Source: Burkholderia sp. Bp8992
GTDB taxonomy: Bacteria; Pseudomonadota; Gammaproteobacteria; Burkholderiales; Burkholderiaceae
DNA: 64,000 nucleotides
Assembly: GCF_003853705.1 (NCBI RefSeq)
Contig: NZ_QTQI01000012.1
Span: 62,001-126,000, forward strand
Direction: 5' to 3'
The notes below the pieces were generated by a model. The model did not search any database and was not told the origin of the DNA. It was given only the letters and a program-made list of their open reading frames with translations. Positions 1-64,000 of this stretch are shown one piece after another. Each line of letters starts with the position of its first letter. Position 1 is the first letter of the stretch. The translations under genes were made by a program, and so were the position numbers.

Positions 1-54
1 CGGAATGCGCACCGACGCGCGTATCGCGTAATCAGCCGCGATCGAAACGAAAAA

Positions 55-237
55 TCAGAAATCGACGACGACGAAATCTTCCTTGCCCACGTCGCACAGC
101 GGGCAGCGCCAGTCGGCGGGGATGTCGGCGAAACGCGTGCCGGCCGCGATGCCTTCGTCGGGCAATCCTTCCGCTTCGTTGTACACCCACCCGCAAATCA
201 GGCAGACCCAGCTCTGGTATTCGGTTACTTCGCTCAT
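55..237 (-). CDS. Rubredoxin
   Basis: A 60-residue one-electron carrier with a single Fe(Cys)4 site, expected in the cytoplasm. The ligands are two CxxC pairs, C12/C15 (in VCLICGWVY) and C45/C48 (in WRCPLCDV). The residues between them (YNEAEGLPDEGIAAGTRF) are typical of small rubredoxins. The start at 237 gives the normal family length; a much longer in-frame reading upstream has no rubredoxin character. The gene is divergent from the DUF4399 gene at 436. Its redox partner is not in the window, and no clear Shine-Dalgarno is visible. Confidence 0.93.
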   Translation of the reverse strand: MSEVTEYQSWVCLICGWVYNEAEGLPDEGIAAGTRFADIPADWRCPLCDVGKEDFVVVDF

Positions 238-435
238 GTAGCGCTCGGCAAAATGAAAATTCGGTGATGCCGTCCGCAGCCTCTTCGGCGGACGAAAGGC
301 GCAATGGTACCGGAATTTCGCCGAACACCTCCGCAACGTCGTTTTAAACGTACGCATCGCGAACAACCGGCGTCGTCGCATGGGGTGGGCATGCAGTGTA
401 TGCTTCGTGGGCCTGTCAATCTGTAGGAGGAAAGG

Positions 436-840
436 ATGTTCAACAAAAAGTGGATCGCGGGTGCAGTGTGTGTCGCGGCGCTGGCCGTGTCGACGCTCGC
501 GCGTGCCGAAGCGCGCGTGTTCTTCGTCGAGCCGCAGGACGGCGCGACGGTGTCGAGCCCCGTGCACGTGAAGTTCGGTCTGGAAGGCATGGCGCTCAAA
601 CCGGCCGGCGACATGACGCCGGATACCGGCCACCATCACCTGCTGATCGACGGCAAGCCAGTGCCGAAGGGCGACGTGATCCCGGCGAGCGACCATTCGC
701 TGCATTTCGGCAAGGGCCAGACCGAAACCGACGTGAAGCTGGCGCCCGGCCAGCACACGCTGACGCTGCAGCTCGGCGACGGCGCACACCGTTCCTACGG
801 TCCCGAAATGAGCTCGACGATCACCGTCAACGTGAAGTAA
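436..840 (+). CDS. DUF4399 family exported protein
   Basis: A 134-residue protein with a signal peptide (MFNKKWIAGAVCVAALAVSTLARA), so mature from about residue 25 in the periplasm. The body matches DUF4399: a beta-rich domain with the conserved stretch DTGHHHLLIDG and a C-terminal QLGDGAHRSYGP segment. A GHHH cluster suggests possible metal binding, but that is inference. The start is well supported by a strong Shine-Dalgarno (AGGAGG) about 6-7 bases before the ATG. It is a single gene, divergent from rubredoxin and upstream of uup. Its function is unknown. Confidence 0.85.
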   Translation: MFNKKWIAGAVCVAALAVSTLARAEARVFFVEPQDGATVSSPVHVKFGLEGMALKPAGDMTPDTGHHHLLIDGKPVPKGDVIPASDHSLHFGKGQTETDVKLAPGQHTLTLQLGDGAHRSYGPEMSSTITVNVK

Positions 841-889
841 TTGCACATCCGCGCGGGCGCCAGGCGCGCCGCGCGCGGAATGGCCGATC

Positions 890-919
890 GGCCGGCCGCG
901 GCGTATCGGGCCGGCCTTT
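890..919 (+). terminator. possible weak terminator after the DUF4399 gene
   Basis: Two GGCCGGCC blocks (890-897 and 909-916) can pair and are followed by TTTG. The T-run is short, so termination would be weak. Confidence 0.3.
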
Positions 920-1066
920 GTCCATTCGTGCAGGCATGCAACCTGCACGGCCGGTACCCAGCCGGAAACCGGCCGCCAGCCGTTCATCGCACCGCGCCTG
1001 CGCGCGTCGCGCGCCGATTGTGGCGCTCGTCCATCCGGCCAAGCCGGTGCCGGCGTCCGCGACCGG

Positions 1067-1072
1067 TACAAT
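1067..1072 (+). promoter_or_regulatory. -10-like element upstream of uup
   Basis: TACAAT lies 34 bases before the uup ATG. No good -35 is seen at 16-18 bases, so this is tentative. Confidence 0.35.
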
Positions 1073-1106
1073 GGGCGCTTCCGATTCCTCTCTTCGCCGT
1101 CTCCCC

Positions 1107-3056
1107 ATGTCGCTCTATTCCATTACCGGCGCGCAGCTCGCGTTCGGTCACGTCGCGTTGCTCGATCACGCGGATTTCTCGCTGGAAGCCGGCGAGCGCG
1201 TCGGCCTGATCGGCCGCAACGGCGCGGGCAAGTCGTCGCTGCTGAAGATCGTCGCCGGCCTCGCGAAGCCCGACGACGGCCTGATCACGCGCCAGCAGGA
1301 ACTCGTGACCGTCTACGTGCCGCAGGAGCCCGAGTTCGAACCGGGCGCGACGATCTTCGACGCGGTCGCGTCGGGGCTCGCGCATACGCGCGAACTGCTC
1401 GAAGAATTCGATTCGATCGCGCACCGCCTCGCGGATATACCGGAAGGCGCCGAGCACGACGCGCTGCTCGCGCGGATGAATGCGCTGCAATCGTCGCTCG
1501 ACGCGCACGACGCGTGGAACTGGCGCACGCGCGTGTCGATGACGCTCGCGCAGATCGGCCTGGTAGACGGCGACGCGAGCGTCGACGCGCTGTCGGGCGG
1601 GATGCAGAAGCGTGTCGCGCTGGCACGCGCGCTGGTGCTGCAGCCCGACGTGCTGCTGCTCGACGAACCGACCAACCACCTCGACTTCGACGGCATCCGC
1701 TGGCTGGAAGAACTGCTCGTCTCGCAGCGCGCGGGGCTGCTGTTCATCACCCACGATCGCGCGTTCCTCGACCGCGTCGCGACGCGCATCGTCGAACTCG
1801 ATCGCGGCCGGCTGCTGTCGTATCCGGGCAATTTCTCCGCCTACCAGACGCGCAAGGCGCAGCAGCTCGAAGTCGAGCGCGTGGAAAACGACAAGTTCGA
1901 CAAGCTGCTCGCGCAGGAAGAAGTGTGGATCCGCAAGGGCGTCGAGGCGCGCCGCACGCGCAGCGTCGGCCGCATCGCGCGGCTCGTGCAGATGCGCAAC
2001 GAGCGCGCGGAGCGCCGCAATTCGCAGGGCAACGTGAAGCTAGACGTCGCGCAGGGCGAGAAGTCCGGCAAGATCGTCGCGGAGCTGACCGACGTGACGA
2101 AGCGCTACGGCGGCCGCACGGTCGTCGACCGTTTCTCGACGACGGTCATGCGCGGCGACAAGATCGGCTTCGTCGGTCCGAACGGCGCGGGCAAGACCAC
2201 GCTGCTCAAGCTGATCCTCGGCGAGCTGAAGCCCGACGAAGGCACGGTGCGCACCGGCACGAACCTGCAGGTCGCGTATTTCGACCAGATGCGCGCGCAG
2301 CTCGACCAGGACAAGAGTCTCGCGGATACGATCAGCCCCGGCAGCGAATGGGTCGAGATCGGCGGCGTGCGCAAGCACGTGATGAGCTATCTCGGCGATT
2401 TCCTGTTCGCGCCGGAACGCGCGCGCTCGCCGGTGAAGTCGCTGTCGGGCGGCGAGCGTAACCGGCTGCTGCTCGCGCGCCTGTTCGCGCGTCCGGCCAA
2501 CGTGCTGGTGCTCGACGAACCGACCAACGACCTCGACATCCCGACGCTCGAGCTGCTCGAAGAGCTGCTTGCCGACTACGACGGCACGGTGCTCCTCGTC
2601 AGCCACGATCGTGCGTTCCTCGACAACGTCGTGACGTCGGTGATCGCGGCCGAGGGCGACGGCAAGTGGCGCGAATACGTCGGCGGCTTCAGCGACTGGC
2701 AGATCCAGAGCGAGCGTTCGGAGCAGCTCGCGCAGCAGGAAGCCGCGAAGCGCGCGGTCAAGGAAGCGGCGCCGCTGAAGGAAGACGCGGCGAAGAGCGC
2801 CCCGGGCCGCAACGCGCAGCGCACGGTGAAGCTGTCGTTCAACGAGCAGCGCGAGCTCGATTCGCTGCCGGAGAAGATCGCCGCGCTCGAAGAGGAGCAG
2901 AAGACGATCAATGCGCGGCTCGAGGACGGCTCGATTTTTGCGAAGGATCCGGCGGAAGGCACGCGCCTGACCGAGCGCTTCGCGGCGATCGACGACGAGC
3001 TGCTCACCGCGCTCGAACGGTGGGAAACGCTCGAGGCGAAGCGCAAGCCGGCGTGA
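1107..3056 (+). CDS. uup: ABC-F family ATPase Uup
   Basis: A 649-residue soluble tandem ABC ATPase without membrane domains. Site 1 has Walker A GRNGAGKS (36-43), signature LSGGMQKR and Walker B LLLDEPTNHLD. Site 2 has GPNGAGKT, LSGGERNR and LVLDEPTNDLD. The linker between the cassettes holds the charged helical region typical of ABC-F proteins. A C-terminal coiled-coil domain follows an Ala/Lys-rich stretch; this tail separates Uup from EttA and fits Uup length (about 635 in E. coli). Uup is linked to ribosome function, branched DNA and tolerance of transposon excision. The ATG at 1107 is chosen because the ABC domain starts there; in-frame sequence upstream is not protein-like. A -10-like TACAAT lies at 1067-1072. 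Confidence 0.93.
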   Translation: MSLYSITGAQLAFGHVALLDHADFSLEAGERVGLIGRNGAGKSSLLKIVAGLAKPDDGLITRQQELVTVYVPQEPEFEPGATIFDAVASGLAHTRELLEEFDSIAHRLADIPEGAEHDALLARMNALQSSLDAHDAWNWRTRVSMTLAQIGLVDGDASVDALSGGMQKRVALARALVLQPDVLLLDEPTNHLDFDGIRWLEELLVSQRAGLLFITHDRAFLDRVATRIVELDRGRLLSYPGNFSAYQTRKAQQLEVERVENDKFDKLLAQEEVWIRKGVEARRTRSVGRIARLVQMRNERAERRNSQGNVKLDVAQGEKSGKIVAELTDVTKRYGGRTVVDRFSTTVMRGDKIGFVGPNGAGKTTLLKLILGELKPDEGTVRTGTNLQVAYFDQMRAQLDQDKSLADTISPGSEWVEIGGVRKHVMSYLGDFLFAPERARSPVKSLSGGERNRLLLARLFARPANVLVLDEPTNDLDIPTLELLEELLADYDGTVLLVSHDRAFLDNVVTSVIAAEGDGKWREYVGGFSDWQIQSERSEQLAQQEAAKRAVKEAAPLKEDAAKSAPGRNAQRTVKLSFNEQRELDSLPEKIAALEEEQKTINARLEDGSIFAKDPAEGTRLTERFAAIDDELLTALERWETLEAKRKPA

Positions 3057-3211
3057 CGCGTGGGGCGCACGCCGATCTCGTGATTGGCGTGCCACGCGGA
3101 ACCAGTAAAATACCGCGCGTCCAGGGCCGCGCAGCGCACGCCGCGCGCCCGCTTTCGGAGCAGTCCAAGCACACCGTTGTTTCGATTCGCTTTTTTACGG
3201 AACTCAACGTT

Positions 3212-3249
3212 TTGTCCACGACGTTATCCACACGAGGTGTGGACAACGT
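3212..3249. promoter_or_regulatory. cluster of three DnaA-box-like sites before parE
   Basis: TTATCCACA, the consensus DnaA box, is at 3224-3232 on the plus strand. TTGTCCACG is at 3212-3220 on the plus strand and TTGTCCACA is at 3238-3246 on the minus strand. The last two boxes form a dyad, ACGTTATCCACAC (3221-3233) against GTGTGGACAACGT (3237-3249), with one mismatch and a 3-base spacer. The dyad ends 27 bases before the parE ATG, so it lies in the leader or on the promoter. DnaA or a dyad-binding repressor could control topoisomerase IV here. Confidence 0.6.
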
Positions 3250-3276
3250 CCCGATGAATGACGAAATTCAGCGCCT

Positions 3277-5259
3277 ATGTCAACGAAGAAACCCAGCGCG
3301 GCCTATAGCGAAGCATCGATCAAGGTGCTCAAGGGTCTCGAGCCGGTCAAGCAGCGGCCCGGCATGTACACCCGTACCGAGAATCCGCTGCACATCATCC
3401 AGGAAGTCATCGACAACGCGTCCGACGAGGCGCTCGGCGGCTACGGCAAGCAGATCACGGTCACGCTGCACGCCGACCAGTCGGTCTCGGTCGAGGACGA
3501 CGGCCGCGGCATCCCGTTCGGCATGCACCCCGAAGAAGGCGTGCCGGTCGTCGAGATCGTGTTCACGCGCCTGCACGCAGGCGGCAAGTTCGACAAGGCT
3601 GCCGGCGGCGCCTATACGTTCTCGGGCGGCCTGCACGGCGTCGGCGTGTCGGTGACGAACGCGCTCGCGACGCGCCTCGACGTGACGGTGTGGCGCGACG
3701 GCAAGATCGCCGAGCTCGGCTTTGCCGAAGGCGACGTCGTCAAGCCGCTCGCGACGCAGGGCGCTGGCCGCGGCGAGAAGAAATCCGGCACGCGCGTGCA
3801 GGTGTGGCCGAATCCGAAGTACTTCGATTCGCCGAACCTGCCGCTCGGCGAGCTGCAGCGCCTGCTGCGCTCGAAGGCCGTGCTGCTGCCGGGCGTCGAG
3901 GTCGTGCTCGTCAACGAGAAGACCGGCGAGCGCCAGACGTGGAAATATGAAGACGGCCTGCGCGGCTACCTGCTCGACGAAATGAACGGCAGCGAGCTGC
4001 TGATCCCGCTGTTCGAAGGCGAGCGGTTCGCCGATTCGCGTTCGGGCGACGATACGTTCGCCGAAGGCGAGGGCGCGTCGTGGGTCGTCGCGTGGAGCGA
4101 GGAAGGCTCGCTCGTGCGCGAGTCGTACGTGAACCTGATCCCGACGCCGGCCGGCGGCACGCACGAATCGGGCCTGCGCGACGGCCTGTACCAGGCCGTG
4201 AAGAGCTTCGTCGAACTGCACAACCTGCAGCCGAAGGGCGTGAAACTGCTCGCGGAAGACGTGTTCGCGCGCGTGTCGTTCGTGCTGTCCGCGAAGGTGC
4301 TCGATCCGCAGTTCCAGGGGCAGATCAAGGAACGCCTGAACAGCCGCGACGCGGTGAAGCTCGTGTCGTCGTTCTCGCGTCCGGCGCTCGAACTGTGGCT
4401 GAACCAGCACGTCGAGCACGGCAAGAAGCTCGCCGAACTCGTGATCAAGCAGGCGCAGGCGCGCACGCGCGCCGGCCAGAAGGTCGAGAAGCGCAAGAGC
4501 TCGGGCGTCGCGGTGCTGCCGGGCAAGCTGACCGACTGCGAGACCGAGGATATCGCGCGCAACGAACTGTTCCTCGTCGAGGGCGACTCGGCGGGCGGCT
4601 CGGCGAAGATGGGCCGCGACAAGGAATACCAGGCGATCCTGCCGCTGCGCGGCAAGGTGCTGAACACGTGGGAAACCGAGCGCGACCGCCTGTTCGCGAA
4701 CAACGAGGTGCACGACATCTCGGTGGCGATCGGCGTCGATCCGCACAGCCCGGACGACACCGTCGACCTGTCGAACCTGCGCTACGGCAAGATCTGCATC
4801 CTGTCGGACGCGGACGTCGACGGCTCGCACATCCAGGTGCTGCTGCTCACGCTGTTCTTCAAGCATTTCCCGCAACTGATCGAGCGCGGCCACGTGTGCG
4901 TCGCGCGGCCGCCGCTGTTCCGCGTCGACGCACCCGCGCGCGGCAAGAAGGCCGCGCAGAAGCTCTATGCACTCGACGACGGCGAACTCGAGGCGATCCT
5001 CGACAAGCTGCGCAAGGACGGCGTGCGCGAGACCCAGTGGAGCATCAGCCGCTTCAAGGGCCTCGGCGAAATGAGCGCCGAGCAGCTGTGGGACACGACG
5101 ATGAACCCCGATACGCGCCGCCTGATGCCCGTGAAGCTCGGCGAGCTCGACTACGAGGCGACCGTCGCGCGCATGACGATGCTGATGGGCAAGGGCGAGG
5201 CAGCCGCGCGGCGCGGCTGGCTCGAGGAAAAGGGCAACGACGTCGAAGCGGACATCTAA
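3277..5259 (+). CDS. parE: DNA topoisomerase IV subunit B
   Basis: A 660-residue ATPase subunit of topoisomerase IV, which decatenates daughter chromosomes. The GHKL domain has catalytic E43 and N47 in QEVIDNASDEALGG, the ATP-binding DDGRGIP, and the GGLHGVGVSV lid motif. The transducer domain follows. The TOPRIM domain has EGDSAGG (435-441), PLRGKVLN and the metal-binding DADVDG (511-516). The C-terminal end has the FKGLGEM motif of type IIA enzymes. The length is close to E. coli ParE (630), well short of GyrB, so this is ParE rather than GyrB; parC directly downstream agrees. The Shine-Dalgarno is weak. DnaA-box-like sites lie immediately upstream. Confidence 0.97.
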   Translation: MSTKKPSAAYSEASIKVLKGLEPVKQRPGMYTRTENPLHIIQEVIDNASDEALGGYGKQITVTLHADQSVSVEDDGRGIPFGMHPEEGVPVVEIVFTRLHAGGKFDKAAGGAYTFSGGLHGVGVSVTNALATRLDVTVWRDGKIAELGFAEGDVVKPLATQGAGRGEKKSGTRVQVWPNPKYFDSPNLPLGELQRLLRSKAVLLPGVEVVLVNEKTGERQTWKYEDGLRGYLLDEMNGSELLIPLFEGERFADSRSGDDTFAEGEGASWVVAWSEEGSLVRESYVNLIPTPAGGTHESGLRDGLYQAVKSFVELHNLQPKGVKLLAEDVFARVSFVLSAKVLDPQFQGQIKERLNSRDAVKLVSSFSRPALELWLNQHVEHGKKLAELVIKQAQARTRAGQKVEKRKSSGVAVLPGKLTDCETEDIARNELFLVEGDSAGGSAKMGRDKEYQAILPLRGKVLNTWETERDRLFANNEVHDISVAIGVDPHSPDDTVDLSNLRYGKICILSDADVDGSHIQVLLLTLFFKHFPQLIERGHVCVARPPLFRVDAPARGKKAAQKLYALDDGELEAILDKLRKDGVRETQWSISRFKGLGEMSAEQLWDTTMNPDTRRLMPVKLGELDYEATVARMTMLMGKGEAAARRGWLEEKGNDVEADI

Positions 5260-5274
5260 GCCACGCATCCGCGC

Positions 5275-5295
5275 GGCCGGGCACGACGCCCGGCC
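5275..5295 (+). other. hairpin between parE and parC
   Basis: GGCCGGGC (5275-5282) pairs with GCCCGGCC (5288-5295) around a 5-base loop. There is no T-run, so it may stabilise or separate the two cistrons rather than terminate. Confidence 0.4.
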
Positions 5296-5328
5296 CGGCC
5301 CCACGCCACTTACGAATACGGAATTCAG

Positions 5329-7650
5329 ATGGACGACAACACTTCCGATCTCTTTGCCAGCCCCGACGCGCCCGAGAGCGACGCGCTGACGCTCGGCAAC
5401 TACGCGGAGCAGGCGTATCTCAGCTACGCGGTCAGCGTCGTGAAGAGCCGCGCGCTGCCCGACGTGTGCGACGGCCAGAAGCCGGTGCAGCGCCGGATCC
5501 TGTTCGCGATGAACGAAATGGGCCTCGGGCCCGACGCGAAGCCGGTGAAGTCGGCGCGCGTGGTCGGCGACGTGCTCGGTAAATATCACCCGCACGGCGA
5601 CCAGTCGGCGTACGACGCGCTCGTGCGTCTCGCGCAGGATTTCTCGCTGCGCTACCCGCTGATCGACGGGCAGGGCAACTTCGGCTCGCGCGACGGCGAC
5701 GGCGCGGCGGCGATGCGTTACACGGAAGCGCGCCTGACGCCGATCTCGAAGCTGCTGCTCGACGAGATCGACCAGGGCACGGTCGACTTCATGCCGAACT
5801 ACGACGGCTCGTTCGAGGAGCCGAAGACGCTGCCGAGCCGCATGCCGTTCGTGCTGCTGAACGGTGCGTCGGGCATCGCGGTCGGCCTTGCGACCGAAAT
5901 CCCGTCGCACAACCTGCGCGAAGTCGCGGCCGCGGCGGTCGCATTGATCCGCAATCCGAAGCTCACGCACGCGGAGCTGATGAACCTGATTCCCGGCCCG
6001 GATTTCCCCGGCGGCGGCCAGATCATCTCGAGCGACACCGAAATCTCGGCGGCCTATGAAACGGGCCGCGGCAGCCTGAAGGTGCGCGCGAAATGGAAGA
6101 TCGAGGATCTCGCGCGCGGCCAGTGGCAGCTCGTCGTCACCGAGCTGCCGCCGAGCACGTCGGGCCAGAAGGTGCTCGAGGAAATCGAGGAGCTGACCAA
6201 CCCGAAGCTCAAGCTCGGCAAGAAGACGCTGACGCCCGAACAGCTCAACACGAAGAAGGCGATGCTCGACCTGCTCGACGCAGTGCGCGACGAGTCGGGC
6301 AAGGAAGCGGCGGTGCGGCTCGTGTTCGAGCCGAAGTCGCGCACGATCGACCAGACGGAATTCGTGAACACGCTGCTCGCGTACACGAGCCTCGAGTCGA
6401 ACGCGACGCTGAACCTCGTGATGATCGGCGCCGACGGCCGGCCGGGCCAGAAGGGCCTGCTGACGATCCTCGACGAGTGGGTGAAGTTCCGCCAGCTGAC
6501 GATGACGCGCCGTTGCCGCCATCGTCTCGCGAAGGTCGACGACCGCATCCACATCCTCGAAGGGCGGATGATCGTCTTCCTGAACATCGACGAGGTGATC
6601 CGCATCATCCGCGAGTCGGACGAGCCGAAGTCCGCGCTGATGAGCGCATTCGGCCTCAGCGAGCGTCAGGCGGAAGACATCCTCGAGATCCGGCTGCGCC
6701 AGCTCGCGCGGCTCGAGAAGATCAAGATCGAGAAGGAACTCGAAGCGCTGCGCGACGAGAAGGCGAAGCTCGAGGAACTGCTCGCGAACGAAAGCGCGAT
6801 GAAGCGGCTGATGATCAAGGAGATCGAGGCCGACGCGAAGCAGTACGGCGACGATCGCCGCACGCTGATCCAGCAGGAAAAACGCGCGACGTTCGAGGCG
6901 AAGGTGGTCGACGAGCCGGTGACGGTCGTCGTGTCGCAGAAGGGCTGGGTGCGTGCGCTGAAGGGCCACGGGCTCGACCCGGCCGCGTTCACGTTCAAGG
7001 CCGGCGACAGCCTGTACGCGGCGTTCCAGTGCCGCACGCCGGACCGGCTGATCGCGTGGGGCAGCAGCGGCCGCGTGTACTCGGTCGACGTGTCGGTGCT
7101 GCCGGGCGGGCGCGGTGACGGCGTGCCCGTCACATCGCTGATCGAGCTCGAATCGGGCTCGCACCTGATGCACTACTACGCGGCGCCGGCCGACCAGCAA
7201 CTGCTGCTCGCGTCGAGCAACGGCTTCGGCTTCCTCGCGAAGGTCGGCGACATGGTGAGCCGCGTGAAGGCCGGCAAGGCGTTCATGACCATCGATGCGG
7301 GCGCGGTGCCGCTCGCGCCGATGCCGGTGCTGCCGAACGCGACGCAGGTCGCGTGCCTGTCGAGCGGCGGCCGTCTGCTCGTGTTCGGGATGGACGAGAT
7401 GAAGACGCTGTCCGGCGGTGGCCGCGGCGTGATCCTGATGGCGCTCGACGACAAGGAAACGCTCGTGCAGGCGCTCGCGATCGATCCGGCCGGCGTCGTG
7501 CTGATCGGCACGGGCCGCGGCGGCAAGGCGCAGGACGAGACGCTGTCGTACGCGGGGCTCGCGCCGCACATCGGCAAGCGCGCCCGCAAGGGCCGCGCGC
7601 CGGAGACGAAGCTCAAGGTCGTCAACGAACTGCGTCCGCTGCTCGGCTGA
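5329..7650 (+). CDS. parC: DNA topoisomerase IV subunit A
   Basis: A 773-residue breakage-reunion subunit. The catalytic tyrosine is Y131 in AMRYTEARL, preceded by the winged-helix region with [15 protein letters not shown]. The tower and coiled coil follow, then a shortened C-terminal beta-pinwheel (from about 500) without a GyrA box, as expected for ParC. It sits 69 bases after parE, probably in one transcript. At the position of E. coli ParC Ser80 this protein has Gln92, and at E. coli Glu84 it has Asp96; these are the quinolone-determining positions. The Shine-Dalgarno is weak. A clear terminator follows at 7676. Confidence 0.97.
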
Positions 7651-7675
7651 CGCAGGGCTGGTTCGGCCGCGATCG

Positions 7676-7716
7676 AAGGCCGCACGTCCGCTTCGGCGGT
7701 GTGCGGCCTTTTGCTT
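7676..7716 (+). terminator. intrinsic terminator after parC
   Basis: AAGGCCGCAC (7676-7685) pairs perfectly with GTGCGGCCTT (7701-7710) around a 15-base loop. A T-rich stretch follows. Confidence 0.75.
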
Positions 7717-7885
7717 GACGGCGGCGATTCGGGTAAGCAGGCGTGGCGCTGTCACGCTGAACTTGCAAAATATTGTGAAATCGCGCCGAGGGTCTGAACC
7801 GAGGGGCAACCGGCCGGTCGAACGTCGCTTGATGCCGCGCTCGACGCGGCCGTTCGCCGCACCCACTCATCACAGGATTGTCGCC

Positions 7886-8344
7886 ATGTCCCATGCCGTT
7901 GCCGTCGCGCTGTTTCTTCACCTGCTGGCCGTTGCCGTGTGGGTGGGCGGGATGGTCTTCGCGCACTTCTGCCTGCGTCCGGCGCTGTCGGACCTGTCGC
8001 CGCAACTCCGGCTGCCGCTGATCGAAGGCGTGTTCGGCCGTTTCTTCAACTGGGTGGCGGGCTCGGTGATCGTGATCCTGCTGTCCGGCGGCTTCCTGCT
8101 CGTGGCATTCGGCGGTGCGCACGCGACGTGGTCGCTGCACGCGATGGCCGGCCTCGGCGTTGTGATGATGCTGATCTTCGGCCATATCCGCTTCGCGTTG
8201 TTTCCGCGCATCCGTCGCGCGGTGCAGGCGCAGAACTGGCCGGACGGCGCGCGCGCGGTGAATGCGGTGCGCCTGCTCGTCGTCGTGAATCTCGTGCTCG
8301 GCGTCGTCACGATCGGCGCGGCCGTGCTGTCGCGCGGTTTCTGA
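7886..8344 (+). CDS. CopD-like integral membrane protein
   Basis: A 152-residue inner-membrane protein with four predicted helices, near residues 3-26, 53-75, 84-103 and 126-148. Histidines near the membrane face (H12, H27) and the WVGGMVFAHF motif resemble the CopD copper-resistance domain and related small heme or copper membrane proteins. The start is the first ATG before the first helix, with AGGA about 9 bases upstream. The actual substrate (copper, heme or none) cannot be read from the sequence. It stands alone after the parC terminator and converges on the LysR gene. Confidence 0.75.
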   Translation: MSHAVAVALFLHLLAVAVWVGGMVFAHFCLRPALSDLSPQLRLPLIEGVFGRFFNWVAGSVIVILLSGGFLLVAFGGAHATWSLHAMAGLGVVMMLIFGHIRFALFPRIRRAVQAQNWPDGARAVNAVRLLVVVNLVLGVVTIGAAVLSRGF

Positions 8345-8389
8345 CCGGCGGCCAGCGGCCGTCAGCCACACGCCCGGCGGTGCGCGCCG

Positions 8390-9274
8390 CTACGCGGCCA
8401 GCATCGCATCGAGCAGCCATGCGCCGGCCGGGCCGAGCGGCCGGTTGCGCGACCAGACCGCATCGACTCGCACGCGACGCGGCCAGCCGCGCGAGCGTAG
8501 CTCGCACAGGCGATCGCGCGCGAAGTGCTCGACCATCCAGCGCGGCAGTTCCGCCCAGCCGAACCCCAGCACGGCCATTTCCAGCAGCATCAGGTAGCTT
8601 GGCGCCAGCCAGTGCCGGGTGCCGACGACGATCCGGTCGTCGGTGCCGCTGGCTTCCGTTTTCACATAGGTATTGAGGCGCAGTTCGCGCACGTCGCGCA
8701 GCGCCGCGTGCGGCACCTCGGCGTCGCCGTATTCGGCGAGCGCGTGCGTGCGCCCGACGAACAGCCCGATCTCCGATTCTTCCGCCACCGTCGCCGCGCC
8801 GATGTCGGCCGGGTAGGCCGCGCGCGCAGCCATCAGCCCGAGCTGCGCGCGGCCCTGCTGGATCAGGTCGAGCACGTCCTCGTGCTCGGCGATCTGGCAT
8901 TCGAGCTCGAGCGCCGGAAAGCGCCGTTCGAGCGCCATCAGCGTTTCCTCATAGCGTTTCGACTGGTACGTGTCGGACACGACGAGTGTCAGCCGCGCTT
9001 CCTCGCCGTGCGCGAGCCGCGCGGCCGTGCGGTCGATCGCCGCGCTGGCTTCGAGCGCGCGCTGCACCTGCGGCAGCAGCGCGCGCCCGGCGTCCGTCAG
9101 TGTCGGTGCGCGTGTCGAGCGGTCGAACAGCTGCACGCCGAGATCGATTTCGAGGTTCGCGATGGCTTCCGAGATGGTCGACTGGCGCTTGCCAAGCTTG
9201 CGCGCGGCGGCCGTGAACGAGCCGAGCAGTGCGGCTTCGGCGAACGCGAGCAGGGCTTCGGGGGCATGGTGCAT
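8390..9274 (-). CDS. LysR family transcriptional regulator
   Basis: A 294-residue regulator. The N-terminal winged helix-turn-helix covers residues 1-60 (FTAAARKLGKRQSTISEAIANLEIDLG, LFDRSTRAPTLTDAG). The effector-binding domain runs from about residue 90. It is divergent from the PACE-family efflux gene at 9387 with 112 bases between them, the usual LysR arrangement, so it probably controls that gene. A T-N11-A palindrome lies in the intergenic region. The effector is unknown. Confidence 0.9.
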   Translation of the reverse strand: MHHAPEALLAFAEAALLGSFTAAARKLGKRQSTISEAIANLEIDLGVQLFDRSTRAPTLTDAGRALLPQVQRALEASAAIDRTAARLAHGEEARLTLVVSDTYQSKRYEETLMALERRFPALELECQIAEHEDVLDLIQQGRAQLGLMAARAAYPADIGAATVAEESEIGLFVGRTHALAEYGDAEVPHAALRDVRELRLNTYVKTEASGTDDRIVVGTRHWLAPSYLMLLEMAVLGFGWAELPRWMVEHFARDRLCELRSRGWPRRVRVDAVWSRNRPLGPAGAWLLDAMLAA

Positions 9275-9296
9275 GCGGCGCTCCGGGCTTCGTCAT

Positions 9297-9345
9297 ATCG
9301 GTAAAACCGATGATATCAAACTGGATTAGGCCGATATCGCCGATC
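9297..9345. promoter_or_regulatory. LysR-type operator between LysR gene and PACE gene
   Basis: ATCGGT (9297-9302), 3 bases, then ACCGAT (9306-9311) is a perfect inverted repeat holding the LysR signature T-N11-A (T9298, A9310). Further CCGAT half-sites occur at 9331-9335 and 9341-9345. The arrangement suits a recognition site plus activation half-sites. Confidence 0.55.
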
Positions 9346-9386
9346 AAAATGGCCCGCATGAATGACGCAACGAATGGGAGGGCATC

Positions 9387-9833
9387 ATGAAACGGACGAA
9401 TAAAACGGTGACGGAACGGCTGCTGCACGCGCTGACGTTCGAGCTGGTCGCCATCGCGCTGTGCGCGCCGATCGGCGCGTGGCTGCTGGACATGCCGGTG
9501 TCGCACGTCGGCGTGCTGACGGTGATGGTGTCGCTGATCGCGATGGCGTGGAACATGACGTTCAACACGCTGTTCGACCGCTTCGAGCGGCGCGCGGGAC
9601 TGACGCGCACGCTCGGCATGCGGATCGCGCACGCGATCACGTTCGAGCTCGGTCTCGTCGCGATGGTGGTGCCGGTTGCCGCGTGGTGGCTGAACGTGAG
9701 CCTCGTCGAGGCACTGCTGCTCGACCTCGGCATCGTGCTGTTCTTCCTGCCTTATACGTTCTGCTTCAACCTCGCGTACGACGCGCTGCGGGCCCGCTGG
9801 ATGGCACGCCGGGTCGCGGTGCAGGCCGGTTGA
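9387..9833 (+). CDS. PACE family multidrug/biocide efflux transporter (AceI-like)
   Basis: A 148-residue inner-membrane protein made of two tandem bacterial transmembrane pair domains, four helices in total. Each repeat carries the family motif R-x-x-HAxxFE: RLLHALTFE (E19) and MRIAHAITFE (E87). In AceI the first membrane glutamate is needed for transport. PACE proteins export chlorhexidine, polyamines and other biocides by proton antiport. A GGGAGGG Shine-Dalgarno precedes the ATG. It is divergent from a LysR gene with a LysR-type operator between them, as for AceI/AceR. The substrate is unknown. Confidence 0.88.
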   Translation: MKRTNKTVTERLLHALTFELVAIALCAPIGAWLLDMPVSHVGVLTVMVSLIAMAWNMTFNTLFDRFERRAGLTRTLGMRIAHAITFELGLVAMVVPVAAWWLNVSLVEALLLDLGIVLFFLPYTFCFNLAYDALRARWMARRVAVQAG

Positions 9834-9885
9834 GGCGCATCGACGCCGGCGCAGGCCGGCGGAGCAGGGTGACGGCCGCCGCCCG

Positions 9886-11094
9886 TCAGCGCGCGGCGGC
9901 CCACAGCCACACGCCGCACGTCACGGCGACCGCGCCGTAGACGGCATAGACGGGCACCTTGAAGCGCGCGAAGCACAGCGTCGCGAAGGCGCCCGTCAGC
10001 CAGTAAACGGGGTCGGCCGGCTCACGGTGCAGGATCTTCACGACGGCGACGACGAGAAAGCCCGTCGTCGCCGCGCGCAGCAGGCGCATCCCGTGCTCGA
10101 AGCGCGCATGGCGCTTGAGCCGGGACAGGTGATTCTGCGCAAACACGACGAGGAACCCCGACGGAATGAACAGCGCGGCCGTCGCGAGCAGCGCGCCGAC
10201 CCAGCCGTCGGTCAGGTAGCCGAGAAACGGCACGACGTTCAGCAGCGGCCCCGGTGCCACCGGCGACAGTGCGAACGCCAGCGTGAAGTCGTGATCGGAG
10301 ATGCCCGTCGCCGGCGAGACGAACAGCGTCTTGAGCACCGGCAGCGCGGAAAAACCGCCGCCGAACAGCGTCATGCCCGCGCCCGCGAGGCGCGGCCACA
10401 GCAGCTGCTCCTGGTAATCGCCCGGCAGCGGCATCGCGAACAGCACGACGAGCACGCCGAGCAGCACGAGCAGGTTGCGGTCGCGCTTCGACAGCGTGAA
10501 ATCGACCGCATCGCGCTGGGTCGGCCCCGTCAGCCAGCCCGCTGCGAACGCAGCGAAGAGAATGCCGACGAAAGCGGCGGGACTATGTGCGAAAGCGAGC
10601 AGAATCGTCGACAGCGCGGCGATCACCTGCTCGAGCCGCGTGCGCGCGAGCGAGCGCAGCTGCTTGACCCACGTGACGCCGATCAGCGCGGCGAGCACCA
10701 TCCCGAAGTGATTGATCAGCATCGGCGCGGCCAGCGAGCGCACGAGCGGCGTCTGGTAAAAGATCGCGAACAGCGTCATCAGGATCGAGAACGGCAGCAC
10801 GCTCGCGACGCCGGCGACCCATGCGCCGGCACGGCCGTGCAGCGTCTGCCCGACCTGCACCGCCACGTTGCAGCCGACCGGGCCCGGCACGAGCCAGGCG
10901 AGCGCGACGAGATCGCCGAATACCTGCGGCTCGATGCGCTGCAGCCGTTCGACGTAGTGGCGTTCGAGCTGCGCCATCATCGAAAGCCCGCCCCACGAGA
11001 TCGCGGAAATGCCGGCGACGACCTTGAACAAGGTCCATAGGGATGCCTGTGCCTCTTCGACACGGGCAGTCGCTTCGATTTCGACGGTTGTCAT
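9886..11094 (-). CDS. chrA: ChrA family chromate transporter
   Basis: A 402-residue membrane protein with two homologous CHR domains, the long bidomain form. Repeat 1 has SWGGLSMMAQ, then WLVPGPVGCNVAVQVGQ and a LPFSILM segment. Repeat 2 has TLFGGGFSALPVL, then ALSPVAPGPLLNVVPFLGY and FIPSGFLVVF. ChrA proteins export chromate from the cytoplasm; sulfate or another oxyanion is possible. No chrB or other chromate gene is nearby, so the substrate is inferred from family only. A perfect 14-bp palindrome lies about 120 bases upstream of the start and may be its operator. Confidence 0.85.
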   Translation of the reverse strand: MTTVEIEATARVEEAQASLWTLFKVVAGISAISWGGLSMMAQLERHYVERLQRIEPQVFGDLVALAWLVPGPVGCNVAVQVGQTLHGRAGAWVAGVASVLPFSILMTLFAIFYQTPLVRSLAAPMLINHFGMVLAALIGVTWVKQLRSLARTRLEQVIAALSTILLAFAHSPAAFVGILFAAFAAGWLTGPTQRDAVDFTLSKRDRNLLVLLGVLVVLFAMPLPGDYQEQLLWPRLAGAGMTLFGGGFSALPVLKTLFVSPATGISDHDFTLAFALSPVAPGPLLNVVPFLGYLTDGWVGALLATAALFIPSGFLVVFAQNHLSRLKRHARFEHGMRLLRAATTGFLVVAVVKILHREPADPVYWLTGAFATLCFARFKVPVYAVYGAVAVTCGVWLWAAAR

Positions 11095-11212
11095 GGTTGT
11101 GCTATTGGCGCAGGGCCGGATCTCGCGCGTGTGGCCGGACCGGCGGCCCGCCGATACGTTGGCCCTCCCGATTGTCCGCCGTGCACCGTGACACTGCCAT
11201 GCGCGAAAACGC

Positions 11213-11226
11213 TAGTTAATTAACTA
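11213..11226. promoter_or_regulatory. perfect 14-bp palindrome upstream of chrA, MarR/TetR-type operator
   Basis: TAGTTAATTAACTA is a perfect palindrome in an otherwise GC-rich gap, 119 bases before the chrA start. AT-rich TAG...CTA dyads of this sort are typical of MarR-family operators. No MarR gene is in the window. Confidence 0.5.
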
Positions 11227-11297
11227 AACGATCGGATCGAAAGTCGAAACAATTGCGGCAGCGCGCAACGCGCGCCGCGGCTGCAACCGCGACGTGC

Positions 11298-13733
11298 TCA
11301 GGCACCCGTGCTGCCTGTCGCGCGATGCGTGATGACGTTCGGATGGTCGCCGCGCACGCCGAAGCGGGCGATCAGCGCGGGAATGGCATCGGCCGGCACC
11401 GGGCGCGAGAACAGGAAGCCCTGTGCCTCGATCTCGCCGAGCGCGGACAGCCACGTGATCTGCTCTTCGGTTTCCGTGCCTTCGACGACGACGGTCAGGC
11501 CGAGCGAGCGGGCGAGATGCACGATCGACGACACCATCACGCACACGCTGCGATCGTTCGGGATCGCCTGCACGAACGAGCGGTCAACCTTCAGCGTGTC
11601 GACCGAGAAGCGGTGCAGGTACGACAGCGACGAATAGCCGGTACCGAAATCGTCGAGCGCGATGCGGATGCCGAGCTTCTTCAGCGCGACGATCTTCTCG
11701 GACACGAGCTCCGGATATTCCATCATCGCGGTTTCGGTGATCTCGAGTTCAAGCCGGTTCGCGTCGATGCCGGTTTCCAGCAGCGTGCGCGAGATCGTCT
11801 CGATCAGGTCGCCGCGCCAGAACTGCACGGGCGAGATGTTGACCGCGAGCGTCAGCGTGTCGTGGCCCTCGTCGCGCCAGCGTGCGATCTGCTCGCAGGC
11901 GGTGCGGATCACGAAGTCGCCGATCGGCACGATCAGGCCCGTCGATTCGGCGATCGAAATGAATTCGTTCGCGGAGATGATCCCGTGCTCGGGGTGATCC
12001 CAGCGCGCGAGCGCCTCGAAGCCGGTGATGGTGCGGTGCGTGAGGTCGATCTTCGGCTGGTACGCGAGGAACAGCTGCCCCTCGGCGAGCGCGACGCGCA
12101 ATTGCTGTTCCCAGCGCATCAGGTGATCGGCACGGTGCGACAGGTGCGGCGCATAGAACTGGTAGCAGTTCTTGCCGGCGTCCTTCGCGCTGTACATCGC
12201 GAGGTCGGCCTTCTTCAGCAGGTCGATCTCGCTTTCGTTCGCGACGGTGTGCAGCGCGATGCCGATGCTCGCATGCAGCACGAACGAGCTGCCGCGCACG
12301 TCGAACGGTTCGCCGAACATCCGGATGATCGCTTCCGCGAGCCGCACCGCGCGCCGCTCGACGTCGTCGCCCTTCATCACGACGACGAATTCGTCGCCGC
12401 CGATGCGCGCGAGCGAGCCTTCGTCGCCGACCGCATCGGCCAGGCGCGACGCGGTCATCTGCAGCACGATGTCGCCGGCATTGTGGCCGAGCGTGTCGTT
12501 GACGGTCTTGAAGTTGTCGAGGTCGATGAACAGCAGGCCGAGCCGCGACAGGCTCGCCGGCATCGACACGTCGTTGCGCAGCCCGCGCAGCGTCGCATAG
12601 CGGTTCGCGAGGCCGGTGAGCAGGTCGTATTCGGCGAGCTGCGTCATCTCGCGCTCGCGGCCGAGCAGCTTGCCGATCAGGCCCGTCGCGACACCGAAGA
12701 ACGCGAGCATCGCGAGCGTGATGAAGCTCGTCATCAGCAGGTAGACGTTGCGCGTGTGGGTGTAGTCCGCGAACTCTTCCGTCTGCGACAGCCCGACCAT
12801 CACCGCGAGCGGGTAGCCGTCGAGGTGGCGGTACGACACGATGCGCGTCACGCCGTCGATCGGGTCGATGATCGTGCCCGTCACGCGCTCGGCGATCGGG
12901 TAGACGCCCGATGCCGAAAACGCGCCCGGCGCGTTGTTCAGCGAACCCGTGCGCCGCGCGAGCACCGTGCCCGTGTCGGACACCACCGCGATCACGCCTT
13001 CCTTGCCGATCGCCGCGTTGTTGTAGAAGTCGTTCGTGAAGTAGCTCGGGTCTTCCGACACGACGACGATGCCGGCGAAACTGCCGTCCGGATTATTCAG
13101 GCGCCGCGTCATCTGCAGCGTCCAGTGGCTCGACACGCGGCCGAGCACGGGCTTGCTGATGAACAGGCGGTCGTCGTTGTGCGCGAGGTGGACCTTGAAG
13201 TGCTCGCGGTCCGACAGGTTGATCGGCTGCGGATGCAGATCGGCCGTGTTCGCGAACAGGATGCCCTTCGCGTTGACCAGCGACACCTGGATCAGCGTGT
13301 CGCTCGGCACGACGCCTTTCTCGACGGCGCTCGCGAGATTGAAGCGCCCGGGCGACTTCTCGAACTCGAACTTGACGAAGCGGGTGATCTGGTCGACCTG
13401 GTGGATCGCCTTGACCGTATGCTGCTCGAGCGCCGAAGAGAGGATGGCAGCGGAGGCGGCCGCTTCCTTGTAGGCGCTGTCCTTTTCCACGGACAGCCGC
13501 GCGATGATCACGGCCCACAGCAGCGCGAGCGCCAGCATCCCGAGCAACGGGATCGCAAATAGCGCACGCCGGCGCGATTTGCGCGGCGCGCGCAGCGGCC
13601 GGGTCGGCGGCGTGTGGTTGGACCGGGCGGAGCTCATCGAAGCGGGTGGCGTCCTGCTCGCGTGCGCCATCCGTCTGGATGGCTGGCTTGGGTTGGGGTT
13701 ATCCCGGCGTCTGTTCGTTCGCGGGATGCGCAA
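11298..13733 (-). CDS. membrane-bound GGDEF-EAL cyclic-di-GMP enzyme
   Basis: An 811-residue protein, or 779 if it starts at the ATG at 13637, which sits closer to the first helix; neither start has a clear Shine-Dalgarno. After a basic N-terminus come one membrane helix, a periplasmic dCache-like sensor of about 250 residues, a second helix, then GGDEF and EAL domains. The cyclase signature is intact (RIGGDEF), with no RxxD inhibitory site at the usual place. The EAL domain keeps EALARW, the NISPVQF asparagine, EITE, DDFGTGYSS, KVDRSF, the EGTET glutamate and QGFLFSRP, so phosphodiesterase activity is likely. It may make or break c-di-GMP in response to a periplasmic signal. It is a single gene. 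Confidence 0.9.
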   Translation of the reverse strand: MRIPRTNRRRDNPNPSQPSRRMAHASRTPPASMSSARSNHTPPTRPLRAPRKSRRRALFAIPLLGMLALALLWAVIIARLSVEKDSAYKEAAASAAILSSALEQHTVKAIHQVDQITRFVKFEFEKSPGRFNLASAVEKGVVPSDTLIQVSLVNAKGILFANTADLHPQPINLSDREHFKVHLAHNDDRLFISKPVLGRVSSHWTLQMTRRLNNPDGSFAGIVVVSEDPSYFTNDFYNNAAIGKEGVIAVVSDTGTVLARRTGSLNNAPGAFSASGVYPIAERVTGTIIDPIDGVTRIVSYRHLDGYPLAVMVGLSQTEEFADYTHTRNVYLLMTSFITLAMLAFFGVATGLIGKLLGREREMTQLAEYDLLTGLANRYATLRGLRNDVSMPASLSRLGLLFIDLDNFKTVNDTLGHNAGDIVLQMTASRLADAVGDEGSLARIGGDEFVVVMKGDDVERRAVRLAEAIIRMFGEPFDVRGSSFVLHASIGIALHTVANESEIDLLKKADLAMYSAKDAGKNCYQFYAPHLSHRADHLMRWEQQLRVALAEGQLFLAYQPKIDLTHRTITGFEALARWDHPEHGIISANEFISIAESTGLIVPIGDFVIRTACEQIARWRDEGHDTLTLAVNISPVQFWRGDLIETISRTLLETGIDANRLELEITETAMMEYPELVSEKIVALKKLGIRIALDDFGTGYSSLSYLHRFSVDTLKVDRSFVQAIPNDRSVCVMVSSIVHLARSLGLTVVVEGTETEEQITWLSALGEIEAQGFLFSRPVPADAIPALIARFGVRGDHPNVITHRATGSTGA

Positions 13734-13816
13734 CCATGGGCAGACGTCCGAAACAACGGATTAGGCCCGATATTACTGGCTGGAACGTTTTTGCGATAGC
13801 TGGGCGAATCGCGGGG

Positions 13817-13837
13817 GGCGCCGGACGAGCCGGCGCC
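13817..13837. other. hairpin downstream of the phzF-like gene
   Basis: GGCGCCGG (13817-13824) pairs with CCGGCGCC (13830-13837). It lies just upstream of the GGDEF-EAL start region and before the phzF-like stop. No T-run is present on either side. Confidence 0.35.
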
Positions 13838-13855
13838 ATCGCACGTCGCGGAATG

Positions 13856-14740
13856 TCAGGCAGGTGACCTGAAGGTACCGTCGACGACCGTCACGACGTC
13901 GCCGCCGATCCAGGTCGACCCGTCTTCGTCATAGCTGACGGAGATGCGGCCTTCGCGGCCGATCGCCGTGCCCTGGCGGGCCGTATACGACGGGCCGGGG
14001 CGGCGTGCCTGCCGCGTCAGCAGCCCGGCCAGCGCGGCGTTCGCGCTGCCGGTGACGGGATCCTCGCCGGGGGTGCCGAACTGGCCGCCCGTCATCAGGC
14101 AGCGGATCTCGAACGTCGCGGGGCCGCCTGCGGCGTGCGGCGCGTAGGCGGCGAGGCCGTCCACGCCGTAGCGGCGCGTCAGCGCCTCCAGCGCGGCCGG
14201 ATCGGGCGACAGGCCGATGCACGCGTCGGCCGACTTCAGCCGCACGACCAGCCACGGCGCGCCGTTGTCGACCGCGCACGGCTCGGCATCGAGGTCGAGC
14301 GCGTCGCTGCGCAGCGCGGCGGCCAGCACCGCGTAGTCCGAACGGTCGAGCGGCGTGACGCGCGCCGGCGGCGCGGCGAAGGCCCAGCCGCCCGCCTGCT
14401 CGCGCAGCGCGACCCGGCCGACCCCGCACTGCTGGATCAGCCGGCCCGGCGTGCGCGGCCGCGCGCCACTTTCCAGGAACGCGTGCGCGGTGCCGAGCGT
14501 CGGGTGGCCGGCGAACGGCAGTTCGCCGCCCGTCGTGAAGATCCGGACGCGATAGTCGGCTTCCGGATCCGTCGGCGCGCAGAGAAACGTCGTTTCCGAC
14601 AGGTTCGTCCAGCGGGCGATCTCGCGCATGGCGTCGTCGCCGAGCGAATCGGCGTCGAATACCACGGCAAGCGGATTGCCTTTGAACGGCACCGACGTGA
14701 ACACGTCGACCTGCTTGAAGCGGACGAGACGGCCGGGCAT
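13856..14740 (-). CDS. PhzF family protein (isomerase/epimerase fold)
   Basis: A 294-residue two-domain PhzF/DAP-epimerase-fold protein. The catalytic glutamate is E49 in NLSETTFL. The conserved FTTGGELPFAGHPTLGTA and GEDPVTGSAN motifs are present. The family catalyses cofactor-free proton transfers, as in phenazine synthesis, but most members act elsewhere and no phenazine genes are here. The ATG at 14740 puts the conserved RFKQVDVF segment at the N-terminus; an ATG at 14761 would overlap the ridA stop. It is the last gene of the aminotransferase-RidA-PhzF run, so it may act on a product of amino-acid metabolism. Confidence 0.85.
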   Translation of the reverse strand: MPGRLVRFKQVDVFTSVPFKGNPLAVVFDADSLGDDAMREIARWTNLSETTFLCAPTDPEADYRVRIFTTGGELPFAGHPTLGTAHAFLESGARPRTPGRLIQQCGVGRVALREQAGGWAFAAPPARVTPLDRSDYAVLAAALRSDALDLDAEPCAVDNGAPWLVVRLKSADACIGLSPDPAALEALTRRYGVDGLAAYAPHAAGGPATFEIRCLMTGGQFGTPGEDPVTGSANAALAGLLTRQARRPGPSYTARQGTAIGREGRISVSYDEDGSTWIGGDVVTVVDGTFRSPA

Positions 14741-14753
14741 CGCGCCGTGCCCG

Positions 14754-15212
14754 TTACGCAACTTCGGCGATCAGCTCGATCTCGACGCATGCGCCGAGCG
14801 GGATCTGCGCGACGCCGAAGGCCGAGCGCGCGTGCTTGCCTGCGTCGCCGAACACTTCGGCGATCAGTTCCGACGCGCCGTTCGTCACGACGTGCTGTTC
14901 GGTGAAGTCGAGCGTCGAGTTGACGAGGCTCATCAGCTTCACGATGCGTGTGACCTTGTTCAGGTCGCCGGTGTGCGCGTGCAGCGTCGCGAGCAGGTCG
15001 ATCGCGATCGAGCGCGCGGCCGCCTTGCCGTCCTCCGTCTGCAGATCCGCGCCGAGCTTGCCGGCCCAGACCTTGCCGTCCTTCTTCGCGATGTGGCCCG
15101 ACAGGTACACCGTGTTGCCGCTTTGCGCGCTCATCACGTAGGCGGCGGCCGGTGCGCCGGCGGTCGGGAGCTCGATGCCGAGCGACTTCAGTTTGTCGTA
15201 GACGTTAGCCAT
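14754..15212 (-). CDS. RidA/YjgF family enamine-imine deaminase
   Basis: A 152-residue member of the YjgF/YER057c/UK114 family, likely a cytoplasmic trimer. The key arginine (R129) lies in the AFGVAQIPLGACVEIE region with E144, as in active RidA proteins. RidA hydrolyses reactive 2-aminoacrylate and related imines released by PLP enzymes. It is somewhat longer than E. coli RidA (128) and resembles the YjgF-like subfamily around 150 residues. It lies 42 bases after a PLP-dependent aminotransferase gene, which fits a role in cleaning up that enzyme's intermediates. Confidence 0.88.
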   Translation of the reverse strand: MANVYDKLKSLGIELPTAGAPAAAYVMSAQSGNTVYLSGHIAKKDGKVWAGKLGADLQTEDGKAAARSIAIDLLATLHAHTGDLNKVTRIVKLMSLVNSTLDFTEQHVVTNGASELIAEVFGDAGKHARSAFGVAQIPLGACVEIELIAEVA

Positions 15213-15254
15213 GCGTTCGATTCCTCGTAGAAAGTCGTGACAGGAAAAAGGGGA

Positions 15255-16436
15255 TCAGAGGCGTTCGCGCAGCAGCGTGCCGAGGCGCGCCACGCCTTCC
15301 TCGATCTTCTCGGGCGGCACCGTCACGAACGACAGGCGCAGCGTGTTCTGCTGCGCGTCGTCCGCGAAGAACGGCGCGCCCGGCACGAAGGCGACGTGGT
15401 TGTCGACGGCCGCGGCGAGCAGCTTCATGCTGTCGATCTGCGCGGGCAGGTTCACCCAGATGAACATCCCGCCTTCCGGGCGGTTCCACGTGACGCCTTC
15501 CGGCATGTGACGCTCGAGCGCGCCGAGCATCGCGTCGCACTGCGCGCTGTACAGCTCGCGGATCGTCGGGATGTGCTCGTCGAGGAAGCCGTCCTTGATC
15601 ACTTCGTGCGCGATGCGCTGCGTGAGCGTCGGCGTGTGCAGGTCGGTGGCCTGCTTGGCCTGCACGAGCTTGAAGTGGAGTTCTTCGGGTGCAATGATGT
15701 AGCCGATCCGCAGGCCCGGCGCGAGCACCTTCGAGAACGTGCCGAGGTGCACGACGTGGTCGGGCGCCATCGACAGCATCGTCGGCAGCGGTTCGCCGCG
15801 ATAGTTCAGCGCGCCGTACGGATCGTCTTCCAGCACCGGGAACGGGCTCGACTGTGCGAACGCGGCGAGCGCGCGGCGGCGCTCGACGGGCAGGCGGCGG
15901 CCGGTCGGGTTCTGGAAGTTCGGCTGCGCGTACAGCAGGCGTGCGCCTCGCGTGAGTTCGGGCGTCAGGCCTTCCGGCAGCAGGCCCTGTTCGTCGGTCG
16001 GCACCTGCACGTAGCGCGGCTCGTACAGCGAGAACGACTGCAGCGCGCCGAGGTAGGTCGGCGTTTCGACGAGGATCGGGCTGCCCGGATCGACGAGCGC
16101 CTTGCCGAGCAGGTCGAGCGCCTGCTGCGAGCCGGTCGTGATCAGCACCTGCGACACGCGCACGCTGTAGCGCTCGGCGATCCATTCGCGCAGCGGCAGG
16201 TAGCCTTCGGTCGCGCTGTACTGGAGTGCGGCGGCCGGTGCGTCGCGCAGCACGCGGTCGGCGGCGGCGCGCATGCGCTCGGCCGGGAACGTCGCGGGGG
16301 CGGGCAGGCCGCCGGCGAACGAGATGACCTCGGGGCGTTCCGTGACCTTCAGGATCTCGCGGATCGCAGAACTCGTCAGCTTGCGGGCGCGTTCGGAAAG
16401 CTGCCAGTGCGGCGGATGCAGGTCGCTCGGATTCAT
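15255..16436 (-). CDS. PLP-dependent aminotransferase, class I/II (2-aminoadipate transaminase-like)
   Basis: A 393-residue fold-type I aminotransferase without a DNA-binding domain. The PLP lysine is K236 in GTFSKVLAPGLRIGY. Other family motifs are FAGGLPAPATFP, TTGSQQALDLLGKAL, YAQPNFQNPTG and EDDPYGALNY. The closest known pattern is the 2-aminoadipate/LysN group, which uses 2-oxoglutarate and branched, aromatic or aminoadipate substrates; the real substrate is not evident. A good Shine-Dalgarno (GAGGAG) precedes the start. It heads the aminotransferase-ridA-phzF run. Confidence 0.88.
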   Translation of the reverse strand: MNPSDLHPPHWQLSERARKLTSSAIREILKVTERPEVISFAGGLPAPATFPAERMRAAADRVLRDAPAAALQYSATEGYLPLREWIAERYSVRVSQVLITTGSQQALDLLGKALVDPGSPILVETPTYLGALQSFSLYEPRYVQVPTDEQGLLPEGLTPELTRGARLLYAQPNFQNPTGRRLPVERRRALAAFAQSSPFPVLEDDPYGALNYRGEPLPTMLSMAPDHVVHLGTFSKVLAPGLRIGYIIAPEELHFKLVQAKQATDLHTPTLTQRIAHEVIKDGFLDEHIPTIRELYSAQCDAMLGALERHMPEGVTWNRPEGGMFIWVNLPAQIDSMKLLAAAVDNHVAFVPGAPFFADDAQQNTLRLSFVTVPPEKIEEGVARLGTLLRERL

Positions 16437-16587
16437 AGTCTCCTCGTTCGGATATCGTGGTCAGTCAAGAAAGGTCGTTCGGGCGAATCGCTTCGGCGCT
16501 GCCGGGTGGGCAGGCGCGAGCGCGATCGAGCCTTCGCGGCCGGGTGGGCAAACCGATCAGGCAAAACGTTCATTATGGCGCACCTCA

Positions 16588-17496
16588 TCAACCGGCGCGA
16601 GCGGGGCGCGGGGCCGTGGCGACCGCCGAGCGGCGCCCGAGCACCACGGTGGCGATCACCGCGGCCGCGAACAGCCACGTCGACGCCGTGACCGTTTCGC
16701 CGAACAGCAGCGCGGAAAACGCAATCGTGAAGAAAATCTGCAGCAATTGCACCTGGCCGACGCGCGCGATGCCGCCCATCGCGAGCCCCGCATACCACGC
16801 GAAAAAGCCGATGAATTGCGAAAAGAGGGTCACGTAGCCGAACGCGAGCCACGTGCGCAGCGCGAGCGGGCCCGGATGCGCGGCATGCTGCATCCACGCG
16901 AGCCAGCCGACCGGCAGCACGAGGAACGGCGCCGACACGACGAGCGCCCAGCAGATCACCTGCCAGCCGCCGATCTGGCGTGCAAGGCGTGCGCCTTCCG
17001 CATAGCCGAGCGCGCCGATGCCGACCGCGACGAGCATCAGCGCGTCGCCGGCCTGCACGGTGCCGCCGCCGTCGCGCAGCGCGAACGCGATCACGAGCGC
17101 GCTGCCCGCTATCGCGCTGGCCCAGAACGCCTTCGACGGCCGCTCGTGCGACAGCCACGCCGCGTACAGCGCGACGAACAGCGGCTGCAGCCCGTTGACG
17201 ACCGCGCCGTGCGACGCCGGTACCGATTTCATCGCCCACGCGGAAAACACCGGATACGCGATGATCACGCCGGCCGACGTGATCGCGAGGCTTTTCAGCT
17301 GCGCGCGGGTCGGCAGCGCTTCGCGGCGCCACCACAGCAGCAGGCCGGCCGGCACGGCGGCGGCGAGCGCACGGCCGAGCCCGTTGAGCAGCGGGTTGAG
17401 TTCGGACACGACGATTCGCGTCATCGGCAGCGTCAGGCTGAAGATCATCACGCCGATCAGGCCGAGCAGCATGCCCCGGGTTTCGCGCGAATTCAT
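16588..17496 (-). CDS. EamA/DMT family transporter
   Basis: A 302-residue inner-membrane protein with ten predicted helices in two EamA repeats. Examples are GVMIFSLTLPMTRIVV in repeat 1 and QFIGFFAWYAGLAMGG with QLLQIFFTIAFSALLFGE in repeat 2. The family exports amino acids or metabolites. The gene follows the VOC gene by 55 bases and precedes the aminotransferase gene by 151 bases on the same strand. Amino-acid export is plausible but unproven. Confidence 0.87.
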   Translation of the reverse strand: MNSRETRGMLLGLIGVMIFSLTLPMTRIVVSELNPLLNGLGRALAAAVPAGLLLWWRREALPTRAQLKSLAITSAGVIIAYPVFSAWAMKSVPASHGAVVNGLQPLFVALYAAWLSHERPSKAFWASAIAGSALVIAFALRDGGGTVQAGDALMLVAVGIGALGYAEGARLARQIGGWQVICWALVVSAPFLVLPVGWLAWMQHAAHPGPLALRTWLAFGYVTLFSQFIGFFAWYAGLAMGGIARVGQVQLLQIFFTIAFSALLFGETVTASTWLFAAAVIATVVLGRRSAVATAPRPARAG

Positions 17497-17551
17497 GTTG
17501 CAGGTGTCTCCGTATTGCAGTGTCGATGTAATCGGGAAAGCGGCGGGGCGG

Positions 17552-18244
17552 TCAGCGCAGCGTGCGTGCGCCTTGCGGCGTATCGAATTCGGCGACGAGC
17601 GCGGGCGGCCCGTCGGTGGATGCGAGGTCGAGCAGGTGGGCGGCGCCGAGCCAGTCGAGCTGCTCGCGGATCGTGTCCGCGTGCGGGTGGGCGCCCTTGA
17701 GCGCCTTCAGCGCGACGCCGTCGCCCGGCAGCGATTCGGCCGGGTGGCGCGCGCTGTCCCACTGGATCAGCGACGGCGCGATCCCGTCGCCCGCGCCCTG
17801 CCACGCGGGGAAGCTGCCGTCGTCGGGCACCGTGAGGCCCCAGCGCAGGTCGCCGCGGCGCATCGCGACCACGGGCGCGATGCGGGCCGGGTACTGGCTC
17901 TGCCACAGGGCAAGCTGGCGCGGGCGGTCGACGCGCGCCACCCAGTGCGCGAGAAACGGCCCCTGCGCGAGCCGCGCGTGCATCGCCGGATCGTCGAGGC
18001 CGAACAGCCGCGCGCGCGGCGGCGTGGCGCCTGCGTCGGGCGCCGGTGCGTCGGGATCGATCGCGATCACTTCGAGGTAGAGCCCGCCCCACGCGCCGAA
18101 CAGCGCATTGTGGGTCCGCATCAGCGGGTGGCGGCCGCCGCCGGCCGGTTCGATGCCGAGTGCGTCGGCAACATGGCGAACGCCTTCGTCGAGCGTGCGC
18201 GCGGCGATCACGAGATGGTCGAGTGTCAGGGAGCGGGCTGGCAT
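17552..18244 (-). CDS. VOC superfamily protein (glyoxalase-like domain)
   Basis: A 230-residue protein with the glyoxalase-like fold: an N-terminal LTLDHLVIAARTLDEG motif with a metal-type histidine, the RHPLMRTHNALFGAWGGLYLEVIAID block, and a later PFLAHWVARVD segment. The family includes lyases and dioxygenases, and the substrate is not evident. The ATG at 18244 gives the fold a normal start; an upstream ATG at 18319 adds a tail of no recognisable character. It is divergent from the MocR regulator and first in the minus-strand run, so it is the likeliest target of that regulator. Confidence 0.8.
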   Translation of the reverse strand: MPARSLTLDHLVIAARTLDEGVRHVADALGIEPAGGGRHPLMRTHNALFGAWGGLYLEVIAIDPDAPAPDAGATPPRARLFGLDDPAMHARLAQGPFLAHWVARVDRPRQLALWQSQYPARIAPVVAMRRGDLRWGLTVPDDGSFPAWQGAGDGIAPSLIQWDSARHPAESLPGDGVALKALKGAHPHADTIREQLDWLGAAHLLDLASTDGPPALVAEFDTPQGARTLR

Positions 18245-18400
18245 GAACGTCGGTCGGGAAGCGAAAGTGTCATGGTAGGCGAGCGAGGTGCAGGGCGGCT
18301 GCCGGCCCGGCCGGCGCACCGGCCGCGAGGCGGGCCGGAGGGCGCGGCGCCCCGGTGCGGCGGGGCCGGAACGGCGGCCGCACGATCGCCATTCCGGTCA

Positions 18401-18461
18401 ACTGTAATCGTCGCTACCGGCACAGTAACGGTACAATCGGCGCGATAGCCTTCGGTACAGT
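18401..18461. promoter_or_regulatory. repeated half-sites before the MocR gene
   Basis: Three direct copies of CGGYACART occur: CGGCACAGT (18418-18426), CGGTACAAT (18429-18437) and CGGTACAGT (18453-18461). An inverted ACTGTA half-site lies at 18401-18406. MocR proteins are dimers known to bind direct repeats, and the cluster ends at the ribosome-binding site, so autoregulation is likely. Confidence 0.5.
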
Positions 18462-18475
18462 TGGAGCTGCCGCCC

Positions 18476-19936
18476 ATGTCCACCGTCCCACTCGCCCAGA
18501 TTCCCGTGCCGCACGATACGGCCACGCTCACGCTCGTCGACCAGCTGGTCCAGTGGGCGCGGCGGCGTATCGACGAACGCGTGTTCCGTCCCGGCATGCG
18601 GATGCCGTCGATCCGCAAGCTCGCGCTCGACAAGAGCGTGTCGCGCTTCACCGTCGTCGAGGCGTACGAGCGCCTCGTCGCGCAGGGTTACCTCGATTCG
18701 CGGCGCGGCTCGGGTTTCTACGTGCGCGAGCGCACGGCCGCCGGCCCGCAGCCGGCCGACAGCGTCGCGCGCGTGGCCGAGGCCGCGCCGGTGCACAACA
18801 CGATCGACGTCGTCTGGCTGCTGCGCAACATGCTGCACACCGTCAGCCCGGAAAAAGGCCCCGGCCTCGGCTACCTGCCGGGCCGCTGGCTCGACGGCGA
18901 GCTGATCACCGGCGCGCTGCGCGCGCTCGGGCGCCAGTCGGGCGCGCAGATGCTCGGCTTCGGCACCGCGCAGGGCTTCCTGCCGCTGCGCCAGCAACTG
19001 CAGACGCGCCTCGCCGAAGTCGAGATCGGCGCGAAGCCCGAACAGATCGTGCTCGTCTCGGGGATCACGCAGGCGATCGACCTGATTTCGCGGATCTACA
19101 TGCGCCCTGGCGACGCGGTGATCGTCGGCGATCCCGCCTGGTTCCAGATGTTCGGCCGTTTCGCGGCGCAGGGCGCGCAGCTCGTCGGGATGCCGTATAC
19201 GCCCGACGGCCCCGATCTCGACGCACTCGAAACGCTGGTGCAGATGTGGCGGCCGAAGATGCTCGTGATCAACTCGGTGCTGCAGAACCCGACCGGCACG
19301 TCGCTGTCGGCCGCGCAGGCGTTCCGGATCCTCAAGCTCGCGGAAGCGTACGACTTCCTCGTCGTCGAGGACGACGTGTACGGCGACCTGTGCCCGCCGA
19401 GCTATCCGGCCACGCGCCTCGCGAGCCTCGACCAGCTGAAGCGCGTGATCTACCTCGGCAGCTATTCGAAGACGCTGGCGGCGAACCTGCGGGTCGGCTA
19501 CGTGGCCTGCGCGCCGGAGATCGCGAAGGCCGTCACCGACCAGAAGATGCTGGTCGGGATGACGACGCCTGAGCTCAACGAGCGCGTGCTGTACAAGATC
19601 CTGACCGAAGGGCATTACCGGCGCCACGTCGAGCGGCTGCGCGCACGGCTCGACGGCGTGCGCGACAAGACCGCGCGGATGCTCGAGCGCACGGGGCTCG
19701 GGCTGTTCACGATGCCGGCGGCCGGGATGTTCCTGTGGGCCGACACGGGCGTCGATTCGGACGCGCTCGCGGCCGTCGCGCACGAGGCCGGCTTCCTGCT
19801 GACGCCGGGCAGCCTGTTCTCGCCGCAGCAATCGCCGTCGACGTGGATGCGCTTCAATGTCGCGAACTGCGGCGATCCGGCGCTGCCGGGGCTGCTGGCG
19901 GGCTATATCGACTCGGCCGTGCGGCGCGCGTCGTGA
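18476..19936 (+). CDS. MocR family regulator (GntR helix-turn-helix fused to aminotransferase domain)
   Basis: A 486-residue chimera. Residues 1-80 form a GntR winged helix (RMPSIRKLALDKSVSRFTVVEAYERLVAQGYLDSRRGSGFYV). A full-length fold-type I aminotransferase domain follows, with the PLP lysine K332 in YSKTLAANLRVGY. MocR proteins sense PLP, GABA or amino-acid aldimines and rarely catalyse turnover. The ATG at 18476 is chosen because GGAG lies 9 bases upstream; a TTG at 18461 would consume that site. It is divergent from the VOC-EamA run, which it probably controls. Confidence 0.9.
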   Translation: MSTVPLAQIPVPHDTATLTLVDQLVQWARRRIDERVFRPGMRMPSIRKLALDKSVSRFTVVEAYERLVAQGYLDSRRGSGFYVRERTAAGPQPADSVARVAEAAPVHNTIDVVWLLRNMLHTVSPEKGPGLGYLPGRWLDGELITGALRALGRQSGAQMLGFGTAQGFLPLRQQLQTRLAEVEIGAKPEQIVLVSGITQAIDLISRIYMRPGDAVIVGDPAWFQMFGRFAAQGAQLVGMPYTPDGPDLDALETLVQMWRPKMLVINSVLQNPTGTSLSAAQAFRILKLAEAYDFLVVEDDVYGDLCPPSYPATRLASLDQLKRVIYLGSYSKTLAANLRVGYVACAPEIAKAVTDQKMLVGMTTPELNERVLYKILTEGHYRRHVERLRARLDGVRDKTARMLERTGLGLFTMPAAGMFLWADTGVDSDALAAVAHEAGFLLTPGSLFSPQQSPSTWMRFNVANCGDPALPGLLAGYIDSAVRRAS

Positions 19937-19956
19937 CACGGCGCGGCAGGCCGGCT

Positions 19957-19984
19957 CTTGAAACTGCGCGTGGCATCCCCAGAT
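19957..19984 (+). promoter_or_regulatory. sigma32-type heat-shock promoter of htpG
   Basis: CTTGAAA (19957-19963), a 13-base spacer, and CCCCAGAT (19977-19984) match the RpoH consensus CTTGAAA-N-CCCCATnT closely. Transcription would start about 100 bases before the htpG ATG. Confidence 0.8.
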
Positions 19985-20094
19985 ACGCGCGCAAACCGCT
20001 TGCGCCAGGCGGTTGTCCTTGACGGGCCCGCCGGCCTCGCGCGCCGGGCGCCTGCGCCACACCATTCAAGTTCAAGTAAGAGGAAACAACATCC

Positions 20095-21993
20095 ATGGCA
20101 CATGAAACGATGAGCTTTCAGGCAGAGGTCAAGCAACTCCTCCACCTGATGATCCATTCGCTCTACAGCAACAAGGAAATCTTCCTGCGCGAACTGGTGT
20201 CGAACGCGTCCGACGCGGCCGACAAGCTGCGTTTCGAAGGGCTCGCGGACAACGCGCTGTACGAGAACGATCCGAACCTGCGCATCCGTATCGGCTACGA
20301 CAAGGCCGCGCGCACGATCACGATCGACGACAACGGCATCGGCATGAGCCGCGACGAGGCGATCGCGAACCTCGGCACGATCGCGCGCTCGGGCACCAAG
20401 GAATTCTTCACGAAGCTGTCCGGCGACCAGCAGAAGGATGCGGCGCTGATCGGCCAGTTCGGCGTCGGCTTCTACTCGGGCTTCATCGTCGCGGACAAGA
20501 TCACCGTCGAGACGCGCCGCGCGGGCCTGCCGGCGAACGAAGCCGTGCGCTGGGAAAGCGCGGGCGAGGGCGATTTCACGATCGACGCGATCGAGCGCGC
20601 GCAGCGCGGCACGACGATCACGCTGCACCTGCGCGAAGGCGAGGACGAACTGCTGTCGTCGCACCGCCTGAAGTCGATCATCCAGAAGTACTCCGACCAC
20701 ATCGCGCTGCCGATCCTGATGCAGAAGGAAGAGTGGGATCAGGAAAAGGGCGAGATGGTCCTGAAGGACGAGGACGAGACCGTCAACCAGGCGAGCGCGC
20801 TGTGGACGCGTTCGAAGAGCGACGTCACCGACGAGCAGTACACGCAGTTCTACCAGCACATCGCGCACGATCACCAGGATCCGCTCACGTGGACGCACAA
20901 CCGCGTCGAGGGCCGCAGCGAATACACGCAGCTGCTGTTCGTGCCGGCGCACGCGCCGTTCGATCTGTGGAACCGTGACTATCGCGGCGGCCTGAAGCTG
21001 TACGTGAAGCGCGTGTTCATCATGGACGACGCCGAGCAGCTGCTGCCGCAATACCTGCGCTTCGTGAAGGGCGTCGTCGATTCGGCCGACCTGCCGCTGA
21101 ACGTGTCGCGCGAGATCCTGCAGGAAAGCCGCGACGTGAAGGCGATCCGCGAAGGCGTGACGAAGCGCGCGCTGTCGATGCTCGAAGAGCTCGCGAACGC
21201 GGAAGAGGATGCCGGCAAGGAGAAGTACAAGACGTTCTGGAGCGCGTTCGGCCAGGTGCTGAAGGAAGGCCTCGGCGAAGACCACGCGAACCGCGAGCGC
21301 ATCGCGAAGCTGCTGCGCTTCGCGTCGACCCACGGCGATACCGACGCGCAGGACGTGTCGCTTGCCGACTACGTGTCGCGCATGAAGCCGGAGCAGAGCA
21401 AGATCTACTACGTGACCGCCGATACCTGGCAGGCCGCGAAGAACAGCCCGCATCTCGAAGTGTTCCGCAAGAAGGGCGTCGAGGTGCTGCTGCTGACCGA
21501 CCGCGTCGACGAATGGATGCTGTCGTTCCTGCACGAATTCGACGGCAAGCCGCTCGCGAGCGTCGCGCGCGGCGACCTCGACCTCGGCGAGCTGAACGAC
21601 GAGGAGAAGAAGGCGCAGGAAGAGGCGGGCGAAGCGATCAAGCCGGTCGTCGAGAAGATGAAGGAAGCGCTCGGCGACAAGGTGAAGGAAGTGCGCGTCA
21701 CGTTCCGCCTGACCGATTCGCCGTCGTGCCTCGTCGCGGACGACAACGACATGAGCGGCTACCTGCAGCGGATGCTGAAGGCGGCCGGCCAGAACGCGCC
21801 GGCGATGCAGCCGATCCTCGAGATCAATCCCGAGCATGCGCTCGTGAAGCAGCTGAATGCCGACAGCGCTGATTTCGGCGACTGGTGCCATCTGCTGTTC
21901 GATCAGGCGCTGCTGGCCGAAGGCGGCACGCTCGACGATCCGGCGAGCTTCGTGAAGCGGACCAACGCGCTGCTGCTGTCGCGCGCCGCGTGA
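20095..21993 (+). CDS. htpG: Hsp90-family chaperone HtpG
   Basis: A 632-residue cytoplasmic ATP-dependent chaperone. The GHKL ATPase domain has [21 protein letters not shown] and GQFGVGFYS. The middle domain includes [14 protein letters not shown] with the catalytic arginine. The C-terminal dimerisation domain ends without the eukaryotic MEEVD tail. The length matches E. coli HtpG (624). AGAGGA precedes the ATG, and a strong RpoH-type promoter lies upstream. ubiC follows with almost no gap. Confidence 0.97.
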
Positions 21994-22001
21994 ACGCACG
22001 C

Positions 22002-22598
22002 ATGCGCTTCGACGGCGGCCAGGCCGGCTGGCGGGAGACGCCGCGGCCCGGCTGCTCGCTCGACCAGCGCGACTGGCTGACGCGCGGCGGGTCGCTCACC
22101 GCGCATCTCGCGCGGCTCGGCTGCGTGAACGTGCGCGTGACGCGCGAGGCCGTCGACTGCCCGTGGTTCGACGAGCCGGACGCGCTCGCCAGTTCGCCGC
22201 GCGCGCCGATGTGGGTGCGCGAGGTGATCCTGTCGGTCGACGGCACGCCGTACGTCGCTGCGCACAGCATCGCGCCGCTCGCCGCCAGCAAGGGCGTGTG
22301 GCAGGCAATGCGACGGCTGCGCACGCGGCCGCTCGCGGAATTGCTGTACAGCGATCCGCAGGTCGAGCGCTCGTCGCTCGTCAGCCGGCGCGTGATTGCG
22401 GGCCATCCGCTGTATGCGCTCGCGACCCATGCGCTGCAGGGCGAGCGTGCGCCGCATGCGTTCGCCGCGCGGCGCTCGGTGTTCCAGCGTCACGGCAAGC
22501 CGTTGATGGTCACCGAGTGCATGCTGCCGGCGCTGTGGCGCCATCTCGCCGCGCACGGCGACGGGCCGCGCTCGGCTGGCCCGGGCGGAGGCGCGTGA
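22002..22598 (+). CDS. ubiC: Chorismate pyruvate-lyase
   Basis: A 198-residue enzyme that converts chorismate to 4-hydroxybenzoate and pyruvate, the first committed step of ubiquinone synthesis. The substrate arginine is in MWVREVIL, and the catalytic glutamate region is VTECMLP. Other conserved segments are [10 protein letters not shown] and [11 protein letters not shown]. Two starts are possible: the ATG at 22002, or a GTG at 21990 overlapping the htpG stop; neither has a good Shine-Dalgarno. Its stop overlaps the next start (TGATG at 22596-22600), so it is coupled to the glycosylase gene. Confidence 0.9.
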
Positions 22599-23074
22599 TG
22601 CTGCAGGGCTTTCCGCCCGTCGTCTCGCCGGATACGCACACGATGATCCTCGGCAGCTTTCCGGGCGAGGCGTCGCTCGATGCCGCGCAGTACTACGCGC
22701 ATCCGCGCAACCAGTTCTGGCGGTTGCTGGGGGCGGTGCTCGGCGAGCCGACGCTTCATGAACTGCCGTACGACGCGCGGCTCGTGTGCGTCCTTACGCA
22801 CGGCATCGGCATCTGGGATGTCCTCGATGCGTGCCATCGGCAGGGCAGTCTCGATTCTGCGATCCGCAACGCGAAGCCGAACGACTTCGATTCGCTGCGC
22901 CAGCATGCGCCGTTGCTGAGGCGCGTGTGCTTCAACGGCAAGACGGCCGGGCGATTTGCCGACGTGATCGGCCAGGCCGGGTACGAGACGCTCGTGCTGC
23001 CTTCGTCGAGCCCGGCAAATGCGATGCTTTCGTTCGAGCAGAAGCTCGTGCAGTGGCGCGCACTTCGCGCCTGA
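22598..23074 (+). CDS. Mug/HDG-type DNA glycosylase (deoxyinosine/uracil)
   Basis: A 158-residue member of the uracil-DNA glycosylase superfamily, closest to the hypoxanthine-DNA glycosylase (family 6) pattern. Motif 1 is ILGSFPGEASL (17-27), followed by QYYAHPRNQFWRLLG with the catalytic asparagine region. The second motif is PSSSPANA near the C-terminus. It would excise deaminated bases to start base-excision repair. Translation is coupled to ubiC by a one-base overlap. A decayed partial copy lies 2 kb downstream at 24964-25036, beyond the ParA/DUF4238 genes. Confidence 0.85.
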   Translation: MLQGFPPVVSPDTHTMILGSFPGEASLDAAQYYAHPRNQFWRLLGAVLGEPTLHELPYDARLVCVLTHGIGIWDVLDACHRQGSLDSAIRNAKPNDFDSLRQHAPLLRRVCFNGKTAGRFADVIGQAGYETLVLPSSSPANAMLSFEQKLVQWRALRA

Positions 23075-23235
23075 GTCGCGTTGGATTCCGAGTATTCGAT
23101 GTAGCGGTTTCGGGTGGGCGGCATCAGGTGTTCAAGTCGGGATGCGGTTTCAACGCGTTTCGGCTAACACGTGTGAGTTGATTCGACTCGACGGTCAGGC
23201 TCGCTGGAAGATCCAGGTTGCTCTCGCTCTACCGG

Positions 23236-24039
23236 TCAGGGCTTCACCTCGCCTTGCCGGGCGCCCGTGACCGAGGCAATGCGACTTTGTGCGGCGACGA
23301 GTTGATCATCGGTGGTCGCCACCAGCCACAGACGCGCATGCTCCTCGATCCGACGGTTGTGGTCCTTCAACGGCCCCATCGCGGCAGCGGCCTTCCAGAC
23401 CACCGGGCCGACCCGGCTGCTCCTGCCCGACGGCGCGCCTACCAGCAGGCAGTAAGGTCCCAGCGGAAGCGATACGAACGGAAGCGCCGGACTGGCGATC
23501 ACGCGCCAGTCGATGAAGGGTGTGTCGCTGATCAGCAGCGGCGCGGGCAAGCCGTAGAGCACGCTGAAATCGTACAGCGCCAGCTGCTCCCGCATGCCGA
23601 CGTAAGTCCGCCGGATGTCGTCGACCACCGCCGCGCGGATCTCGTCCTCGAACATGGGTTCCTGCGCGTAGCGGGCCAATGCCTTGCGGGCCTCCCATTG
23701 ATACGCGCTGAACAGGCCGATCTCCACGCAATCCTGCACCGCGCGCTGAACCTCCGCCACGGAACCGGCTTCCGCGGGCGTGCCCAACTGAGCCGCCCGC
23801 AAAAAGCGGGCAAGTCCCGCCTCGTGGATCGCGGGACCCTCCGCGGATGCGTCGTCGGCAGCGTTCTTGCCCAGGGGCACGTAGGTGTATTTCTCGGCTG
23901 CGAAATGCGATTTCTTGCCTTCGTCGAACTTGATTTCGCCATCGACGCAGTCGAGATAGCGCGTCCCGATTCGGCCGTGCTCCCAAACCCAATTTTTCAG
24001 GAACGGACGGAGTGGATGCAGTCTGTCGTGATCGGCCAT
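23236..24039 (-). CDS. DUF4238-like protein, second gene of the ParA-linked pair
   Basis: A 267-residue soluble protein. It resembles DUF4238 in outline: an N-terminal FLKNW segment followed by a strand-rich stretch ending FAAEKYTYV, a helical middle, and a late LLISDTPFIDW then FVSLPLGPYCLLV, like the DUF4238 SDNPV...PLSP pattern. The typical HYIPQFYL start is missing, so the assignment is tentative. The start at 24039 has a near-perfect Shine-Dalgarno (GGAGG, 4 bases away); a longer reading from 24090 lacks one. It follows the ParA-like gene by 75 bases, most likely in one transcript. The function is unknown; DUF4238 genes are often found in accessory or defence-type regions. Confidence 0.7.
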   Translation of the reverse strand: MADHDRLHPLRPFLKNWVWEHGRIGTRYLDCVDGEIKFDEGKKSHFAAEKYTYVPLGKNAADDASAEGPAIHEAGLARFLRAAQLGTPAEAGSVAEVQRAVQDCVEIGLFSAYQWEARKALARYAQEPMFEDEIRAAVVDDIRRTYVGMREQLALYDFSVLYGLPAPLLISDTPFIDWRVIASPALPFVSLPLGPYCLLVGAPSGRSSRVGPVVWKAAAAMGPLKDHNRRIEEHARLWLVATTDDQLVAAQSRIASVTGARQGEVKP

Positions 24040-24114
24040 TGAACCTCCAAGTTTTCCCGGTATGAGCCATTCCAGCAACCCGCCGCACACTCCGCACCGT
24101 CGCGGGGGCCCGCG

Positions 24115-24810
24115 CTACAACGCGAGCGTGCCCAGCTCCTCATAGGTACGATGCAGCCAGACCTTGACGCGCTGCCGCTCCAGCAAGCCGAGCCCCGTGG
24201 CCGCGCGGTCGGGATGATTGACCGCCGCCCAGAAGCTCGCGCTTTGTCGATCGATCTTCTGCATGGTCGTATCGGGCAGGCGGCGCAGCGTAATCACGCT
24301 GGCGCCAAGGGCCTCGGCCCTCTCGCGTTCGCCGGATGCCTCCAGAATCTCGAAGCGATCGCCGCGGACTTCATTCAGCACCAGCACCAGCTTGATTCGT
24401 CCGCCGAATTCGTCGAGCCATTGCCGCAGCAGATCGACCGAATCGCGTCCGGTGTCCATCACGTGCCACCACGTCAACGTGAGGCCGTGCTCTTCGGCAA
24501 AATCGACTACGTCCGAATCGTCGAGCCACTTGGCGAGCGACTGCCGCGTCTGGGCCGCGAGATCGACCAGTATGCGCCGCTGCGGATCTTCGAGCGCCGA
24601 TTCCATGACCGGATCGAGGCTGTCATGCTGGTCGAGCACGGCAGGCGCGGCAAAATCGGCGTAGAACCGCAGTAGCGCGCCGTGCGATCGGTCGGTATCG
24701 AAGCCTACGAAGGGCATGCTCCGATCGATGAAGTACTGGGCCAGCACGCGGGCCGCGAGCGATTTGCCGACGCCGCCTTTTTCCCCGCCGATGAAGTGGA
24801 TGTGACTCAT
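24115..24810 (-). CDS. ParA-like (MinD/MobD-type) P-loop ATPase
   Basis: A 231-residue protein starting MSHIHFIGGEKGGVGKS. The deviant Walker A is KGGVGKS with signature lysine K11 and K16. The A' aspartate is in FDTDRSHG (D38/D40), and Walker B is RILVDLAAQT (D83). It resembles short plasmid or conjugation-linked ParA proteins (MobD/TraL type) rather than chromosomal Soj, and no ParB is nearby. The ATG at 24810 is chosen because the P-loop begins at once; the in-frame extension upstream is not protein-like. It is first of a pair with the DUF4238-like gene. Possible roles are plasmid or phage related positioning, or ATP-gated control of the partner; none is proven. Confidence 0.82.
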   Translation of the reverse strand: MSHIHFIGGEKGGVGKSLAARVLAQYFIDRSMPFVGFDTDRSHGALLRFYADFAAPAVLDQHDSLDPVMESALEDPQRRILVDLAAQTRQSLAKWLDDSDVVDFAEEHGLTLTWWHVMDTGRDSVDLLRQWLDEFGGRIKLVLVLNEVRGDRFEILEASGERERAEALGASVITLRRLPDTTMQKIDRQSASFWAAVNHPDRAATGLGLLERQRVKVWLHRTYEELGTLAL

Positions 24811-24945
24811 GCTTACGAAATCCCGTGTGATTGAGCAGGTATGGCCAGAGCGGATGTTGGCAGGCTTCGATGACGTTACGGTGCCACCGGTCACGTCGAA
24901 AGAAAATGCGTGCGCCGCAGCAGCATGCTGTCTGATCAACGGCGG

Positions 24946-24963
24946 TGTCAAACTGAACAAAAT
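24946..24963 (+). repeat. possible remnant of an insertion-sequence end
   Basis: TGTCAAACTGAACAAAAT resembles the short terminal repeats of IS21-family elements in form (GTCAA...TGAACA). It directly abuts the glycosylase remnant. Only one copy is seen and no istA/istB is present, so this is weak. Confidence 0.2.
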
Positions 24964-25036
24964 GGCAATCGGTTCTGGCGATTGCAGGGGGCGGTGCCTG
25001 GCGGATGCGATGCCGTCGTTCGAGCAGAAGCCGGAG
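24964..25036 (+). pseudogene. internally deleted remnant of the Mug/HDG glycosylase gene
   Basis: Bases 24964-25003 match the intact gene at 22706-22745 at about 33 of 40 positions (the NQFWRLLGAVLG coding region). Bases 24994-25031 match 23008-23045 at about 32 of 38 positions (the ANAMxSFEQK coding region), in the same frame and ending in a stop at 25042. About 265 bases between the two parts are missing. It is a broken second allele, probably marking the far junction of the inserted ParA/DUF4238 genes. Confidence 0.7.
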
Positions 25037-25189
25037 CTTTGACGCGGCCGTTGCTTCACATTATTGCGTCGCGTGGGAGTCGGGACGATTCAGCCGTTCA
25101 ACAGAGCGCTGCCGCGGCGTATCGATGACGGAAGGAAGGGCGCTGCTGACGAACGGCGACCGCATAGGCTCGTGCGTCGCGCCCGACGC

Positions 25190-25444
25190 TCAATCGTCCT
25201 TGCCCCATCGCCATCCGGGCTTCTCGCCCTTGAGCCAGCAGACGGCGGTGAGCAGCGCGACCAGTACCACGATGCAGGCGCCGTACGCCACCGGCGAGCG
25301 TTGTGGCGGCGCGAGCCATGCACTCGCGAGGATGCCGATCGCGAACAGCAGCAGCACGACCCACCCTTGCCACGCGATAGGCAATCCCCATCCCCATCCG
25401 TAGCGTTTCGCGGGAAACCAGATTTTCTTGTCGTTCGAGGTCAT
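25190..25444 (-). CDS. small two-helix membrane protein
   Basis: An 84-residue protein of unknown function. A short cytoplasmic N-terminus with KRYGWGWGLP is followed by helix 1 (about 26-43), a short PPQRSP loop, helix 2 (about 51-69) and a basic tail ending GWRWGKDD. Trp/Gly-rich YGWGW proteins of this size are widespread as uncharacterised inner-membrane proteins in Proteobacteria. The start at 25444 has GAGG 6-7 bases upstream; an ATG at 25462 overlaps the toxin gene. It lies just downstream of the toxin gene and could be cotranscribed, though no functional link is evident. Confidence 0.72.
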   Translation of the reverse strand: MTSNDKKIWFPAKRYGWGWGLPIAWQGWVVLLLFAIGILASAWLAPPQRSPVAYGACIVVLVALLTAVCWLKGEKPGWRWGKDD

Positions 25445-25458
25445 GCGATTCCTCGTCG

Positions 25459-25767
25459 TCAATGGTAGTCGCTTTCTCGTTGGTGGCGGACTGCGAGGAT
25501 CGTCACCGTCCGGCTGTCATCGATCTCGAATAACGCGACGTAGCCGGATACGCCGAATGGAATGATCAGTTCCCGGAGAAACGGCATGGACGGATGAACT
25601 TTGCGGCAGGTAAACGGCGACGATTCGAGCGTGGCGATTCCTGACGTTATGGCCGCCAACGCGCGTTCTGCCACTTCGACCTCCGCATCGTCACGGTCGA
25701 CGACGAAAGCATAAAGCCGGTCCAGGTCGTCCGATGCGGCGGACGTAAAGCGAACCGTACAGGTCAT
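25459..25767 (-). CDS. RelE/ParE family toxin
   Basis: A 102-residue small protein with the ParE/RelE superfamily layout: an N-terminal strand VRFTSAASDDLDRLYAFV, two helices (residues 8-48), then a beta sheet with FLRELIIPFGVSGYVALFEID and ending VTILAVRHQRESDYH. The C-terminal VRHQRE segment is typical of ParE toxins, which poison gyrase; RelE types cleave mRNA. The target cannot be told from sequence. Its start overlaps the antitoxin stop (ATGA at 25764-25767), giving translational coupling. It is second in a two-gene operon, the usual antitoxin-first order. Confidence 0.85.
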   Translation of the reverse strand: MTCTVRFTSAASDDLDRLYAFVVDRDDAEVEVAERALAAITSGIATLESSPFTCRKVHPSMPFLRELIIPFGVSGYVALFEIDDSRTVTILAVRHQRESDYH

Positions 25768-26042
25768 CGAGCCTGTCGCTTTCTGTCACGCAGCGTATCG
25801 AGTCGTCGCCCCAGTCGTTCCAGCACTTCGACCGAAGAGACATACTCGCCGGTCCGTCGAGCATCGTCGCGTGATGCTATGCCGCGCGCGATGAATTCGC
25901 TTTGGAAACGTCGACGTTCGACGCCTTCGCGAATCGATTGCTCGACGAAGCTCGACAGCGTTTCGCCTTCCTGAAGGACATTCTCGGCGGCATCGCGTAA
26001 TTCCGGTTCGACCCGGACAGACGGAAAAGTCGCAGTTTTCAT
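25764..26042 (-). CDS. antitoxin, YlcI/YnfO-like
   Basis: A 92-residue protein starting MKTATFPSVRVEPELRDAA, then a helical stretch with GETLSSFVEQSIREGVERR and a second helical region carrying ASRDDARRTGEYVS. The N-terminal strand plus helix pair looks like a ribbon-helix-helix DNA-binding domain, and the C-terminal half would wrap the toxin. The family is annotated as YlcI/YnfO-like antitoxins. GAGG precedes the ATG at 26042; a longer reading from 26102 lacks support and crosses the operator. A perfect 20-bp palindrome lies 12 bases upstream. Confidence 0.82.
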   Translation of the reverse strand: MKTATFPSVRVEPELRDAAENVLQEGETLSSFVEQSIREGVERRRFQSEFIARGIASRDDARRTGEYVSSVEVLERLGRRLDTLRDRKRQAR

Positions 26043-26054
26043 CGTGGCCTCATT

Positions 26055-26074
26055 TGCATCGCAATTGCGATGCA
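26055..26074. promoter_or_regulatory. 20-bp palindromic operator of the toxin-antitoxin operon
   Basis: TGCATCGCAATTGCGATGCA is a perfect palindrome ending 12 bases before the antitoxin ATG. Its place on the likely promoter/leader fits autorepression by the antitoxin or the complex. Confidence 0.65.
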
Positions 26075-26211
26075 TTATCCCGCACGTCCATGCTGCCTGC
26101 AAGTCGCCCGAACGGCCGCTCGACCGACCGCTCTCGCCGCCGGCGGCTCATCCCCCACCAATGCTATCCTCTCGTCCGCTAAAACCAGCATCACCCCAGC
26201 GAGATTCAATC

Positions 26212-27129
26212 ATGACCCGACTGATCAAGCGCGCGTCCGCCGAGGCGCGTGCGTTCAAGCAAGGCAAGCCGTCCTCGTACAACGGCTCCGAAAAACTCCA
26301 GCCGCCGCGCGTGAAGCGCCGCCCGGACATCGACGAACACGACGACGTGCCGGTGCTCGAAGCGCCGCGCAAGCCGCGTTTCGCGCCCGTGACGTTCTCC
26401 GAAGAGGGCGGCGTGCGCTTCCTGCACTTCGGCACGGAATGGGTGCAGGGCGCGATGCGGATCTCGAAGCCGCTGCACATCGAACTCGAATACGCGCAGC
26501 AGATGATGGCGTGGCTGCTGTTCCTCGAAACGCCCGAGCGGATCGTCCAGCTCGGGCTCGGCACCGGCGCGCTGACCAAGTTCTCGCACCGTTTCCTGCC
26601 GAACGCGAAGGTCGAGGCCGTCGAGCTGAACCCGGCCGTGATCGTCGCCGCGCGCACGATGTTCGCGCTGCCGTCCGACGACGCGCGTCTCGTCGTGCAT
26701 GAAGCCGACGCGTGGGACTTCGTCAACGACCCGGCCAACCGCGGCACCACGGGGGCGATCCAGATCGACCTGTACGACGCGACCGCGCGCGGCCCGGTGC
26801 TCGACAGCGTCGCGTTCTACCGCGCGGTGCGCGGCTGCCTCGCCGACGCAGGCATCGCGACGATCAACCTGTTCGGCGATCATCCGAGCTTCGTACGCAA
26901 CATGAAGCACCTGAACGCGGCATTCGATCACCGCGTGATCGCGCTGCCCGAAGTGCACGACGGCAACCGGATCGCGATCGCGTTCTCGGGCCCTGCGCTC
27001 GACGTGCCGTTCGCGCAGCTGGACGCACGCGCGACGCTGATCGAGGACACGCTGAAGCTGCCCGCACGCAAGTGGGTGAAAGCTTTGAAAGAAACGACCG
27101 GCGCCCGCGACGCGTCGTTCGCGATCTGA
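26212..27129 (+). CDS. spermidine synthase-like methyltransferase-fold protein
   Basis: A 305-residue protein with the SpeE/polyamine synthase Rossmann fold. The cofactor loop is VQLGLGTGALTKF, followed by VEAVELNPAVIVAAR and the acidic IQIDLYDATARG. The first 70 residues are basic and unlike the usual N-terminal beta-hairpin domain. The aspartates expected in true spermidine synthases are not all evident, so it may be one of the many SpeE-like proteins of other function. The start at 26212 is supported by position but has a weak Shine-Dalgarno. It is a single gene. Confidence 0.8.
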   Translation: MTRLIKRASAEARAFKQGKPSSYNGSEKLQPPRVKRRPDIDEHDDVPVLEAPRKPRFAPVTFSEEGGVRFLHFGTEWVQGAMRISKPLHIELEYAQQMMAWLLFLETPERIVQLGLGTGALTKFSHRFLPNAKVEAVELNPAVIVAARTMFALPSDDARLVVHEADAWDFVNDPANRGTTGAIQIDLYDATARGPVLDSVAFYRAVRGCLADAGIATINLFGDHPSFVRNMKHLNAAFDHRVIALPEVHDGNRIAIAFSGPALDVPFAQLDARATLIEDTLKLPARKWVKALKETTGARDASFAI

Positions 27130-27136
27130 CGCTTCA

Positions 27137-27159
27137 TGCACCGGCGACAGGCCGGTGCA
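27137..27159 (+). other. hairpin after the spermidine synthase-like gene
   Basis: TGCACCGGC (27137-27145) pairs with GCCGGTGCA (27151-27159) around a 5-base loop. It has no T-run but sits 8 bases past the stop, so it may protect the 3' end or act as a weak terminator. Confidence 0.4.
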
Positions 27160-27200
27160 ACCATGCGACAAGGGGCGGATCACCTCGGGTTCGCCCCCGC

Positions 27201-27228
27201 TTGACCGCATGCTCGCGGCTCCTATACT
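27201..27228 (+). promoter_or_regulatory. sigma70 promoter of the DUF3311-mctP operon
   Basis: TTGACC (27201-27206), 16 bases, TATACT (27223-27228) is a strong sigma70 match. It leaves a leader of about 95 bases before the DUF3311 gene. Confidence 0.7.
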
Positions 27229-27330
27229 GGCGCGAAGCCAGGGGAGCCGCAGCCTACCCGTTTCGCCGCTCCTCTCGGTGCCGTACCCGCTCAACACAAG
27301 ATCGATAACCGGGAAAGAAGAGGAGACGTC

Positions 27331-27573
27331 ATGGCTCACGATGCCGACGCCAACCGAGCCGCCAAGCGCTGGCTCTGGCTGCTGGTACTGCCGCTGATCG
27401 CGATGGTCTGGGTACCGTCGTACAGCAAGATCGAACCGCAGTTGTTCGATTTTCCGTTTTTCTACTGGTACCAGTTGCTGTGGGTCTTCATCAGCGCGGT
27501 GATCACCGCGTTCGTCTATTTCAAGACCAAGAACGCGTGGAAGGCGAGCGGCCCGCAGGGAGGTGGGCAATGA
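27331..27573 (+). CDS. DUF3311 small membrane protein
   Basis: An 80-residue protein with two predicted helices (about 14-30 and 45-64). The family DUF3311 is defined by the WVPSYSKIEPQLFDFPFFYWYQLLWV type segment seen here. Such genes nearly always sit before a sodium:solute symporter, and here the stop overlaps the symporter start. It is probably an accessory subunit or stabiliser, as with other small partners of SSS transporters. GAGGAG precedes the start. Confidence 0.9.
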   Translation: MAHDADANRAAKRWLWLLVLPLIAMVWVPSYSKIEPQLFDFPFFYWYQLLWVFISAVITAFVYFKTKNAWKASGPQGGGQ

Positions 27574-29120
27574 ATCTCGGCGCAACCTTCGTCTTCGTCC
27601 TGCTGTTCATCGGCGTCACGATCATCGGCTTCCTGGCCGCGAACTGGCGGCGCGGCGATCTCGCCCATCTCGACGAATGGGGCCTCGGCGGACGCCGCTT
27701 CGGCACGATCGTCACGTGGTTCCTGCTCGGCGGCGACCTCTACACGGCCTACACGTTCGTCGCGGTGCCCGCGCTCGTGTTCGGCGCCGGCGCGATGGGC
27801 TTCTTCGCACTGCCTTATACGATCCTGATCTATCCGTTCGCGTTCGTCGTATTCCCGAAGCTGTGGAGCATCGCGAAGCGGCACGGCTACGTGACGGCCG
27901 CCGACTTCGTCAACGCGCGCTACGGCAGCCGGATGCTCGCGCTCGCGATCGCGGTGACGGGCATCGTCGCGACGATGCCGTACATCGCGTTGCAGCTCGT
28001 CGGCATCGAAGTGGTGATCGGCGCGCTCGGCTTCGATACGACCGGCTTCGTCGGCGACCTGCCGCTGATCATCGCGTTCGCGATCCTTGCCGCGTACACG
28101 TACACGTCGGGGCTGCGCGCGCCGGCCATGATCGCGATCGTGAAGGACGTCCTGATCTACATCACGATCGCGGCTGCCGTCATCGTGATCCCGGCGAAGC
28201 TCGGCGGCTTCGGGCACATCTTCGCGAGCGTGCCGCCTGCGAAGCTGCTGCTGAAGGCGCCCGATGCAATGAGCCTGAACGGCTACAGCGCGTACGCGAC
28301 GCTCGCGATCGGCTCGGCGCTCGCGCTGTTCCTGTACCCGCACTCGGTCACGGCAATCCTGTCGTCGTCGTCGGGCAACTCGATCCGCCGCAACATGGCG
28401 ATGCTGCCCGCGTACTCGTTCGTGCTCGGCCTGCTCGCGCTGCTCGGCTACATGGCGCTCGCGTCGGGCGTGAAGGACATGCCGCAGTATGCGCCGTACT
28501 TCAAGGCGTTCGGCCCGAACTTCGCGGTGCCCGCGCTGTTCCTCGAGTATTTCCCGTCGTGGTTCGTCGGCGTCGCGTTCGCGGCGATCGGCATCGGCGC
28601 GCTGGTGCCGGCGGCGATCATGTCGATCGCGGCCGCGAACCTGTACACGCGCAACATCCACCGCGAGTTCGTGAACCGCAACATGTCGCACGACCAGGAG
28701 ACGCACGTCGCGAAGCTCGTGTCGCTGATCGTGAAGGTCGGCGCGGTCGCGTTCATCCTCGGGCTGCCGCTGACCTACGCGATCCAGCTGCAGTTGCTCG
28801 GCGGGATCTGGATCATCCAGACGCTGCCCGCGATCGTGCTCGGCCTGTACACGCGCGTGCTCGACCATCGCGGCCTGCTGGCCGGCTGGGCCGCCGGCAT
28901 CGTGTGCGGCACGTGGATGGCGATCTCGCTGAAGCTGGCCAGCTCCATCTTCACGATCCACCTGTTCGGCCTCGCGATTCCCGGCTACGCAGCGGTGTGG
29001 TCGCTGATCGTGAACCTCGTGGTGGCGGTGGCGGTGAGCGTGCTGGTGCGCGTGATGGGCATGGCGCATGCGGAAGACCGCACGCGGCCGGAGGATTATC
29101 TCGACGTCGTCGAAGGCTGA
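27570..29120 (+). CDS. mctP: sodium:solute symporter, monocarboxylate permease MctP-like
   Basis: A 516-residue SSS-family transporter with about 13 membrane helices. Family segments include FGTIVTWFLLGGDLYTAYTFVAVPALVFG, YVTAADFVNARYGSRMLALA, and the GNSIRRNMAMLPAYSF loop. It resembles Rhizobium MctP, which takes up lactate, pyruvate, alanine and acetate. The ATG at 27570 overlaps the DUF3311 stop by four bases (ATGA) and has GGAGG upstream. An intrinsic terminator follows at 29170. Confidence 0.88.
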   Translation: MNLGATFVFVLLFIGVTIIGFLAANWRRGDLAHLDEWGLGGRRFGTIVTWFLLGGDLYTAYTFVAVPALVFGAGAMGFFALPYTILIYPFAFVVFPKLWSIAKRHGYVTAADFVNARYGSRMLALAIAVTGIVATMPYIALQLVGIEVVIGALGFDTTGFVGDLPLIIAFAILAAYTYTSGLRAPAMIAIVKDVLIYITIAAAVIVIPAKLGGFGHIFASVPPAKLLLKAPDAMSLNGYSAYATLAIGSALALFLYPHSVTAILSSSSGNSIRRNMAMLPAYSFVLGLLALLGYMALASGVKDMPQYAPYFKAFGPNFAVPALFLEYFPSWFVGVAFAAIGIGALVPAAIMSIAAANLYTRNIHREFVNRNMSHDQETHVAKLVSLIVKVGAVAFILGLPLTYAIQLQLLGGIWIIQTLPAIVLGLYTRVLDHRGLLAGWAAGIVCGTWMAISLKLASSIFTIHLFGLAIPGYAAVWSLIVNLVVAVAVSVLVRVMGMAHAEDRTRPEDYLDVVEG

Positions 29121-29169
29121 TACGGACCGTGCGCGGCCGCGTGCCACGCACGCGTCGCGCAGCAACGAA

Positions 29170-29207
29170 AACGCCCGCCCCTGCAAAGGTGGCGGGCGTT
29201 CCTTTTT
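29170..29207. terminator. intrinsic terminator after mctP
   Basis: AACGCCCGCC (29170-29179) pairs with GGCGGGCGTT (29191-29200), followed by CCTTTTT. The minus-strand gene at 29211 converges on it. Confidence 0.8.
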
Positions 29208-29210
29208 GCG

Positions 29211-29666
29211 TCAGCCCTGCGCGCGTTTCGCGAGATCCTCGCGTTGCGACAGGTCTTCGACGTTGACCATCCAGTGCACGCCGAAACGATCCTTCGCCAT
29301 GCCGAAGCCGAGCGCCCAGAACGTCTTGCCGAACGGCATCGTCACTTCGCCGCCGTCGGCGAGCGCATTGAACAGCTTCTGGCCTTCCTCGACCGTCGCC
29401 GGATTCAGCGACAGCGAATAGCCGGCGTGCGCGGCGCCCGCCGGCTGGCTGCAGTCGCCGTCGGAGCACATGATCATCGAGTCGCCGATCGTGAAGCTCG
29501 CGTGCATCACCTTGTCGGCCATCTCCGGCGTCATCGGGTAGTCGGGGTTCGGCGGCGCATCCTTGAAGTGCATCTTGAACATCGTCTTCGCGCCGAGTGC
29601 CTTTTCGTAGAACTGAAGGGCTTCGTCGGCGCGACCGTAGAACGTCAGGTACGGTTGGACTTGCAT
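29211..29666 (-). CDS. PhnB-like VOC family protein
   Basis: A 151-residue vicinal-oxygen-chelate fold protein of the PhnB/3-demethylubiquinone methyltransferase-like group. It has two beta-alpha-beta-beta-beta modules: YLTFYGRADEALQFYEKALGAK... and ...MCSDGDCS...LSLNPATVEEGQKLFNALADGGEVTMPFGKTFWALGFGMAKDRFGVHWMVN. The function is unknown, and metal ligands are not complete. The ATG at 29666 has AGGAG 7 bases upstream. It is a single gene, convergent with mctP. Confidence 0.88.
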   Translation of the reverse strand: MQVQPYLTFYGRADEALQFYEKALGAKTMFKMHFKDAPPNPDYPMTPEMADKVMHASFTIGDSMIMCSDGDCSQPAGAAHAGYSLSLNPATVEEGQKLFNALADGGEVTMPFGKTFWALGFGMAKDRFGVHWMVNVEDLSQREDLAKRAQG

Positions 29667-29800
29667 CGTTGTCTCCTGTGATGGGCCGGGCCCGCGTGTC
29701 GGTGCGGGTTCGGCGTCGTGCAAGATTGACTGGGAAAGGGCGCGTCGGGAGGCGGCCGGGGCACCCGTGACGTGGATTGTAGTGCGCGCGCTTGACGATG

Positions 29801-29843
29801 GAATGAAAAATAAAAACGGCCGCGAACATCGTGTTCGCGGCCG
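29801..29843 (-). terminator. intrinsic terminator after tal
   Basis: A 12-bp stem (29817-29828 with 29832-29843) and a 3-base loop are followed, on the minus strand, by TTTTTATTTTT. It is a strong terminator for the transaldolase transcript. Confidence 0.88.
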
Positions 29844-29907
29844 TGTGCGGCGTGCGTGCTGACGGCTGTTGTCAGTGTTGCTGACAGCCGCTGACGCCCG
29901 TTGCGAC

Positions 29908-30861
29908 TCAGCGCAGCGCGTCGATCAGCTTTTCGAGCTTCACCGCATCGGCGGCGAATACGCGGATGCCTTCGGCGAGCTTTTCGGTCGCCATCGCTTC
30001 GTCGTTCAGCTGGAAGCGGAACGATGCCTCGTCGATTGCGACGCGCTCGGACGGCTTGTCCTGCAGCGATTCCGGCGACAGCTTGCGCGCGACCGTCTCA
30101 TTGCTCTCCTGCAGCTTCTGCAGCAAATCGGGACTGATCGTCAGCAGGTCGCAGCCGGCGAGTTCGGTGATCTGGCTGGTCGTGCGGAAGCTCGCGCCCA
30201 TCACTTCGGTCGTGTAGCCGAACGTCTTGTAGTACGTGTAGATGCGGCGCACCGACTGCACGCCCGGATCGTTCGCGCCGCCGTCTTTCTCTTCGTTCCA
30301 TGCCGCGCCGGCCTGCTTCTTGTACCAGTCGTAGATGCGGCCGACGAACGGCGAGATCAGTTGCGCGCCGGCTTCCGCGCACGCGGCGGCCTGCACGAGC
30401 GAGAAAAGCAGGGTCATGTTGCACTTGATCCCTTCCTTCTGCAGCACCTCGGCCGCACGGATGCCTTCCCACGTCGATGCGAGCTTGATCAGGATGCGCT
30501 CGCGGCCGACGCCGGCTGCTTCGTACAGCTTGATGAGCTCGCGGCCCTTGTCGATCGAGCGCTGCGTGTCGAATGACAGGCGTGCGTCGACTTCGGTCGA
30601 CACGCGGCCCGGGATCAGCTTCAGGATCTCGGTGCCGAATGCGATCAGCAGGCGGTCGATGATGAAATCGGCGCTTTCGTTGCGATGATCGCGGACGGTT
30701 TTCTCGAGGATCGGCTTGTACGCATCCTTCTGGACGGCTTTCAGGATCAGCGACGGGTTGGTGGTCGCGTCCTGCGGCTTGTATTGCGCAAGCTGCTGGA
30801 AATCGCCCGTGTCGGCGACGACGGTCGTGTACTGCTTCAGCTGGTCGAGTGCGGTAGTCAT
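29908..30861 (-). CDS. tal: Transaldolase (TalB type)
   Basis: A 317-residue enzyme of the non-oxidative pentose phosphate pathway, transferring dihydroxyacetone between sedoheptulose-7-phosphate and glyceraldehyde-3-phosphate. The Schiff-base lysine is K126 in [13 protein letters not shown]. Other signatures are [10 protein letters not shown] and [20 protein letters not shown]. The length equals E. coli TalB (317). The ATG at 30861 is the family start; an extension upstream is not conserved in character. It is a single gene with a strong terminator. Confidence 0.96.
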
Positions 30862-31029
30862 GGCGATTCGGAAGAAGGGCGCGGGGCGCCGGGTTCTCAC
30901 GGGCCGCGCGAGCGCGGCGGCGAAGCGAAGCGGCGCAGGGCACCGCTTCCGATCCATCATTTTAGGCCCGATTCGTGTCGAGCACGTTTTGGCGTGCCCG
31001 AGGCGTGCCGCAACACGCGGCGAGCCGCG

Positions 31030-32241
31030 TCACGCGGGGCGTCTGGCGTTCAGGATCACCTGCGTGACGATCCCCGCGACGAGCCCCCAGAACGCCGAGC
31101 CGATCGACAGCAGCGTGAGGCCCGACGCGGTGACCATGAACGTGACGAGCGCGGCTTCGCGCTGCTTGACGTCCTGCATCGCGTTCGCGAGCCCGCTCAT
31201 GATCGAGCCGAACAGCGCGAGCGCGGCGACCGATACCACGAGCGCCTTCGGCAGCGCGGCGAACAGCGCGGCGATCGTCGCGCCGAAGATGCCGGCGACC
31301 AGGTAGAAGGTGCCGCACCACACGGCGGCCGTGTAGCGCTTCGCATGATCCTCGTGCGCTTCGGGGCCCGTGCAGATCGCGGCCGTGATCGCTGCAAGGT
31401 TCACGCCGTGCGAGCCGAACGGCGCGAGCAGCAGCGATGCGAGGCCGGTCGTCGCAATCAGCGGCGACGACGGTGTCCGGTAGCCGTCCGCGCGCAGCAC
31501 CGCGATGCCCGGCACGTTCTGCGACGCCATCGCGACGACGAACAGCGGAATGCCGATGCTGACGATCGACGCGATCGAGAACGCGGGCATCGTGAACACG
31601 GGCTGCGCGAGCGCGATGTGGAAGCGGCTGAAGTCGAGCAGGCCGAGCCCGCCGGCCACCGCCGTGCCGACGATCAGCGTCGTCACGATTGCATAGCGCG
31701 GCACAAGGCGCTTGACGATCAGGTAGGTGAAGAACATCGCGAGCACGAGCGCGGTCTGGAACTGCGCGGCGCGGAAGATCTCGATGCCGATCTCGAACAG
31801 GATGCCCGCGAGCAGCGCGGCCGCGATGCCGGCCGGAATGCGCTTCATCAGCGTGTCGAACAGGCCGCTCACGCCGACGGCCGTCAGCAGCAGCGCGCAC
31901 ACGACGAACGCGCCGATCGCCTCGCCGTAGGGCACGCCGGGCAGCGATGCGATCAAGAGCGCGGCGCCGGGCGTCGACCACGCGACGACGACGGGCGCGC
32001 GAAACCGCAGCGACAGGCCGATCGTCGTCACCGCCATGCCGATCGACAGTGCCCAGATCCACGACGAGATCTGCGCATCGGTGAGATGGGCGGCGCGGCC
32101 GGCCTGGAACATCAGCACGAGCGAGCTCGTGTAGCCGGTCATCATCGCGACGAAGCCGGCGACGAGCGCCGACACGGACGTATCGGCGAAAAAGCGGCGG
32201 CCGCCGGCGCGGCTGGCGCTCGCGGTGGGCGAGGTGTTCAT
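31030..32241 (-). CDS. benE: BenE family benzoate/H+ symporter-like transporter
   Basis: A 403-residue inner-membrane protein with about 12 helices. BenE signatures are ALVAGFVAMMTGYTSSLVLMFQAGRAA, VAWSTPGAALL, and ASQNVPGIAVLRADGYRTP with SPLIATTGLASLLLAPFGSHGVNLAAITAAICTGPEAH. Family members import benzoate by proton symport or carry related compounds. No benzoate catabolic genes are nearby, so the substrate is uncertain. CCGGAG precedes the start. Confidence 0.88.
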   Translation of the reverse strand: MNTSPTASASRAGGRRFFADTSVSALVAGFVAMMTGYTSSLVLMFQAGRAAHLTDAQISSWIWALSIGMAVTTIGLSLRFRAPVVVAWSTPGAALLIASLPGVPYGEAIGAFVVCALLLTAVGVSGLFDTLMKRIPAGIAAALLAGILFEIGIEIFRAAQFQTALVLAMFFTYLIVKRLVPRYAIVTTLIVGTAVAGGLGLLDFSRFHIALAQPVFTMPAFSIASIVSIGIPLFVVAMASQNVPGIAVLRADGYRTPSSPLIATTGLASLLLAPFGSHGVNLAAITAAICTGPEAHEDHAKRYTAAVWCGTFYLVAGIFGATIAALFAALPKALVVSVAALALFGSIMSGLANAMQDVKQREAALVTFMVTASGLTLLSIGSAFWGLVAGIVTQVILNARRPA

Positions 32242-32298
32242 GCTATCTCCGGGGGGAGGCCGCTCGGACGCGGCCTTTGTATCTGCGACGGGGTTGCG

Positions 32299-33474
32299 TT
32301 ACTTGCTGAGTGCGCGCATCGCGGTTTCGAGGCCGGCGAGCGTAAGCGGATACATGCGATGGCCGAGCAGGTCGCGAATCACCGCGACCGACTGCCGGTA
32401 TTCCCATAGCCGCTCGGGCTCCGGGTTCAGCCACGCATGATGGGGGAACTGGTCGGCGAGGCGGCGCAGCCACACGGCGCCGGCCTCCGGGTTGTTGTAT
32501 TCGACCGAGCCGCCGGGCTGCAGCACTTCGTACGGGCTCATCGTCGCGTCGCCGACGAAGATCAGCTTGTAGTCGGGCGTGAACTTGTGGAGCACGTCCC
32601 ATGTCGCGGTGCGCTCCGAGTGGCGGCGACGGTTGTTCTTCCACAGGTGGTCGTACACGCAGTTGTGGAAGTAGAAGAATTCGAGATGCTTGAATTCGGC
32701 CTTCGCGGCCGAGAACAGCTCTTCGGTGCGCTTGATGTGGTCGTCCATCGAGCCGCCGACGTCGAGCAGCATCAGCACCTTCACGTTGTTGTGGCGCTCG
32801 GGCACCATCCGCAGGTCGAGCCAGCCGGCGTTCGCGGCCGTGCTGCGGATCGTGCCGGGCAGGTCGAGCTCCTCGGCCGCGCCTTCGCGCGCGAAGCGGC
32901 GCAGCCGCCGCAGCGCGACCTTGATGTTGCGCGTGCCGATCTCGACCGAATCGTCGTAGTCGCGATAGGCGCGTGCTTCCCACACCTTCACCGCGGTGCG
33001 GTTGCCGTTCGACGGGCCGCCGATGCGCACGCCCTCCGGGTTGTAGCCGCCGTGCCCGAACGGCGACGTGCCGCCCGTGCCGATCCACTTGTTGCCGCCT
33101 TCGTGGCGTTCCTTCTGCTCGTCGAGCAGCGCCTTCAGGCGCTCCATCAGCTTGTCGAGCCCGCCCATCGCCTCGATCTGCGCCTTTTCCTCCGGCGACA
33201 GCTCGCGCTCCAGCCGCTTCTCGAGCCAGTCGAGCGGAATGTCGAACGCTTCGGACGGCAGCGTGGACACGCCGTGGAAATACGCGCCGAACGCCTGGTC
33301 GAACTTGTCGAAGTACTGCTCGTCCTTGACGAGCGTCATCCGCGCGAGGAAGTAGAACGCGTCGATCGACGGCGAGATCAGCCCGGCCTTCAGCGATTCG
33401 AGCAGCGTCAGGTATTCCTTCACCGAGACGGGCAGCTTGGCTGCGCGCAGCGCGTAGAAGAAATTGAGCAGCAT
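32299..33474 (-). CDS. VWA domain protein (CoxE-like)
   Basis: A 391-residue soluble protein of the CoxE/VWA group. The VWA domain begins near residue 232 with a MIDAS motif DVGGS (238-242), in which the usual first serine of DxSxS is glycine. A helical N-terminal domain (1-125) precedes a Gly-rich linker. It pairs with the MoxR AAA+ ATPase immediately upstream (26-base gap), and such pairs act as chaperones that insert metal or mature complexes. The client is not identifiable. The start at 33474 has GAG 7-9 bases before it. Confidence 0.87.
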   Translation of the reverse strand: MLLNFFYALRAAKLPVSVKEYLTLLESLKAGLISPSIDAFYFLARMTLVKDEQYFDKFDQAFGAYFHGVSTLPSEAFDIPLDWLEKRLERELSPEEKAQIEAMGGLDKLMERLKALLDEQKERHEGGNKWIGTGGTSPFGHGGYNPEGVRIGGPSNGNRTAVKVWEARAYRDYDDSVEIGTRNIKVALRRLRRFAREGAAEELDLPGTIRSTAANAGWLDLRMVPERHNNVKVLMLLDVGGSMDDHIKRTEELFSAAKAEFKHLEFFYFHNCVYDHLWKNNRRRHSERTATWDVLHKFTPDYKLIFVGDATMSPYEVLQPGGSVEYNNPEAGAVWLRRLADQFPHHAWLNPEPERLWEYRQSVAVIRDLLGHRMYPLTLAGLETAMRALSK

Positions 33475-33500
33475 GGCCGGGCCTTCGCGGGTGAGGGGGA

Positions 33501-34343
<843 letters not shown>

Positions 34344-34481
34344 GGCGGCGCTCTTCTTCATCGGGGAAAAAACCCAGTATAAGTCAGAAGGGCTGTCCGG
34401 TTGGGCCGCGCCCGCGTATCGTTGCGGGGCTGTGGCGGGGCGAACGGGGCCGCCGTATGGACGCGTTCCCCGCCGACGCGG

Positions 34482-34487
34482 TACAAT
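34482..34487 (+). promoter_or_regulatory. -10-like element of the cytochrome c pair
   Basis: TACAAT lies 101 bases before the first cytochrome ATG, followed by a T-run in the leader. The -35 is weak. Confidence 0.4.
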
Positions 34488-34588
34488 CTGGCCGTTTTTT
34501 TTGGCCTGCGTGGCGATCCGATAAGCAAAACGGCGCGGGCCGTTGCCGCTTTGGCGCCAGTTTCCCCTCAAGCTAGGTTACAAGAGCT

Positions 34589-34948
34589 ATGAACAAATTC
34601 GTCGGCAAACACGTGGTTGTCGCAGCGCTCGTGGCGCTCGCGGGCAGCGCGCAGGCGGCCGGTGTGGTCGGCAACCCGAAGGACGGGGCGGGCAAGGCCG
34701 CCATGTGCATCGGTTGCCACGGCATCCAGGACTACCGCGCGGCGTATCCGGAGGTCTACCGGGTGCCCGTCCTCGGCGGCCAGAACCAGCAATATCTCGA
34801 GAACGCGCTGAAGGCCTACCGCAAGAAGGATCGTCACTTCCCGTCGATGAATGCGATCGCCGGTTCGCTGACGGACCAGGACATCGCGGATCTGTCGGCG
34901 TACTACGCCGCGCAGAAGGCCGACACGAAGGACAACCCCTACAAGTAA
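34589..34948 (+). CDS. exported class I cytochrome c (first of a pair)
   Basis: A 119-residue periplasmic cytochrome. The signal peptide is MNKFVGKHVVVAALVALAGSAQA. One heme-binding motif CIGCH gives C40, C43 and H44, and the likely distal ligand is M87 in HFPSMNA. It lies 40 bases before a second similar cytochrome, so the two are probably made together as c4-like electron carriers; here each heme domain is a separate protein. The partner oxidase is not in the window. Confidence 0.92.
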   Translation: MNKFVGKHVVVAALVALAGSAQAAGVVGNPKDGAGKAAMCIGCHGIQDYRAAYPEVYRVPVLGGQNQQYLENALKAYRKKDRHFPSMNAIAGSLTDQDIADLSAYYAAQKADTKDNPYK

Positions 34949-34988
34949 AGCGCGCGCCGCCGATCTCTCCGGCGGGACAGGAGCATTC

Positions 34989-35348
34989 ATGAACAACGCA
35001 TTCAAGACGGCGGCGGTGGCACTGGCGGCCGGCCTCGCGATCGGTACCGCGCACGCAGCGGACATCACGAAGGGCAAGGAACTGGTCGAATCGCACAACT
35101 GCGCGGCCTGCCACGGCGCGCAGCTGAACAAGCCGATCAACGCCGAATACCCGCGCCTGGCCGGCCAGCACGCCGACTACCTCGTGTGGGCGATGCGCCA
35201 ATACCAGATGGGGCTGACGAACCCGCTGCTCGGTCGCAACAACGCGATCATGCAGGCACAGGTGCAGAACCTGTCGGTCAGCGACATGAAGGACATCGCG
35301 TCCTACATCGAGTCGCTGAAGGAAACCGATCTCGTGTTCAAGAAGTAA
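34989..35348 (+). CDS. exported class I cytochrome c (second of a pair)
   Basis: A 119-residue periplasmic cytochrome with signal peptide MNNAFKTAAVALAAGLAIGTAHA. The heme motif CAACH gives C38, C41 and H42, with the probable distal ligand M88 in RNNAIMQ. The fold elements YPRLAGQHADYLVWAMRQYQ and DMKDIASYIESL are typical of c5/c4-like single-heme domains. ACAGGAG precedes the start. A strong terminator follows. Confidence 0.92.
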   Translation: MNNAFKTAAVALAAGLAIGTAHAADITKGKELVESHNCAACHGAQLNKPINAEYPRLAGQHADYLVWAMRQYQMGLTNPLLGRNNAIMQAQVQNLSVSDMKDIASYIESLKETDLVFKK

Positions 35349-35380
35349 GCGCGACGGGCCTCACGGGCGCTCGCAGCAAC

Positions 35381-35409
35381 AATACCCCGCCTCGGCGGGG
35401 TATTTTTTT
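35381..35409 (+). terminator. intrinsic terminator after the cytochrome c pair
   Basis: ATACCCCGCC (35382-35391) pairs with GGCGGGGTAT (35394-35403), followed by a run of Ts to 35409. Confidence 0.88.
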
Positions 35410-35456
35410 GCCGGCGACCGGGCGGAACCCGGGGCGGACGTACGGGCGCCGTGCGC

Positions 35457-35891
35457 TTAGTCGCGCGACGCGCGGCGCAGGATGCGCTGCAGGTACGCGT
35501 CGGTATCGGGCGGCGTGTTCGTGCGCTGCGCTTCCCAGATCGTCTCGCCGAGGCATTCCATGATCGCGTGCTGCGCATCGTGGGTCGAGTCGAGCTTCGC
35601 GGCCAGCTTGTCGTGCGCGGCGCGGATGCCGGGCGGCTGGTCGATCGACAACTGCTCGCTGATCGCGAGGTGCATCGACAGGTGCAGGAACGGGTTCGTC
35701 CGGCCTTCCTCGGGCGTGTAGTTGCGCGCGGCCGCACCGTCGGCATCGGCGAGCTCGTCGTGGTATTCGGGATGCTCGACGATCCAGTCGGCTGCGATCG
35801 CTTCCAGCGGCGTCAGGATCTCGCCCGCGCGCTGCTTGCGCCAAGTCTCGGTGAAAAAGCGACGCACATCGTCGCGGCTTGGATTGAACAT
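35457..35891 (-). CDS. DUF1841 family protein
   Basis: A 144-residue, mostly helical soluble protein of unknown function. The start MFNPSRDDVRRFFTETW and the middle EHPEYHDELAD...NPFLHLSMHLAISEQ are the signature of DUF1841. The HLSMHLAI block with adjacent acidic residues could bind metal, but that is inference. The start at 35891 fits the family; an ATG at 35924 would add 11 residues. It is convergent with the cytochrome genes. Confidence 0.88.
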   Translation of the reverse strand: MFNPSRDDVRRFFTETWRKQRAGEILTPLEAIAADWIVEHPEYHDELADADGAAARNYTPEEGRTNPFLHLSMHLAISEQLSIDQPPGIRAAHDKLAAKLDSTHDAQHAIMECLGETIWEAQRTNTPPDTDAYLQRILRRASRD

Positions 35892-36063
35892 GGTGGGGAA
35901 ACGTCGTGATTCGGGCGGCGTCATGCCGCGTCGCGCATTGTACGCCGGGTCGGCGGACGGTGCTGGCGGCGAGCGAGGACGACCCGTGCGGGGCTGGCCG
36001 GCCGCCGCTGCACCGCTACACTCCGACGACTCCCGTCACGGCGCCTCGCTCACCCGTTTCATC

Positions 36064-36993
36064 ATGACCGCTACCGTCCGCCCATCGTCCGCCGCCCTGC
36101 AGGGCACGCTCTACGTCGCGTTGTCCGCCGCCGCGTTCGGCGCGATGGCGATTTTCGGCCGCTACGCATATGCGGCCGGCGTCGACGTGCTCGGGCTGCT
36201 GATCGTGCGCTTCGCGATCGGCGGTGCGGTGCTTGCCGCGATCGCACGGCACCGCCGCGTCGCATGGCCGCGCGGGCGCGCGCTCGTGCCGCTCGTGGCA
36301 ATGGGCGCGGCCGGCTACGTCGGGCAGTCGTTCTGCTATTTCAGCGCGCTGCAGCACGCGCAGGCGAGCCTCGTCGCGCTGCTGCTGTACCTGTATCCGG
36401 CGTTCGTCACGCTGCTGGCCGCGTGGTGGCTCGGCGAACGCCTGACGCGCGCGAAGGCCGTCGCGCTCGTGCTGTGCGTCGCGGGCTCCGCGCTGATGGT
36501 CGGCGGCGGGCACGGCGAGCCGCTCGGGATCGCGCTCGCGCTGGCGGCCGCGGTGATCTACTCGCTGTACATCGTCGGCGGCACGAAGGCGACGCGCGGC
36601 GTCGATCCGCTCGCGACGACCGCGATCATCTGCCTGTCGGCCACCGCGACGCTCGTGGCGATCGCCGTCGTGCGGACCGCGGCGTTCGGCGTGCCGCCGC
36701 GCTGGCCCGCGACGGGCGGCGGCTGGGCGTCGATGCTCGCGATCGCGCTGGTATCGACGGTCGCGGCGATGCTCGCATTCTTCGCCGGGCTCGAGCGGCT
36801 CGGGGCCGCGCGCACGTCGATGCTGTCGACGCTCGAACCGGTCGTGACGGTCGCGCTCGCGGCGCTGCTGTTCGGGGAGGCGCTGTCGCCGCTGCAATGG
36901 GCGGGCGGTGTCGCGATTCTGGCGGCCGTGCTGGCGCTCGTGCGCGCAGGCGGCGCGGCGGCCGACGACGCGACGGCGACATCCAACGCGTAG
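36064..36993 (+). CDS. EamA/DMT family transporter
   Basis: A 309-residue inner-membrane protein with ten predicted helices in two EamA repeats. Examples are AAAFGAMAIFGRYAYAAG and QSFCYFSALQHAQASLVALLLYLYPAFVTLLAAWWLGE in repeat 1, and RLGAARTSMLSTLEPVVTVALAALLFGE in repeat 2. It would export an amino acid or metabolite. The ATG at 36064 is the first before helix 1. It is convergent with nth. Confidence 0.88.
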   Translation: MTATVRPSSAALQGTLYVALSAAAFGAMAIFGRYAYAAGVDVLGLLIVRFAIGGAVLAAIARHRRVAWPRGRALVPLVAMGAAGYVGQSFCYFSALQHAQASLVALLLYLYPAFVTLLAAWWLGERLTRAKAVALVLCVAGSALMVGGGHGEPLGIALALAAAVIYSLYIVGGTKATRGVDPLATTAIICLSATATLVAIAVVRTAAFGVPPRWPATGGGWASMLAIALVSTVAAMLAFFAGLERLGAARTSMLSTLEPVVTVALAALLFGEALSPLQWAGGVAILAAVLALVRAGGAAADDATATSNA

Positions 36994-37089
36994 CCGCAGA
37001 GGCGGAAGCCGGGTATGCCAGTGCGGCACCTACGGAATCGGACGGTGCCGGCGCGGTTCGGTGCGGCGCATGTCCGTTGCGCCGGATGC

Positions 37090-37734
37090 TTACTCGTTGG
37101 GCGGCGGCGTCTTCGGCCGGAATTCGCACAGCGGCTCGATCGCGCAGTGCCAGCACTCGGGCTTGCGCGCCTTGCACACATAGCGCCCGTGCAGGATCAG
37201 CCAGTGATGTGCGTCCTGCAGGAATTCCTTCGGCGTGAATTTCTCGAGTGCGGCCTCGACGGCCCGCACGTCCTTGCCCGGTGCGAGCCCCGTACGGTTC
37301 GCGACGCGGAAGATATGCGTGTCGACCGCGATCGTCGGCTGGCCGAACGCGGTGTTCAGCACGACGTTCGCGGTCTTGCGGCCGACGCCCGGCAAGCCTT
37401 CCAGCGCTTCGCGATCGGCCGGCACCTCGCCGTCGTAGCGCTCGAGCAGGATCCGGCACGCCGCGACCACGTTTTTCGCCTTGGTGCGATAGAGACCGAT
37501 CGTCTTGATGTACTCGGTGACGCCTTCCTCGCCAAGCGCGACGATTTGTCGCGGAGTGTTCGCGACCGGGAACATCTTCCGCATCGCCTTGTTGACCGAC
37601 ACGTCGGTCGCCTGCGCGGACAGCATCACGGCGATCAGCAACTCGAACGGTGTCGAGTATTCGAGCTCGGTGGTCGGATGCGGATTGAGGCTCTGCAGCG
37701 TTTCGTAGATCGCGCGTCGTTTGCTGGCGTTCAT
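37090..37734 (-). CDS. nth: Endonuclease III
   Basis: A 214-residue base-excision repair enzyme that removes oxidised pyrimidines and nicks the AP site. The helix-hairpin-helix LPGVGRKTANVVL carries the catalytic K120, and D138 lies in AVDTHIFRV; both numbers equal those of E. coli Nth. The [4Fe-4S] cluster cysteines are C187, C194, C197 and C203. Its start overlaps the rsxB stop by four bases (ATGA), so it is coupled to that ferredoxin. Confidence 0.97.
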   Translation of the reverse strand: MNASKRRAIYETLQSLNPHPTTELEYSTPFELLIAVMLSAQATDVSVNKAMRKMFPVANTPRQIVALGEEGVTEYIKTIGLYRTKAKNVVAACRILLERYDGEVPADREALEGLPGVGRKTANVVLNTAFGQPTIAVDTHIFRVANRTGLAPGKDVRAVEAALEKFTPKEFLQDAHHWLILHGRYVCKARKPECWHCAIEPLCEFRPKTPPPNE

Positions 37735-38645
37735 GGAGCGTTCTTGTCGGGCGGCGCGGAGGGGCTGCCTGGGTCGTCGTTGCCTGCGTCGTTCTCTTGA
37801 TCGTTGCCGCCTGCAGCCGCGGCGTCGGCGTCGGCGTCGCGCTGCGCCTGCTGTTCGGCGAGCCGCTTGCGGCGCGCTTCGGCCGCGTCGATCTGCGCCT
37901 GGACGGCCGCGCTCACGCCTTCGGTGTTCTTCGGCCCGGCGCCTTGCCCGGACAGTTCTTCCTTCTTCTTGCGCGCACGCTCGAGCGCGGCGGCGATGAT
38001 CGCGCGTTTCTTCGCGTCGGCGTCGTCGGCGGCCGGTGCGGCTGCGGGGGCGTCCGGCTGCGTCGCAGGGTGCTCCGCGGCCGGCTTCGCGGCACTGGCC
38101 GCGCGGCGTGCGGCGGCGCGCGCCTCGGCGGCTTCACGCTCGCGGCGCTGGCGCGCGAGCCGCAGGTCGTGGCGTTCGCGCGCGGCATCGGCCTGCGCCT
38201 GCGACCATGCATCCCAGCCGGTGCGCTCGCCGGTCACCGGCAGCATCGCGATGCAGTCGACCGGGCAGGGCGGCACGCACAGATCGCAGCCGGTGCACTG
38301 CGCCTCGATGATCGTGTGCATCTGCTTCGGCGCGCCGACGATCGCGTCGACCGGGCACGCCTGCATGCACAGCGTGCAGCCGATGCACAGGTTTTCGTCG
38401 ATGAAGGCGACGGCGCGCGGATGCTCGCTGCCGTTGACGGGATTCAGCGGAATCACCGGTTTGCCGAGCAGGCCCGCGAGGCGCGCGATGCCTTCGGCGC
38501 CGCCGGGCGGGCACTGGTTGTAGTTCGCGTCGCCGGCGGCGATCGCCTCGGCGTACGGACGGCAGCCGTTATAGCCGCACTTCGTGCATTGCGTCTGGGG
38601 AAGCAGATCTTCGATGCGATCCGCGAGTGTTTTGGAGTCGGTCAC
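37731..38645 (-). CDS. rsxB: RsxB-like [4Fe-4S] ferredoxin with Ala/charged tail
   Basis: A 304-residue iron-sulfur protein starting at a GTG (MTDSKTLADRIED). The N-terminal Fe-S domain has CTKCGYNGCRPYAEAI and a later NQCPPGG. Two ferredoxin motifs follow: CIGCTLCMQACPVD and CTGCDLCVPPCPVD. This matches RsxB/RnfB, but the membrane-anchor helix seen in E. coli RsxB is absent, and about 150 residues of Ala/Arg/Glu-rich sequence follow the ferredoxin part. No other rsx genes are nearby. It overlaps nth by four bases, so the pair is one operon. Confidence 0.88.
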   Translation of the reverse strand: MTDSKTLADRIEDLLPQTQCTKCGYNGCRPYAEAIAAGDANYNQCPPGGAEGIARLAGLLGKPVIPLNPVNGSEHPRAVAFIDENLCIGCTLCMQACPVDAIVGAPKQMHTIIEAQCTGCDLCVPPCPVDCIAMLPVTGERTGWDAWSQAQADAARERHDLRLARQRREREAAEARAAARRAASAAKPAAEHPATQPDAPAAAPAADDADAKKRAIIAAALERARKKKEELSGQGAGPKNTEGVSAAVQAQIDAAEARRKRLAEQQAQRDADADAAAAGGNDQENDAGNDDPGSPSAPPDKNAP

Positions 38646-38740
38646 GGTGACAACGGGCGCAGCGGCGCCGAATGGCTCTCGGCCGCGTCGGGCGCAGCCG
38701 GAAAGGTTTGCCAAAGCTCGATTATCGCCGATTTCCCGCA

Positions 38741-38769
38741 TTGCGCTGGACGCCGTCTGTGCGCATAAT
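38741..38769 (+). promoter_or_regulatory. promoter of the TetR gene
   Basis: TTGCGC (38741-38746), 17 bases, CATAAT (38764-38769). TCGATTAT (38718-38725) and ATAATCGA (38765-38772) form a widely spaced inverted repeat across the divergent region; the second arm covers the -10. Confidence 0.45.
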
Positions 38770-38897
38770 CGAACCGCTTTTTTGCAGGGGCTCAGCAGGA
38801 GGGCGGCCGCACGCGGCGCGCCCGTTCCAGGGCGGCCGGCGCCAACGCGGTGGGGGTGTCGGTCCGGATCAAGCGGCTCACATAGCAAAGCGCCACC

Positions 38898-39530
38898 ATG
38901 AATCAGCCAAAAATCAAAAGAGATCCTGAAGGTACGCGCCGCCGCATCCTGATGGCGGCAGCCGAAGAGTTCGCGAGTGGAGGGCTGTTCGGCGCACGCG
39001 TCGACCAGATTGCGCGGCGGGCCGAAACCAACGAGCGCATGCTCTATTACTACTTCGGCAGCAAGGAGCAGCTGTTTACGGCGGTGCTCGAACACGCGTT
39101 CTCTGCGCTGACCGAGGCCGAGCGCGTGCTCGATCTCGACGGCGTCGCGCCGGTCGAAGCGGTCACGCGGCTCGCGCATTTCGTTTGGGACTACTACCGC
39201 GACCATCCGGAGCTGCTCAGGCTCATCAACAACGAGAACCTGCACGAGGCGCGCTACCTGCACAAGTCGACGCGGATCCGCGAGATGATGTCGCCGATCG
39301 TCGCGAAGCTCGGCAACGTGCTGATGCGCGGCCAGAAGGCCGGGCTGTTCCGCAGCGACATCGATCCGCTGCGCTTCTACGTGACGCTGTCGGGGCTCGG
39401 CTACTACATCGTGTCGAACCGCTTCACGCTCGCCGCGACGCTCGGCCGCGATTTCACCGATACCGACGAGCGCGCGGAGATGGTCCGGATGAACACCGAG
39501 GTGCTGCTCGCGTATCTGCTGCGGCGCTGA
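38898..39530 (+). CDS. TetR family transcriptional regulator
   Basis: A 210-residue repressor-type protein. The N-terminal helix-turn-helix is in RRRILMAAAEEFASGGLFGARVDQIARRAETNERMLYYYFGSKEQLF (about 14-60). The ligand-binding domain follows, with the HPELLRLINNENLHEARYLHKS segment seen in RutR/NicS-like members that control catabolic genes. The target is unknown; it is divergent from rsxB-nth with a 252-base gap. A bidirectional terminator separates it from phaZ. Confidence 0.9.
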   Translation: MNQPKIKRDPEGTRRRILMAAAEEFASGGLFGARVDQIARRAETNERMLYYYFGSKEQLFTAVLEHAFSALTEAERVLDLDGVAPVEAVTRLAHFVWDYYRDHPELLRLINNENLHEARYLHKSTRIREMMSPIVAKLGNVLMRGQKAGLFRSDIDPLRFYVTLSGLGYYIVSNRFTLAATLGRDFTDTDERAEMVRMNTEVLLAYLLRR

Positions 39531-39583
39531 CGCGGCGAACGAACGAGCCGATGAGCCGCCCGCGCGCGGCCGCAGCCGGATAA

Positions 39584-39622
39584 AAAAACGCCGCCGTTGC
39601 GCCAGGCAACGGCGGCGTTTTT
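39584..39622. terminator. bidirectional terminator between the TetR gene and phaZ
   Basis: A 17-bp stem (39584-39600 with 39606-39622) has a 5-base loop with Ts on the right and As on the left, so it can end transcripts from both strands. Confidence 0.88.
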
Positions 39623-39640
39623 GCGTCGGAACGCGACGCG

Positions 39641-41131
39641 TCAGGCGGCCTTGCGGGCTCGCACGGTCTTGGCGCGCGGGCTGCCTGCCGCGCGTTTCGC
39701 GGCGGGCGCGGCCTTTGCGGCGGGCGTCCTGGCGGGCGCGACCGTCACGGCTGGCGCCTTTGCGCGCGTGCGTTTCGCGGCGGTGGCGCGCACGGCCGTT
39801 TCCGGCTCCGGCTTGGTGGCCGGCACGACGCCGATCGCGGTCGCATCCTGGGCATCGACGGGCAACTTCGTCGCGCCGTGCTTCGGCTCCGGCGCATGCT
39901 CGCGGATGAAGTCGCGCAACTGCGGATAGATGATCGTGCGCCAGCGTCGGCCCGAGAAGATCCCGTAGTGGCCGCATTTTTCGGCGGTCAGGCTGCGGCG
40001 GTCGTCTTGCGGGATGCCCGTGCAAAGCTCGTGCGCGACGTGCGTCTGGCCGCTGCCCGAGATGTCGTCGAGTTCGCCCTCGATCGTCATCAGTGCGGTG
40101 TGCTTGATGTCCTGCGGCCGCACGCGCTCGCCTTCGACGTCCCACGTGCCTTCCGCGAGCCGGAACTCCTGGAATACGACGCGGATCGTCTCGAGGTAAT
40201 ACTCGGCGGCCATGTCGAGCACCGCGTTGTACTCGTCGTAGAACTGGCGGTGCGCTTCGGCGTCTTCCTCGTCGCCGCGCAGCAGGCTCTGGTAGAAATC
40301 CCAGTGCGACTGCGCATGCCGTTCCGGGTTCATCGCGACGAAGCCGGTGTGCTGCAGGAAGCCCGGATAGACCTGGCGGCCTTCGCCCGGATAGTTCGCG
40401 GGCACCGTGTGGATCACGTTGTTCTCGAACCACGCGGTCGAGTGCTGCGTCGCGAGCGAGTTCACCGACGTCGGGCTGCGGCGCGCGTCGATCGGGCCGC
40501 CCATCATCGTCATCGTGAGCGGCGTATCCTCGCCGCGGCTCGCCATCAGCGAGATCGCCGCGAGCACCGGCACCGTCGGCTGGCATACCGAGATCACGTG
40601 CAGGTTGCGCGCGCCGATGTGACGGATGAATTCCTGGATGTACGCGATGTAGTCGTGCAGGTGGAACGGGCCCGTCTCGACCGGCACCATCCGTGCGTCG
40701 ATCCAGTCGGTGATGTAGACCTTGTGATCCTGCAGCAGCGTGCGCACCGTGTCGCGCAGCAGCGTCGAGTGGTGGCCCGACAGCGGCGCGCAGACCAGCA
40801 CGACCGGCTCGTCCTTCAGTTGCGTGACCGCATCGGCATCATCCGAGTAGCGCTTGAAACGCAGCAGCCGGCAGAACGGCTTCTCGATGATCGTCTGCTC
40901 GACGATCGGGATGTTGTGGCCGTCCTTGACGATCTGATGAAGGTTGAATTCAGGTTTCTCGTAATCCTTGCCGAGCCGGTACATCAGTTCGTAGGCGGCG
41001 GCCATCCGGGTTGCGCCGGGCATCAGCGAGAACGGGCTGGACGGGTTGGCGAACGATTTGGACGCGGCCTGGGCCCAGGCCGTGAGCGGGCTCAGCATGG
41101 CCCGCTGGAATTCGTGCAATTGGTAAAGCAT
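39641..41131 (-). CDS. phaZ: intracellular PHB depolymerase with histone-like tail
   Basis: A 496-residue polyhydroxybutyrate depolymerase of the PhaZa1 type, acting at storage granules. The nucleophile is C183 in VISVCQPTVPVLAA, the same number as in Ralstonia PhaZa1 (from memory). The enzyme ends near residue 420. About 75 further residues are rich in Ala, Lys, Arg and Pro (AAKRTRAKAP, PAAKAAPAAKRAAG), like histone H1 or PhaM tails. The start MLYQLHEFQRAML is the family start. A promoter with a TGCA dyad lies about 110-140 bases upstream. Confidence 0.93.
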   Translation of the reverse strand: MLYQLHEFQRAMLSPLTAWAQAASKSFANPSSPFSLMPGATRMAAAYELMYRLGKDYEKPEFNLHQIVKDGHNIPIVEQTIIEKPFCRLLRFKRYSDDADAVTQLKDEPVVLVCAPLSGHHSTLLRDTVRTLLQDHKVYITDWIDARMVPVETGPFHLHDYIAYIQEFIRHIGARNLHVISVCQPTVPVLAAISLMASRGEDTPLTMTMMGGPIDARRSPTSVNSLATQHSTAWFENNVIHTVPANYPGEGRQVYPGFLQHTGFVAMNPERHAQSHWDFYQSLLRGDEEDAEAHRQFYDEYNAVLDMAAEYYLETIRVVFQEFRLAEGTWDVEGERVRPQDIKHTALMTIEGELDDISGSGQTHVAHELCTGIPQDDRRSLTAEKCGHYGIFSGRRWRTIIYPQLRDFIREHAPEPKHGATKLPVDAQDATAIGVVPATKPEPETAVRATAAKRTRAKAPAVTVAPARTPAAKAAPAAKRAAGSPRAKTVRARKAA

Positions 41132-41241
41132 GCAGACTACTCCCGCGTGGGGGACGGTGCGCAAGGGCGGCGTGGGGCGTCGCGGCGTGCCGTAGGGGTC
41201 AGCGGCCGGCCATGGTGCACTGCGGCCGGACAATCGCGTCG

Positions 41242-41274
41242 ATCATATCGGACAACGATGGGTGGTGCAATGCA
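41242..41274 (-). promoter_or_regulatory. phaZ promoter with overlapping TGCA dyad (PhaR-like site)
   Basis: On the minus strand TTGCAC (41265-41270), 17 bases, TATGAT (41242-41247) is a sound sigma70 promoter. The dyad TGCAATGCA (41266-41274) covers the -35. PhaR repressors of storage genes bind TGC/GCA-rich dyads, so this may be a PhaR site. Confidence 0.5.
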
Positions 41275-41354
41275 ACATTTCCCCGATTTTTCATCAAACT
41301 TTTGCGATTTGACGATCTCTGACCAAGCCGCCCGCGCCCCCGTCCGGCCGCCCG

Positions 41355-43184
41355 TCAACGCCCCGTCGCCACGGCCGGCGCGGGCTGGCCGGCCGCGCGC
41401 GCCATCGCGTCTTCGTGGTGCATCAGGTTCATCGCGGTATGCACGAGCGCCACGTGCGAGAACGCCTGCGGGAAGTTGCCGACGAGCCGTCCGGCGACCG
41501 GGTCGTACTCTTCCGCGAGCAGCCCGAGGTCGTTCGACAGCGAGAGCAGCCGGCTGAACAGCCGGTGCGCGTCGTCGATCCGGCCGAGCAGCGCGTAGTT
41601 GTCGACCAGCCAGAAGCTGCACGCGAGAAACGTGCCTTCGCCGGGCGGCAGGCCGTCGTCGTACTCGGTCGTGCGGTAGCGCATCACGAGCCCGTCGTGC
41701 AGCAATTCTCGCTCGATCGCCTCGACCGTGCCGACGATCCGCGGGTCCTCCGGCGGCAGGAAGCCGAGCAGCGGCATCAGCAGCACGCTCGCGTCGAGCT
41801 CGTCGCTGCCGTAGCTCTGCGCGAACGCCTGCTTGCCTTCGTGCCATGCGTTGGCGCAGACGTCGGCATGGATCTGCTCGCGCAGCGCGCGCCAGCGGTC
41901 GAGCGAACCGGGCAGCCGGAACATTTCCGCCGACTTGATCGCACGGTCGAACGCGACCCACGCCATCACCTTCGAGAACGTGAAATGGAGACGGCCGCCG
42001 CGCGTTTCCCAGATCCCTTCGTCGGGTTCCCGCCAGATCTTCTCGAGATGATCGAGCAGCGCGCACTGCACGGACCAGACCGTGTCGTCGGCCTGCAGGC
42101 CGCCCACGCGCGCGAGGTGCAGCGCGGCCATCACCTCGCCGAACACGTCGAGCTGGAGCTGGTTCGCGGCGCCGTTGCCGACGCGAACCGGCTTCGAATC
42201 CTGATAGCCGGGCAGCCAGTCGAGCTCCATTTCCGGCAGCCGGCGCTCGCCGGCGATCCCGTACATGATCTGGATCTGCTCGGGCGACCCGGCCATCACG
42301 CGGCCGAGCCACGTGCGCCACGCGCGCGCCTCGTCGTAGTAGCCGCCGCGCATCAGCGCGAGCAGCGTGATCGTCGCGTCGCGCAGCCAGCAGAAGCGGT
42401 AGTCCCAGTTGCGGCTACCGCCGATCTTCTCGGGCAGCGACGTGGTCGGCGCCGCGACGATGCCGCCGGTCGGCTCGTACGCGAGCGCCTTCAGCGTGAT
42501 CAGCGAACGGCGCACGGCTGCCGCGTAGCGGCCCTGCACCTGGCAGCGGCCCGACCATTCGAGCCAGTAGTTCTCGGTGCGCGCGAGCATCGACAGCGGA
42601 TCGCGCGCGGGCGGCAGCCGCATGTGCGACGCCGCGTAGCTGAGCGAGAACGGCACGCGTTCGTCGGCGCCGACCGTGAATTCCGCGAGCGTATGGAGAT
42701 TCTTGCCGGTGAGCGGCACCGGCGTGCGCAGCACGACGGTGTCGGGGCCCGCGATCGCCTTCATGCCGTCCTCGCGGGTGAGTTGCGTGACCCACGGGAC
42801 CGAGAAGCCGTAGTCGAAGCGCAACACGAGTTCCATGCGCATCTTCATCGTGCCGTGGCGGCCGACGACGATCCGCACGAGTTCGGACCAGCCGTTGCCG
42901 GGCGGCATGAAGTCGATCACGGTGACCGCGCCGTCGGCGCTTTCGTAATCGGTTTCGAGAATCAGCGTGTCGCCGCGATAGCGGCGCGTGGTGTGCGTGA
43001 TCGCGGCGTCGGCAGCCGGCGCGAGCAGCCAGCGGCCGTGCTCGGGCGTGCCGAGAAGCGCCGCGAAGCAGGCGCCCGAATCGAAGCGGGGCCAGCACAG
43101 CCAGTCGACGGAGCCGTCTTTCGAGATCAGCGCGGCCGTATGGCCGTCGCCGACGAGGGCGTAGTCTTCGATCAGGGCGGGCAT
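41355..43184 (-). CDS. glycoside hydrolase family 15 protein (glucoamylase/trehalase-like)
   Basis: A 609-residue enzyme with an N-terminal beta-sandwich domain (1-210; MPALIEDYALVGDGHTAALISKDGSVDWLCWPRFDS) and a C-terminal (alpha/alpha)6 barrel. Catalytic acid regions are NWDYRFCWLRDATITL and, near the end, LGLLAEEYDPVAGRLVGNFPQAFSH. There is no signal peptide, so it acts in the cytoplasm. GH15 members hydrolyse alpha-glucosides or trehalose; the substrate is open. It is divergent from the exported lactonase gene. Confidence 0.9.
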   Translation of the reverse strand: MPALIEDYALVGDGHTAALISKDGSVDWLCWPRFDSGACFAALLGTPEHGRWLLAPAADAAITHTTRRYRGDTLILETDYESADGAVTVIDFMPPGNGWSELVRIVVGRHGTMKMRMELVLRFDYGFSVPWVTQLTREDGMKAIAGPDTVVLRTPVPLTGKNLHTLAEFTVGADERVPFSLSYAASHMRLPPARDPLSMLARTENYWLEWSGRCQVQGRYAAAVRRSLITLKALAYEPTGGIVAAPTTSLPEKIGGSRNWDYRFCWLRDATITLLALMRGGYYDEARAWRTWLGRVMAGSPEQIQIMYGIAGERRLPEMELDWLPGYQDSKPVRVGNGAANQLQLDVFGEVMAALHLARVGGLQADDTVWSVQCALLDHLEKIWREPDEGIWETRGGRLHFTFSKVMAWVAFDRAIKSAEMFRLPGSLDRWRALREQIHADVCANAWHEGKQAFAQSYGSDELDASVLLMPLLGFLPPEDPRIVGTVEAIERELLHDGLVMRYRTTEYDDGLPPGEGTFLACSFWLVDNYALLGRIDDAHRLFSRLLSLSNDLGLLAEEYDPVAGRLVGNFPQAFSHVALVHTAMNLMHHEDAMARAAGQPAPAVATGR

Positions 43185-43238
43185 GGGCAGGCGATCCTTG
43201 GATATTCGTATTCACAATGCGGACGGCGGCGGCCGGGC

Positions 43239-43268
43239 TTCACGCCCGAGCGTCGCGCCCCGTATACT
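43239..43268 (+). promoter_or_regulatory. promoter of the lactonase gene
   Basis: TTCACG (43239-43244), 18 bases, TATACT (43263-43268), about 80 bases before the ATG. The -35 is only a partial match. Confidence 0.4.
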
Positions 43269-43349
43269 CGGCCGGGCGGCGGAGCGCATGAACGGCCGGC
43301 GTTTCGTCCTATCTCAACACTTGAAGCGACTCGATGCAAGGAGGATTCA

Positions 43350-44594
43350 ATGCCCAACCGTTTACGCGAGCGTGACGCACGCGCTTCGGCACGAGGGTTC
43401 CCGCTTAGGTTCGCTCACTGGATGAAAGGTTTCGCGATCGTGCTCTCTTTGTCCGCGACCCATGCATTCGCACAGCAATCGCCCGCACCGGCCGACGGCG
43501 TCTACAACCTGCTGGTCGGCACCTACACGGGTGGCGGCAGCGACGGCATTTATGTTTACCGCTTCGATACTAAAAACGGCAGCGTCGCGCCCGTCTCGTC
43601 GGCGAAGACCGTGAACCCGTCGTATCTGTTGCCGAGCCGCGACGGTCGCACCGTCTACGCGGTCAACGAACTGCCCGGCGACGACGGGCCGGCGTCGCAG
43701 CGCGGCGGCGTCAGCGCGTTCCGCTTCGATGCGAAGACGGGCGCGCTGAGCTTCATCGACCGCGTGTCGTCGGAAGGGAACGATCCTTGCTATCTCGCGC
43801 TGTCGCCGGACGGCAAGTACCTCGTGACGGCCAACTACTCGGTCGCGAAGGATCCGGGCGGCAGCTTCGCCGTGTTTCCGCTGCGCGACGACGGCGCGGT
43901 CGGCCAGGCCGCGCTGGCCGTGCACCACGAAGGCACCGGGCCCGTGAAAGGCCGCCAGGACGGCGCGCACGTGCACTCGACGGTGTTCTCGCCGGACGGC
44001 CGCTACCTGTTCGTGCAGGATCTCGGCGCGGACAAGATCTACGGCTACCGCTACACGGTGGACGGCAGCCGCGGGCTGATCAGCCCGACCGACACGCGCT
44101 ACACGCCGGTGAAGGCCGGTTCGGGCCCGCGTCACATGGTGTTCGGCGCCGATGGCCGGTTCGCGTACGTGACGAGCGAGCTCAACGCGTCGGTCGAGGT
44201 GTTCGGCTATCACGACGGCAAGCTGACGCCGGTCGAGACGGTATCGATGACGGCGCCGGGCTTCAAGGGCAAGGTCGGCGGCGGCGCGATCCACCTGTCG
44301 CCGGACGGCCGCTTCCTGTACGCGACCAACCGCGGCGACGCGAACGATCTCGTGATCTACGCGGTGAACCAGGCCGACGGCCGGCTGAAGCACGTCGGCC
44401 GCCAGTCGAGCCTCGGCAAGACGCCGCGCGAGTTCCTGATCGATCCGACCGGCAAGTGGCTGATCGTCGGCAACCAGGACAGCGACACGTTCTACGTGTT
44501 CAGCCGCGACGTCGAAACGGGGCAGCTCGGCGCGAATCCGCAGAAGGTCGCGGTCGGCAAGCCGGTCGACTTCAAGCTGGTGCCGGTGCAGTAA
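43350..44594 (+). CDS. exported lactonase, seven-bladed beta-propeller (6-phosphogluconolactonase-like)
   Basis: A 414-residue protein of the lactonase family (YbhE/Pgl fold) with repeated blade motifs such as LSPDGKYLVTANYS, FSPDGRYLFVQDLG, FGADGRFAYVTSEL and LSPDGRFLYATNRG. Unlike E. coli Pgl it has an N-terminal export signal (hydrophobic FAIVLSLSATHAFA near residue 28-41), so it is periplasmic and unlikely to serve the pentose pathway; it may act on sugar lactones outside the cytoplasm. AGGAGG precedes the ATG by 6 bases. A strong terminator follows. Confidence 0.88.
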   Translation: MPNRLRERDARASARGFPLRFAHWMKGFAIVLSLSATHAFAQQSPAPADGVYNLLVGTYTGGGSDGIYVYRFDTKNGSVAPVSSAKTVNPSYLLPSRDGRTVYAVNELPGDDGPASQRGGVSAFRFDAKTGALSFIDRVSSEGNDPCYLALSPDGKYLVTANYSVAKDPGGSFAVFPLRDDGAVGQAALAVHHEGTGPVKGRQDGAHVHSTVFSPDGRYLFVQDLGADKIYGYRYTVDGSRGLISPTDTRYTPVKAGSGPRHMVFGADGRFAYVTSELNASVEVFGYHDGKLTPVETVSMTAPGFKGKVGGGAIHLSPDGRFLYATNRGDANDLVIYAVNQADGRLKHVGRQSSLGKTPREFLIDPTGKWLIVGNQDSDTFYVFSRDVETGQLGANPQKVAVGKPVDFKLVPVQ

Positions 44595-44613
44595 GTGCGC
44601 AAGCCGTAAATGG

Positions 44614-44650
44614 AAAGAGGGCGCTGCCGATGCAGCGCCCTCTTTTTTTC
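44614..44650 (+). terminator. intrinsic terminator after the lactonase gene
   Basis: A 14-bp stem (44614-44627 with 44632-44645) with a 4-base loop is followed by Ts. Confidence 0.9.
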
Positions 44651-44710
44651 GGGGCGGCGGGTTTCCCGGCGCGCCCGTATCGATCGACAGCGGCCGTCCG
44701 GCCGCCATGC

Positions 44711-47700
44711 TCAGTCGGCCGCGGCAGGCACGAGCACCTCGCGGCTGCCGTTGATGCCCATCGCCGACACGAGCCCCGCCGCTTCCATCTGCTCGACCAG
44801 GCGCGCCGCGCGGTTGTAGCCGATGCGCAACTGCCGCTGCACCGACGAGATCGACGCGCGCCGCGTGCGCACGACGAACGCGACGGCTTCGTCGTACAGC
44901 GGATCGGCTTCCGCGTCCGGCGCTTCGCCGAACAGGTCCTGCGTCGCGCCGTCGGCGGCCGGGCCGTCGAGAATGCCTTCCTCGTACTGCGGCTCGCCGA
45001 ACTGCTTCAGGTACTCGACGATCCGGTGCACTTCCTCGTCGGCGACGAACGCGCCGTGCACGCGCTGCGGATAGCCGGTGCCCGGCGGCAGGAACAGCAT
45101 GTCGCCCATCCCGAGCAGCGATTCGGCGCCCATCTGGTCGAGAATCGTGCGCGAGTCGATCTTCGACGACACCTGGAACGCGACGCGCGTCGGGATGTTC
45201 GCCTTGATCAGGCCCGTGATCACGTCGACGGACGGACGCTGCGTCGCGAGGATCAGGTGGATGCCGGCTGCGCGCGCCTTTTGCGCGAGGCGTGCGATCA
45301 GCTCTTCGATCTTCTTGCCGGCGACCATCATCAGGTCGGCCAGCTCGTCGATCACCACGACGATCAGCGGCAGCTTCGACAGCGGCTCGGGATCCTCGGG
45401 CGTCAGCGAGAACGGGTTGCCGATCTTCTTTTCCTTCGCTTCCGCGTCGCGGATCTTCTGGTTGAAGCCCGCGAGGTTGCGCACGCCGACGGCCGACATC
45501 AGCCGGTAGCGCTTCTCCATTTCGCCGACGCACCAGTTCAGCGCGTTCGCCGCGAGCTTCATGTCGGTGACGACCGGCGCGAGCAGGTGCGGGATGCCTT
45601 CGTAGACCGACAGCTCCAGCATCTTCGGGTCGATCATGATGAGCCGCACGTCTTCCGGCGTCGCCTTGTACAGCAGCGACAGGATCATCGCGTTGATCGC
45701 GACCGACTTGCCCGAGCCCGTCGTGCCGGCGACGAGCATGTGCGGCGCCTTCGCGAGATCGGTGACGATCGGGTGGCCCGTGATGTCCTTGCCCATCGCG
45801 ATCGTCAGTTGCGACTGCGAATGCTGGTACTCGCGCGACGCGAGGATTTCCGACAGGCGGATCATCTGGCGCTTCGCGTTCGGCAGTTCGAGGCCCATGC
45901 AGGTCTTGCCGGGAATCGTCTCGACGACGCGGATCGACGTGAGGCCGAGGCCGCGCGACAGGTCCTTCATCAGCCCGACGATCTGGCTGCCGCGCACGCC
46001 GAGCGCGGGTTCGATCTCGAAGCGCGTGATCACGGGGCCGGCCGATGCGCCGACGACCGTCACCGGCACCTTGAATTCCTGCAGCCGCTGTTCGATCACC
46101 TGGGCGGTTTGCGCGAGGTGTTCCTCGGTGATGGTTTCGACGTCGTCGGACGCGGGCTCGAGCAGGTCGAGCGTCGGCAGTTCGACGCTGAACGTCACGG
46201 GCGCGTGGAATTCGAACGCGTTCGGGCGCGGCTGGCGCACGGGGATGTCGGGGGCCGCCGTGTCGGCTGCGGCCGGCTCTGGTGCCATTGCGGTCGTCGT
46301 GCCGGCCAGCGGGGCTGCCGCGAGCGCCGGCGGGGTAGCGATCGCTGCCGGCATCGACAGGCTCGTGCCGGGAATTGCCGGTTGCGGCGCCGCGGACACA
46401 TCGTTCGACACGGACCAGCTTGCCGACGGCGCGGCAGGGGCGGGCGTCGTCGTGAACGTCGTGGTGGCGGCTACGGCTGGTGTGAAAACGCTCGACGGCG
46501 CTTGCGCCGCAGCCGTTGCGCCGACGGAGGCCGGCGATCCGATCGCGGCGGAGGCGGCGGGCGGCACGGGCAGGCTGGTCGCCGGCTGCGGTGCGATTGC
46601 GCCGGATGCGCTCGACGTGCTCGATGCGCCAAATGCCGCGCCGTTCGACGAGATTGCCGTGCTGGCCGGGAGCGTCGGTGCCGGCGCGGAAGGTTGCGTC
46701 GCAAGCGGGACGGACGTGAAATTCACTGGCGCCGGTGCTGCGGGTGCGTGCGCGGTCGAACCCGGCGCGCCGGTCGTCGACGGCGTCGCGGCGGGTGTCG
46801 TGGTCGTCTCGGGCGTCGATGCGCGGGAGACCGAACCGTAAGTCATGCCCGTCACGCCGACCGGTGCCGCCGACGCGGCGGATGCAATGGTCGACGGCGA
46901 TGCGGCCGGTTGCGACGGCGAAGTCGATGCCGTGCCGGTCACGCCGGCCGGTGACGTTGCGTCGGCGTCAGGCGCGACACTCGAAGCGGAGACAGGTGCC
47001 GGTGCGGTCGAGCCGTAGGCCGTGCCGACGAACGGCGACGCAGCAGCGGCCGACGCGGCCGGTGCCGCGGCAAACGGTTGAATCGCCGGTGATGTCGGCA
47101 GTTGTGCGGAAGCGGTCGCAGGGGCCGTTGCCGGTTGCACCGTCGGCGAAACCGGCGGCGTCCAGTGCGTGACGGGCGTGCTGGCTTCGACGCTGGCCGA
47201 CAGCGGTGCCGCACGCTCCGTCGCGGCCGGTTGGGCTGCTTCAGGTGCGGGGCTCGACGCGGGCAATGCCGACGTCGTCGCAACCGGCGTCGTCCCGGAT
47301 ACGGCGCGCGCCGGTGTGCCGGCGATCGACGCAGAGGGGAGGGCCGCAGACGGAGCGATGCCGCCGGCGGGCGTTACGTCGGCGTGCGCGCCATCGGCAC
47401 TCGGCGGCGCGTAGGCCGATGCAGGCCGATCGATTACCGGGGCGTCGGTATCGACGAACACTGCCGGATTGCGTGCGGGGATCTCGTTGACCGCCGCTTC
47501 GTCCGCCCGTTGCGCGAAGGCGGCGGGGGCCGGCTCCGATTTCGTCGCGCCTGCCGGCGATTCCGCAAGCGGGTGCCCGGCCGATGCGTCGAACGCGGAA
47601 GCCGACGGGCTGCCGAGGTCTTCCCACGGCGCGAGATCGACGGCGGCATCGAACGACGGCGCCGGCGCGATCCCGTGTGCGGGTGCGGCGGGCGCATCGT

Positions 47701-49150
47701 CGACGTGACGGATGGCGTCGTCGGCGTGATGCGACAACGCGGCATCGTCGCTGCCGGTGCCGGCATTCGACAGCGCGTGCGGTGCGGTGTCGTCGAACGT
47801 CGGGGCGCCCCAATCGGCGATCGTCGCGGGGATGCCGGGCTCTGCCGGCATGAACGCATCGAGCACGATCGGCGCGCCGTCGTCGTACGCGGGCGCGGCA
47901 TCGTGTTCGACCGGAACGCCCGCGTCATGGGCTGCGAGACCGTGCGTTGCGGAGACGAATGCGTTCGACACGGCTGCCGCTGCCGGTGCGGCAACGCTGC
48001 CTGCTGTCGCGGCCACCCCGGCCACGGCCGCGGCGGCCGTCATTGCCGGCGTTGCATCGGCCGACTGCGCGCCACCCAGCGTCGCCCATTGCGCGGTGCT
48101 GGCCTCGATCGAACGCAGCGTGTCGTGAACGCTCGGCGCCGGCGTGATCGGCGCGGCGGGCTTTTCCGTCCACGCATAGAGCGGCGCACGCGCCGGCGCG
48201 GGCGGCACCGGGCGGCGGCGCGCCGTGTCTTGCGACACGCCGGCCGCGGTCGTTCCCGCGACCGGGCGTACCGGCGGGCGCTGCGGCGACGTGCCGGCCG
48301 CGCGCGGCGCGACCGCGGCACGCGGCGGCGTCTGCTTCAGCGCAGCGGTGGCCGGCCGCGCGGCAGTCGGCCGCGGCCGGACCGGTTCGAAACCGACTGG
48401 AAGCGGGGCCGGATCGGGGCGCGGCACTTGCGAGTTTGCCGCCGCGCGCGCGAGGCTCGCCGTGCTGCCGGTCGTGGGCGGCGGCATCGCGCTGGTCGGG
48501 ATCGGCGCGGGGGGCGCCACCGGCGTGCGCTGCGGCGCGGTCGGCTTCAGCCAGCCAGACGGCGCGACGGGTTCCGTGTGCGGACGCGGCGGCGTCTTGC
48601 TGCGCGGCTTCGGCCGCGCCTGCGGGTCGGGTTTCCACAGCGTCGGGCGCGAATACCGGCCGTTCTGGCGCGGCGCCATCGAGTTGACGGTATGCGCGGT
48701 GGTCGGCTGCACGATGTCGTCGTCGCGATGCAGCGCGCTGCGCGGCAGGTCGGCGATCCCGCGTGCGTCGTCGTCGCCGCCGTCGCGCGACAGCTTGACG
48801 CCGAACGACGTGTCGACCCACGCGGCGAACTGCCGCCAGCCGATGCCGGTCAGCCAGGGCAACCCGGCGAAGAACAGGACGACCATCGCGACCGGCGTGC
48901 CGATCGGGCCGAGCAGATGGGCGAAGCCTGCGGAGAACGCATGGCCGAGCGCGTTCGTGTCGGGGCCCGACAGCGGGCTCGTCAGCGTGCAGCTTGCGAC
49001 GAATACCGCGGCGAAGCCGAGCCACAGGCGGATCGAGCCGCGGCCGGCGAGGCCGCCGCCGCCGGGCAGCATCGCCTGCACGAGACGCCAGAAGAGGAGG
49101 AGGAACCAGACGGCGGAGATGCCGAACCAGCCGAAGACAACCGTGTGCAT
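44711..49150 (-). CDS. ftsK: FtsK/SpoIIIE DNA translocase with giant Ala/Pro linker
   Basis: A 1479-residue DNA translocase. The N-terminus has about three membrane helices (8-28, 38-60, 82-107), fewer than the four of E. coli FtsK. A low-complexity linker rich in Ala, Pro, Thr and Ser runs from about 120 to 980. The motor follows: [21 protein letters not shown], FtsK-alpha, then Walker A GTTGSGKS near 1140, VIDELADLM and [12 protein letters not shown]. The gamma winged helix (about 1410-1475) has [33 protein letters not shown], which reads KOPS sequences. Burkholderia commonly has two FtsK genes; this long one is probably the second. It is a single gene. Confidence 0.93.
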
Positions 49151-49228
49151 GCTTTGAAACAGGAGTGGGGCGGGGCGCGCGAGGCGCGACCCGCCGAGTT
49201 TAACCGGCCGGCGAACAAGATTCTCGGG

Positions 49229-49251
49229 CGGCGTGAATTCGTTTCACGCCG
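49229..49251. other. inverted repeat downstream of the META gene
   Basis: CGGCGTGAA (49229-49237) pairs with TTCACGCCG (49243-49251). It may form a 3' hairpin but no T-run is present. Confidence 0.35.
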
Positions 49252-49327
49252 TGCGGCATGTGCGTTCGGCACAGGCGCGCGACACGCGACGCGAAGGCGG
49301 TCGGCCGGCCTTCGCGTGCGTGATGCA

Positions 49328-49873
49328 TCAGGGGCTCCGGTGCGTGAAAATGAGCGTTGCGCCGGCGCTGGTCACGAGCTGCAATTGCTGCGGCTCGCGC
49401 ATCTGCACGCCGGTCTTGTCGACGTGCGCGAGCGCGTCGAGGTACGCGTGCTCGAGCTGGCCGCCGAGCGAATTCGGACAGGCCATCCGCGTGCCGGCAA
49501 GCGACCCGAAGCTCAGCAGGCCGTTCTTGATCGCGTAGGTGCCCATGTAGCGGTTGCAGCCCGAGAACCCGCTGGCGCGCCGGATGCCCGATTCGGTCGA
49601 CAGCGCGAGCTTGATCGGCTCGCCGTTGTCGCCGTGCGGGATCGCGCGCTGCGTGCCGTCGGCATTCGTCCAGCTGGTGAGTTCCCAGCTCGTGTCGTCG
49701 AGCAGCTGGACGGCGGCCGGGTTGTACGGGTCGGGTGCGGGGGCGGCGGAATCGGGATGGGTCGGCATCGCGCAGGCGGCGAGAAGCGTGGCAAGCGTCA
49801 ACGCGCAGAGCGGCGCGCGCAACGGGCGAAGCAGGCCGGTGCGTGCGCGTGCGGCTGCGGACAGGTAGGACAT
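49328..49873 (-). CDS. META domain lipoprotein (HslJ-like)
   Basis: A 181-residue envelope protein. A lipobox LLAAC puts the lipid-modified cysteine at C34. The META domain starts near residue 58 (LDDTSWELTSWTNADGT) and holds the conserved FSGCNRYMGTYAIKNGLLSFGSLAGTRMACP block. META-domain proteins such as HslJ are linked to heat and novobiocin tolerance. GAGG precedes the start. It is divergent from purT. Confidence 0.88.
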   Translation of the reverse strand: MSYLSAAARARTGLLRPLRAPLCALTLATLLAACAMPTHPDSAAPAPDPYNPAAVQLLDDTSWELTSWTNADGTQRAIPHGDNGEPIKLALSTESGIRRASGFSGCNRYMGTYAIKNGLLSFGSLAGTRMACPNSLGGQLEHAYLDALAHVDKTGVQMREPQQLQLVTSAGATLIFTHRSP

Positions 49874-50086
49874 GAGCCTCGTTCCTCATCGGATTCTGAT
49901 CAAGGCGTAAGAGTAACGCACCCGCCCCGCGGCAGGCGAGCCGACACTTCACGGTTGAAAACGTTCGCAGCCCGTCCGCGTGCCGTGCGCGGTCGGGCAC
50001 CGGCCCGTCGAAACGGCCAAAACCGGCGTCATCGCGCGTGTTAACATCGGAGCCGTTTTCGTCCTCCACCAGAAGCGGGAAATCAC

Positions 50087-51301
50087 ATGCAGATCGGTCA
50101 GCGGCTCGGTACGCCGCTTTCACCCTCGGCCACGCGCGTCATGCTGCTCGGCGCCGGCGAGCTCGGCAAGGAAGTCATCATCGCGTTGCAGCGTCTCGGT
50201 GTCGAAGTCATCGCGGTCGACCGCTATCCGGACGCACCGGGCCATCAGGTCGCGCATCGCGCGCACGTGATCGACATGACGGACGCCGCTGCACTGCGCG
50301 CGATCGTCGAGGCCGAACGTCCGCACCTGATCGTCCCGGAAATCGAGGCGATCGCCACCGACGCGCTCGCGGCGATCGAGGCGGCCGGTCTTGCCGAGGT
50401 GATCCCGACCGCGCGTGCGACGCAGCTCACGATGAACCGCGAAGGGATCCGCCGGCTCGCCGCCGAGGAACTCGGCCTGCCGACGTCGCCGTATGCGTTC
50501 GCGGATTCGTTCGACGCATTCAGTGCGGCGGTCGCGAAGATCGGCATGCCGTGCGTCGTGAAGCCCGTAATGTCGTCGTCGGGCAAGGGGCAGTCGGTCG
50601 TGAAGACCGACGCCGACGTGAGGGCCGCGTGGGACTACGCGATGGCCGGCGGGCGGGTGAACCATGGCCGCGTGATCGTCGAGGGCTTCGTCGATTTCGA
50701 CTACGAGATCACGCAGCTGACCGTACGCGCGATCGACCCGGCGACGCTCGACACGCGCACCTATTTCTGCGAGCCGGTCGGCCACGTGCAGGTTGCGGGC
50801 GACTACGTCGAATCGTGGCAGCCGCAGCCGATGAGCGCCGCGGCGCTCGAGAAGTCGCGCGAGATCGCGCACAAGGTGACCGAGGCGCTTGGCGGGCGCG
50901 GGCTGTTCGGCGTCGAGCTGTTCGTGCGCGGCGACGACGTATGGTTCTCGGAAGTGAGCCCGCGGCCGCACGATACGGGCCTCGTCACGCTCGCATCGCA
51001 GCGCCAGTCGGAATTCGAGCTGCACGCACGCGCGATTCTCGGGCTGCCGGTCGATCCGGCGCTCGGGACGCCGGCCGCGTCGGCTGTTATCTACGGCGGG
51101 CTCGACGAGCGCGGCATCGCGTTCGAAGGCGTGCGCGACGCGCTCGCCGTGCCGGGCGCCGACCTGCGCCTGTTCGGCAAGCCGGAAAGTTTTGCGAAGC
51201 GGCGCATGGGCGTCGCGCTGGCGACCGGCGCGACCGTCGACGAAGCCCGCGAACGCGCGAAGCGCGCCGCCGCGGCCGTCCGGCCCGTGTCGGCTCGCTG
51301 A
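50087..51301 (+). CDS. purT: formate-dependent phosphoribosylglycinamide formyltransferase
   Basis: A 404-residue ATP-grasp enzyme of purine synthesis that uses formate and ATP to make formyl-GAR without folate. Motifs are [53 protein letters not shown] and [18 protein letters not shown]. The length is near E. coli PurT (392). Two small envelope-protein genes follow within 300 bases on the same strand. Confidence 0.95.
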
Positions 51302-51319
51302 CGGAACGAGGAGAGGGCG

Positions 51320-51505
51320 ATGGCGTCGAGGTGGTTGCGTATCGGAAAGCTGGGCGTTGCGCTGGCGCTTGTCGCGAGTCTCGCGGGTTGCGGTCTCGCG
51401 GCCGCACCGTGCCGGGTGGCTTCGGCCGGGCTCAAGATCGTGCCGCTCGTCGGCCACGTTGCAGCGGCGCCGACCGACGCATGCGCCGACGTCATCGATC
51501 CCTGA
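51320..51505 (+). CDS. small lipoprotein (DUF6726-like)
   Basis: A 61-residue protein with a lipobox LAGC at C24 after a hydrophobic signal (GVALALVASLAGC). The mature part is about 38 residues with two more cysteines, C31 and C55, that could pair. The function is unknown. GAGGAGAGG lies just before the ATG, so it is a real gene despite its size. It is 18 bases after purT. Confidence 0.78.
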   Translation: MASRWLRIGKLGVALALVASLAGCGLAAAPCRVASAGLKIVPLVGHVAAAPTDACADVIDP

Positions 51506-51594
51506 TCGCGACGACCGACTCGATTCGCTGCCAACCATAAATGACCGCGCGCCCCGCGAGGGCGCGTTTCCATCTGTCTCGTGAGAGGACCTGC

Positions 51595-51975
51595 ATGATT
51601 CGCCGAACCCTCGCCGCGCTCGCGCTGGCCGGCACCGCCGTTTCCGTCGCGCACGCCGCGCAACTGACCGTCGAAGAGATCGACGCCGATTCGCGCCAGC
51701 AGACCGTCTACCAGTGCGCGAACCAGAAGCAGCCCGTGCGCGTGTCGTACTGGCTCGCGGGCAACGGCCAGAGCTTCGCGCTCGTGCCGGTCAACGGGAA
51801 GCAGATGCTGTTCGTCGACACCGTATCGGCGTCGGGCGCGCGCTACCAGGCCGGCCGCTATACGTGGTGGACGAAGGGCAAGGAAGCGACGCTGCGCGAC
51901 GAGATCGCCGACGAGAAGGCGCCGCCGCTGCTGGGCGACTGCGTGCAGGTCGAGAAGAAAAAGAAGAAGGGCTGA
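51595..51975 (+). CDS. MliC-like C-type lysozyme inhibitor
   Basis: A 126-residue periplasmic protein. The signal peptide is MIRRTLAALALAGTAVSVAHA. The MliC core is present: YQCANQKQPVRVSYWLAGNGQSFALVPVNGKQMLFVDTVSASGARYQAGRYTWWTKGKEATLRD, with SASGARY as the lysozyme-binding loop. It lacks a lipobox, so it is soluble (PliC-like) rather than lipid anchored. It ends in a lysine run. GAGAGG precedes the ATG. Confidence 0.88.
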   Translation: MIRRTLAALALAGTAVSVAHAAQLTVEEIDADSRQQTVYQCANQKQPVRVSYWLAGNGQSFALVPVNGKQMLFVDTVSASGARYQAGRYTWWTKGKEATLRDEIADEKAPPLLGDCVQVEKKKKKG

Positions 51976-52433
51976 GCGCCGCGTGCGGTCGCGGATCGTC
52001 CGCGCTCGTCGTATTGACCGGCTGCCGGGCCTGACCGCCCGGTACGCGGGCAGGCGGCGGGCGTCCGGATACGATGATAAGGGATCGGACCCCCGATATT
52101 GCTCGCCGGCCGATCGGGATAGCCCGATCGGGCCGTCCATTGCCCGCACGGGCCCGTACCGTGCCCGCCGCGCGAACCGTCGTTGCGGCCGTTCGCGGCG
52201 TTGTCACGGACAGATGGCCGCGCAGTGCTACAATACGGCCCTTTCCGTCGGCATTCGCGCCGAACGGAGTCCGCACGGCCTGGCGTCCAGCGTTCACATT
52301 GAACCGGTCCCAAGCGCCAGAGCGGCGCCGCGCGGCGCGCCGCGGCTCCGTCTATTTCCGAATTGTGATGAGCGCAGGCCCGGCTGGCCTGACGCACGAT
52401 GTCCCCGCCGCGCCTTTTGAGCGAAACGCCACC
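51976..52433. other. intergenic leader region of rhlE
   Basis: These 458 bases hold no convincing gene. CCGATCGGG (52110-52118) pairs with CCCGATCGG (52123-52131) as a hairpin without a T-run. A -10-like TACAAT lies at 52229-52234, giving a leader of roughly 190 bases before rhlE. Confidence 0.55.
52229..52234 (+). promoter_or_regulatory. -10-like element of rhlE
   Basis: TACAAT with no clear -35 at the normal distance (TTGTCA at 52201 is 22 bases away). Confidence 0.35.
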
Positions 52434-53939
52434 ATGTCCGATTCTGTCGCCAAGCCCGTCGACGCAACCTTCGATCAATTCGGCCTTGCCGCCGATATCC
52501 TGAAAGCCATTGCGGAGCAGGGTTATACGACGCCGACGCCGATCCAGGCGCAGGCCATTCCGGTCGTGCTCGCCGGCCGCGACGTCATGGGCGCCGCGCA
52601 AACGGGTACCGGCAAGACCGCGAGCTTCTCGCTGCCGATCATCCAGCGCCTGCTGCCGCAGGCCAACACGAGCGCGTCCCCGGCGCGCCACCCCGTGCGT
52701 GCGCTGATCCTCACGCCGACCCGCGAACTCGCCGACCAGGTCGCCGCGAACGTGCACGCGTACGCGAAGCACACGCCGCTGCGCAGCGCGGTCGTGTTCG
52801 GCGGCGTCGACATGAACCCGCAGTCGGCAGAGCTGCGCCGCGGCGTCGAGATCCTGATCGCGACGCCGGGTCGCCTGCTCGACCACGTGCAGCAGAAGAC
52901 GGCGAACCTCGGCCAGGTGCAGATCCTCGTGCTCGACGAAGCCGACCGGATGCTCGACATGGGCTTCCTGCCCGATCTGCAGCGCATCCTGAACCTGCTG
53001 CCGAAGGAGCGTCAGACGCTGCTGTTCTCGGCCACGTTCTCGGGCGAAATCAAGAAGCTCGCATCGACCTACCTGCGCAATCCGCAGACGATCGAGGTCG
53101 CGCGCAGCAATTCGACGAACGCGAACGTCACGCAGATCGTCTACGACGTCGCCGAAGGCGACAAGCAGGCGGCCGTCGTCCAGCTGCTGCGCGATCGCGG
53201 CCTGAAGCAGGTGATCGTGTTCTGCAACAGCAAGATCGGCGCGAGCCGCCTGGCGCGCAACCTCGAGCGCGACGGCGTGGTCGCGTCGGCGATTCACGGC
53301 GACAAGACGCAGATCGAACGGATGCAGGCACTCGACGCATTCAAGCGCGGCGAGATCGAAGCGCTGGTCGCGACCGACGTGGCCGCGCGCGGCCTCGACA
53401 TCGCCGAGCTGCCGGCCGTGATCAACTTCGACCTGCCGTTCAGCGCGGAAGACTACGTGCACCGGATCGGCCGTACCGGCCGTGCCGGGGCGACGGGCGA
53501 CGCGCTGTCGCTGTGCAGCCCGAACGAGCGCAAGCAGCTCGCCGATATCGAGAAGCTGATCAAGCGTCCGCTCGAAGTGCAGACGCTCGCGCTCAACAAG
53601 CCGGCACGCCCGCGTCACGACGACCGTGGCAGCGAGCGCGGTGGTGACCGTGGCGGCGATCGCCACGGCGAACGCGGTGGCGAACGGGGCGGTCGTCGCG
53701 ATCGCGACGAGCATCGCGGCGCGTCGGGACACCGCTCGGCCGGTGCCGAGCGTGGCGGTCGTCCCCGTCGCCACGAAGCGCCGGTCGACGATTTCTTCCT
53801 GAAGCCGTACGAGCCGTCGGCGCCGGCGAAGCAGGCGGACGACGCACAGCCCGCGCAGCAGCCCGAGAAGAAAGGGCCGAAGCGTCAGGTTGCGGCGCTG
53901 CTCGGCGGGTTCGGGATGCCGCGCAAGCCGTCGGCGTAA
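52434..53939 (+). CDS. rhlE: DEAD-box RNA helicase RhlE-like
   Basis: A 501-residue ATP-dependent RNA helicase. The Q-motif region is FDQFGLAADILKAIAEQGYTTPTPIQAQAIP. Motif I is AQTGTGKT, Ia PTRELADQ, Ib ATPGRLLD, II DEADRMLDMG, III SATFS, and the C-terminal domain has VFCNSK, ATDVAARGLDI and HRIGRTGRAG. A basic Arg/Gly-rich tail from about residue 390 (RGGDRGGDRHGERGG) is typical of RhlE and binds RNA. It may work in rRNA maturation, RNA decay and cold tolerance. A hairpin terminator follows. Confidence 0.92.
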   Translation: MSDSVAKPVDATFDQFGLAADILKAIAEQGYTTPTPIQAQAIPVVLAGRDVMGAAQTGTGKTASFSLPIIQRLLPQANTSASPARHPVRALILTPTRELADQVAANVHAYAKHTPLRSAVVFGGVDMNPQSAELRRGVEILIATPGRLLDHVQQKTANLGQVQILVLDEADRMLDMGFLPDLQRILNLLPKERQTLLFSATFSGEIKKLASTYLRNPQTIEVARSNSTNANVTQIVYDVAEGDKQAAVVQLLRDRGLKQVIVFCNSKIGASRLARNLERDGVVASAIHGDKTQIERMQALDAFKRGEIEALVATDVAARGLDIAELPAVINFDLPFSAEDYVHRIGRTGRAGATGDALSLCSPNERKQLADIEKLIKRPLEVQTLALNKPARPRHDDRGSERGGDRGGDRHGERGGERGGRRDRDEHRGASGHRSAGAERGGRPRRHEAPVDDFFLKPYEPSAPAKQADDAQPAQQPEKKGPKRQVAALLGGFGMPRKPSA

Positions 53940-53988
53940 CCGGACGGTTCAAGCGGTCGAGGCGGTGCGCGAACACTGCCGCAGAAGC

Positions 53989-54019
53989 GGGTGCATGCGA
54001 TGAGCATGTGCCCGTTTTT
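53989..54019 (+). terminator. intrinsic terminator after rhlE
   Basis: A 10-bp stem (53989-53998 with 54004-54013, two G-U pairs) with a 5-base loop, then GTTTTT. Confidence 0.7.
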
Positions 54020-54170
54020 CATTGGGCGACGCGATCGGGAAGGGGCTGCGCGGGCGGGCGATGGCCGGTCGCGCGAGGCAGGGGGATGTCGATGCCGTGT
54101 CGTCGGCGGGCGTGGCGCCCGGGCTTGCGTCACGTACTCATGCGATCCGGTTCGACGCCGACGGAGGCAG

Positions 54171-54196
54171 GAACGCGGCCGGTACGGGCCGCGTTC
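54171..54196. other. hairpin downstream of gluQ
   Basis: GAACGCGGCC (54171-54180) pairs perfectly with GGCCGCGTTC (54187-54196). No T-run is present on the gluQ side. Confidence 0.4.
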
Positions 54197-54206
54197 TGGC
54201 AGCGAT

Positions 54207-55100
54207 TCAACCGGCACGAAGCCCGAAGCGACGCGCCCACGCAGCGGTCGCGGCCGCGTAGAACGCGTCCATCGTCCGGCTCGACAGAACGCCGTCGTCC
54301 GTCAGGCCGAGATGCTCGGCCGCAGCTCGCAGCGCCGGCAGCGGAGCACCGCGTTCGAGCGCGGTCGCACCGGTCTGCTTGCTGAGCTTTTCGCCGTTCG
54401 CATCGACGACGACGGGCACGTGCAGGTACTCGGGCGTCGGCACGCCGAGGCAGCGTTGCAGATGGATCTGGCGGGCGGTCGAATCGAGCAGGTCTGCGCC
54501 GCGCACGACATGCGTGATGCGTGCATCGGCATCGTCGACGACGACCGCGAGCTGGTAGGCCCATTGGCCGTCCGCGCGCTTCAGCACGAAATCGCCGACT
54601 TCGGTCGCGAGGTTCTGCGATTGCGTGTGCTGCCAGCGGTCGTCGAACGTGACGATCGCGTCGTCACCGTCGGGCACGCGCAGGCGCCACGCGCGCGCGG
54701 GCTTGCCGTGCAGGCCGGTGCGACATGTGCCCGGATACGCGAGCGTGGTGTGGCGTTCGTGCGCGGCGCGCAGCGAATCGGCGATTTCCTTGCGCGTGCA
54801 GCCGCACGGATAGACGCACCCCGCCGCGACGAGCTGCTCGAGCGCGGCCGTGTACGCCGCATCGCGCGTGCTTTGCCACACGGGCGGTTCGTCGGGCGTC
54901 ATGCCGAAATGCGCGAGCGTCGCGAGGATGTCGTCGGCCGCGCCGGGTACCGTGCGCGGGCCGTCGAGATCCTCGATGCGCACGAGCCACGTGCCGCCAT
55001 GCGCGCGCGCGTCGAGCCAGCTCGCGAGCGCGCCGACCAGCGAGCCGAAGTGCAGCGGGCCGGTAGGCGACGGCGCGAAGCGGCCGCGATAGCCGTTCAT
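54207..55100 (-). CDS. gluQ: glutamyl-Q tRNA(Asp) synthetase
   Basis: A 297-residue truncated relative of glutamyl-tRNA synthetase that lacks an anticodon-binding domain. It adds glutamate to queuosine at the wobble base of tRNA-Asp. The HIGH-type motif is [15 protein letters not shown], the zinc site is CGCTRKEI with YPGTC, and the KMSKS-like loop is KLSKQTGA. The length matches GluQ (about 300). It follows trhO by 19 bases, so two tRNA-modification genes form one operon. Confidence 0.94.
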
Positions 55101-55119
55101 CGGGGCGCGGGTCGCGCGC

Positions 55120-55974
55120 TTACGCGGCGCTGGCTGCCTGCGCGCAGGCCGGGCACGACTTGCCGGGCACGTAGCTCGGCGATTGTTGCGCTTCCGGCGT
55201 GACGACCGCGCGGCACGCGAAGCACGTGACGTTCTCGGTGGGCTGGAGTTGCGGGTTCAGCGCGGTGCGGTAGTCGAACACGAAGCAGTCGCCGTGGTAG
55301 TGCGCGCCGCCGACTTCCTCGAAGTACTTCAGGATCCCGCCTTCGAGCTGGTACACGTTCTCGATGCCGATTTCCTTCATGTGGATCGCGGCTTTCTCGC
55401 AGCGGATGCCGCCCGTGCAGAACGACACGACCGTCTTGCCTTCGAGGTCGGCGCGGTTCGCGTCGATCACTTCAGGGAATTCGCTGAACTTGTCGATCCG
55501 GTAGTCGAGCGCGTCGTCGAACGTGCCGACGTCGACCTCGAACGCATTGCGCGTGTCGAGCATCACGACCGGGCGGCCCGTGTCGTCGTGGCCGCGGTCG
55601 AGCCACGTCTTCAGCGTGCGGGCGTCGACGAACGGCGCGCGGCCGAGTTCCGGCTTGATCGCGGGCTTCTTCATCGTGATGATCTCGCGCTTCAGGCGCA
55701 CGAGCATGCGGCGGAACGGTTGCGAGTCGGACAGGCTTTCCTTGAACTGCAGCGTCGCGAACTTGCCTTCGAACAGCGGATCGTGGCGGAGGTAGGCGAT
55801 GAACGCGTCGGTGGCTTCGCGCGGGCCGGCGATGAACAGGTTGATGCCTTCCGGCGCGAGCAGGATCGTGCCGCGCAGGCCGAGTTCGTTGCAGCGGGCG
55901 GTGACGAGCGGGCGCCATTGCTCGTTCGCGTCGAGCGACACGAAGTGGTAGGCGGCGAGGTTGACGATGGTCAT
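55120..55974 (-). CDS. trhO: tRNA uridine 5-oxyacetic acid(34) hydroxylase (rhodanese-like)
   Basis: A 284-residue UPF0176/TrhO protein. The N-terminal domain is [47 protein letters not shown]. The rhodanese domain has [15 protein letters not shown] and the active loop [12 protein letters not shown] with the cysteine near residue 185. The C-terminus has two CxxC pairs (CFAC and CPAC) that likely bind zinc. TrhO makes 5-hydroxyuridine at position 34 of tRNA using oxygen. It is first in an operon with gluQ. Confidence 0.93.
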
Positions 55975-56177
55975 GATGGTCCGACGGGAAAACGGCCGCA
56001 CGGCGGCCCGCAAAAAAGGGTGCGAAGCCGGGGCGTTGATTCGAAAAACCGTATTATCCCGCAAACGGCACGGGCATCGGTATCCGGCCGATCGGCCAGC
56101 CGCGCGACGCGTCGCCGCGTGCATCGGCCGAACGGCCGGAACGGGCATTTTTTGGGCAGGCTGCGCGGCGGGGCGGC

Positions 56178-56183
56178 TACAAT
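56178..56183 (+). promoter_or_regulatory. -10 element 7 bases before the dnaE ATG
   Basis: TACAAT ends 7 bases before the dnaE start codon. If used, transcription would begin at or next to the ATG, giving a leaderless or nearly leaderless mRNA. The -35 is poor (TTGGGC lies 20 bases upstream). Confidence 0.45.
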
Positions 56184-56190
56184 AGCGCCC

Positions 56191-59721
<3,531 letters not shown>

Positions 59722-59753
59722 TCGCGCCCCGTTTCGACGGCTGTCGCGACAGG

Positions 59754-59796
59754 CGGCCCGTTGCATCGCCATCGAGCGGTGCGGCGGGCCGTTTTT
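59754..59796 (+). terminator. intrinsic terminator after dnaE
   Basis: CGGCCCG (59754-59760) pairs with CGGGCCG (59785-59791), with a further inner stem, followed by TTTTT. Confidence 0.78.
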
Positions 59797-59817
59797 ACGT
59801 CTGAGGGTAATCGGGCC

Positions 59818-59846
59818 TTGGGCTGGTCATCCGGACGCTATACAAT
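59818..59846 (+). promoter_or_regulatory. promoter of the first GT9 gene
   Basis: TTGGGC (59818-59823), 17 bases, TACAAT (59841-59846). It gives a leader of about 165 bases. Confidence 0.55.
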
Positions 59847-60015
59847 CCGGCGCTAGCTGCACATGCGCGGCGCCCGCCGCGGATTCGCGCGACGCACGGC
59901 GCTGCCATGGTGTGCATAAACGGGGGCGGATCCATGCGATGAACGATACGACCGCCCCGGATCAGGACGCCGTGAAACGGCCCGTCGCGACGATAAAAAA
60001 ACCGACTGTCTCCAT

Positions 60016-61107
60016 ATGACCATGGCCAATGGGAACCCGACGCAGCGGATCCTCGTGATCCGGATTGATTTTCTCGGCGACATGCTGTGTACGACGGCGT
60101 TTCTCGGCGCGCTGAAGGAACGTTGGCCCGGCGCGGAGCTCCATGTGGTCGCGAACCGCTACAACGCGGCCGCGCTGGCCGGTAACCCGGACGTGCATGC
60201 GATCCATACATACGTCTACAGCCGACAGTGCGAGCGCAACGACCGTCCCGGGCGGATGCGCGCATTCTTCGACAGGCTGCGGCTCGTGCGCCGCCTGCGC
60301 CGCCTGCGGTTCGACCTCGTGGTCGTGCCGAACGGCGGCATGCATCGCAGCAGCATGCAGTTCGCGCGCCAGCTTCGCGCGAAGGACTGCCGCTGGCACG
60401 ATGCCGACACCGAATTCGACGATCGCAAGCCCGAGCATGTCGCGCAGCGGCAGATGTGTCACGAGGCGCTGTCGGGTTTCCGGCTCGTGCCCGAACTCGG
60501 CCGTGCGGATCTCGACCGCCTCGAACTGTCGGTTCACCCCGACCCTGCGCTGCAGGATACGTGGCATCGGCTGCTCGGCGCGCGCACGAAGCCGCGTGTC
60601 GGGCTGTTCGTGTCGAACAAGGCGGTCGAGCGCCGCTGGCCCGCGGACCGCTGGCGCGACCTCGGCATGCGGCTCGCGCCGTTCGCCGACGTGATCGTGT
60701 TTCGCGATCCGGCGATCGGCAAGTGTGCCGAGGTCGATACGTGGCGCGACGTGGATGCGCGGCAGGTGGCGCCGTCGTCGGTTGCCGAGCTGGTGGCTGC
60801 CGCGAGCCTGCTCGACGTGATCGTGTCGGCCGACAGCGCGCCCGTGCATCTCGCGTCGGCGCTCGGCGTGCCGGTCGCCGCGCTGTTCGAGGACCGTCCC
60901 GAGAAATACCTCCGCTGGCACCCGCTCGGCGTGCCTCACGTGATCCTGCGCGCCGGTGCGACCGTCGACGCGATCGACGTCGACGCGGTCGAACGGGCGG
61001 TGCGCCATCTGCTGCCGCAGGCCGGTCATCGCGACGAGCCGGCTGCTGCTGCGGGGCATGTGCAGCCGGCTGCCGCCGCGCCTGCGGTCATGACGATCGC
61101 CTCGTAG
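60016..61107 (+). CDS. glycosyltransferase family 9 protein (heptosyltransferase-like)
   Basis: A 363-residue GT-B enzyme of the ADP-heptose:LPS heptosyltransferase family. The N-terminal motif is ILVIRIDFLGDMLCTTAFLGAL with the usual acidic D. The C-terminal domain has VGLFVSNKAVERRWPADRWRDL and VSADSAPVHLASALGVPVAALF, where the D-(S/T)-xPxH loop binds the sugar nucleotide. It probably builds lipopolysaccharide core, but heptose as donor is inference. An Ala-rich tail follows residue 340. ATGs at 60016 and 60022 are both possible. Confidence 0.86.
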   Translation: MTMANGNPTQRILVIRIDFLGDMLCTTAFLGALKERWPGAELHVVANRYNAAALAGNPDVHAIHTYVYSRQCERNDRPGRMRAFFDRLRLVRRLRRLRFDLVVVPNGGMHRSSMQFARQLRAKDCRWHDADTEFDDRKPEHVAQRQMCHEALSGFRLVPELGRADLDRLELSVHPDPALQDTWHRLLGARTKPRVGLFVSNKAVERRWPADRWRDLGMRLAPFADVIVFRDPAIGKCAEVDTWRDVDARQVAPSSVAELVAAASLLDVIVSADSAPVHLASALGVPVAALFEDRPEKYLRWHPLGVPHVILRAGATVDAIDVDAVERAVRHLLPQAGHRDEPAAAAGHVQPAAAAPAVMTIAS

Positions 61108-61228
61108 CACCCGCACCCGCACCCGCACGGCACGGGCGTCGGCGCAGCCTGCCGGCGCGCCACGCCGCGCCGGCTGCGGCAAAATCCTGTACATTGCCAG
61201 CCTTGTTCAGCCAGCCAGACAGATCGCC

Positions 61229-62407
61229 GTGGCCCTGTTTTCCTCTGCCCGCCCGCCCAGAACCATTCTCGTTGCCGCACCGCGCCGGATCGGCGACGTG
61301 CTGCTGACGACGCCGCTCGTGCGTTCGCTGAAGGCCCGCTGGCCGGAGGCGCAGATCGACATGCTGGTGTTTCGCGGCACCGAGGGCGTGCTCGAGCACA
61401 ATCCCGACGTGCGCCGCGTAATCGTCGTCGCGCAACGTGCGGGATTCCGCGAACGGCTGCGCGACGCGTTGTCGATGTGGCGCCGCTACGATCTCGCGTG
61501 CGCGGCGCTGAGTTCCGACCGGCCGCGTTTCTACAGCTGGTTCGCCGGCCGCAAGCGGGTCGGTCTCGTCGATCCGGATCGCGTCACGTGGCTCACGCGA
61601 ATGATGCTGAACGGGATCGCGATCAATCATCACGAGTCCGCGCATACGGTCGTCAGCACGCTCGCACTTGCCCCGGTGATCGGCATCGAGCCGGTGTCCG
61701 AGGTCGTTGCGCCCGGTATCGGCGACGATCCCGGGCGGCGCGCGCGCTTCGACGCGTGGCTCGCCGAGTCGCCGGCGATCCGCGACGGCAAGCCGCTGGT
61801 CGTCCTGCATCCGTATCCGATGTTCCGCTACAAGCAATGGCGGCTCGACGGCTGGGTCGAGATGATCGGCTGGCTGCGCGAGCACGGCTTCGCGGTCGCG
61901 CTGTCGGGCGGCCCGGCCGACAGCGAGCGCGAGTATGCGGAGCAGGTCGCGGCCGAAGCGGGCGGCGACGTGCTGAACCTGGTCGGCCGGCTGACGTTCG
62001 GCGAGAGCGCGGAACTCGTGCGGCGCGCGCGGCTCTTCATCGGGCCCGACACCGGCGCGACGCACGTCGCGGCCGCGACGGGCACCGACACGATCGCGCT
62101 GTTCGGCCCGTCCGACCCCGTGCGCTGGGGGCCGTGGCCGCAGCACTGGCCCGCGACCGAGAACCCCTGGCCGTTGCGCGGCTCGGGGCGGCACGGGAAC
62201 GTGTGGCTGCTGCAGGGGGCGGGCGATTGCGTGCCGTGCCGGCACGAAGGCTGCGAGCGCAAAGTCGACAGCCGCAGCGACTGCCTCGCCAATCTCGGCG
62301 CGCAGCGCGTGAAGGCCGCGGCGGCCGACATGCTCGGGCTGAATCCGCCCGGTGCGGCGGATGCCGTCGTCGACACGTCGCGGCTGCATCGCGCCCGGTC
62401 CGACTGA
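61229..62407 (+). CDS. glycosyltransferase family 9 protein (heptosyltransferase-like)
   Basis: A 392-residue GT9 enzyme starting at a GTG. The N-terminal motif is TILVAAPRRIGDVLLTTPLVRSLK. The donor-binding C-terminal region has VVLHPYPMFRYKQW and LFIGPDTGATHVAAATGTDTIALFGPSDPVRWGPWP. A late cluster GDCVPCRHEGCERK with a further SDCL is common in this subfamily. It follows the first GT9 gene by 121 bases. The two likely act in lipopolysaccharide core or surface sugar assembly, with the ligase gene next door. Confidence 0.87.
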   Translation: MALFSSARPPRTILVAAPRRIGDVLLTTPLVRSLKARWPEAQIDMLVFRGTEGVLEHNPDVRRVIVVAQRAGFRERLRDALSMWRRYDLACAALSSDRPRFYSWFAGRKRVGLVDPDRVTWLTRMMLNGIAINHHESAHTVVSTLALAPVIGIEPVSEVVAPGIGDDPGRRARFDAWLAESPAIRDGKPLVVLHPYPMFRYKQWRLDGWVEMIGWLREHGFAVALSGGPADSEREYAEQVAAEAGGDVLNLVGRLTFGESAELVRRARLFIGPDTGATHVAAATGTDTIALFGPSDPVRWGPWPQHWPATENPWPLRGSGRHGNVWLLQGAGDCVPCRHEGCERKVDSRSDCLANLGAQRVKAAAADMLGLNPPGAADAVVDTSRLHRARSD

Positions 62408-62551
62408 CGCGCGGGGGACGCGCGTTTTCCTGAATTCGAAGGGGAGCAGGGCCGCGACGAGCAGCGCCGACGGCACGCTGCCCGCTCGCGTCGACGCCGG
62501 GCTGGCGTCGCTGCCGGAGCCGGCCGACAGCGGAACCCGTGTCGTGGTGCG

Positions 62552-63832
62552 TTACGCGCTGCGCCGGATCGCCGACGTTTCGCGCGGCAGCGCTTCGCCG
62601 CGTTCGCCGCAACCGAGCAGGATGCCGGCCAGCAGCACGATCAGGTGCCCTTCGGCGAAATCGAGCAGCAGCGAGTTCGCGAGACTGCCGATCGCGAAGA
62701 TCGCGAGCCACCCGAGCAGCAGGTGCCGTGAGCGCGGATCGAGCGCACGGCTGCCGCGCGCGATCTGCACGATCAGGTTGATGAACAGCAGCAGGCCGAC
62801 CGTGCCGAGCTGGACGGCCATCAGCAGGTATTCGTTGTGCGGGTTCGACGTGAGCTGCCCTTCGGCTGCCGTCTTGCCGGCCGTGAGCCGCTCGAATTCG
62901 GTTTCGAGGCCGCCCGCGCCGTAGCCGATCACGGGGCGCTGGCGATACAGTTCGAGCCCCTTCTTGTACCACTCGAGACGCAGGCCGGTGGACGTGGCCG
63001 CATCGCTTTGCCGGTACTGCTGCACTTCCGTCACGACCTTCACGAGCCGGCCGTTGTGAACCGTGCACGCGGCGACCACGAGTGCGACGCCGGCGAGTGC
63101 GAATACGCCGGCGGCGAGCCCGGCGCGCAGCGCCGACTGCCGGCGCAGCAGCAGCACGAAACGCACGGCGACGACGAGGATCAGCAGCAGCGCGATGACC
63201 TGCCCCGTGCGTCCTTGCAACATCACGAACACGTTGACGAGCGACCACGCGGCGATGCCCGCGTACGCGACGCGCGACAGCGCCGTGCGGGCCGCCAGCG
63301 CGAGATCGGCGGCCTGGTAGAACAGCAGCGCGCCGAACATGCCGGCGGCGATATGGTTCTTGAACACCCACGCGCGCGACAACGGCAGATCGGACGCGTG
63401 CGCGGGCCCGATCGCGGTCAGCCCGAGATAGTTGGTCGTCGACAGCAGCAGGATCACGCACAGCGTGCCGAACCAGCAGCGCTGCACGATCGGCGCCCAG
63501 TTCGAATGACGGAACGCGAGCACGGCAAACGGCAGCAACAGCAGCTTGTCGTACTTGGCGACCCAGCTCCACGCCTTGCCGTGCGGCGCGACCGTGTACG
63601 TGATGCTGACGGCGAGCGCCGCGAGGATCAGCAGCGCGGCGAGCGACGCCTGATCGGTGACGAGCGAGCGCAGGTCGCGCCAGAATTCGGGGGAGATCAC
63701 GAGCGCGGCGGCGAACAGCCCGCAGAACACGTTGGTCAGCGCGGTCGAGACGGGCACCATGCAGAGCGCGGCGACGGCGAATGCACGGGCGGCGGTCAGG
63801 CGCCGCGAGGCGGGAGCGGAAAACGATAGCAT
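62552..63832 (-). CDS. O-antigen ligase/polymerase family protein (WaaL-like)
   Basis: A 426-residue inner-membrane protein with about ten helices and the Wzy_C domain. The large periplasmic loop lies around 265-335 and ends in SNPHNEYLLM, where the NxHN-type histidine fits WaaL ligases. GRTGQVIALLLIL precedes it. It would join O antigen to lipid A-core on the periplasmic side. A polymerase (Wzy) role cannot be excluded. The ATG at 63832 has AGG upstream and starts just before helix 1; an ATG at 63889 adds a non-hydrophobic tail. It is convergent with the second GT9 gene. Confidence 0.85.
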   Translation of the reverse strand: MLSFSAPASRRLTAARAFAVAALCMVPVSTALTNVFCGLFAAALVISPEFWRDLRSLVTDQASLAALLILAALAVSITYTVAPHGKAWSWVAKYDKLLLLPFAVLAFRHSNWAPIVQRCWFGTLCVILLLSTTNYLGLTAIGPAHASDLPLSRAWVFKNHIAAGMFGALLFYQAADLALAARTALSRVAYAGIAAWSLVNVFVMLQGRTGQVIALLLILVVAVRFVLLLRRQSALRAGLAAGVFALAGVALVVAACTVHNGRLVKVVTEVQQYRQSDAATSTGLRLEWYKKGLELYRQRPVIGYGAGGLETEFERLTAGKTAAEGQLTSNPHNEYLLMAVQLGTVGLLLFINLIVQIARGSRALDPRSRHLLLGWLAIFAIGSLANSLLLDFAEGHLIVLLAGILLGCGERGEALPRETSAIRRSA

Positions 63833-63965
63833 CGGAACCTGTCGAATGGACGAATGCGGCTTGCCGGCATCGTGCGGCGCGCCGCGCATCCCGGCGGGAG
63901 ATCCGGGACGAACGGCGCAGTATACGCGAAGCAGGACAGGTTTCTGTGTCGTTTTCGGGGCTCGA

Positions 63966-64000
63966 TCAGCTGAAGGCGCGCTTGATCCGCGAGCGCAGCA
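63966..64000 (-). CDS. possible C-terminal end of a further minus-strand gene (cut by the window)
   Basis: On the minus strand the last bases read as LRSRIKRAFS followed by TGA at 63966-63968. Position next to the ligase gene suggests a surface-polysaccharide glycosyltransferase, but only ten codons are visible. Confidence 0.3.
   Translation of the reverse strand, partial: LRSRIKRAFS

Follow-up and report, generated by a model that had tools for sequence, protein, structure and literature searches.

A ParA-like ATPase gene and its neighbour lie in a scar left by site-specific elements that target a DNA glycosylase gene in Burkholderia

Introduction

Minimal mobile elements of Neisseria are different small cassettes that lie between conserved genes and carry no integrase. 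The site described here, within a DNA glycosylase gene of Burkholderia, is like them in these respects, going by extracts of the published accounts, but differs in having a recurrent motif and a duplicated end of the target gene. It is also like the defence hotspots of P2 and P4 phages and of Pseudomonas islands, which the excerpted accounts describe as fixed places holding exchangeable small cargo with several defence candidates, but it lies at a host housekeeping gene, and phage gene families are absent from the Pfam families listed for its cargo (25 of 34), a Gp49-type toxin family excepted. Nothing on this site was found in the titles and abstract starts of open-licence papers.

Passages of PMC3098194 place TraL (RP4) and MobD (pTF-FC2) in the StbB group, with the sequence KGGXXK[T/S], call StbC an orphan and state that the stability of plasmid R388 does not need StbB. 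Part of PMC10083194 describes diverse large serine recombinases (LSRs) that share a single conserved target site within the same coding gene.

The window analysed here is a stretch of 64,000 nucleotides from Burkholderia sp. Bp8992, in which a deviant Walker A ATPase gene and the gene that follows it, here called X, had been predicted to form a two-gene accessory module that arrived by insertion. The two genes are cargo in a hypervariable site and lie in a scar left by a family of site-specific elements whose target is a hypoxanthine glycosylase gene, which we call UDG. On balance we favour the reading that the locus is a decayed site-specific element that targeted UDG, with the pair as its cargo, the ATPase as a conflict switch and X as a facultative partner.

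Results and discussion

The locus in the window

The ATPase gene and X lie between an intact glycosylase gene and a broken copy of it, as had been predicted; the coordinates (Table 1) confirm this placement, and the broken copy, which begins 4 bp past the 17-bp motif, is real but small. X starts 75 bp past the ATPase gene on the same (minus) strand, and GGAGG stands 4 nt ahead of its start (spacing judged by eye), in agreement with the strong Shine–Dalgarno sequence first described. The product of the intact UDG gene scores 187.8 bits in TIGR04274 against a cut-off of 80. Judged by its housekeeping flanks the locus is chromosomal, and of the two half-sites only the right one is preserved in the window. 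The nearest comparison genome, G001, has 36% of sampled words in common with the window. Beside the scar lie a ParE-type toxin gene and a YlcI/YnfO-type neighbour (together 25459–26042), of which relatives have both, part or none.

Table 1. Features of the locus in the window, and positions of the tyrosine recombinase found in related islands
Feature	Position	Strand	Evidence or remark
Presumed htpG, conserved left flank	20095..21993	+	ORF; left of UDG wherever the stretch from a relative reaches
ubiC (chorismate lyase), overlapping the UDG start	21993..22598	+	PF04345, E 3.9e-20
UDG, intact DNA-deoxyinosine (hypoxanthine) glycosylase gene, target of the element	22598..23074	+	TIGR04274, E 1.2e-55
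Target core AACCAGTTCTGGCGG, codon 38 onward of UDG, start of the duplicated 3' copies	22709..22726	+	
X, 267 aa	23236..24039	-	Genera: Burkholderia, Paraburkholderia, Caballeronia
ParA/MinD-type ATPase, 231 aa from ATG, KGGVGKS	24115..24810	-	NF010461 (TraL) and CbiA, both below cut-off
17-bp half-site motif TGTCAAACTGAACAAAA, attR-like element end	24946..24962	+	
Remnant of the displaced UDG 3' end	24967..25042	+	Codon 38 region and last codons, middle deleted (read by eye)
84-aa small protein	25190..25444	-	Adjoins UDG on the right in empty sites
ParE-type toxin	25459..25767	-	PF05016, E 7.1e-14
YlcI/YnfO-type neighbour of ParE, presumed antitoxin	25764..26042	-	NF041551, E 2.1e-15
speE-like gene (name presumed), conserved right flank	26212..27129	+	ORF
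Tyrosine recombinase of three genomes	L172:5601-6236; L174:15628-16221; L204 near 7167-7311 (fragment)		

The ATPase

The deviant Walker A sequence of the original prediction is present as GGEKGGVGKS at residues 8–17 of the ATPase and agrees with the KGGxGK[T/S] form of StbB, TraL and MobD, proteins to which the ATPase is also similar in length. The TraL model NF010461 aligns to residues 1–227 (E 4.1e-8) but yields 32.9 bits against a curated cut-off of 360; since it falls so far under this cut-off, the ATPase is taken as a distant relative and is not filed as TraL itself. A CbiA match (E 3.8e-4) is below the Pfam cut-off. When the ATPase was compared by tblastn with 72,556 plasmid records, 926 were matched, 924 of them at less than 60% identity, and MobD or mobilization protein is the name of 16 of the 20 plasmid relatives among the matches listed. 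Three cyanobacterial plasmids were opened (L205–L207); each has a MobD-like ATPase, 32–35% identical to that of the window, directly followed by a DUF6753 gene, with a relaxase gene in the same stretch. A layout of ATPase plus partner recurs there, and a partner gene likewise follows the ATPase in R388 (StbC) and in the window (X). Judged from sequence, the ATPase belongs, as a distant orphan, to the StbB/TraL/MobD class of conjugation ATPases. It is unlike them in that none of seven proteins tested, those of the pair and of the genes directly beside it, matched a relaxase or type IV secretion protein. The predicted lack of a ParB partner holds for the same seven proteins, none of which gave a ParB-like match.

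The ATPase matched no PADLOC family, and so no known anti-phage defence model, and no PDB sequence. Its predicted structure has a pLDDT of 53 and returned nothing from a Foldseek search of the PDB at E ≤ 0.001. Two weak relatives were present in phage records, both in Bradyrhizobium phages; viral contigs held no relative of the ATPase or of X and no junction pattern. Both genes look to be under purifying selection: the median dN/dS of the ATPase, over nine sequences (36 pairs), is 0.089, and that of X, over ten sequences (45 pairs), is 0.175. Median synonymous divergence over 21 pairs of carriers is 0.160 for the ATPase, 0.234 for X, 0.141 for speE and 0.233 for ubiC. The ATPase value is under that of speE in only nine of the 21 pairs and the two are uncorrelated (rho -0.15, p 0.53, the pairs not being independent), so recent spread of the ATPase is not supported.

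Protein X and its pairing with the ATPase

At the thresholds used, X matched nothing in NCBIfam, PADLOC, PHROGs or PDB sequences and nothing above the cut-off in Pfam, where a single line stands below it (Lin1244_N, E 0.062). It had been named as DUF4238-like, a name that we do not retain: PF14022 gave no HMM match, and hhalign put the probability at 0.1% against one DUF4238 protein, a weak test given the shallow profile of X (Neff 1.3). The likeness to the DUF4238 family pattern is by eye only, in the SDTPF and LPLGP stretches. DUF6753 was tried and rejected as well (hhalign 0.2%, again with a shallow profile), so in this respect X is unlike the partner on the cyanobacterial plasmids. The mean pLDDT of the predicted structure of X is 37.8. 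Orthologues in Burkholderia are 79–94% identical, and ten plasmid records carry X at 83–89% identity (seven Paraburkholderia, two Caballeronia and one Burkholderia). No X was found in 369 genomes spread over the class, a sampling of low information.

UDG is carried by all 65 Burkholderia genomes, X by 25, the ATPase by eight and both ATPase and X by six, a co-occurrence for which Fisher's test gives p 0.047 with phylogeny ignored. X lies directly downstream of the ATPase in six of the eight ATPase genomes, and every joint case is at the UDG site; over 58 UDG loci, the window included, the site holds the ATPase in nine, X in ten and both in seven. X occurs there without the ATPase in G104, G035 and G005, and in the remaining 16 X genomes it lies at other loci, again without the ATPase. 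Twenty off-site X loci (16 genome loci and four plasmid records) were compared for neighbours within 2.5 kb: the commonest family, a LysR-like regulator by eye, is present in six at varying distance and strand, and other families in at most three. Having no common neighbour off the site, X behaves as a free-moving single gene, one that at the UDG site also adjoins the ATPase.

The predicted fixed two-gene module is therefore only partly supported. X does adjoin the ATPase in six of eight genomes, but it is mostly alone elsewhere and two ATPase genomes (G064 and G066) are without it, and co-occurrence in other loci, which had been set as a test beforehand, was not found, as the pair is never together away from the UDG site. 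In our view the pairing is loose.

These results bear on an alternative account in which the ATPase is a leftover TraL/MobD mobilization gene, no longer engaged in conflict, and X an unrelated, free-moving arrival. The nearest named family is indeed that of conjugal TraL and MobD, with relatives near relaxases on the three cyanobacterial plasmids, and X is present at 16 further Burkholderia loci from which the ATPase is missing, its off-site copies having no common neighbour. We regard this account as a serious possibility that nevertheless falls short of probable, because the neighbours tested include no relaxase or type IV secretion gene, because the dN/dS of the ATPase in loci without mobility genes argues for retained function and because X directly follows the ATPase in most of its genomes. 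In the reading favoured above, the ATPase would most likely work in the manner of StbB, TraL and MobD, as a switch that is driven by ATP and either binds DNA or relaxosomes or sets their position. It would be kept for conflict with plasmids or phages that enter the cell, and X would be its facultative partner. The comparison ties the ATPase to a conjugation-related class and indicates that X should be studied both with and without it.

The glycosylase site in Burkholderia

The 58 loci compared are that of the window and 57 of the 65 UDG loci in the genus, the other eight having a UDG only 48–53% identical. Empty sites, whose absence from relatives had been named beforehand as the point that would count against the prediction, are common: 22 of the 58 loci are empty or nearly so, with the next conserved gene (the 84-aa gene, ParE or speE) less than 260 bp from UDG, and in 14 loci the 84-aa gene is 26–84 bp away. 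Up to 7.8 kb intervenes in the other loci, apart from G067, the stretch of which reaches no right flank.

One form of junction recurs among the loci. Fifteen junctions in 14 of the 58 loci consist of TGTCAAAYYGRMCAAAA with at most two mismatches, 4 bp, and a copy of the UDG 3' end from codon 38; the copy has shrunk to a remnant in some of them (G022, G071 and the window). To the left of the junction the sequence differs by cargo type, and unrelated cargo has only about 17–21 bp and the codon-38 edge in common. Assigned by position, the units to the left of the 15 junctions are the ATPase in nine, PDC-S02 in two, PDC-M05A in one, a TIR locus in one and units of G080, without a defence match, in two.

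Twelve of the 13 exact matches of the motif in the 65 genomes are at the UDG site, and the 13th, in G021, is on another contig without the UDG core; two further motif-like matches at three mismatches lie off the junctions in the 58 loci. Allowing one mismatch raises the count to 25 places, spread over 18 genomes; the UDG site accounts for 13 of them, and 12 are elsewhere. The off-site 17-mers of this kind (L128–L131 and others) exceed the single match of the reversed control; the six that were viewed are all without the UDG core, and three resemble one conserved place on other contigs. Over 300 genomes of the order there were three exact matches, as against three for the reversed pattern. The motif was also considered as a sigma-70 promoter, as it holds TTGACA read backwards, and rejected, there being by eye no -10 box at the right spacing.

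Related islands in other genera

Ten stretches match a degenerate 33-letter pattern that joins the motif to the core. Seven of them lie in six Burkholderia genomes, and Cupriavidus basilensis KF708, Trinickia and Ralstonia pickettii SSH4 have one each. The R. pickettii island is preserved with two ends. On its left, UDG codons 1–37 are followed by the inverted motif (one mismatch in 17) and by the gene of a large serine recombinase, a protein of 588 aa that combines Resolvase and Recombinase domains with a zinc ribbon; the end of this gene is overlapped by an intact UDG, about 33 kb more follow, and the right end is formed by the motif and UDG codons 38–158. The half-sites, about 36 kb apart, are inverted repeats of about 18 bp. 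The island is thus like LSR elements in its three-domain recombinase at one end, its inverted half-sites, which flank both ends here only, and its fixed site in a coding gene. The UDG elements are unlike other LSR elements in having a glycosylase gene as target and in carrying a complete copy of it.

The Cupriavidus and Trinickia stretches show UDG, cargo and motif-linked UDG 3' copies. In G868 UDG is followed by what remains of a recombinase gene, interrupted by stops, and then by cargo, the motif (two mismatches) and a UDG 3' copy. Relatives of the recombinase (E ≤ 1e-15) occur at 28 places in 26 of 398 Burkholderiaceae genomes, and at two of these places UDG is within the flanks: one is G868, and the other is the R. 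pickettii sequence itself, matched at 100% and at identical coordinates of the contig. A second, decayed copy of motif and UDG lies past the right end of the R. pickettii island. Serial copies, at least two with cargo between them, are present in L174 and L142 (R. pickettii SSH4) and in L139 and L175 (Trinickia), and look as if insertion had been repeated at one place.

Within Burkholderia neither the serine recombinase nor the tyrosine recombinase described below matched any of 57 loci at E ≤ 1. The window, searched with both, gave no match at the locus and one meaningless match elsewhere (E 0.64), so an LSR gene is lacking there. A PF00589 search of six Burkholderia genomes had its nearest match on the UDG contig about 24 kb off (G064). 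Searches for an autonomous element by way of UDG matched five phage and 19 plasmid records, and the serine recombinase matched 17 plasmid records, none of them above 60% identity. Because the Ralstonia island has two ends with the same motif, the Burkholderia loci are best read as remnants of such elements that have lost their integrase, in contrast to LSR elements proper. Together with the empty sites and the recurring junction with different cargo, the island leaves arrival by insertion, as originally predicted, well supported.

The serine enzyme would probably be the acting recombinase of the family, although it is not the sole integrase candidate, since the Ralstonia and Cupriavidus islands share a tyrosine recombinase of about 200 aa. 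This small enzyme is 80–84% alike in the two islands and has left a trace in G868, and the Cupriavidus stretch has no serine-recombinase match. Even so, we think it rather unlikely that the tyrosine recombinase is the family integrase. Its product has only about 200 aa, and its gene is in the middle of the island. The gene of the serine enzyme directly adjoins the left half-site of the Ralstonia island, and in G868 a serine remnant follows UDG. Inverted-repeat half-sites are usual for serine integrases, and those of about 18 bp seen here fit them.

According to the reading that we prefer, elements would insert at UDG codon 37/38 in Burkholderiaceae carrying their own UDG sequence, so that the host keeps a working gene, and the displaced native 3' end, from codon 38 on, would stay at the far end beside the 17-bp half-site. 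The simplest route to integrase loss in Burkholderia would be recombination of the native UDG 5' piece with the UDG of the element, a step that would remove the recombinase and fix the cargo in place. In this way a mobile element could invade a housekeeping gene, do the host no harm and in time become fixed. A bolder version holds that serine-recombinase islands break UDG, bring an antidote copy, shed the recombinase by UDG–UDG recombination and leave cargo that is permanent and stacked in series, with a scar on one side only, and that the ATPase and X form a new StbB-related system against plasmid transfer or phage DNA; taken as a whole, we hold this version to be rather improbable.

Relationships among the UDG copies

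Compared with the intact Cupriavidus UDG, the UDG carried by the Ralstonia island has 134 of 160 positions identical (84%); compared with its own displaced 3' end it has 92 of 123 (75%). The displaced ends of the two islands are 75% identical (90 of 120), and the intact and displaced copies of Cupriavidus are 80% identical (97 of 121). These values fit UDG copies that travel with the elements.

The comparison within Burkholderia is more mixed. The 3' fragment agrees better than the 3' part of the intact gene with the relationships of the upstream region in five of eight loci, most clearly in G085 (0.79 versus 0.29), and the intact gene does better in G081, G066 and G102. The stretch past the fragment is clearly like an empty site in three of nine loci (G105, G081 and G016), weakly so in the window and in G064 (the latter with 3.5 kb of other cargo in between), whereas four show no such likeness; in G085, G073, G066 and G065 the stretch past the intact gene scored higher than that past the fragment.

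A rival account is that cassettes between UDG and speE are exchanged by homologous recombination in the conserved flanks only, in the manner of the minimal mobile elements of Neisseria, the motif being the edge of one ancient insertion. The UDG copies are similar enough to recombine, no integrase was found in the Burkholderia loci, and some cargo units (the HigBA-like pair and c16) are without a motif of their own. The shared sequence of otherwise unrelated cargo is, however, confined to the motif and the codon-38 edge, the same junction occurs in three other genera, and in the Ralstonia island the motif forms inverted ends with a recombinase at one of them. Exchange of this kind alone is, in our judgement, unlikely to account for the site.

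Other cargo at the site

With the window and G067 set aside, gaps no shorter than 600 bp contain 157 ORFs that reach 150 aa, overlapping frames included, and the cargo scan covered 150 of these. There is no recombinase or transposase among the Pfam families listed (25 of 34) for these 150 ORFs. The PADLOC families listed (25 of 40) give matches to NsnA (G001), to a TIR protein (G102; PDC-S66, E 5.5e-22), to PDC-S02 in two members (G026, and G005 by cluster) and to PDC-M05A in two members (G071, and G021 by cluster). Further cargo comprises a pair of HTH_37 and Gp49 genes and PhoD, GT87 and AstE-like genes. As candidate defence and toxin–antitoxin genes are included, a conflict role for the ATPase and X is plausible by association. 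That the two are instead a partition or stability device of the island itself seems very improbable: the Walker A sequence is of ParA/MinD type and a ParE-type toxin gene is next door, but X and the neighbours tested have no ParB-like match, so the pair does not qualify as ParAB, StbB is dispensable for R388 stability in the passages of PMC3098194 cited above, and the locus is chromosomal by its flanks.

Motif and codon-38 edge together make a searchable signature of a chromosomal site in Burkholderiaceae that gathers small, partly defence-like cargo, and the signature suggests which adjoining genes merit testing. Three loci may be noted individually. G014 has at its UDG site another ParA-like ATPase gene (AAA_31) with an uncharacterized neighbour of 338 aa (L098:6867-8914). 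Around the junction of motif and UDG in G102 lie a TIR-domain gene, a gene of 274 aa and a patatin-like phospholipase gene (L056:3952-7944), possibly a defence locus. The UDG site of G001 holds genes for an NsnA/GmrSD_N protein and a HEPN protein (L050:3070-4908).
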